The position numbers and the translations under genes were made by a program. This document shows, one piece after another, positions 1-35,657 of a stretch of 35,657 nucleotides of DNA (position 1 is the stretch's first letter; each line of letters begins with the position of its first letter). The notes beneath the pieces were generated by a model, which was not told the DNA's origin, did no database searches, and saw only the letters and a list, made by a program, of their open reading frames with translations. This stretch comes from Sphingobacteriales bacterium (GTDB lineage: Bacteria; Bacteroidota; Bacteroidia; Chitinophagales; Chitinophagaceae): assembly GCA_024640465.1 (NCBI GenBank), contig JAHEEX010000011.1, forward strand, positions 1 to 35,657, written 5' to 3'.

Positions 1-1166
1 ATGGTTATGTTTTAAGGTCAAGATTCCTTTTAAAAGCTCATTGGCTTTCAACATTGCTTTATGGCAGGCAAATTCCTGTCAAACTGTTTTTTCTAAGGAT
101 TGATTCAATCGTTAAAGAGTGTAAGCAAAATCACCGTTTAATAGTCAACCTGTCTTTTAGACAATTGGCTAAACAAGCAAACAAGCTAGGCGAATTCGAA
201 GGATTGGATAAAAACTGTAAACAGTTGATATATAACTAGTTGGGACAAATAAAAGGCTTCCTAAAATTGAATTGGATTTTAACGTATTATTACGAATGCT
301 AATGTAATAAAATACATCGTAAATATCTACAAAGAATTTGAAAAAAACAATTTGATAATACCCCCCTTTTAGTGGTATAACTATTTTAAACATTGATAAA
401 CAGTCTTTTATATACAAATTCTCAAAAAAAATATTTTTTTTTTGAAAATTTTTTAAAAATCTGCTTAATCAGGTCCACATCAGGCAAAGGGATTTGAAAT
501 ACGATTAATGGTTTTTTTACTATCATAAAAGAGTCAGATAGAATCATTCAGCATCATTATACATGGTTAAGGCGGAAAGAAAATAAATGACATAAATAAT
601 ATTTCTTTTTATACCTGTAATCCTTTTCGTATCTGTTTGTATTTAAACCACGCTGCCGACACTAAACGTATCAATTTGACTGACCGAAGAAATTGAACTT
701 TTTCAACACAGCGCCTTTGATAACACTACTTTATTTTGCTTATACGCTGTGAATATACCCTCCTGCAAAACCTGGGTATGAACTCGTCTTTAAACCAGCT
801 GGTAATCTATGACTACTAAACTATTTACAGAATCTAACTTTTATAGCTTTTCCGGAAATATGGCCAAAATTATTCTGTGATAGTCTACCCCCACAAGGAT
901 CCCTGTTTCCAATCCTAAATTTCTTATATTGCGGCATGTTTTCCAATAAACATATCCATAGAACCCGATTAATGCTGCCGTACTTTTTGAATATGATTGC
1001 AGCGGGTGAAGGCAGTCTGCCCGATTACTAAGTGTATTCCTTCAATTTTTTTTGGGCTTTACTTATTGTACAGCATTACTATTGTACAATTAAGTGTCAT
1101 AACAAAAGCCTGGTATCCTACCCTCCATCGTTTCAATATTTTATTCCTGAAATTAAATAGATATAT

Positions 1167-2681
1167 ATGTCTCAGCATAATTACTACGTTGAAAATGAAT
1201 TAGGCCGATTACGAAAGCTGATTATTCACAGCCCGGACGGCGGCATTGGAAAAATCATACCCGGCACTTTTGCCGATAACCTCTACGATGATATTGTGCA
1301 CCTTGAAAGCATGCAGAAAGAATACAATCACTATGTAAAATTGTTATTGTACTTTTTAGACCGTGAAAAAATTGAATACATAAAAAATTACCAGGATACT
1401 GCACCGGCAGAAAAAAAAGCATGGTGCTTTATTCCAGGCAAAACCGAATATTTTAACAGTGATAAAGTACTGGATACCCAGCAATTGCTGGGCGAAATGA
1501 TCAAAGACGAAAAAATAAAACTCCGCTTAATATCTGCCATCTGCTCCTATGAAGAATCCAGTTTTGCCATACAACAGAAACTGGAACAGATTACAGATGC
1601 TGCCTTCCTGGCAAAAGTTTTTATTACAGGCGTTTTACCTGCCGAAGCCAATGGCACTGATGAAGACCAGTTTATATTTCCCCCGGTTCCAAATTTTATC
1701 TTTACCAGGGATATTGGCATCATGGTAAAAGACCACATTCTGCTAAGCCGCATGGCTACCGTGGCAAGAAGAAGGGAATCCTTACTTACAAAATTTTTGT
1801 CGCTATACAATTTCTTTAAAACCGATCCCCAAAAAGTAATGGAGATCATTGAAGAGAGTGATTTCTTTTTGTACGAAGAAGAGGAGCGAAAACACCGCAT
1901 CATCAGTATTGAAGGCGGGGATGTAATGATGATCCATCCAAAGCATTTTGTAATAGGATGCAGCATCAGAACTTCTTCCAGTGCGGTTAATGAAATCATT
2001 CATACCATATTCAGCAAGCCGGAACTGGGCATTGAAAAAATTTCTGTGGTAAAGATCCCCAAGAACCGTGCTCAGATGCATATTGACACCATTTTTACCC
2101 AGGTGAAAAGAAATGTTTGGGTATTATATGGCCGGTTTTCTGAAAGAATATTAAGGGATGAGCATATCAGCAGGCATAGTTATATCAATAAACTTTCGCA
2201 CCAGTTTCGTCCGCTTGAAATGGAACAGGTGGAAATATTACAATATTATAAACCTGCGGGCGAACCCTATATTAAAACAAAGGAGTACAGTATTACGGAA
2301 AAACTGCCAGGCATTGAATCACTCCTACGGAAAATTAGCGTGGAAGATTTTGGAGCCAAACCGGAAGAGGTGAAAATTATTTATAGTGGCGGCAATGTGT
2401 TTCCGCATGACGAACGGGAACAATGGACAGACAGTTGTAACGTTGTAGCGTTGAAAGAAGGTGTGGTGATTGGATACGACCGTAACGATATGACTGCGGA
2501 AGCATTTAAAGCCGCAGGATTCCAGGTGTTAACCACAACCGAAGCTTTTGAGAAATTTGAAAATGGTACAGAGCCTGATAGTATGACAGACACCTTAATT
2601 TTACTGCCATCAGCAGAATTATCAAGGGCAAGAGGCGGCAGCCATTGCATGAGTATGCCATTACTGAGAGATGTTTTGTAA
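1167..2681 (+). CDS. Arginine deiminase-like protein (guanidino-group modifying enzyme superfamily)
   Basis: 504 aa ORF. Motifs FTRD, IEGGDVMM, MHIDTIFT and C-terminal RGGSHCMSMP match the arginine deiminase catalytic pattern (Asp, Glu, His, Cys). Confidence 0.85.
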   Translation: MSQHNYYVENELGRLRKLIIHSPDGGIGKIIPGTFADNLYDDIVHLESMQKEYNHYVKLLLYFLDREKIEYIKNYQDTAPAEKKAWCFIPGKTEYFNSDKVLDTQQLLGEMIKDEKIKLRLISAICSYEESSFAIQQKLEQITDAAFLAKVFITGVLPAEANGTDEDQFIFPPVPNFIFTRDIGIMVKDHILLSRMATVARRRESLLTKFLSLYNFFKTDPQKVMEIIEESDFFLYEEEERKHRIISIEGGDVMMIHPKHFVIGCSIRTSSSAVNEIIHTIFSKPELGIEKISVVKIPKNRAQMHIDTIFTQVKRNVWVLYGRFSERILRDEHISRHSYINKLSHQFRPLEMEQVEILQYYKPAGEPYIKTKEYSITEKLPGIESLLRKISVEDFGAKPEEVKIIYSGGNVFPHDEREQWTDSCNVVALKEGVVIGYDRNDMTAEAFKAAGFQVLTTTEAFEKFENGTEPDSMTDTLILLPSAELSRARGGSHCMSMPLLRDVL

Positions 2682-2821
2682 AGCAGGCATAATGACCCTT
2701 TATAATTTGTTATTTGTTATTGGCAACCTGTTGTGTTCTTGAAATATTTAATATAAAATAATACTAGTGCTTTCATATTATTATTTAAGTTCTTTGAGTT
2801 TTAAATGAAAGATTTGGAGAA

Positions 2822-2954
2822 GTTATGTCCCCCCTCTGGAGGGGGTGAATTTCGAACTGAAGACATACTCAAGCTTTAGGGGGAGGACGTCCTCCCCCTA
2901 AAGCACTACAGTAAAATGCCTCCGCAGTTCACCCCCTCCAGAGGGGGACATAAC
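2822..2954. repeat. Nested inverted-repeat element (REP/MITE-like)
   Basis: Outer arms GTTATGTCCCCCCTCTGGAGGGGGTGAA (2822-2849) and TTCACCCCCTCCAGAGGGGGACATAAC (2928-2954), differing by one C/G. Inner perfect 32-bp palindrome GCTTTAGGGGGAGGACGTCCTCCCCCTAAAGC (2873-2904). Confidence 0.9.
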
Positions 2955-3164
2955 AGCCCTTCCTCCGCAACTATATAAATAAAAATGTGATATATTTTTA
3001 AACTATTCAGAAAGTCAGGTTTACCATTTTATATTATTTAATACAGAAATAATTATGATGGAGCACTTCTAATATGAAAAAATATTTATTGCCTGTTTTA
3101 ATAGTGCAACTTAATATTAGAAGTTGTTATATATAAAATATTTTGTAAGCTAAAAAAAGAAAAG

Positions 3165-4106
3165 ATGTCAGAAATAAATCTCAGAAAACAAACAACACCA
3201 CATATCTTAATGATAAAACCCGTTGGGTTTGATTTTAACGCGGAAACTGCCGTAAACAATGCTTTTCAACAAAAGGGAAGTAATGAAAATGCACAGCAAA
3301 AAGCAGCCACTGAGTTTGATGGTTTTGTACAGAAACTAACTGATGCCGGAGTGGATATAATGGTAGTTCAGGATACCCCGGTACCACACACACCAGACAG
3401 TATTTTCCCCAACAACTGGATCAGCTTCCACCAGGATGGCTCTTTGATCCTCTATCCCATGTATGCTGCAAACAGAAGGGCAGAACGTAAAGCACAGGTA
3501 GTAGCCGCCATCGCTTCAAGATTCGAAATTGGTAACCATATAGATTTTACAGACGCTGAACAGCAAAATAAGTTTTTAGAAGGCACTGGCAGTATGGTGC
3601 TTGACAGGGAAAATAAGATTGCTTATGCCTGTCTCTCACCGCGCACTGATAAGCAATTATTTGAAGACTGGTGCATACAAACGCAGTACACACCCTGCAG
3701 CTTTTATAGTGTAGATGAAACAGGTGGTGAAATTTATCACACTAATGTGATGATGTGCGTGGCAGATAAATTTGTTGTGATTTGTTTAGACAGTATCAGG
3801 AAAGCAGAAGAACGAAAACAGGTAGTTGATACTATTTCCAAAAGCGGAAAGAAAATCATTGAAATAAACTACAACCAGATGAACCACTTTGCTGGTAATA
3901 TGCTGCAGGTGGAAAATAAAAGTGGCGAAAAGATATTGGTCATGAGCAGCCAGGCCTATCATGCATTAAGCCCTGAACAAGTAAAACAATTGGAAAATTT
4001 TAATCGTATACTGCATGCTGATTTAACAACTATTGAAACAAATGGAGGTGGCAGTGCCAGGTGTATGATGGCAGAAATTTTCTTGCCGGAAAAACCAATT
4101 AAATAG
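3165..4106 (+). CDS. ctlX: Amidinotransferase-fold protein, citrulline utilization hydrolase (CtlX)-like
   Basis: 313 aa ORF with FPNNWISFH, EGTGSMVLDRENKIAYACLSPRTD, YHTNVMMCV and GGGSARCMMAEIF, typical of CtlX/arginine deiminase-related proteins. Confidence 0.8.
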   Translation: MSEINLRKQTTPHILMIKPVGFDFNAETAVNNAFQQKGSNENAQQKAATEFDGFVQKLTDAGVDIMVVQDTPVPHTPDSIFPNNWISFHQDGSLILYPMYAANRRAERKAQVVAAIASRFEIGNHIDFTDAEQQNKFLEGTGSMVLDRENKIAYACLSPRTDKQLFEDWCIQTQYTPCSFYSVDETGGEIYHTNVMMCVADKFVVICLDSIRKAEERKQVVDTISKSGKKIIEINYNQMNHFAGNMLQVENKSGEKILVMSSQAYHALSPEQVKQLENFNRILHADLTTIETNGGGSARCMMAEIFLPEKPIK

Positions 4107-4136
4107 TTTGAAAACGGAAAAGGTTTATGACCGATC

Positions 4137-4168
4137 TTCATTTCCTTTGCGTCTTAGCGGTAAAATAG
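4137..4168 (-). repeat. Dispersed short motif copy (CTATTTTACCGCTAAGACGCAAAGGAAATGAA on minus strand)
   Basis: Matches the TTAACCGC[G/T]AAG... motif seen at 7160, 14982 and 16750. Directly abuts the TPP-enzyme stop codon at 4169-4171. Confidence 0.5.
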
Positions 4169-5926
4169 TTACCCCAGCAAACGCCTTTTAATGGCCCTGC
4201 CTATAAATCGCATTTTCTGCGCCAGCGGCATTCTACCCAGGTTTACTGAAATCGCTCCCTTGGTTAGCATGGTTCGCTGGCTGTAATCGATTTTAACATT
4301 AACCAGAACGGATCGCCCCGACTGGTAAATACCGAATGCCTCATCCATGCGGGCATCCAGTTCCATATCGCTGGCAATTTCCAGGAATGCCATACCCGCC
4401 ATCATGGCAAGCCCTTCGAAACGGATCTTATCACTGAGAATGGTGCAGGTTTTCCGGTTCAGCGGAATTTCCTGGAACTGAGCGATCTGTCCCAGTTCCC
4501 CGTCGTTGAAGATGAAAATCAATACAGGTATGTCATAAGCAGAAGCCGTTACCAGTTCAAGTCCTGTCATTAGCATGGCACCGTCGCCCACTATGGAGAT
4601 CACCTGTTTGTCTGGATTGTTGAGTTTGGCGCCAATGGTTGCAGGGATACAATATCCCATACAGTTAAAATCGGTGGGTGAAATAAAGTGCCGGGGTCGG
4701 TTAACGGGAAATAACTCAGCGGTGAGGAATGTATGTTGCCCGTCATCGGTTACAATGATTACATCTTCGGCTGCTCTTCGTTGTAAGGCCCGGAAAAAAT
4801 GTCCGGGCTGCACAGTGTCTGTACGGTCTTTGTGTATCCATTGCTGAGCATAAGTTTCATTAAGTTGGCGAATCTGCCCGGTAACTTCGTTTAACCGGTT
4901 CCGTGAGGAATATCCCCGCTTGCCCAGTTCCATATGCAGGGCCTTAATGAATGCTTTTCCATCACATGCCACCGTAAGTGTTGCCGGGAAGTTTCGATTA
5001 AACACATCCCGATTGATATCCACATGGATGAGGTTTTTGGGCGGGTCCAGCGCATAACTGGCCGTAGCCACTTCCCCGAAACGTGCGCCAACAGTCAGGA
5101 GAAAATCATGATTTTTCAGTGCCCACTGACCGGAAGGTTTCGCACCTTTCCCGATGCCTGTTGAAGTAAACAGCGGATGGCTGTTGGGAAAAGCACTTTT
5201 ACCCTGCAATGTGGTGGCAACAGGTGCTGCAAGCATTTCCGCCAGGATAATCGAATCATTAAAAGCATCTACAGCCCCCCACCCCAGGTATAACATAGGA
5301 AACCTTGAAGAGATAATAAGGTCAGCTGCTTTTTCTACTGCGGTTTGATCAGGATGAGTTTCAGCATGGGGTTGCACATAAACAGGCATTTCCTCTACCT
5401 GGCCGGTATACATTAGAATGTCAAGCGGAATATCAATAAACACAGGGCCTGGTTCACCGCTCATCGCTATAGTATATGCATTATAAATCGTGGAGATCAC
5501 TTCAGACTGCCTGGTAACCAAAAAACAAGCCTTGGTAACAGGCTTCGCCATTTCAAGCTGATCGATACCATGCAGTTGATATGCCTGCTCCACATCCCTG
5601 CGCACACCGCCGGAAATGATGAGCATGGGTATTCCATCAAGGTAAGCTTCTGCGATCCCGCTCATCGCATGGGTCAGACCAGCACCAGGAACAATTACCA
5701 GCACACCAATCCCTCCCGTTGTCCGCGAAGTAGCATCTCCCATGAAGCTCGCACAGCCTTCATGTGTGACCAGCACCGGGGTGATCTGCCGGCTTTCATG
5801 CAGGGCATCATAGATTTCCGTTGTATGCGTACCCGGAATGCCGTATGTGTATCTTACACCAAGTTGTTCAAGTGCAAACACTGCCAGTTGGGCGCCTGTC
5901 TTTTTCATGCTTTTTGGTTTGATCAT
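4169..5926 (-). CDS. Thiamine pyrophosphate-dependent enzyme, acetolactate synthase/benzoylformate decarboxylase-like
   Basis: 585 aa ORF. N-terminal PYR-domain pattern (YGIPGTHTTEIYDAL...THEGCASFMGDA) and C-terminal GDGAMLMTGLELVTA...FNDGELG TPP-binding motif. Confidence 0.85.
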   Translation of the reverse strand: MIKPKSMKKTGAQLAVFALEQLGVRYTYGIPGTHTTEIYDALHESRQITPVLVTHEGCASFMGDATSRTTGGIGVLVIVPGAGLTHAMSGIAEAYLDGIPMLIISGGVRRDVEQAYQLHGIDQLEMAKPVTKACFLVTRQSEVISTIYNAYTIAMSGEPGPVFIDIPLDILMYTGQVEEMPVYVQPHAETHPDQTAVEKAADLIISSRFPMLYLGWGAVDAFNDSIILAEMLAAPVATTLQGKSAFPNSHPLFTSTGIGKGAKPSGQWALKNHDFLLTVGARFGEVATASYALDPPKNLIHVDINRDVFNRNFPATLTVACDGKAFIKALHMELGKRGYSSRNRLNEVTGQIRQLNETYAQQWIHKDRTDTVQPGHFFRALQRRAAEDVIIVTDDGQHTFLTAELFPVNRPRHFISPTDFNCMGYCIPATIGAKLNNPDKQVISIVGDGAMLMTGLELVTASAYDIPVLIFIFNDGELGQIAQFQEIPLNRKTCTILSDKIRFEGLAMMAGMAFLEIASDMELDARMDEAFGIYQSGRSVLVNVKIDYSQRTMLTKGAISVNLGRMPLAQKMRFIGRAIKRRLLG

Positions 5927-5943
5927 TTCCCCTTCGTTCCGGA

Positions 5944-7098
5944 TCAGGGTATGCGTTTCCGTAAGTAATGAGGTCCAAGTTCATGTATATCTGAACATCC
6001 AATGAGTTGCATCACCCTGACCATTTCTTCCCGGAGAATATCGTAACACCTCGATACACCTTTTTCACCCCCGGCACCCAGGCCATACATGTAAGCCCTT
6101 CCAATAAGGCAGGCTTTTGCACCCAGCGCCAGCGCTTTGATCACATCTGATCCACGGGATATGCCTCCGTCTATCAGCACTTCAATATCCTTACCCACCA
6201 CATCCACAATCTCTGGCAATAGGTCAAGTGTAGCAGGTGCTCCATCCAGCTGCCGGCCGCCATGATTCGAAATTACAATACCACTGGCACCCATCTCCGC
6301 TGCTAAAATCGCGTCTTCCTTGCATTGGATTCCCTTCAGTATAAATTTTCCTCCCCAGGATTTCATCAAATCACGCGCATCCTCCCAGGTGACAGATGGA
6401 TTAAACTGCTCGTTCACTGTCTCCAGTACTTTGTCTACCAGCGCCCCGTGCGGAAGGTGCTCCAACATATTCGCCATCCGCCATTTAGCTTGTGTCAGAT
6501 AATGATAGAGCCAGGCAGGTTTGATGATGGCAGACCGGGCCAAATTCCATTTTAACCTTGCAGCATGGCCATGCCCATGTCGAAGATCCCGCTCACGTTT
6601 ACCAAATGCTGCAAGGTCTACCGCCAGCATAATCCCGTCGTAGTTCATTTTCCGGCATCTTTGCATAAAATCGTTCACCATCTTTCGGTTATGCCAAACA
6701 TATACCTGGAAAAACAGTGGGCCCTTGGTAGCCTTCGCGATATCTTCGATGGAAGTAGTAGCCACTGATGAAAGGGTATACGCAGTCCCTGCGCGGTGGG
6801 AAGCCTTTGCCACAGCCAGTTCCCCTTCGTGGTGAAACATCCTTGTCATGCCTGTAGGGGCTGACATTACCGGGATGTCGATATTAATGCCTTGCACTGT
6901 AGTGGAAAGATTAACCGTGGAAACATCCCTTAGTGTCCGAGGAAGAAAGGAGTAGTTGCTGAATGCTTCTCGGTTCCACCTTGCAGTTATTTCATCTTCA
7001 GCACTGCCCTCGATATAGTCAAACAATACAGAAGGCATGCGGGCAAGCGCTGCGGCCCGCAGATCGGCAATGGAATGACACTGGTTAATTCTGGACAT
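5944..7098 (-). CDS. FMN-dependent alpha-hydroxy-acid dehydrogenase/oxidase (L-lactate dehydrogenase family)
   Basis: 384 aa ORF with the hallmark ISNHGGRQLDGAPATLDLLPEI and LIDGGISRGSDVIKALALGAKACLIGRAYMYGLGAGGEKGV. Confidence 0.9.
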   Translation of the reverse strand: MSRINQCHSIADLRAAALARMPSVLFDYIEGSAEDEITARWNREAFSNYSFLPRTLRDVSTVNLSTTVQGINIDIPVMSAPTGMTRMFHHEGELAVAKASHRAGTAYTLSSVATTSIEDIAKATKGPLFFQVYVWHNRKMVNDFMQRCRKMNYDGIMLAVDLAAFGKRERDLRHGHGHAARLKWNLARSAIIKPAWLYHYLTQAKWRMANMLEHLPHGALVDKVLETVNEQFNPSVTWEDARDLMKSWGGKFILKGIQCKEDAILAAEMGASGIVISNHGGRQLDGAPATLDLLPEIVDVVGKDIEVLIDGGISRGSDVIKALALGAKACLIGRAYMYGLGAGGEKGVSRCYDILREEMVRVMQLIGCSDIHELGPHYLRKRIP

Positions 7099-7287
7099 TT
7101 TATCTGTAAGCTAAATACCGATCCCGACATTTTTTATGATGCTGGTCAGTATATGATATTTAACCGCGAAGGCACAAGGGGAATTGGCGTCCTTTGGGCT
7201 GTTATTTCGCAGTTGTTAGTACCCGCCCGAGTGCTTCTTCTACAAAATGTATCTTGCTCCGGCGCCAACAACACGCCGGAAATTTGT

Positions 7288-8160
7288 TTAGTAATAAGTC
7301 CTGGAATATTCCTTTCTGTATTCCAACGGTGTTTTCCCGGTTAACGCTTTGAATTGCCTGTTGAAATAAGAAAAATTATTAAATCCGCTTTCATAACAAA
7401 CTGCCGAAACACTGATGTCCTTTTCTGATAAAAGGTATGTTGCATGAGTTATTCTCACATCGTTTACAAATTGAGAAAAAGTCTTTTTTGTACGCCGCTT
7501 AAAATAACGGCAGAAAGCTGCTTCATTGAGAAATGCAAGAGCAGCTGCTTTTTTAGATGTAATATCTTCAGTAAAACCTTCCAGTATATATTTATAAACG
7601 GCATCGAGCTTTGAAAAATCAGTGTCGCCGGTATCAGTCTTGTACTTATCGTTGCCTATGATTGTCAGCTGATTTTTTTTGAGCAGAGAAACTTTATCCA
7701 GGAGTTCAAATAATACCAGCAGTGATTTGACTCCTTTTTTTTGGGTAATCTCAGTCAGCAGTGAATGCATTTTTTTATCCGGGTTATTGATAATGATTCC
7801 TCCAAAAGATAATTTCAACAGCTCCAGTATTTTTTTGAATTCGGGTTTATAAAAAAGTTCCTTTCCCAAAAAGTCTTCAGTAAACTGGACAATGATGGAA
7901 TGTGCTTTTTCACCTGAAAGAACAAACGATTTTTCATTCACAAAATAATGTGCAAACCCAGGACCCAGTAAATAAAGGTTCCCTTCCGAAAAATTCAGTA
8001 AGCGGTCTCCGCCATAAAATTTCCCCCGGCCTTTAATAATATAAGTGAATTCGTACCCCCGATGAAAATGATAAGGTGCCCCAAATTGGGAGGCTTTTTC
8101 CTGTTTTACAATAAAACTTGAATCTGCGGAGGATGTAAGTTCCCGGAAGACTTTTTTCAT
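7288..8160 (-). CDS. AraC family transcriptional regulator with N-terminal cupin-like sensor domain
   Basis: C-terminal HTH (EAAFCRYFKRRTKKTFSQFVNDVRITHATYLLSEKDISVSAVCYESGFNNFSYFNRQFKALTGKTPLEYRKEY). Start placed at the internal ATG (MKKVFRELTSS, 8160) because the longer ORF overlaps the divergent gene and its promoter-like region. Confidence 0.88.
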   Translation of the reverse strand: MKKVFRELTSSADSSFIVKQEKASQFGAPYHFHRGYEFTYIIKGRGKFYGGDRLLNFSEGNLYLLGPGFAHYFVNEKSFVLSGEKAHSIIVQFTEDFLGKELFYKPEFKKILELLKLSFGGIIINNPDKKMHSLLTEITQKKGVKSLLVLFELLDKVSLLKKNQLTIIGNDKYKTDTGDTDFSKLDAVYKYILEGFTEDITSKKAAALAFLNEAAFCRYFKRRTKKTFSQFVNDVRITHATYLLSEKDISVSAVCYESGFNNFSYFNRQFKALTGKTPLEYRKEYSRTYY

Positions 8161-8216
8161 TTTTCCATGAATCCTTTTACAATGTAAATATTGTATCAAA
8201 AATAGCAAATCCTGTG

Positions 8217-8248
8217 TTTGTCGGGATATATGTATTAAACTAAGTTTG
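8217..8248 (+). promoter_or_regulatory. Candidate Bacteroidota-type promoter (-33 TTG / -7 TAnnTTTG)
   Basis: TTTG at 8217-8220, 20-nt spacer, TAAGTTTG at 8241-8248. It lies 27 nt upstream of the MKKLSLALL start at 8276. Confidence 0.45.
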
Positions 8249-8275
8249 GTAAAAGGTTTACTTAAACAATTGCGC

Positions 8276-10276
8276 ATGAAAAAGTTATCACTTGCCTTAC
8301 TTTGCTTAGTACTTTCTGCCAGTCTTTTCTCACAAAATAAGAAGGCGCCCGGGGTCAAACCTATTAACCTCCTCGACAATAATCTAAGTTATTGGTATAA
8401 ATGGCTTGGGGTTCCCCATACCAGTGTAAAGGGTCTTCCCGCAGGTACTCCAACCGGTGATGGCATGAATGGCACTCCTTTAGGTATGAATGATCCCAAA
8501 AATGTCTTTTCAGTCATCACGTTAAACGGAGAGAAAGTATTAAAAGTGACTGGTGAAATATATGGAGGACTTACCACTAAGAAAGAATATGAAAATTATC
8601 ATTTACACTTACAATATAAATGGGGTACAAAAAAATATGCTCCGCGTCTTACCATGCCGCGTGACATGGGTATTATGTTCCATTTAACCGGTACCAATGA
8701 AGATGCTTTCTGGTCTGTATTTATGATGGGGCTTGAATGTCAGATTTCTGAACAAACCAGCGCAGATTTATTCCTTGTGCCTGATAAAAAATTCACAACC
8801 TGGCCAGTAGCGGATGTAAGGGTTGGCGGAGATACAAAATGGGATATCAATGCTCCATTAAAAGTGGCTGGGGGAAAAGCCGGAATAATAAGGAGTGTTA
8901 AACGTTCAGAAAATTATGAGAGTGATTCTACCAAATGGACAACCATGGATCTCTATACTATTGGATCCACGGCGGTGTACCTCGTGAACGGCCATGTTGT
9001 GATGGCTTTTCAAAACGCAGGTTTAGAGCAGGCAGACAAATCAATTACACCATTAACAAAGGGGAAAATACAACTTCAGTCAGAAGGAGCAGAAGGATAT
9101 TACAAAGATATAACCATCCAGCAGATAACTGAGATACCTGATGATATCAGGAAGGCTGCCGGATTGGATCTGCCGCACACCTGGAAGCTGGGCGTAGCGC
9201 TGTATACATTTCATACATTCTCTTTTCCCCAGCAGCTGGCAAAGGCAGACAGTGCCGGTTTAAGATATGTAGAGGGCTTTACTTTTGGAAAAGCTGGCGA
9301 AGGGTTAAAAGATTCTATGATCATGCAACTTAGTGCCCGGGGTATTGGTAAATTGAAAAACCTGGTTAACAAATATGGACTGAGGATGGAATCCATTTAC
9401 GTGGTAGGCGGTAAAACAATTGATGCCTGGAAAAAAGAGTTTGAAATAGCTAAGCTTCTGAATGTAAAATATGTTACCGCTGAACCACCGGTAAACATGT
9501 GGGATGCAGTTGACAGCCTCGCAGGCGTTTACAAAATCAAGGTGGCTATACATAACCACTGGAAAGGTATGAGTGCTTACTGGAGCCCGGATTCTGTATT
9601 GGCTGCCATGAAGGGTCATCCCAATTTCCGGGCCTGTGCCGACATTGGTCATTGGCCGAAGAGTGGCATCAATCCCGTGGATGGCTTAAAGAAACTGGAA
9701 GGCCACCTGCTTGCCATACATTTCAAAGATATTGCTGCATATAACAATCCCAAATTACAGGATGTTCCTGCCGGTAAAGGCATTAATGATTTTCCAGCCA
9801 TATTTAAAGAATTAGAGCGACAAAAATTTGACGGCTATATTATTATAGAACGCGATGCAGAAGACAAGCCCAGCAACCTGCCTTCGGTGATTGAAACAGT
9901 TATGTATTATAATAACCAGTTAGGTTTACCGCAGAATGCACATAAACCTTTAGGAGAGTTAGGCTTAGACACTGCAGGCATAAACTCTAATACTGCTGCT
10001 GACCTGCCTGTTGATGCCGCTTTAATTAATGAATATACCGGGACATATAAAATGACACCGGGCAGGCTGGCAGCTACAATAAAAATGTATGGTAAAAATG
10101 GTGCTTTATATTTTAAAGCTGGTGACTACCCGGAAATGAAATTGCTGTCCAGAAATGTCGATACTTTTGAGGGAAGTATCTTTAGTATGGAGTTTAAATT
10201 TGTACGAAAGGATAGCAAGGTTACCGGCGTTAAGCTTATCATGGGTAGTGATGAAGAATTGGGTGTGAAGGAGTAG
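8276..10276 (+). CDS. Secreted fusion: DUF1080 (3-keto-disaccharide hydrolase-like) + sugar phosphate isomerase/epimerase-like TIM barrel + small C-terminal beta domain (DUF3471-like)
   Basis: Signal peptide MKKLSLALLCLVLSASLFSQ. The N-terminal half resembles the DUF1080 lectin-like fold. The middle (WKLGVALYTFHTFSFPQQLAKADSAGLRYVEGF... VAIHNHW... ACADIGHWPKSG...AIHFKDI...IIERD) matches AP-endonuclease-2-family isomerases. The C-terminus is INEYTGTYKMTPGRLAATIKMYGKNGALYFKAG.... Start chosen at the internal ATG. Confidence 0.8.
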   Translation: MKKLSLALLCLVLSASLFSQNKKAPGVKPINLLDNNLSYWYKWLGVPHTSVKGLPAGTPTGDGMNGTPLGMNDPKNVFSVITLNGEKVLKVTGEIYGGLTTKKEYENYHLHLQYKWGTKKYAPRLTMPRDMGIMFHLTGTNEDAFWSVFMMGLECQISEQTSADLFLVPDKKFTTWPVADVRVGGDTKWDINAPLKVAGGKAGIIRSVKRSENYESDSTKWTTMDLYTIGSTAVYLVNGHVVMAFQNAGLEQADKSITPLTKGKIQLQSEGAEGYYKDITIQQITEIPDDIRKAAGLDLPHTWKLGVALYTFHTFSFPQQLAKADSAGLRYVEGFTFGKAGEGLKDSMIMQLSARGIGKLKNLVNKYGLRMESIYVVGGKTIDAWKKEFEIAKLLNVKYVTAEPPVNMWDAVDSLAGVYKIKVAIHNHWKGMSAYWSPDSVLAAMKGHPNFRACADIGHWPKSGINPVDGLKKLEGHLLAIHFKDIAAYNNPKLQDVPAGKGINDFPAIFKELERQKFDGYIIIERDAEDKPSNLPSVIETVMYYNNQLGLPQNAHKPLGELGLDTAGINSNTAADLPVDAALINEYTGTYKMTPGRLAATIKMYGKNGALYFKAGDYPEMKLLSRNVDTFEGSIFSMEFKFVRKDSKVTGVKLIMGSDEELGVKE

Positions 10277-10294
10277 AATAATAAATATCGTAAT

Positions 10295-12007
10295 ATGCAG
10301 CAACATTTAAGAAGCAGAAATTGGTTTGGCCGCAGTGGGAAAGACGGCTTTATTTACCGTGCATGGATGAAGAACCAGGGCATACCCGCCGACATGTTTG
10401 AAGGCAAGCCGGTAATTGGTATCTGCAATACGTGGAGCGAACTAACTCCCTGCAATGCACATTTTCGGGACCTCGCAGAAGCTGTAAAAAAAGGTGTGCT
10501 GGAAGCAGGTGGTTTCCCGGTGGAATTCCCGGTGATGTCTTTGGGAGAAACACTGATTAAACCTACGGCTATGCTTTACCGGAACCTGGTAAGTATGGAT
10601 GTGGAAGAATCTATTCGTGCCAATCCCATTGACGGAGTCGTATTGCTTTGCGGCTGCGATAAAACAACACCTTCACTGGTGATGGGTGCATGCAGTGTGA
10701 ATATACCAACATTGGTAATTTCCGGGGGGCCTATGTTGAAAGGCCATTGGAAAGGGAAAGACATTGGCACTTCTGATGTTTGGCGCTTTGATGTGGCACA
10801 TAAATTAGGACAAATAAACTCAGAAGAATTTATAGAAGCAGAAGCCTGTATGGCCCGAACACAGGGACATTGCGCGGTTATGGGTACGGCTTCCACGATG
10901 GCCGTTATGGTTGAAGCACTTGGGTTATCATTACCTAATAACGCGTCTATTCCCGCCGCTGATGCCAGGCGTAAAGTACTGTCACAATTATCGGGAAGAC
11001 GAATCGTAGAAATGGTAAAAGAAGATTTAACGCTATCAAAAATTCTCACACGTAAAGCTTTTGAAAACGCCATCATGGTAAATGCGGCTATTGGCGGCTC
11101 TACAAACTTTGTCATTCATTTGCTCGCAATTGCAGGTCGTATTGGAATTGATTTAAACATTGATGATTTTGATAAGTATTCGCAAAAAATTCCATTGCTT
11201 GCCAACATACAACCTTCAGGTGAGAACTATATGGAAGATCTTTACTATGCAGGTGGTTTACCGGCGCTGATAAATGAAATGAAAAGCATTATTCATCATG
11301 ATGTAATTACAGTGAATGGAAAATCAATGGGTGACAACTGTAAAAATGCAGAAGTATATAACCGAAGTATCATTGGCACCATGCAGCAACCTTTTAAACC
11401 CGAATCCGGGATCGTTGTGGTTAAGGGAAATCTTGCACCTAATGGTGCGGTGATAAAACCTTCAGCTGCAAGTCCGGCATTATTGAAACATACAGGCAAA
11501 GCGGTTGTATTTGAAAATATAGAAGACTATCATACACGCATTGATGATCCTGACCTTGAAATTGATGCTACTTCTATAATGGTTTTAAAAAATGTAGGGC
11601 CAAAAGGGTATCCAGGCATGGCCGAAGTGGGTAATATGGCATTGCCTAAAAAATTACTGGAGCAGGGCATTACAGATATGGTACGCATCTCTGATGGCAG
11701 AATGAGTGGTACCGGCTTCGGTACAGTAGTGCTGCATGTATCGCCGGAGGCAGCAACGGGCGGAACTTTTGCGTTGATACAAAATGGGGATATCATAAGC
11801 CTGGATGCCTATAAAAGGACTTTGCATGTAGAAATTGCCGAAGAAGAACTCGCTAAACGTAAGGCCGATTGGAAACAAAACGAAAAGGTCCATACACGGG
11901 GTTATGTGCATTTATATCAAACGCATGTAGAACAGGCGCATCTTGGTGCAGACATTGATTTTCTAAAAGGTGGTTCGGGCAGTGAAGTAGCAAGAGATTC
12001 TCATTGA
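10295..12007 (+). CDS. IlvD/Edd family dehydratase, probable sugar-acid (aldonate) dehydratase
   Basis: 570 aa ORF with GICNTWSELTPCNAHFRDLAEAVK, LLCGCDKTTPSLVMGA, CMARTQGHCAVMGTASTMAVMVEALGL, SDGRMSGTGFGTVVLHVSPEAA. Confidence 0.9.
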   Translation: MQQHLRSRNWFGRSGKDGFIYRAWMKNQGIPADMFEGKPVIGICNTWSELTPCNAHFRDLAEAVKKGVLEAGGFPVEFPVMSLGETLIKPTAMLYRNLVSMDVEESIRANPIDGVVLLCGCDKTTPSLVMGACSVNIPTLVISGGPMLKGHWKGKDIGTSDVWRFDVAHKLGQINSEEFIEAEACMARTQGHCAVMGTASTMAVMVEALGLSLPNNASIPAADARRKVLSQLSGRRIVEMVKEDLTLSKILTRKAFENAIMVNAAIGGSTNFVIHLLAIAGRIGIDLNIDDFDKYSQKIPLLANIQPSGENYMEDLYYAGGLPALINEMKSIIHHDVITVNGKSMGDNCKNAEVYNRSIIGTMQQPFKPESGIVVVKGNLAPNGAVIKPSAASPALLKHTGKAVVFENIEDYHTRIDDPDLEIDATSIMVLKNVGPKGYPGMAEVGNMALPKKLLEQGITDMVRISDGRMSGTGFGTVVLHVSPEAATGGTFALIQNGDIISLDAYKRTLHVEIAEEELAKRKADWKQNEKVHTRGYVHLYQTHVEQAHLGADIDFLKGGSGSEVARDSH

Positions 12008-12054
12008 GAAATCAAATTTTTTGTGGAGTCACTTACTAATATAAAACGATTGTT

Positions 12055-12819
12055 ATGAGTTTTACAAATAAGACAGCCATCGTTACCGGAGCGGGCCAGG
12101 GCATTGGTTTTGAAATTTGCCGACAGCTTGCAATCGAAGGAGCTTATGTTTTATTAAATGATATAGACCAGGCTTTGGCAGACAATGCAACTAAAAAAAT
12201 AAATGACAGTACCGGGGGCAAAGTTGTGGCAATGGCAGGCGATTCCAGTGATTCCGTATTTATTCAAAAGATGGTAGGCGCTGCAGTAGAACTGTCAGGA
12301 CAACTTGATATTGTAATTGCGAATGCAGGCATTACTTTATTCGGGGATTTTTTTACGTACAAACCTGAATCTTTTTCCAGGGTTATGCAGGTAAACCTTT
12401 CCGGTACTTTTTTTCTTGCTCAGGCCGCTGCCAATCAAATGAAAAAACAGATAACAGGTGGTTCACTGTTATTTACTTCGTCTGTAACCGGTCACCAGGC
12501 ACACAAAGACCTGGCAGCATATGGCATGAGTAAAGCCGCCCTGGAAATGCTGGCCAAAAATTTAGTGATAGAATTATCACCATTCAACATAAATGTAAAC
12601 ACGATTGCACCAGGTGCCACGTTAACCGAACGTACAGTAGAAGACAAAGCATATGCAGAAACCTGGTCCAGGTTAACACCATTGGGCCGTCCTGCTTCCG
12701 TGGAAGATATAGCGGGCACCGCATTATTTCTGGTATCAGAAAAAGCAAAACATATAACAGGCCAAACGCTTATAGTAGATGGCGGCTGGACTTGCGTCAG
12801 CCCCTCACCTTTTGATTAA
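12055..12819 (+). CDS. SDR family NAD(P)-dependent oxidoreductase
   Basis: TGAGQGIGFE Rossmann motif, NAGIT, YGMSK active-site motif, C-terminal VDGGW. Confidence 0.92.
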   Translation: MSFTNKTAIVTGAGQGIGFEICRQLAIEGAYVLLNDIDQALADNATKKINDSTGGKVVAMAGDSSDSVFIQKMVGAAVELSGQLDIVIANAGITLFGDFFTYKPESFSRVMQVNLSGTFFLAQAAANQMKKQITGGSLLFTSSVTGHQAHKDLAAYGMSKAALEMLAKNLVIELSPFNINVNTIAPGATLTERTVEDKAYAETWSRLTPLGRPASVEDIAGTALFLVSEKAKHITGQTLIVDGGWTCVSPSPFD

Positions 12820-12840
12820 GTAAAACAGGTATGTAAAAAA

Positions 12841-13623
12841 TTGAAGGCAATGTTTAAACTGGATAAGAAAGTTGCTGTAATAACGGGTGGAGGCAGCGGC
12901 ATTGGCCGGGCCGTTTCGTTATTGTTTGGGCAACAGGGTGCATCGGTTTGTATTCTCGACATGGATGAAAAGGGAGGAGCATCAGTCGTAAATGAAATAT
13001 TGGCGCAAAATGGACAGGCCTTTTTTTATAGCTGCAATATTGCAAAACATGAACAGGTGCAGCAAGTAATTGATAAAATTGTTTCTGAACATGAAACCAT
13101 TAATATTTTAGTGAACAATGCCGGTATTGCTCATATTGGGACAGCAGAAAATACAAAGGAAGAAGATTTTGACAGGTTGTTAAGTGTGAATGTTAAAGGG
13201 ATTTACAATTGTCTTCATGCAACACTTCCCTTCATGAAATTGAAAGGAGGTGTGATCCTTAACCTTGCTTCGGTTGCTTCATCTGTGGGTTTATCCGAAA
13301 GATTTGCCTATTCCGCTACAAAATCCGCAGTGATTGGCATGACATTATCAGTGGCAAAAGATTTCCTTTCGTACAATATCCGTTGCAACAGTGTATCACC
13401 AGGCAGGGTTCATACACCATTTGTGGATGGGTACCTGCAAAAAACATATCCGGGAAAAGAGCAGGAAATGTTTGAAAAACTTTCCAAAACACAACCTATA
13501 GGTCGTATGGCAAAACCGGAAGAAGTTGCAGGACTCATTTTATACCTGTGTTCTGATGAGGCTTCTTTCATTACAGGCTGCGATTATCCCATAGATGGAG
13601 GATTTTTAAAACTGAATACATAA
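12841..13623 (+). CDS. SDR family NAD(P)-dependent oxidoreductase
   Basis: TGGGSGIGRA, NNAGIAH, YSATK motif, YPIDGGF. The first ATG may be 12841 (TTG-AAG context) or 12850 (MFKLDKK). Confidence 0.92.
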   Translation: MKAMFKLDKKVAVITGGGSGIGRAVSLLFGQQGASVCILDMDEKGGASVVNEILAQNGQAFFYSCNIAKHEQVQQVIDKIVSEHETINILVNNAGIAHIGTAENTKEEDFDRLLSVNVKGIYNCLHATLPFMKLKGGVILNLASVASSVGLSERFAYSATKSAVIGMTLSVAKDFLSYNIRCNSVSPGRVHTPFVDGYLQKTYPGKEQEMFEKLSKTQPIGRMAKPEEVAGLILYLCSDEASFITGCDYPIDGGFLKLNT

Positions 13624-14003
13624 GACATGTGCTGCAAACAAAGAACTTACGTGCAGATAAACATATTAAATGAAAATATTTAATGGGCGTGGGTCTTACC
13701 TGAGATGCAGTCGAATTAACTTTTAAAAGTTTAGGTAGCCAAAAATTATACTTAGCTCCCTCCAATTGGTTAAGTCGGGGAATCCTGCAGGGATGGGGAA
13801 CACGTACACCCTGCAAACAATATCATGTGTTTATTACAGAATGACCAAAGCAAAATAATTTTGCTTTTCATTTAATGTATTGTACTGGAAAAATACATAA
13901 TTATAAATTCGCTGATTTTGGAAATGCTCAACTATAAAGCCTCATGCAGTATTTGACTTTAAATGGTAAACCTGATTTTTTTGTATATTATAAACAGATT
14001 TAT

Positions 14004-14399
14004 ATGAATCGGCTTTTGATTAAAGTACTTGTTATTGCAGCTATATTTACAAATGACACATGTGTTGCCCAAACACAATCTTTTAAACAAAACAACGCAT
14101 TTATGATACGCCATACTGTTGTTTTCAAACTGAAACCATTAAAAGATTCATCGGCATTAAAATATTTCTTTGATGCTGTTTCAAAACTCGCCAGCATACC
14201 AGGCGTAGAAAATTTTGAATGCCTGAAGCAAACCAGCAAGAAAAATGATTTTGAATTTGGCATTTCGATGGAATTTGCCAATAAGCAATTGTACGACGAA
14301 TACAATATTCACCCTTTGCATGTAGCGTTTATTCGGGAATACTGGTTGAAATATGTTGACCGTTTTCTGGAGATTGATTATGAGCAACTAAAATCATAA
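14004..14399 (+). CDS. Dabb (stress-responsive alpha/beta barrel) family protein with predicted signal peptide
   Basis: MNRLLIKVLVIAAIFTNDTCVAQ leader followed by MIRHTVVFKLKPLKDSSALKYFFDAVSKLASIPGVENFECLKQTSKKNDFEFGISMEFANKQLYDEYNIHPLHVAFIREYW. Start chosen at an internal ATG (ORF 13944..14399). Confidence 0.75.
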   Translation: MNRLLIKVLVIAAIFTNDTCVAQTQSFKQNNAFMIRHTVVFKLKPLKDSSALKYFFDAVSKLASIPGVENFECLKQTSKKNDFEFGISMEFANKQLYDEYNIHPLHVAFIREYWLKYVDRFLEIDYEQLKS

Positions 14400-14595
14400 A
14401 AGCATACCGGAGATATTGCTTCATTCGTTTTGCCAAATATTTCCAACCCAACAAGATTTTTCTGCACAAATGAAACGAATCCCGTTTCTCTTGCACCTTA
14501 TCGGTTATTTTTTTGTCTTTTTTATTCAGCCTGTTTAACAGAACATTTAGAATCCCTGCATATACTTTCGCATCTAATTGAAGTAAAAAATAAAA

Positions 14596-14985
14596 ATGAA
14601 AAAGTTATTCCTGCTAATACTCCCTGTAACTTTCTTAATAGCATCCTGCTCAAAAAATGACGTGCCCTTACCTCCGATTGATGAATCCGTGTGGCTGACC
14701 AAAGAAAGAGGGATCGTTGTTGCCAGCGACTTTAGCTGCGACTACTTTGTTATCCAAACAAATCGCGGCTACACCGTCCTCCGCAACTGGGGGGGCATAT
14801 CCCCCTTCAGCGGTTCAATCATTTATGGTGACCTTAGCAGCTGGGGCCTGAAAACTTTCTATAACCGTTCTGAAGGAAGGCTGATCAATGCAGATGTGAG
14901 AGATTACTGGATGAGTTATTTCCAGGCAATGGACCAGGTACAATGGAGCTGTGGAAATGGTTTCTCTTCACAAAAAGCCAATTAA
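14596..14985 (+). CDS. Hypothetical lipoprotein
   Basis: 129 aa ORF beginning MKKLFLLILPVTFLIASCSKND, a typical lipobox. Confidence 0.7.
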   Translation: MKKLFLLILPVTFLIASCSKNDVPLPPIDESVWLTKERGIVVASDFSCDYFVIQTNRGYTVLRNWGGISPFSGSIIYGDLSSWGLKTFYNRSEGRLINADVRDYWMSYFQAMDQVQWSCGNGFSSQKAN

Positions 14986-15012
14986 CCGCTAAGAAACAAG
15001 GATCGTAAGATC
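14982..15012 (+). repeat. Dispersed short motif copy (TTAACCGCTAAGAAACAAGGATCGTAAGATC)
   Basis: Begins with the stop codon (TAA, 14983-14985) of the lipoprotein gene. Confidence 0.5.
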
Positions 15013-15032
15013 AAATATATTGCCTATGAAAA

Positions 15033-15059
15033 AGCAAGCCCCATTTTTGGGGCTTTGCT
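15033..15059 (+). terminator. Candidate intrinsic terminator/stem-loop
   Basis: AGCAAGCCCCATTTTTGGGGCTTTGCT: 8-bp perfect inner stem AAGCCCCA/TGGGGCTT extended by an imperfect outer stem; 48 nt after the lipoprotein stop codon. Confidence 0.55.
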
Positions 15060-15263
15060 ATTTGTTAAAACGGGATGATATAAAGCTGGGGATTCATTGA
15101 TATCAAGCAAATCTGCCAAACCTGATTTTGAATGATTTGCAGGACTATAGTGGTTCTGCCGATACTTCCGTAATCAGGTACAAAATGCAAATAATCATCG
15201 TCATCTAACTGAATGAATAACATCATAAAATTTTGAGGCGCGAGTTATTAGATTTGCTGCCTG

Positions 15264-16781
15264 ATGACTTCAGAAAAAACAGACATCAATACTGAACTGG
15301 AACTAAAGCAAATTCGTGAGGAACTGGAGCTGCTTGTCGAAAAAATGGACAATGCGTTGAAAGAGCAACATCAGCTAATCAAGTTGCTTCATCCTGACCA
15401 AAAGATAAGTGCAAGGAACCTGATCCGATACCTGGCACTTCGAAGTGAGGATGTCCGTTCTCTGCAGGATCGTCTGCATACCTTCGGCTTATCTTCTTTG
15501 GCAAGCAGTGAGAGCCATATACTCAGCCAGGTTCAGGCTATCCTGGAAAGGCTTAATAAGAAATATCAGCCGTCAGAAATTTCCACCTGCACATACGAAA
15601 TGGGCCGGCGGCTCAACCAAAAAAAGTCAGATAAATTATTCGGATCTAAAAAAGGGAAATCCATCCCTTACCTGATGGTGACTTTTGATGCCGAATTTTC
15701 AGAAGACTACCTGCTAATTAAAAGTTTGCTTGAGGCAGGTATGAATGTTGCCAGGATCAATTGTGCTCACGATAATAAACTGATCTGGCAGAATATGATC
15801 AAACTGGTACGTAAAGCCAGTGCAGAAACAGGACTTCCCTGCAAAATTTATATGGACCTGGCAGGCCCTAAAATGCGGGTTTCCGTGCTGGGAAAAGGAC
15901 ACCTGCTGGATAAAGTAGACCTCAATGAAGATCAGGAAATCTTCCTTGCTGAAAAAAATGCCCGATTTAATAAAACAGAAATTGTACTTGGCTGCGATGA
16001 GCCTAATATCATCAAACAATTAATTCCCGGTCATCGTGTGCTCTTTGATGATGGGTTGATCGAATCCATTGTAATATCTGTTGAAAAAGGGATCGCCCGA
16101 ATCAGGATAAAAAGGATTTCAGGTAAAAAACCTGTTCTAAAAGCCCGCAAGGGGATCAATTTCCCTGATACGCAGCTTACCCTGCCGGCACTAACGGAAA
16201 GGGATATCTCACTTATTCCATTTATCTGCAAAAATGCCGACCTGGTGGGATATTCTTTCGTACGGGATGTGTCTTGTGTAAAAGCCCTGCAGGATACGCT
16301 TGCCGGACATAAGAAAAGGCCACATATCATTATCAAGATTGAAACCCCGGAAGCGGTAAAAAATTTCCCTTCTTTGTTGATACAGGGAATGCAGGATGAA
16401 GTATTCGGTGTTATGATCGCCCGTGGCGACCTTGCCGTTGAGATTGGTTTTGAAAGGCTGAGTGAGATCCAGGAAGAAATCCTCTGGATCAGCGAAGCTG
16501 CACATGTTCCGGTAATCTGGGCAACGCAGGTCATGGAAACACTCAACAAATCAGGCATAGCAACACGTGCTGAAGTTACAGATGCATCTTACGCCGCCAT
16601 GGCAGAATGTGTGATGCTTAACAAAGGTGAATATATAATGGAGGTTATGAGGTCTTTAAGGGACATCCTGGAAAGAAGCGGCAGGCACCACGTTAAAAAG
16701 AGATATACTTTCAGGCCAATGCAAATTGCGAAAGACTTTTTTGATACAATTAACCGCGAAGACAATAAAACACAGGTGTGA
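15264..16781 (+). CDS. Divergent pyruvate kinase-like protein with ~130-aa N-terminal extension and no recognisable C-terminal domain
   Basis: PK barrel motifs NVARINCAHD, IYMDLAGPKMR, LTLPALTERD, HIIIKIETPEAVKNF, GVMIARGDLAVEIGFERLSEIQEEI, PVIWATQVMETL, TRAEVTDASYA. The protein stops soon after the barrel. Confidence 0.8.
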   Translation: MTSEKTDINTELELKQIREELELLVEKMDNALKEQHQLIKLLHPDQKISARNLIRYLALRSEDVRSLQDRLHTFGLSSLASSESHILSQVQAILERLNKKYQPSEISTCTYEMGRRLNQKKSDKLFGSKKGKSIPYLMVTFDAEFSEDYLLIKSLLEAGMNVARINCAHDNKLIWQNMIKLVRKASAETGLPCKIYMDLAGPKMRVSVLGKGHLLDKVDLNEDQEIFLAEKNARFNKTEIVLGCDEPNIIKQLIPGHRVLFDDGLIESIVISVEKGIARIRIKRISGKKPVLKARKGINFPDTQLTLPALTERDISLIPFICKNADLVGYSFVRDVSCVKALQDTLAGHKKRPHIIIKIETPEAVKNFPSLLIQGMQDEVFGVMIARGDLAVEIGFERLSEIQEEILWISEAAHVPVIWATQVMETLNKSGIATRAEVTDASYAAMAECVMLNKGEYIMEVMRSLRDILERSGRHHVKKRYTFRPMQIAKDFFDTINREDNKTQV

Positions 16782-16800
16782 TTTACCTCTGACCTCCCAA

Positions 16801-16838
16801 CTCACCCCCAGCCCCTCTCTTCCAGAGAAGGGTGCCTC
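16801..16838. repeat. REP-like hairpin, left arm of an imperfect inverted-repeat pair
   Basis: CTCACCCCCAGCCCCTCTCTTCCAGAGAAGGGTGCCTC. Internal hairpin CCCTCTCTT/AGAGAAGGG. Near reverse complement of 17017-17059. Confidence 0.7.
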
Positions 16839-17016
16839 AACGCAACTTTGATTATTAATTTCAAATAACATTCTATTGCCTGGTTCTTGTAATATTCAAC
16901 ACTTAAAAATTGGACTTTGAATTTCTAACTATAGATTTTTTTGAGACTGGACAACCCGTAAATCTATTGCAGGATTTAACTATTAATCTGTAAACTTTTA
17001 TAGGACGAGTCACAAA

Positions 17017-17059
17017 GAGGCACCCCCTCTCTTTTTAGAGAGGGGGGATGGGGGGTGAG
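17017..17059. repeat. REP-like hairpin, right arm of an imperfect inverted-repeat pair
   Basis: GAGGCACCCCCTCTCTTTTTAGAGAGGGGGGATGGGGGGTGAG. Internal hairpin CCCTCTCT/AGAGAGGG. Near reverse complement of 16801-16838. Confidence 0.7.
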
Positions 17060-17066
17060 GTGGCGG

Positions 17067-19385
17067 TTAATTAATTTGCAAACTCCTGAACAATCCCTGG
17101 TAATCAGGATTCGAAGGATTTGCTCTTTTAAGTACCATAGCCGGACCCATTGCTTTCTGAGGTTGCCCCAACTGGATATACAGATATGCCAGGGCGTAAT
17201 TCAGATCCGGATTGCCTGGTTCGATCCCCAATCCTTTTTTTAATAATTGTTCCGCTTGAGCCGTTTTGCCAGATTGCTGTAGAAAGAGTGCGTAATTGTA
17301 ATAAAGCCTGGGATCCCGACTGCCGATGGAAACAGCTTTGGCAAATGACTTTTCCGCACTGGCATTATCCTTAAGTTCCACATAAAGTAAAGCCAGGTTA
17401 TATTGTACACGATCGTTTTTGGGGTCCGTTTTCTGTGCATCCAATAAGACTTTTAATGCATCCGAATTTCTTTGCTGTTGATTATATAATGAAGCCAGGT
17501 TAAGCCGGGCATAATTCATCATACTATCTTTCTTCAATCCCCTGGTATAATATTTTTCAGCGTTATAAAAATCATTTTGCTTCAGGTAGTAATCGCCCAT
17601 CATGATATTGCCTACAGCAAAATCCAATTGATATTGCATATATGTATCAAGTTCCTTTTTGGCCGTTGCAAGTTGTTCTCTAAACGAAACGGGAATCTCA
17701 TTTGCCGGTATTTGTAAGAACGCATCGGCAGCTGCAATACGCACAGCCCTGACCTTATCAGATAACAAAGGACCAACAGCATCCCTCCATCTGTCCACCG
17801 GGAATGCTGCAAGTGCACGTGTAGCCCTGTACCTGATTTGTGCATCATTTTCCCGAAGTGCACCCAGTAAAAGTGACAGGCTTTTTTCTGTTGGTGTATT
17901 CCCAAGATATTGTGCGGCTGTAGCTTTAACAATAGATGGAACAGCCGAATCGCCTAGCAATCGGGCAAGATGTGGCTCAGCCTCCACCCCTCCCTGGCTA
18001 CCGGGAATTAGGTCTTCTGCAAAATGATATTTGCGTTGTTGACCATACCATTTTTCAACGGCATCTGATGCCCAGGCAGGTGACTTTTTTGTATGGCACA
18101 TATTACAGGCATTGGGTGTGCCAAATTTTACCGACAAATCCGGACGGGGTACCCGAAAACTGTGATCATGCCTGAAATCATTTCCCATGAAAAATTTACC
18201 GGGCATATGACAGCTAACACAATTCACCTGGGTAAGGCTTGCTTCATGTTTATTATGTTCAAAGCTGTCGTATTTTTTTTCATGACACTGCAGGCAAACC
18301 TGGTTAGTAGCAATATCTAAGGTTTTACCAGAATGAGGATCATGACAATTACTGCATTTCACTCCCCGATGAAACATCTTGCTCTGAAGAAAAGAAGTGT
18401 AAATATAATCTTCTTCATTTACCTGCCCGTCTGCGTGAAAATTCTCAGTAGAAGGAATCTCAGGGATCATATCATCCATGGGCTCGGCACTTGTTAATAT
18501 CTCAGAAGAAATATTTGCCTTCCTGGCATGACAAGGCATACAGGTATTAATTTGTACAGTATTCGCTCCATCCAATGGCTTCAGAAAACTATATTTAACT
18601 TTTTCTCCACCCTTATATTTCTCAGAAGAAACAAAGCTGACATGCTTTCTGGCCGGGCCATGACAGCTTTCGCAACTAACGGTCATAACGGAATAAGTAG
18701 TATGAAAACTATCCGCCTCGGGAAAATAATTTTTCTGCAAATTGGTTGAATGGCAGGAGGCGCACATGGTGTTCCAGTTCTGTCCACCACGAGACCAATG
18801 TAACCAGTCGTTAGGTTGAATTTTTTGTCCTGCATACTGATGGAACCATTTCTTTTTTTGTACATCCCAGCTCATACGTGGGACCTGCATTTTGCCACCG
18901 GGGAAAGCAACCAGGTATTGTTGCAGGGGTTTAAAACCAAAAGTATACAGTACTTCAAAATCCTGGGTATTGCCATCCGGCCCCTGGGTATTGATAAAAT
19001 ATTTTCCATCGCGACGGAAAAATTTACTGGTGATGCCATCCGCTGTTAAGGCAGCATTATTAAAATCACCTAATACAGTGCTGTCGTTGGCCGGCTCCAT
19101 GGCTTTGAAATGATCAGATTTCTTCCAAAGTTCTACTTCTTTGGCATGGCAGCTTTGACAGGATTTATCACCCACATATTGTGCATTTTCCGCAGATGTC
19201 ATAGATTCTCCGGGCGATTGGTTTGCCGGCTTGCAGTACTCCAGAATAAAAATGAAGAATACCAGTAAACTGGTTATAATCAAAAAGGCAGAAATAGGTT
19301 TTCGTTTCATCGTCAAAGAGCCTAAAAATAACAAAGAATTCAGGAAAAAGCGATTGAATTTCTGCCTTCTGTTGATCTTCACCAT
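17067..19385 (-). CDS. Multiheme c-type cytochrome with HEAT-like and TPR regions
   Basis: Eight CxxCH motifs read in the translation (CQSCH, CASCH, CESCH, CMPCH, CSNCH, CLQCH, CVSCH, CNMCH), N-terminal membrane anchor/signal, C-terminal TPR-like repeats. Confidence 0.88.
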   Translation of the reverse strand: MVKINRRQKFNRFFLNSLLFLGSLTMKRKPISAFLIITSLLVFFIFILEYCKPANQSPGESMTSAENAQYVGDKSCQSCHAKEVELWKKSDHFKAMEPANDSTVLGDFNNAALTADGITSKFFRRDGKYFINTQGPDGNTQDFEVLYTFGFKPLQQYLVAFPGGKMQVPRMSWDVQKKKWFHQYAGQKIQPNDWLHWSRGGQNWNTMCASCHSTNLQKNYFPEADSFHTTYSVMTVSCESCHGPARKHVSFVSSEKYKGGEKVKYSFLKPLDGANTVQINTCMPCHARKANISSEILTSAEPMDDMIPEIPSTENFHADGQVNEEDYIYTSFLQSKMFHRGVKCSNCHDPHSGKTLDIATNQVCLQCHEKKYDSFEHNKHEASLTQVNCVSCHMPGKFFMGNDFRHDHSFRVPRPDLSVKFGTPNACNMCHTKKSPAWASDAVEKWYGQQRKYHFAEDLIPGSQGGVEAEPHLARLLGDSAVPSIVKATAAQYLGNTPTEKSLSLLLGALRENDAQIRYRATRALAAFPVDRWRDAVGPLLSDKVRAVRIAAADAFLQIPANEIPVSFREQLATAKKELDTYMQYQLDFAVGNIMMGDYYLKQNDFYNAEKYYTRGLKKDSMMNYARLNLASLYNQQQRNSDALKVLLDAQKTDPKNDRVQYNLALLYVELKDNASAEKSFAKAVSIGSRDPRLYYNYALFLQQSGKTAQAEQLLKKGLGIEPGNPDLNYALAYLYIQLGQPQKAMGPAMVLKRANPSNPDYQGLFRSLQIN

Positions 19386-19400
19386 TAAACCTTTACAATA

Positions 19401-20081
19401 TTATTCCCCAAGATATGGGTCCTTAATTTTCTTCGCTTCATATTTTATATTGGCAAAGGTAACATCACATTTTTTTCCAGTGGGCGATTGGGCCAGGAAT
19501 CCAACCGTATATCCTTTTCGGGCATCAAATTGCAGGTGCCTGACGAGGAACCATTTTGCACCGGTCTCACTATAATAAAGTGTAATGACATTTCCTGCCT
19601 TGGCGATCTTATAAAAAACCTTATCTGATTTTATTTCAACCGAATTACAATCATCTGATATGTCTTTAGTAACCACACTTACAACGCGCCTTGCCCCGGT
19701 ATAATCTTTTTCAAAACAGAATTTTACCCAGTTCAGGCTGTCGCTTTTCAAAACAATTGCACCGCCATCCCATTTATTTACAAAACGATGTTCAATGGAA
19801 GTTACAAGTACAAAATCATCATCCGGCATGAACATGAGTTTGGGTGCATTATCTGTATTGTACGTAACATTGGGGTCGCGGAACATATCGGTCTTCTCCC
19901 CTGCTGATATAAAGAGTTCGTTCCCTTTGATGGAATAAGTAACAGGTTTGATATCCCAGTATAATGGATGCGGAATAGAAGGGATTTTTACAGCTTGCTT
20001 ATCCTGCGCAGAGGTCGCATTAGTGCAGGAAACAAAAGTGAGAAGAACAATTATCATTCGATTGAAATGTTGCCTGTACAT
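19401..20081 (-). CDS. DUF1349 domain-containing secreted protein
   Basis: Signal-like N-terminus (MIIVLLTFVSCTNATSAQ). SLNWVKFCFEKD...SETGAKWFLVRHLQFDARKGYTVGFLAQSPTGKKCDVTFANIKYE matches the DUF1349/YesU-like pattern. Confidence 0.75.
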   Translation of the reverse strand: MYRQHFNRMIIVLLTFVSCTNATSAQDKQAVKIPSIPHPLYWDIKPVTYSIKGNELFISAGEKTDMFRDPNVTYNTDNAPKLMFMPDDDFVLVTSIEHRFVNKWDGGAIVLKSDSLNWVKFCFEKDYTGARRVVSVVTKDISDDCNSVEIKSDKVFYKIAKAGNVITLYYSETGAKWFLVRHLQFDARKGYTVGFLAQSPTGKKCDVTFANIKYEAKKIKDPYLGE

Positions 20082-20177
20082 ATTGATAGCTATTTTTTAT
20101 ACCCAAACTTAAGAATAATTTAAAATGCCATGTTCTTAGCAGTAAAAAAAGATAAGTTCAGGCTGGACATTATTTAT

Positions 20178-22571
20178 TTAGCGGATCAATGTCAATGATC
20201 CATTATTCATTTTTAATTCTCCCCCCTCCACCTGCCAGGAACATTGCCAGGTATAAGTCTGAGGCCCTTGTATAATTCCATTCAGTTTTCCGTCCCATCC
20301 CCGGAATGGATCTTTGGATGAAAAAACCAACTGCCCCCATCGATTATAAATATGCATTTGGTATTGCAGCAGGTTACCTTTTATTATGGGTTTGATAAAA
20401 TCATTTAACCCATCACCATTCGGTGTGAATGCATTTGGCATAATAAACGAACTGCCGCAATCTTTTAGGGTAATTATTACCGTATCTGATGACCCGCATC
20501 CATCTGATGTAAAACCGGTAAGAATATATTGCCCGCTTTTCTTCACCTGTAAGTCTGCCGATGCTGAGCCATCACTCCACAAATATGTTCGAAAGACCTG
20601 GGAGGCTCGCAATATAATGCTGTCGCCCGGACAGATTGATTTATCCTCTCCCAGCGTGAAGGAGAGTGCCTGTTTCAATTTGATCTTGATAGTGTCATAT
20701 AGAATACAACCTGTATTATTTTCCGCCTGCACAAAATAAGATGTGTCCTTCGCCGGTTTAGCGATCAATACAGGTGAAGCGGGGTTATTGACGAGATTAT
20801 ATTCAGGTCCCCACCGGTACCGCAAATATCCTTGTTCAGCTTGTACTTCCAGCCGCTCATCCTTACAAACACTTACCTCCTCAGCCTTAATCAATTCAAC
20901 CGATTCATTATCGACAACCATAATTGTATCACTGAATGTAAGTCCACAATAATCTGTAACTGTACAATAATACAGCCCGGGATTGCTGACTACCAGGGAA
21001 GCACCTCCAAATCCATTATTCCAAACATAATTTGAAAAACCCGCCGGTGCATTGATGGTTATAACATTTCCACCGCATAATACCAGGTCAGGGCCCAGAT
21101 CAAGACGGTTTCCCTGTTGCATATTCACCATCTCAGCATGGAAGCCGTTATTTGTTGCATTGATGGTATCCGGGTTTAATGAAGGCAACACCACAGGCAA
21201 TGGACTGTATTGTACTGGTTCCGTTTCAAATAAGACTTCCGCCGGATTTGTTTTACCCAGGCAACCAGTGTCCTGGTCATCATTGTTAAGGGTATAAAAA
21301 TCAATAATCTGGCCGTACATATTCAAGAAAGAAAAAGAATTATCAGGATAGAATTGCAGGGGGTCGGGATTTAAAAAGTTTGTATTTGCTTCATTAAATA
21401 TTCTTTCATGGATCATCCTTCCATTAGTTGCCGTACCCAGCGCATAGGAATAACTGCTGTTTGTTTTTTTATAGATACGATTAAAAAGGACCATGCCGTT
21501 TTCATCACCGGTAATATTCACCATAATTGTACCACTGTCTTTTGTAACAGGAACTATATTATAACCCCTGATAAACTGGTAAGCAGCATTGAATTCAAGA
21601 ATGGTAAAATGTGCCCTTCGGGAAATGAAATTATCAAAGGCCTTGGTAGTTGTACCCAATACCAGGATATTCCCATTATTCATTTTTTGGGTACGCAAAA
21701 TATTACCACCAAATGAATTACCAGGATCATTTGTGTTTGATAGTAACTCCCAAGATCTGCGGTTGATCAATTTCCCGTTGTTATAGTCAAATTGAAGCAG
21801 GTCAAGATAATTTTGTCCGTTTTGATTTGTAAAAGGCCTTGTACCCCAAAATGTAACAACTGTTCCGTCAATGGCTATACCGCTTCTAAAAGACAGGCTA
21901 AGGGGATATTGGTAACTGGAGCTCCATATAACATTACCTGAAGGATCAAGTTTCAAAACTACCAGCGTTTGAATTTCTGTATTGCAATTAAACATTTCAG
22001 CAGCAACAATAATTTCATTTCGCGCACCCTCCGAGATAAGGAAAGGCCTGAACAAATTTTCCCTTGTACATTCCAGTTTATTTCTGTCGTAAGTCATTAC
22101 CCATTGAATTTCTCCGGCAGCACTAACCCTGGCAACAAATGCATCTTCATAAGGGTATTGTATTTCTTTACTTTTATCCGTATTTACATATCCAGCTGCC
22201 AGGATATCGCCTCCTGTTGTTGAATGGATTGCAGTTACCGCCGCAACCTGGTCGTTTATAACGTTACCGGGACCAAACTTTAGTGTCCATTTATGATCTC
22301 CTGCCTGGGTGAATCGGCTCAGTAGGGGATACTGTTTATTTGAAGCATAATTATGATACCCGCCAAGAATGATGTCCTGGTTATTTGACTTGTCGCTACA
22401 ATTAAATATCATATGTAAACCCTGCGTTCCTATTGATTTGCGGAAAGAGGCGATGGCAGGATTTGAAGGGATAGTTTGAACCGTTGCAGTTGTCGACTGG
22501 GATTCTGCAGCAAGTGCAAAGTCCAAAAGAATCAGAGCCAAAAGAAACCGTATAATATAGCAGCTCAACAT
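20178..22571 (-). CDS. Large secreted protein with T9SS type B (gliding motility-associated) C-terminal sorting domain
   Basis: C-terminus MPNAFTPNGDGLNDFIKPIIKGNLLQYQMHIYNRWGQLVFSSKDPFRGWDGKLNG is the canonical type B CTD. N-terminal signal peptide. Confidence 0.9.
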   Translation of the reverse strand: MLSCYIIRFLLALILLDFALAAESQSTTATVQTIPSNPAIASFRKSIGTQGLHMIFNCSDKSNNQDIILGGYHNYASNKQYPLLSRFTQAGDHKWTLKFGPGNVINDQVAAVTAIHSTTGGDILAAGYVNTDKSKEIQYPYEDAFVARVSAAGEIQWVMTYDRNKLECTRENLFRPFLISEGARNEIIVAAEMFNCNTEIQTLVVLKLDPSGNVIWSSSYQYPLSLSFRSGIAIDGTVVTFWGTRPFTNQNGQNYLDLLQFDYNNGKLINRRSWELLSNTNDPGNSFGGNILRTQKMNNGNILVLGTTTKAFDNFISRRAHFTILEFNAAYQFIRGYNIVPVTKDSGTIMVNITGDENGMVLFNRIYKKTNSSYSYALGTATNGRMIHERIFNEANTNFLNPDPLQFYPDNSFSFLNMYGQIIDFYTLNNDDQDTGCLGKTNPAEVLFETEPVQYSPLPVVLPSLNPDTINATNNGFHAEMVNMQQGNRLDLGPDLVLCGGNVITINAPAGFSNYVWNNGFGGASLVVSNPGLYYCTVTDYCGLTFSDTIMVVDNESVELIKAEEVSVCKDERLEVQAEQGYLRYRWGPEYNLVNNPASPVLIAKPAKDTSYFVQAENNTGCILYDTIKIKLKQALSFTLGEDKSICPGDSIILRASQVFRTYLWSDGSASADLQVKKSGQYILTGFTSDGCGSSDTVIITLKDCGSSFIMPNAFTPNGDGLNDFIKPIIKGNLLQYQMHIYNRWGQLVFSSKDPFRGWDGKLNGIIQGPQTYTWQCSWQVEGGELKMNNGSLTLIR

Positions 22572-22782
22572 AATTCTGTTTGCATTTGAAGCGAATCAAA
22601 GCATATGAATACTTTTAAATCTACTCATATTTTACCTTGTTTTTTACCCGGTCTTATAAAAAATCGATAAACAACACATATATAGACACTAAATGCATAG
22701 AATGTAAATCGCTAATAATTTCATAATCTGCCCTGTTCCTGCATTGAATTATTCTTCGTAAATTCGGAAAACCCCATCGTAT

Positions 22783-23313
22783 ATGCATACTCCCCAAAAG
22801 TCATTACAGGAAGCCATGCTGAAAGGCGGGCCTCAAAAACCACTCTGGCGCAGATTTAATGGCGACTCAATTGCCCTCCCCATCAAGGATGCGGTAGAAC
22901 AAGCCATCAGAAAGGAATCAGAAAACGGCAATAAGCTTAAAGTTTGTATAGGCACAGATTCCCAGGTAAAAGGCCAGGAAACAGAATTTGCAACTGTTAT
23001 TGTTTTCCTTCGGGAAGGTCGCGGCGGGTTCATGTTCATACATAATGAAAAAACCTACCTCAAGTATTCGATCAAGGAAAGGATGCTGGTGGAAGTAGCC
23101 AAGAGCATTGAGATCGCATACGAATTATGCGATCTTTTTACTGTTTATGAAGTGGATATGGAAGTCCACGCTGATATCAACACCAACCCTTCTTTCAAAA
23201 GCAATGAAGCACTTCGTGAAGCGATGGGCTATATCCTGGGTATGGGATTTGCCTTCAAAGCCAAACCAGAGGCCTTTGCAAGCAGTTGCTGCGCCAATAA
23301 GATTGTGAATTAG
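22783..23313 (+). CDS. YkuK family ribonuclease H-like protein (DUF458)
   Basis: KVCIGTDSQVKGQETEFATVIVFLREGRGGFMFIHNEKTYLKYSIKERMLVEVAKSIEIA and VEVHADINTNPSFKSNEALREAMGYILGMGF. Confidence 0.85.
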   Translation: MHTPQKSLQEAMLKGGPQKPLWRRFNGDSIALPIKDAVEQAIRKESENGNKLKVCIGTDSQVKGQETEFATVIVFLREGRGGFMFIHNEKTYLKYSIKERMLVEVAKSIEIAYELCDLFTVYEVDMEVHADINTNPSFKSNEALREAMGYILGMGFAFKAKPEAFASSCCANKIVN

Positions 23314-23408
23314 AGGATAGAGGTTAGAGGGTAGAGGTCAGCAAAGGCAATGGCTGTTGACTCACTACTCACTACTCACTACGCATTACTCACTACTCAC
23401 TACTCGCC
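23311..23408. repeat. Degenerate heptameric tandem-repeat array A
   Basis: 14 consecutive 7-nt units in constant phase: TAGAGGA TAGAGGT TAGAGGG TAGAGGT CAGCAAA GGCAATG GCTGTTG ACTCACT ACTCACT ACTCACT ACGCATT ACTCACT ACTCACT ACTCGCC. It overlaps the stop codons of both flanking convergent genes. Confidence 0.85.
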
Positions 23409-24028
23409 TCTGCTTTATTGGCAAGGAAATCCAGGTTCATCTTTTCAATGAAGGAAAGCAATTTGTCACGTCCAAGTCTTTTTTCCGCGCTGGTTACAAA
23501 ATGCGGCGGAAGATCTGTCCAGGTTTTCTTCATCGCCTGAAGAAAATCTTTCACATTCTGGCTAACGGTCTTTTGGGTTTCTTTATCTGCTTTGGTGAAG
23601 ACCAGGCAAAAGGGCACTTCCCATTCGCCCAGTTTATTGATGAAATCAAGATCGGTCTTTTGAGGGCCATGGCGTGCATCTATCAGCAGAAAAAGTAACC
23701 CAAGGTTTTCCCTTTGCTGAATATATTCCCGTATCATCTTCTCCCAGTCCTTTCTTTTGGATGCAGATACTTTGGCAAAACCATAGCCCGGAAGGTCGAC
23801 CAGGTACCACTCGTAATCGCGACTGTCAACCAGGAAATGATTGATCAGCTGTGTTTTTCCAGGTGTTGAAGAGGTTTTTGCCAGGTTCTTCTGGTTAACG
23901 ATCATATTGATCAGGGATGATTTACCAACATTACTTCTTCCGAGAAACGCATATTCAGGTTTATCGGGTTTAGGACATTGCGCCAAACTCGGACTGCTTA
24001 TAACATATTCAGCTTTCTTAATCACCAT
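23393..24028 (-). CDS. engB: Ribosome biogenesis GTPase EngB/YsxC
   Basis: GRSNVGKSSLINMI (G1), STPGKT, DLPGYGFAKVS (G3), TKADK (G4). Confidence 0.95.
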   Translation of the reverse strand: MVIKKAEYVISSPSLAQCPKPDKPEYAFLGRSNVGKSSLINMIVNQKNLAKTSSTPGKTQLINHFLVDSRDYEWYLVDLPGYGFAKVSASKRKDWEKMIREYIQQRENLGLLFLLIDARHGPQKTDLDFINKLGEWEVPFCLVFTKADKETQKTVSQNVKDFLQAMKKTWTDLPPHFVTSAEKRLGRDKLLSFIEKMNLDFLANKAEASSE

Positions 24029-24147
24029 ATGAACCTTCCTTTTACAGGTTTGTAAATATCGGAGTAAATGCCAACAATACCTTCTTTATACCAGATAAGC
24101 AGGCCTCTTTTCATAAAACGCAGCCAATCACCTAATTTTGCAGCTTC

Positions 24148-24891
24148 ATGAGTGAATTTGCGCACGACAAAATAGTACCCTACCAGGGATCCGCCCAGGG
24201 TAAAAAAGACCAGGTGGCAGAGATGTTTGATGATATTGCCCCTCGGTATGATTTCCTGAACCGTTTTCTTTCGGCCGGGATAGATGTCAGCTGGCGAAAA
24301 AAAGCCCTGGCTGAACTGAAAGCGTTAAAGCCACAGACATTGCTCGACGTGGCTACGGGAACAGCAGACGTGGCCATCATGGCTGCCCGGATACTGAACC
24401 CTGCCAAAATTGTGGGTATTGATATTTCAACCGGTATGTTGGACCTGGGTCGAAAGAAACTGTTAAAAGAAGGACTTGACAGGCAAATAGAGTTACAAAC
24501 AGGTGATAGTGAGGCAATAAACTTTCCCGAAGCCTCGTTTGATGCGGTAACAGTTGCCTTTGGAGTGCGTAACTTTGCCAATCTGGAAAAAGGACTGGCT
24601 GAGATCTTCCGGGTATTAAAGCCTGGTGGAAAACTGGTGGTACTGGAATTTTCGAAACCAAAAATTATAGGTATACAACAATTCTACAATCTGTACATGG
24701 GCATTGTTGCCCCCGGCGTTGGAAGCATATTTTCAAAAAACCGGGATGCTTATCAATACCTGCACGATTCTGTACAAAAATTCCCGGAAGGGAAAGCTTT
24801 TACAGATATTTTGAACAAAACCGGATTTAAGGAAAACACATGCAAAAGACTAAGTTTAGGGATCTGCAGTATTTATACCGGCATAAAGTAA
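24148..24891 (+). CDS. ubiE: Demethylmenaquinone/ubiquinone methyltransferase UbiE/MenG
   Basis: VAEMFDDIAPRYDFLNRFLSAGIDVSWRKKAL, LDVATGTADVAI, VTVAFGVRNF, EIFRVLKPGGKLVVLEFSKP. Confidence 0.95.
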   Translation: MSEFAHDKIVPYQGSAQGKKDQVAEMFDDIAPRYDFLNRFLSAGIDVSWRKKALAELKALKPQTLLDVATGTADVAIMAARILNPAKIVGIDISTGMLDLGRKKLLKEGLDRQIELQTGDSEAINFPEASFDAVTVAFGVRNFANLEKGLAEIFRVLKPGGKLVVLEFSKPKIIGIQQFYNLYMGIVAPGVGSIFSKNRDAYQYLHDSVQKFPEGKAFTDILNKTGFKENTCKRLSLGICSIYTGIK

Positions 24892-25610
24892 TTGTTGTAC
24901 TAACCGCCTCCCTCTTTTTGTTTCATGCGTCAAAGGCACAGCTCAGGGAAAGCCTGAACCTTCCGTACCATGACGAAAAGACATATTATTTTGGGATAGT
25001 CCTGGGATATAATACTTCTCATTATAGTATCACACATCATCCGTATTTTCTTCAGCGTGATACCATCATGTCTGTGGAATCTCAGAATGCAGGTGGAGTT
25101 AACCTGGGTATCCTGGTAAACTGGCAGGCAACAAAGAGGTGGGATGTTCGCTTCTATCCACTTAACCTGATATTCAGTCAGAAAAAATTCCGCTATACAC
25201 AATCCATCCCCAACCCGGGAGAAAGTAACCTGGAACAATTGCAGTCGGTGGAATCAATTGTAATGAGTTTCCCCTTACAAGTGCGGCTTAAAAGTGATCG
25301 TATAAATAATTTCCGTGTCTATTCCCTTGCGGGTATTAAATATGATTTCGACCTGGCAAGCAATGCAGGCGCTCGAAATGCAGAAAATATCGTTAAAGTG
25401 AATAAGTCGGATTTCGGCATTGAAACAGGTGTTGGGTTCCAGTTTTTCTTTAAATATTTTATTCTATCTCCTGAGATAAAATTCAGCTATGGCATGACCA
25501 ATGTGCATGCCAGGGATGAAAGCCTCAAGTACTCCAATGTGATCGATAAAATGAATTCAAGGATGATCCTGCTTTCCCTTCACTTTGAAGGTGGCGGACT
25601 TGGTTTTTAA
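24840..25610 (+). CDS. porT: PorT-like outer-membrane beta-barrel protein
   Basis: Signal peptide then LRESLNLPYHDEKTYYFGIVLGYNTSHYSI...; position directly after ubiE and beta-barrel-like C-terminus (MILLSLHFEGGGLGF) fit PorT of the type IX secretion system. Confidence 0.72.
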   Translation: MQKTKFRDLQYLYRHKVIVVLTASLFLFHASKAQLRESLNLPYHDEKTYYFGIVLGYNTSHYSITHHPYFLQRDTIMSVESQNAGGVNLGILVNWQATKRWDVRFYPLNLIFSQKKFRYTQSIPNPGESNLEQLQSVESIVMSFPLQVRLKSDRINNFRVYSLAGIKYDFDLASNAGARNAENIVKVNKSDFGIETGVGFQFFFKYFILSPEIKFSYGMTNVHARDESLKYSNVIDKMNSRMILLSLHFEGGGLGF

Positions 25611-25919
25611 AAAATACTTCTCCTCTTTTGGCATTTATTTTTTAATACTGATTGATGTCTTTCCCTTTAAGAATAAAGTGCCCTGTTTAAAAAAAAATTG
25701 GCGCTTGTTTATCATGACTATCATTATCAAAATATTGGGACGGTCTTCATTCAAAATGTTGAGAGAAAAAAATAATCCCTAATAAGGTTTTAAAGTAACT
25801 TTTAAATTGAACCTGTCTGCTTGGTGCATCAATACAATATCTATGTTTTAGTAAAATCCGATTATTAAAGTACCCCATTCTTCTTATAGATCCGGGCATT
25901 AAAAATTACTTTTGCCCCT

Positions 25920-26576
25920 ATGAAAACATGGATATTTTTATTTTCTTTTTTTCTTTTATGCACTGCATGCAAGCAGGAACCAGTTAAATACGACTCCCCT
26001 TTAGAACGCCTGATGGCCGGTAATAAGCGATTCATGGCGGGCCACCCTGTTCATCCGGATGAAACCCTTCAACGAATCAGGGACCTTAAAAAGGGGCAAG
26101 ACCCTTTTGCCATCATTGTTGGTTGTGCAGACTCCAGGGTTCCGCCTGAATTAATTTTCGACCAGGGGCTGGGCGATATTTTCTCCATCAGAACCGCAGG
26201 TAATATTATCGGAGATTATGAATTAGGTAGTATTGAATATGCAGTCGAGCATCTGGGATGTAAATTCATTATTGTATTAGGCCACGAAAATTGCGGCGCT
26301 ATTAAAGCATTTATAGAAAATCCGGACACAACAAATCAACATGATCATATTAAAAATATCATTGAATACATAAGTGAGGAAAATGAAGAGCATTCCCTGG
26401 CCGAAGCTGATAAACACCAGGTTGACAAAGCCGTCAAGGCCAATATTACACACGGTGTGCATCTTTTACAAAACGCCCAACCTGTTCTAAAGCCTTTAAT
26501 TGACAAGAAAGAGGTTACTGTAGTTGGCGCCTATTATGATTTGGATAATGGTGAAGTAATTATTACAGATAAATAG
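25920..26576 (+). CDS. Beta-class carbonic anhydrase with lipoprotein signal peptide
   Basis: Lipobox MKTWIFLFSFFLLCTACKQ. Zn-site motifs CADSRVPPE and GHENCGAI. Confidence 0.92.
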   Translation: MKTWIFLFSFFLLCTACKQEPVKYDSPLERLMAGNKRFMAGHPVHPDETLQRIRDLKKGQDPFAIIVGCADSRVPPELIFDQGLGDIFSIRTAGNIIGDYELGSIEYAVEHLGCKFIIVLGHENCGAIKAFIENPDTTNQHDHIKNIIEYISEENEEHSLAEADKHQVDKAVKANITHGVHLLQNAQPVLKPLIDKKEVTVVGAYYDLDNGEVIITDK

Positions 26577-26616
26577 ACCATATATCTTCGCTTCTTTGCA
26601 CTAAATTGTACGTGTA

Positions 26617-26728
26617 TTTCTCTTTCTCATTCCTTATTTCTTGTCTTTCACTTTCCATTTTCGACTTTCGATTTTCCACTTCATTTGCCTTTCACTTCCT
26701 TATTCCTTATTCTATATTCCTTATTCTC
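26617..26728. repeat. Degenerate heptameric tandem-repeat array B
   Basis: 16 units in constant phase: TTTCTCT TTCTCAT TCCTTAT TTCTTGT CTTTCAC TTTCCAT TTTCGAC TTTCGAT TTTCCAC TTCATTT GCCTTTC ACTTCCT TATTCCT TATTCTA TATTCCT TATTCTC. It runs into the stop codon of the minus-strand gene. Confidence 0.75.
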
Positions 26729-28388
26729 AATAATCATACTCCCTTCTATGCATATTCCAACGAATACCCAGTGAACCGATAACATTAGTTGGAACATTAT
26801 TCGTTTTCCGCAGGTAGAGATTGGTTTCAATAAAGAAATTCTCTTTCCATTCGTACGCAACCCAAAGGTTGGCATTCACCCATTGTGTTTCAACGGCAGA
26901 TCCGAAATAATTCCCCCTTTCCTGTGCACGGGTATCGTTATCGAGGAAAATATTATTGCCATAATTCTTACCGGCAGTATCCGATCCGCCCCACCATCCG
27001 GCAAGCCGGCCCTGCAGGTACCATTTTGGTGCAGGCTGATAGCGGGCAATGGCTACCAATTCGCGGATATTAGACATTAAGGGATGGGCCAGTGGTTGGT
27101 TATAATGCGTGTAATTTGCAACAGTGTCAAAATGCGAATAAGTGAATGGCCTTACAAGATTTGTTTCCAGTTGCAGGTCAAGGTTTTTCACCCCAAAAGC
27201 ATCAATATATTTTGCGCCAAGCTGAAGGGCCCATTTATTGGCCCACCATCCATCACCGGCCTTCAACTCACTCAATACAAATTCATCAAATAATAATTGC
27301 CCGTAAAACTGGAAACGACGCGCTACATTGGCTTTGAAATCCAGGCCCACAAAAGCATTGTCGGCACTGCCGTTTTGTTGCTCCGCCGGACGCAGGAACA
27401 TGATCGGATTAAGGTATGAGAATTCAAAATGGTTGACGCGGTCGAATACCACCCCCTCAAATAATCCCAGTGTAAGCCATTTAGGTGCGTTGAAGCTGAT
27501 ATGGTGGATAGCCATATACTTTTTGGGGAAAATACTATCTGTACTTCCGCGCTTATACTGTGCCGTTAGTTCAACAGTCTTACTCACATAATTCAGTCGC
27601 CATACCCTCAGGTTCAGGTTGAGGAAAAGGTAATTATTGGGATATTCACTCAGGAAAAGGCTGCGGTAACCATTTCCTATTGACTGCTTATCATACCCAA
27701 ACTGGATATCCAGAAATTTGGCGGCATTTACCGTAAAGCTTCCCCGTGCATCGAAATAATCTACCCCGGTTGTTTTAAATGTTTTGTAGAAACCATTTCC
27801 CGGAACTGCGCGGTATTGATTGATCCTGTTCTGCACAAACTTTGGGGCCCGCTCCTGGTTATCTGTCAGGTAAGTCTGAAAGCCTATGCGTTTTGCAATT
27901 AATCCCCTCGCCACAATACCCCTGGTATTCAGGAAAAGCATTTCGTCGCTTTCATTATCTGCCATAGCCTGTAGTTGTAAAACCGGATTCACAGCAAGAA
28001 AGAAATCAGGATTATCCACTTCTATTAAATTCGCCGGTGTTTTATAAAAAGTATTCCAAAGTGGTTTCTTGCTGGCAAAAGCAGATTTATCCCCGCTAAC
28101 CCATTCCAGGTTGTTCAGTTTGGACCGTTGTATATTATATTTATCAACTTTGCTGAGTTTTAAAGGTTCGGCGTCTTCCTCAAGCCGCTCTATGGCTTTA
28201 ATCCACCATTTTCGGTTAAAGGGCTTAATAAAGGAAAAATTCAGCACAGTATCTTTTTGGGCCTTTATCTCAAGTCGTTCGAGTAAAATATTTTCCTTGG
28301 ATCCTTGTTGAAAATAGGTAGACTGGGCGTTCACAGAAAAAGGAACAATAAAAAAAAGCAGTCTTAATGTGGTTTTTATAAATTGCAT
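26727..28388 (-). CDS. Outer-membrane protein, capsule assembly Wzi/gliding RemB-like
   Basis: Signal peptide MQFIKTTLRLLFFIVPFSVNAQ, beta-barrel-like C-terminus, and Wzi-like stretches such as VDYFDARGSFTVNAAKFLDIQFGYDKQSIGNGYRSLFLSEYPNNYLFLNLNLRVWRLNYV. Confidence 0.7.
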   Translation of the reverse strand: MQFIKTTLRLLFFIVPFSVNAQSTYFQQGSKENILLERLEIKAQKDTVLNFSFIKPFNRKWWIKAIERLEEDAEPLKLSKVDKYNIQRSKLNNLEWVSGDKSAFASKKPLWNTFYKTPANLIEVDNPDFFLAVNPVLQLQAMADNESDEMLFLNTRGIVARGLIAKRIGFQTYLTDNQERAPKFVQNRINQYRAVPGNGFYKTFKTTGVDYFDARGSFTVNAAKFLDIQFGYDKQSIGNGYRSLFLSEYPNNYLFLNLNLRVWRLNYVSKTVELTAQYKRGSTDSIFPKKYMAIHHISFNAPKWLTLGLFEGVVFDRVNHFEFSYLNPIMFLRPAEQQNGSADNAFVGLDFKANVARRFQFYGQLLFDEFVLSELKAGDGWWANKWALQLGAKYIDAFGVKNLDLQLETNLVRPFTYSHFDTVANYTHYNQPLAHPLMSNIRELVAIARYQPAPKWYLQGRLAGWWGGSDTAGKNYGNNIFLDNDTRAQERGNYFGSAVETQWVNANLWVAYEWKENFFIETNLYLRKTNNVPTNVIGSLGIRWNMHRREYDY

Positions 28389-28421
28389 GCAGCTTTGTGA
28401 CTTTAAATGTTAAATCAAGAT

Positions 28422-29762
28422 ATGCAAAAGTACCTTTTAAAAAATATACAGATCGTCAATGAGGGACAGATTTCTGTTGGTGATGTTTTACTAAGTGCTG
28501 GCCGGATTGAAAAAATTGCCCCGAAAATTGACAATATTCAAGGTGCACGTGAAATAAACGGGGAAAATAAATACCTATTGCCCGGTGCGATCGACGACCA
28601 GGTGCATTTTCGTGAACCTGGCCTGACCCATAAAGGTTCTATCTACACGGAAGCAAAGGCGGGTGTTGCAGGAGGAGTTACAAGCTTCATGGAGATGCCC
28701 AATACCAATCCACCGGCACTGACCCAGGCTTTACTGGAGGAAAAGTATACTATAGCTGCCAATACCTCACTCGCCAATTATTCGTTCTTTATGGGTACTT
28801 CCAATGACAATATGGAAGAAGCACTCAAAACAAATGATAAGAAAAAAGACATCTGCGGTATCAAGATCTTTATGGGTTCATCTACCGGTAACATGCTGGT
28901 GGATAATCACCTCTCACTGGACAGGTTATTTCGGGAGAGTGAAGTGCTGATTGCAACACATTGTGAGGTGGAGAAAATGATTCACGACAATTATAGCAGG
29001 TTAAAAAAAGTAAAAGAGATACTGGAACCTTCAGATCACCCCATCATCAGGAATGCTGAAGTTTGTTTTGAGTCTTCGCTGACGGCCATCCAGTTTGCGA
29101 AAAAGTATAACAGTCGCCTTCATATATTACATATCAGTACTGCCCGTGAATTGCAGTTATTTTCCAATATGCTTCCACTGGAAAAAAAGCGAATCACAGC
29201 TGAAGTATGTGTCCACCACTTGCACTTCACTGCCGATGATTATAAAACCCTCGGATACCAGATAAAATGTAACCCTGCCATCAAAGCAAGAGAAAACAGG
29301 GATGCTTTATGGGAAGCCCTTCTTGATAACCGTTTGGATATAATCGCTACAGATCATGCACCGCATGCATGGGAAGAAAAAACCGGGCCTTACGAAAAAG
29401 CCCACTCCGGATTGCCCCTGGTTCAACATAGTCTACCATTGATGTTGTATTATTACAAGCAGGGAAAGATCAGCCTGGAAAAGATCGTGGAAAAAATGAG
29501 CCATGCTGTGGCTACCTGTTTCCAGGTTTCAAACCGTGGGTATATTCGTGAAGGATATTATGCAGACCTGGTTATTGTTGATATGGAAAAACCAAATACT
29601 GTTTCGAAAGAAAATATCCTGTATAAATGCGGGTGGAGTCCTCTTGAAGGGTTTACATTCCCCGCCACCATCACACATACTTTTGTTAATGGTCATCTTG
29701 CATTTGAAAATGGCCGTTTTGATGAAAGTGAAAAAGGAATGCGTATGCAATTCTCCCGATAA
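28422..29762 (+). CDS. Dihydroorotase (amidohydrolase)
   Basis: LPGAIDDQVHFREPGLTHKGSIYTEAKAGVAGGVTSFMEMPNTNP, GIKIFMGSSTGNMLV, LHILHISTARE, IIATDHAPH. Start could be 28407 (MLNQD) or 28422 (MQKYL). Confidence 0.92.
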   Translation: MQKYLLKNIQIVNEGQISVGDVLLSAGRIEKIAPKIDNIQGAREINGENKYLLPGAIDDQVHFREPGLTHKGSIYTEAKAGVAGGVTSFMEMPNTNPPALTQALLEEKYTIAANTSLANYSFFMGTSNDNMEEALKTNDKKKDICGIKIFMGSSTGNMLVDNHLSLDRLFRESEVLIATHCEVEKMIHDNYSRLKKVKEILEPSDHPIIRNAEVCFESSLTAIQFAKKYNSRLHILHISTARELQLFSNMLPLEKKRITAEVCVHHLHFTADDYKTLGYQIKCNPAIKARENRDALWEALLDNRLDIIATDHAPHAWEEKTGPYEKAHSGLPLVQHSLPLMLYYYKQGKISLEKIVEKMSHAVATCFQVSNRGYIREGYYADLVIVDMEKPNTVSKENILYKCGWSPLEGFTFPATITHTFVNGHLAFENGRFDESEKGMRMQFSR

Positions 29763-29792
29763 CACATCTCATTAAAAAGATTCAAGCAGAAA

Positions 29793-31109
29793 ATGCAGAT
29801 TGATGCAACGTCATATAATGATCTTTCCATCTTCCATACCGAAGAAGAATTCTCTGTTTTTCATAAACTCAATTTCACCAGAACTGCAGCGGGTAAAGAA
29901 TGGCTGATCCGGTATTTCAGGGAACCATTCGACAAACTTGATCAAATACATTCAACGCAGCAGATACTGAAAGTAATCCATAGAAAAGTAACCGATTGGC
30001 CGGAAACAATCACCAATGGCACTTTATTGGTTATGGAAAAGTTTCTCGACTATAACCTCGACCCTTTGCCGGAAACGGCAGATAATATGAACAGCTATCT
30101 CTACAGGCTGTTGCATTCACCTGATTTTTCTCTTGCCAGGTATTCGCTTACCCACCTGCATGAATTTGTACTGGGATTCCAGAAGCTGGTGGTGATCCTG
30201 GATGAGCCCGATGCTCCAGCCAGATTGCAAACGCTTTTATCGCAGGCACGCATTCTCCTGCAGCATCCGCAACTGGATGAATTGGGAAAGCGTCCTTTAA
30301 AGAAACCTTTTACGGTAAGGGAGACCGTATATTATGGACGCTTCTTTCATGATAAATTTCGCAGCAGTGCCATACAACTGATCCAGATCTATAGCCAGTT
30401 TGATGCCTGGTACTCCATGGCAATGGCGGTGCATACATACAACCTGCATTTCCCTGAAATGGTGGAAGAACCAGATCCATTTATTGAAGCCAAAGGATTG
30501 TATCATATTTTATTGGCTAACCCGGTATCATATGATCTTGAGATGAGTCCGCGAACAAATTTTATTTTTCTCACCGGCGCAAATATGGCGGGAAAAAGCA
30601 CCTTCATCAAATCGGTTGGACTTTCCGTTTTCCTTGCGCATATGGGTATGGGTGTACCGGCGGCATCAATGCGTCTAACACTTTTTGATGGGATATTGAG
30701 TAATATTAATGTCGTGGATAATATAGTTAAGGGAGAAAGTTATTTTTACAATGAGGTGCAGCGCATTAAAAATACCGTTCAAAAAATAAATGATAACCGC
30801 CGATGGCTGGTTTTAATTGATGAAATCTTCAAAGGCACGAACATACAGGATGCCATGAAATGCTCAACAACTGTGATAAAAGGGCTGATAAAAATTAACC
30901 GCGCACTTTTCATTCTTTCAACACATTTATACGAGATCGGGGAAGAATTGAAAGCTTATCCGAATATCTGTTTCAAATATTTTGAAACCCATATATCAGA
31001 AGATCAGCTTGAATTCAGTTACCAGTTAAAAGATGGCATCAGCAACGACCGCTTGGGTTATTTAATTTTGAAAAGAGAAAAGGTAGTTGAGCTTTTAGAA
31101 AATTTGTAA
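29793..31109 (+). CDS. MutS-family ATPase (core + ATPase domains, lacks mismatch-recognition domain)
   Basis: Walker A TGANMAGKSTFIKSVGL, SYFYNEVQRIKN, Walker B LVLIDEIFKGTN, STHLYEI. Confidence 0.9.
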   Translation: MQIDATSYNDLSIFHTEEEFSVFHKLNFTRTAAGKEWLIRYFREPFDKLDQIHSTQQILKVIHRKVTDWPETITNGTLLVMEKFLDYNLDPLPETADNMNSYLYRLLHSPDFSLARYSLTHLHEFVLGFQKLVVILDEPDAPARLQTLLSQARILLQHPQLDELGKRPLKKPFTVRETVYYGRFFHDKFRSSAIQLIQIYSQFDAWYSMAMAVHTYNLHFPEMVEEPDPFIEAKGLYHILLANPVSYDLEMSPRTNFIFLTGANMAGKSTFIKSVGLSVFLAHMGMGVPAASMRLTLFDGILSNINVVDNIVKGESYFYNEVQRIKNTVQKINDNRRWLVLIDEIFKGTNIQDAMKCSTTVIKGLIKINRALFILSTHLYEIGEELKAYPNICFKYFETHISEDQLEFSYQLKDGISNDRLGYLILKREKVVELLENL

Positions 31110-31110
31110 T

Positions 31111-31187
31111 ACTTCTTTGCGTCCATTGTGTCTTTGTAGTTATTGTATTTATTTTCGATTTTCCACTTTCAATTTTCGATTTTCTCA
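31111..31187. repeat. Degenerate heptameric tandem-repeat array C
   Basis: Intergenic sequence divides into 11 heptads in one phase: ACTTCTT TGCGTCC ATTGTGT CTTTGTA GTTATTG TATTTAT TTTCGAT TTTCCAC TTTCAAT TTTCGAT TTTCTCA. The last five are clearly related. It shares the 16-mer TTTCGATTTTCCACTT with array B. Confidence 0.7.
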
Positions 31188-32747
31188 AGTTCCCCAGTTT
31201 TCCCGATCCAGGCTTCTGTATTGTATCGCTTCGGCTATATGTTCTGGTAATATTTGTTCGCACCCTCCCAGGTCAGCAATGGTCCTCGATACCCGAAGAA
31301 TACGGTCATATGCCCTGGCAGAAAGGTTGAGTTTATCCATGGCCACTTTCAGTAATTGCCGGCATACGGGATCAAGAACGCAGATCTCTTTCAAAGATTT
31401 ATTACTCATTTGTGCATTGGCATAAATACCCGGATCCTGCATAAAACGTATTGCCTGAATCTCCCTTGCTTTGATCACTCTTTGACGGATCATTTCGGAA
31501 GATTCACCCGGTAAAACCTGTGACAATTCAGTGAATGGCACCGGGGTTACTTCAACATGCAGGTCAATCCTATCCAATAAGGGGCCCGATACTTTATTCA
31601 GGTATTTCTGAACAACCCCGGCAAGGCAGGAACATTCCTTATCCGGATGGTTATAGTAACCGCATGGGCAAGGGTTCATGGAAGCTACAAGCATAAATGA
31701 GGCCGGAAAATCAACAGCAATACGTGCCCTGCTGATGGTTACCTTTCGTTCTTCCATGGGCTGCCGCATTACTTCCAACACCGTTCTTTTGAATTCAGGT
31801 AATTCATCGAGAAAGAGTACGCCATTATGAGAAAGAGATATTTCACCAGGTTGAGGGATGCCACCTCCGCCAACTAACGCCACATCGCTGATGGTATGAT
31901 GAGGTGAGCGAAAAGGCCTTTTTGAAACAAGTGTGGCATGTTCAGGAAGTTTACCGGCCACACTGTGGATTTTAGTTGTTTCCAGTGCCTCCTGTAATGT
32001 TAAAGGAGGCAGAATGGTTGGCAGACGCTTTGCCAGCATTGTTTTGCCGGCACCAGGCGGGCCAATGAGGATCACATTGTGCCCGCCTGCCGCCGCTATT
32101 TCCAGGGCCCGTTTGATATTCTCCTGGCCCTTTACTTCAGCAAAATCTGTTTCAAAGTGATCTTGAGCAGCTAAAAATTCTTCCCGTACATTTACGGATA
32201 TAGGTTGCAGTGATTGCTCACCTCCTTCAAAAAAATCAATCACTTCCTTAATATGACTAACGCCGTAAACATTCAGGTTGTTGACCATCCCGGCTTCACG
32301 TGCATTTGATATCGGAACTATGAGTCCTTTGAAAAGATCTTTTCGAGCTTGAATAGCAATAGGCAGGGCTCCTTTGATGGGCCTGACTGCACCTTCGAGG
32401 CTCAGTTCACCCATCAAAAGATAATCCTGCAGTTTTTCCCAGCACCTTATTTGTTCCGAAGCTCCTAACACACCCATTGCAATAGGCAAATCAAATGCCG
32501 TCCCACTCTTCTTCACATCAGCAGGTGCCAGGTTAACCACGATCTTCGTTCGTGGCATCTCATAGTTATTAGATTTGATCGCACTTTCCACCCGGTACAT
32601 ACTTTCCTTTACCGCACTGTCAGGCAACCCAACAATGAAATATTCCTTACCCTGGGCATCCCAGTTTACTTCTACCGTAATGGTCAACGCCTCCACCCCA
32701 TGCACTGTACTACCGAATGTTTTTACGAACATGATGTGAAAGTACAT
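31185..32747 (-). CDS. YifB/ComM family Mg-chelatase-like AAA+ ATPase
   Basis: VEVNWDAQGKEYFIVGLPDSAVKES, ILIGPPGAGKTMLAKRLPTILPPLT, FRSPHHTISDVALVGGG, GVLFLDELPEF, MNPCPCGYY. ATG at 32732 (MFVKTFGS) is an alternative start. Confidence 0.93.
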   Translation of the reverse strand: MYFHIMFVKTFGSTVHGVEALTITVEVNWDAQGKEYFIVGLPDSAVKESMYRVESAIKSNNYEMPRTKIVVNLAPADVKKSGTAFDLPIAMGVLGASEQIRCWEKLQDYLLMGELSLEGAVRPIKGALPIAIQARKDLFKGLIVPISNAREAGMVNNLNVYGVSHIKEVIDFFEGGEQSLQPISVNVREEFLAAQDHFETDFAEVKGQENIKRALEIAAAGGHNVILIGPPGAGKTMLAKRLPTILPPLTLQEALETTKIHSVAGKLPEHATLVSKRPFRSPHHTISDVALVGGGGIPQPGEISLSHNGVLFLDELPEFKRTVLEVMRQPMEERKVTISRARIAVDFPASFMLVASMNPCPCGYYNHPDKECSCLAGVVQKYLNKVSGPLLDRIDLHVEVTPVPFTELSQVLPGESSEMIRQRVIKAREIQAIRFMQDPGIYANAQMSNKSLKEICVLDPVCRQLLKVAMDKLNLSARAYDRILRVSRTIADLGGCEQILPEHIAEAIQYRSLDRENWGT

Positions 32748-32800
32748 TGCCGGAGAGGCGATTCAATGTTGAAAGCAACGGAAAAAGAAGAGAAAAAAAC

Positions 32801-33014
32801 AGTCACCAGTAGCCAGTTGACAGTCGCTAAAAACAGCCGGAACAATAGTCAGGAGTCAGGAGTCATTAGTCGAGAGTCAACAGCCAAAGGCGGAATTAAG
32901 TAGTAGCTATTACGATTAAATTGAGATACAATTTAAGCTTGCTCACATGTCTTTGGCTGTTGACTCTCGACTAATGACTAAAGACTTGTATTTGGCTGTT
33001 GATTGGCGACTGGC
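32801..33014. repeat. Degenerate heptameric repeat array D with 29-bp perfect inverted repeat
   Basis: Plus-oriented AGTCNNN units (AGTCACC AGTAGCC AGTTGAC AGTCGCT; AGTCAGG AGTCAGG AGTCATT AGTCGAG AGTCAAC AGCCAAA), then inverted units (TTTGGCT GTTGACT CTCGACT AATGACT AAAGACT ...). Perfect inverted arms at 32861-32889 and 32951-32979. Confidence 0.85.
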
Positions 33015-33019
33015 GTAAG

Positions 33020-33877
33020 TTATTTACAAAAGTATTTAAACAAAGTCCTGCCGCTTTGAAAGGGCGTTCCACCGGCATCATCACCATCTGCGTACCATTC
33101 TGTAAGGTATCCGTCTGAAGAAAATTTGTACTTGCTGAAATTCATGGTATATACTTCATCGATTACTCCTGAATCATCATAAAGCGTAACAACATATTTT
33201 TTTACCAGGTTCCGGGATTTCTTACCCAGGTCGAGTCCCATTATATAAAGGGCGTTTTCAAAACCATCAGGCATTACCTGGATAAAGTTTTTTGCAGTCT
33301 GGCTGGCATCATATTCAAGTGTGACCGTCATCACTTTTTGAGTTACACCAGGCACAGCCACAACACCATCAATGGCAACCAGGTTCTGACCAGACCATAC
33401 GAAAGAATACCGGAGAATTGGAAAAACGACACCCGTTATAAATATTTCTTTTTCTACCAGGTAACCGTTACCGTCATACTTGTACACATAAGATAAGGTA
33501 TCCCCCGGTGTCCCCGAAAAGTCTGTAGTCTTGAATCCCTTTACCCGCTTATTGGCATCCGTAAGAAAATAATCTGATGGAGAAACCCTGATAGTATCTC
33601 CTTTATATTGGAAAGTTCCCTGAAATTGCATGGTGCCGCTGACACTATCATAGATTTCAACTTTTTCAGCGAGGCCTGATAAATTGAATTTGGTGAAATA
33701 AGAAAATAAGCCCTGGCCTGTAAGTGAATCAGCAGTTATTATCTGGTTAACAGTACAATTATTTCCCAGGGGGGGATCAACTGTATTTCCACCACCTCCG
33801 TTTTCCAAACTCTTTTCCTTAGCACAGGAAAACAGGACAAGAAATGCCGCCATGTAAAACCAATATTTTCTCATCAT
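33020..33877 (-). CDS. Hypothetical lipoprotein
   Basis: 285 aa ORF, N-terminus MMRKYWFYMAAFLVLFSCAKEKS lipobox. No family recognised with certainty. Confidence 0.78.
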   Translation of the reverse strand: MMRKYWFYMAAFLVLFSCAKEKSLENGGGGNTVDPPLGNNCTVNQIITADSLTGQGLFSYFTKFNLSGLAEKVEIYDSVSGTMQFQGTFQYKGDTIRVSPSDYFLTDANKRVKGFKTTDFSGTPGDTLSYVYKYDGNGYLVEKEIFITGVVFPILRYSFVWSGQNLVAIDGVVAVPGVTQKVMTVTLEYDASQTAKNFIQVMPDGFENALYIMGLDLGKKSRNLVKKYVVTLYDDSGVIDEVYTMNFSKYKFSSDGYLTEWYADGDDAGGTPFQSGRTLFKYFCK

Positions 33878-33902
33878 ATTTTAATTGTGCTGGAAATTGT
33901 AA

Positions 33903-34616
33903 TCAGGATATTTGTACTTCGTCATTTACAGTTGCGCTGGTTTCAACAGTTGAATGAAATCCTTCATCTGAAGTATTAAAAAAACGCTTCTGGAAAAGCA
34001 GGATAAATAGTACACCAAAAGAAATGGAAGCATCTGCGATATTAAAAACCGGACGAAAAAATTCAAAAGTTTCTCCGCCCCAAACAGGTACCCAGCCTGG
34101 AAACTTTGCATCAGTTATAATGGGAAAATAAAGCATATCCACCACCTTGCCATGCAGAAAACCGGCATATCCGCCGGAAAACCCTTTTTGGGAAGCTGAT
34201 CGTGCTATATTCTGAACATATGGATCGCTGTTCTCAAACAGCAACCCATAAAACAAACTATCTATCAGGTTACCTATTGCACCAGCATAGATCAGTGTGG
34301 CACAAATGATAAATCCAATGTGATATTTTTTTCGGATGATATAGGCCAGGTAGAATGTACCAAAAATAACTGCCAGTAAACGAAACAATGTAAGGGCCAT
34401 TTTACCCCATTCCCCACCCAGTTTCCAGCCATATGCCATTCCCTCATTTTCTATAAAATGCACCCGGAACCAGGAAAGTCCGGAGATAACCTCGTGTTCC
34501 TGTCCCAGGTAATAATGTGTTTTGATAAATATCTTCAGCGCCTGGTCGGCCAGCAGGATAAAAAAAGTTAACAGGAATACATGCTTTAATTTCACCAGAT
34601 CAGATTTGAGGAGCAA
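33903..34616 (-). CDS. lspA: Lipoprotein signal peptidase LspA (prolipoprotein signal peptidase II)
   Basis: FFILLADQALKIFIKTHYYLGQEHEV, FIENEGMAYG, GAIGNLIDSLFYG, VVDMLYFP, FNIADASISFGV. Confidence 0.95.
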   Translation of the reverse strand: MLLKSDLVKLKHVFLLTFFILLADQALKIFIKTHYYLGQEHEVISGLSWFRVHFIENEGMAYGWKLGGEWGKMALTLFRLLAVIFGTFYLAYIIRKKYHIGFIICATLIYAGAIGNLIDSLFYGLLFENSDPYVQNIARSASQKGFSGGYAGFLHGKVVDMLYFPIITDAKFPGWVPVWGGETFEFFRPVFNIADASISFGVLFILLFQKRFFNTSDEGFHSTVETSATVNDEVQIS

Positions 34617-34723
34617 ATATAGGAAGAAAGCCCTTGTTTACATAGCCGGAACAGCTAAAACCACGCCAATGTTCCATCATACGGTGTAAATATGCCTGAT
34701 ATAACAAACCGGAAACCAATCAA

Positions 34724-35657
34724 TTAATCCTCGAAATAAACCCTTTGGACACGCTGTGATATCCCTGTTAATATCTCATAAGGTATCGTACCTGCCCATT
34801 CTGCCAGTTTTGTTACCGGTAAATCCTGACCAAAAATGATTACTTCTTCACCCGCAAGAATCTCAGGATGTCCGGTGATATCTACCATAGTCATATCCAT
34901 ACAAACACTTCCGATAACCGGGAAAAAAATTCCCCTGATCAACACCCTACCTGCTCCATTACCCAAACTGCGCGGATATCCATCGGCATAACCAATACGA
35001 ATGGTAGCAACCAGGGAATCCCGTATTAGTTTGCCTTTTCGGTTATACCCTACTGTTTGACCTGCTGCAACCTGCCTAACCTGGGCAACCGTTGTTTTAA
35101 GGCAGGAAACCTCTTTTAACTTCGAAACCCGGGAAAAAGAAGGATCCACACCATATAGACCAATTCCAAGTCGAACCATATCCAATTGTAATGAAGGATG
35201 CCGTAAGATTGCGGAAGAATTTGCCAGGTGCCTGGTAAAACCATACTGTAAAATATCTTGTAAGGTATTGCATGAATCCAGAAATATACTGGCCTGCTCC
35301 CTTGTAAACTCATCTTCAGCAGGATCTTCACTGGCAACGAGGTGACTGAAAACAGTTTGTACACGGAAAGATTTTGTATGCGTGAGAAACTCCCCCAGTG
35401 CAATTGTTTCTTCCGGAGCAAAGCCCAGCCGATGCATCCCGGTATCAAATTTAATATGAACGGGATAATCAGTGATACCTTCCGTTTGGAGAAAATGATC
35501 AAAACTTTGTGCAATGTCAAATGAAAATAATTCCGGTTGAAGGTCATAATTTGTTAATGCTGAAAAACTCCGTTCTTCTGCATTCATCACCATAATGGGC
35601 AACCGAATTCCGGCTTTACGCAAATCCACCCCCTCATCCGTATACGCCACGGCCAGG
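34724..35657 (-). CDS. Alanine racemase domain (5' end truncated by window edge)
   Basis: VHIKFDTGMHRLGF, RHLANSSAILRHP, VRLGIGLYG, GYNRKGKL, RIGYADGYPRSLGN, SVCMDMTMVDIT. The reading frame continues to the last base of the window, so the real start lies outside; it may be the Alr half of a MurF-Alr fusion. Confidence 0.9.
   Translation of the reverse strand, partial: LAVAYTDEGVDLRKAGIRLPIMVMNAEERSFSALTNYDLQPELFSFDIAQSFDHFLQTEGITDYPVHIKFDTGMHRLGFAPEETIALGEFLTHTKSFRVQTVFSHLVASEDPAEDEFTREQASIFLDSCNTLQDILQYGFTRHLANSSAILRHPSLQLDMVRLGIGLYGVDPSFSRVSKLKEVSCLKTTVAQVRQVAAGQTVGYNRKGKLIRDSLVATIRIGYADGYPRSLGNGAGRVLIRGIFFPVIGSVCMDMTMVDITGHPEILAGEEVIIFGQDLPVTKLAEWAGTIPYEILTGISQRVQRVYFED

Follow-up and report, generated by a model that had tools for sequence, protein, structure and literature searches.

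Heptameric repeats of GGGAATC and GGGGA(C/T)T type have been described in Xanthomonas and Nostoc (Rehm et al. 2015, PMC4692102), with 70-75 convergent pairs per genome in Xanthomonas, and their function was left open by these authors. Direct repeats of the heptamer TAACTGA are found in Beggiatoaceae, Cyanobacteria and some Bacteroidetes (MacGregor 2015, PMC4679880). According to the SPADE survey, heptamers are the commonest intergenic repeats and come without a clue to function (PMC6344855).

The element analyzed in this study is built from AGTCNNN heptads and lies in a window of 35,657 nt (the whole stretch of DNA that was analyzed; contig C21 of genome G000) from an uncultured Sphingobacteriales bacterium of the Chitinophagaceae, whose draft genome (3.80 Mb, 330 contigs) is 94% complete. 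It is a variant of the already known heptamer repeats. With those of Xanthomonas and Nostoc it shares the 7-nt unit, many loci per genome (there >100), the intergenic location, the placement either in sense no more than 50 bp from a stop codon or in antisense directly before an ORF and, as in Xanthomonas, many pairs in convergent orientation able to form stem-loops (PMC4692102). It differs from them in the phylum of its host, in having AGTCNNN as a degenerate unit together with an AACAGCC box, and in sharing the genome with several other unit families that follow one rule. The G3-5 tracts of G-quadruplexes were not found: AGTCNNN has no regular G-tract, and GGG variants account for 58 of 422 units. 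The TAACTGA repeats are likewise intergenic 7-nt arrays of sporadic distribution, with mixed families in some Bacteroidetes, but in the Beggiatoaceae genome they lie immediately before start codons and hardly ever occur inverted (PMC4679880), whereas those described here lie at stop codons and are inverted. As in the long simple-sequence repeats of prokaryotes (Mrazek 2007 via PMC4679880; SPADE, PMC6344855), the heptamer is the commonest intergenic period; neither a positional polarity nor a hairpin arrangement is reported in the portions of these accounts considered here. The features of the locus are collected in Table 1.

Table 1. Features of the inverted heptad element and its flanking genes (window coordinates)
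Feature	Position	Strand	Remark
yifB-like Mg-chelatase/ComM family ATPase gene	31185-32747	-	Pfam Mg_chelatase; downstream of element
T7 tract (TTTTTTT)	32793-32799	-	directly 3' of outer stem in lipoprotein transcript direction; aaaaaaa on +
AGTC-type heptad array, left	~32800-32889	+	closing (3') arm for lipoprotein mRNA
Left arm, perfect 29-bp inverted repeat	32861-32889	+	
Loop between perfect arms, 61 nt	32890-32950	no strand	
Right arm, perfect 29-bp inverted repeat	32951-32979	-	
AGTC-type heptad array, right	32951-~33014	-	sense to lipoprotein gene; opening (5') arm
Putative lipoprotein ORF	33020-33877	-	285 aa

The coordinates given in the earlier note for two perfect arms and the loop between them proved exact. 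The arms are exact reverse complements (AGTCATTAGTCGAGAGTCAACAGCCAAAG), 29 bp is their maximal length, and the runner-up inverted repeat within 2 kb in the window measures only 20 bp. The described arrangement, AGTCNNN heptads facing heptads of the opposite orientation, was also confirmed, with an AGTC array on the plus strand and then one on the minus strand. The left array begins with the outer units AGTCACC, AGTAGCC, AGTTGAC and AGTCGCT, followed by a spacer and the inner units AGTCAGG (twice), AGTCATT, AGTCGAG, AGTCAAC and AGCCAAA; AGCCAAAG comes after the inner AGTCAGG, ATT, GAG and AAC units. The right array mirrors this inner part and, read on the minus strand, starts about 5 nt past the lipoprotein stop codon, in agreement with the distance noted earlier. 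Gapped complementarity extends past the 29 bp, the outer CAGTCGCCA pairing with TGGTGACTG. The T-tract is one-sided: it is found only where the lipoprotein transcript would leave the element. The sharing of TGGCTGTTGACTC between positions 32954-32966 and 23351-23363 was correctly reported. No Rfam match was obtained within the window.

The gap between yifB and the lipoprotein ORF spans 272 bp, and both genes are on the minus strand. No Pfam match was found for the lipoprotein ORF; its orthologues adjoin lspA in 11 genus relatives, and the gene order alr-lspA-lipoprotein-yifB is retained in several members of the genus. The nearest named relatives of the yifB protein belong to Chitinophagaceae. 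Since relatives of yifB align from residue 1 to 6, its annotated start could be slightly too early. Compared with alr-lspA-lipoprotein, yifB is turned round at three relatives' loci (L037, L039, L040) and codirectional at five others (L036, L038, L041-L043).

The locus is not unique; an invariant and unique locus would, according to the earlier note, have spoken against its reading. AGTCN3AGTCN3AGTCN3AGTC occurs 129 times in forward and 126 times in reverse orientation in the genome, with 0 matches for the reversed-pattern control, a frequency beyond chance, and AGTCN3AGTCAACAGCC occurs 56 and 50 times. With more than 250 four-unit matches, the element is therefore one of a large family and not an oddity. 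A random sample of 80 further contigs, chosen regardless of content (816 kb including the window), was scanned for any short-period self-similarity. Period 7 was the only abundant short-period intergenic repeat, with 50 arrays, compared to 0-2 for other periods except the harmonic 14. The unit families in this sample comprise AGTCNNN with its relatives AGTTGAC and GGTTGAC, and arrays of the GAAAATC/GAAAGTG, GGAATAA, TAGAGGN and ACGAAGT types. In the unit census, AGTC was constant and the next three bases variable. Outer units are often AGTCGCC, AGTCACC or AGTCGAC, which gives a G+C-rich stem base, and inner units are often AGTCGTT, AGTCATT or AGTCGGG.

Five other arrays were found in the window (23302-23344, 23348-23413, 26644-26682, 26692-26731, and 31146-31186). 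Between convergent genes, region 23302-23413 holds TAGAGGN heptads followed by GACTCACTACTC-type heptads, and its arrays overlap the stop codon of a minus-strand GTPase gene (23393-24028). The arrays at 26644-26731 and 31146-31186 are of the GAAAATC/GAAAGTG and GGAATAA types and lie in sense just past minus-strand stop codons, the GAAA-type array 31146-31186 being directly behind yifB. Repeats of another kind were also seen. Downstream of ORF 1167-2681, a 20-bp inverted repeat at 2830-2947 flanks a perfect 16+16 palindrome (2873-2904, CTTTAGGGGGAGGACGTCCTCCCCCTAAAG core), which looks like a separate REP-like hairpin family, and a further such family is represented by repeated palindromic GCTCCGGAGGAGCGGCATTCTTGTAG units within one heptad-bounded gap (L016, 5112-5817). 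At three loci (L032 485-830, L026 1689-2131, and L021 706-911), whole heptad blocks of ~75-120 bp are tandemly duplicated.

For the position counts, arrays were oriented by their AGTC or purine-rich strand. Genes were called by a simple codon-usage ORF picker, so single array-to-stop distances may be off. Among 49 arrays, 37 lie in sense downstream of a gene, and 32 of those 37 begin ≤25 nt from the stop codon; some overlap it. The array starts ≤15 nt from the stop in 25 of 34 sense arrays, compared to a mean of 8.1 and a maximum of 15 in 1000 random placements within the same gaps. Single arrays in codirectional gaps are in sense in 14 cases and antisense in 5. Divergent gaps are depleted in arrays (3/84 vs 34/304, P = 0.036; not significant when limited to gaps over 120 bp, P = 0.15), a scarcity shared with the Xanthomonas and Nostoc repeats. 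Several unrelated unit families obey the same positional rule, so that neither G-quadruplexes nor one binding protein can be the whole explanation. The search for other head-to-head arrays suggested in the earlier note yielded 15 paired AGTC elements, with a AGTCAACAGCC block on each side. All 15 are head-to-head (AGTC, core, GACT), and none is tail-to-tail.

The long hairpin that the earlier note had considered possible is strongly predicted. When RNA folding starts at the lipoprotein stop codon, the entire gap forms one hairpin of -89.1 kcal/mol (z = -10.2 against dinucleotide shuffles, with 0 of 200 shuffles as good), and the element folded as single-stranded DNA reaches z = -12.3 against such shuffles. 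In the predicted RNA fold, a 9-bp stem base CAGUCGCCA/UGGUGACUG is followed at once by U7, the structure terminating in ...GGUGACUG-UUUUUUU. Each of the 15 paired AGTC elements likewise gives a much more stable fold than its dinucleotide shuffles do (median of the best z values, -9.9), good folding being partly guaranteed by AGTC/GACT arms that are complementary by construction at 4/7 positions. Arrays of other families that have a single arm do not give a hairpin by themselves. When the array gaps as a whole were cut to 260 nt, their folding did not significantly exceed that of gaps without arrays (P = 0.12), and strong folding was rejected as a property of every array gap.

Like an intrinsic (Rho-independent) terminator, the element places a predicted hairpin past the stop codon and a U-tract after it, and the stable CAGUCGCCA/UGGUGACUG stem running into U7 agrees with the canonical form. 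Unlike such a terminator, it spans over 200 nt, with a heptad-built stem and a 61-nt central loop. The latter greatly exceeds the 3-10 nt of a canonical intrinsic terminator and speaks against a terminator reading; a simple terminator scan finds no site with such a short loop and misses the element because of the 61 nt between the perfect arms. A T5 run after the closing arm was found in 4 of 15 codirectional gaps, including the case that prompted the idea. The corresponding figures are 1 of 20 for the antisense side and 6.6% for background windows; T-tract enrichment across the genome is thus weak. Where an AGTC gap lies between convergent genes, a T-run is preceded by an exact stem base of 6 nt in 12 of 24 cases, vs 2 under the null. 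Together, the T-run and stem-base counts are suggestive of termination.

The match between the two arms had been taken as a sign of recent inversion-duplication or gene-conversion-like maintenance. This is upheld for copying at the present element but not as a rule, as the arms of most elements differ. The order ATT-GAG-AAC (AGTCATTAGTCGAGAGTCAACAGCC) is confined, genome-wide, to these two arms; to judge from this private word, local arm-to-arm copying probably took place here. Two other elements, on C178 (TGG) and C203 (ATG), likewise carry a private word of their own in both arms, which points to copying as an occasional event in the family. Long exact words are often common to the arms of separate elements (at least 29 bp in 1.1% of gap pairs), and a 29-bp match is therefore not astronomically rare within the family. 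In a permutation test with the 15 elements, arm matching was mildly above chance (P about 0.02), and the longest inverted repeat has a median of 10 within gaps vs a mean of 13 across gaps. A general law of arm homogenisation was rejected, most elements' arms being no more alike than arms taken from different elements. Template switching at quasi-palindromes, discussed in PMC4060949, would be the simplest known mechanism for such copying.

Among the genus relatives compared, no AGTC array was found in the orthologous lipoprotein-yifB gap, and no recent empty-site boundary can therefore be drawn. AGTC arrays occur in few congeners. Within the order, the five-unit pattern is present in 47 of 299 genomes, with very many copies in some. 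Reversed-type arrays (CTGANNN) are numerous in three genomes (G010, G170, G251), where AGTCNNN arrays are absent or almost absent. Other Chitinophagaceae loci show further heptads in the same layout (e.g., L112 339-461 and L141 193-363); unit sequences are thus lineage-specific and the layout is recurrent. In relative G046, ~41 bp of self-complementary AACGTTN heptads (L037, 1454-1503) make up the gap that separates the lipoprotein gene from a convergent yifB, and by frame reading they seem to supply the lipoprotein stop codon.

On balance, a hairpin in the 3' untranslated region that ends the lipoprotein transcript, protects its 3' end, or both, is rated a little above an even chance. The main rival is a non-functional heptad satellite, created by replication slippage and ectopic copying and surviving where it is harmless, at gene 3' ends and off promoters, with the hairpin as a by-product; we consider this possible, but less likely. 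It would fit the lineage-specific units, the orthologous gaps of relatives without AGTC arrays, the general lack of special likeness between the two arms of an element, and the rank of heptamers as the commonest short intergenic repeats of prokaryotes that have no known function (PMC6344855). By itself, it accounts neither for an order that is invariably head-to-head (15 to 0), nor for the sense polarity with a start at the stop codon, nor for the adherence of several unrelated unit families to one rule. An array in which AGTC every 7 bp serves as the site of a nucleoid or regulatory protein, or of an RNA-binding protein in the 3' untranslated region, would account for the constancy of AGTC beside three variable bases, and RNA-binding proteins were proposed by MacGregor for the TAACTGA heptads (PMC4679880). 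We nevertheless regard it as quite improbable: GGAATAA, GAAAATC and TAGAGGA arrays hold the same positions without AGTC, relatives use other units, the 7-bp phasing is out of step with the helical repeat, and there is no candidate protein.

The dispersed, inverted and intergenic occurrence, together with long blocks common to some elements (e.g., two elements on C99), is also what a miniature mobile element of the MITE, REP/BIME or REPIN type would show, with the arms as terminal inverted repeats that a transposase mobilizes in trans. REP and BIME sequences have a conserved palindrome of 20-40 bp with a GTAG/CGTC-type tag, and MITEs have fixed terminal inverted repeats and a target-site duplication. 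The present elements resemble REP, BIME and REPIN sequences in being intergenic, dispersed, hairpin-forming and located at 3' ends, but consist of 7-bp units without a conserved palindromic core or fixed ends; unit number is variable, the arms vary between loci, and only AGTC/AACAGCC is common to them. Neither constant ends nor target-site duplications were seen by eye in the listed elements, and the architecture is common to several unrelated unit families. No RAYT gene was found in the 94% complete draft, which holds a single Y1 transposase (Y1_Tnp) of only 140 aa, and a RAYT/REP identity was rejected on this ground. A mobile element is therefore improbable. Most improbable of all is that the inverted repeat serves as a recombination hot spot or as an inversion switch, for which its perfect 29-bp arms might speak, as might the orientation of yifB to lspA and the lipoprotein gene, which varies among relatives. 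The far side of yifB carries a GAAA-type array and no matching partner, for which reason the idea was dropped; flipping the 61-nt loop would alter nothing obvious, and tail-to-tail pairs are absent beside 15 head-to-head ones.

According to the favored reading of a 3'-terminal hairpin, the lipoprotein mRNA would carry, in this order, the stop codon, AGUC heptads, the loop, GACU heptads and U7, and would fold as one hairpin of >50 pairs, with the U-tract immediately next to its outer CAGUCGCCA/UGGUGACUG stem. This hairpin may act as an intrinsic terminator with a very long stem, so that the lipoprotein transcript would end before yifB, or its 3' end would be protected, or both. In Xanthomonas, G4-forming heptamer repeats coincide with transcript starts or stops more often than control repeats do (PMC4692102), which supports this reading as an independent analogue. 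Heptad units might grow and shrink through slippage and be copied between loci, and in the present element one arm was probably templated recently on the other, by template switching or gene conversion, which would have given the 29 perfect base pairs. A more doubtful idea, which we put forward tentatively, is that growth by slippage at a period of 7 nt keeps the pairing as well as stop codons in every frame, and that such arrays replace ordinary terminators lineage by lineage. A possible role of heptads at mRNA 3' ends becomes directly testable in heptad-rich Chitinophagaceae.
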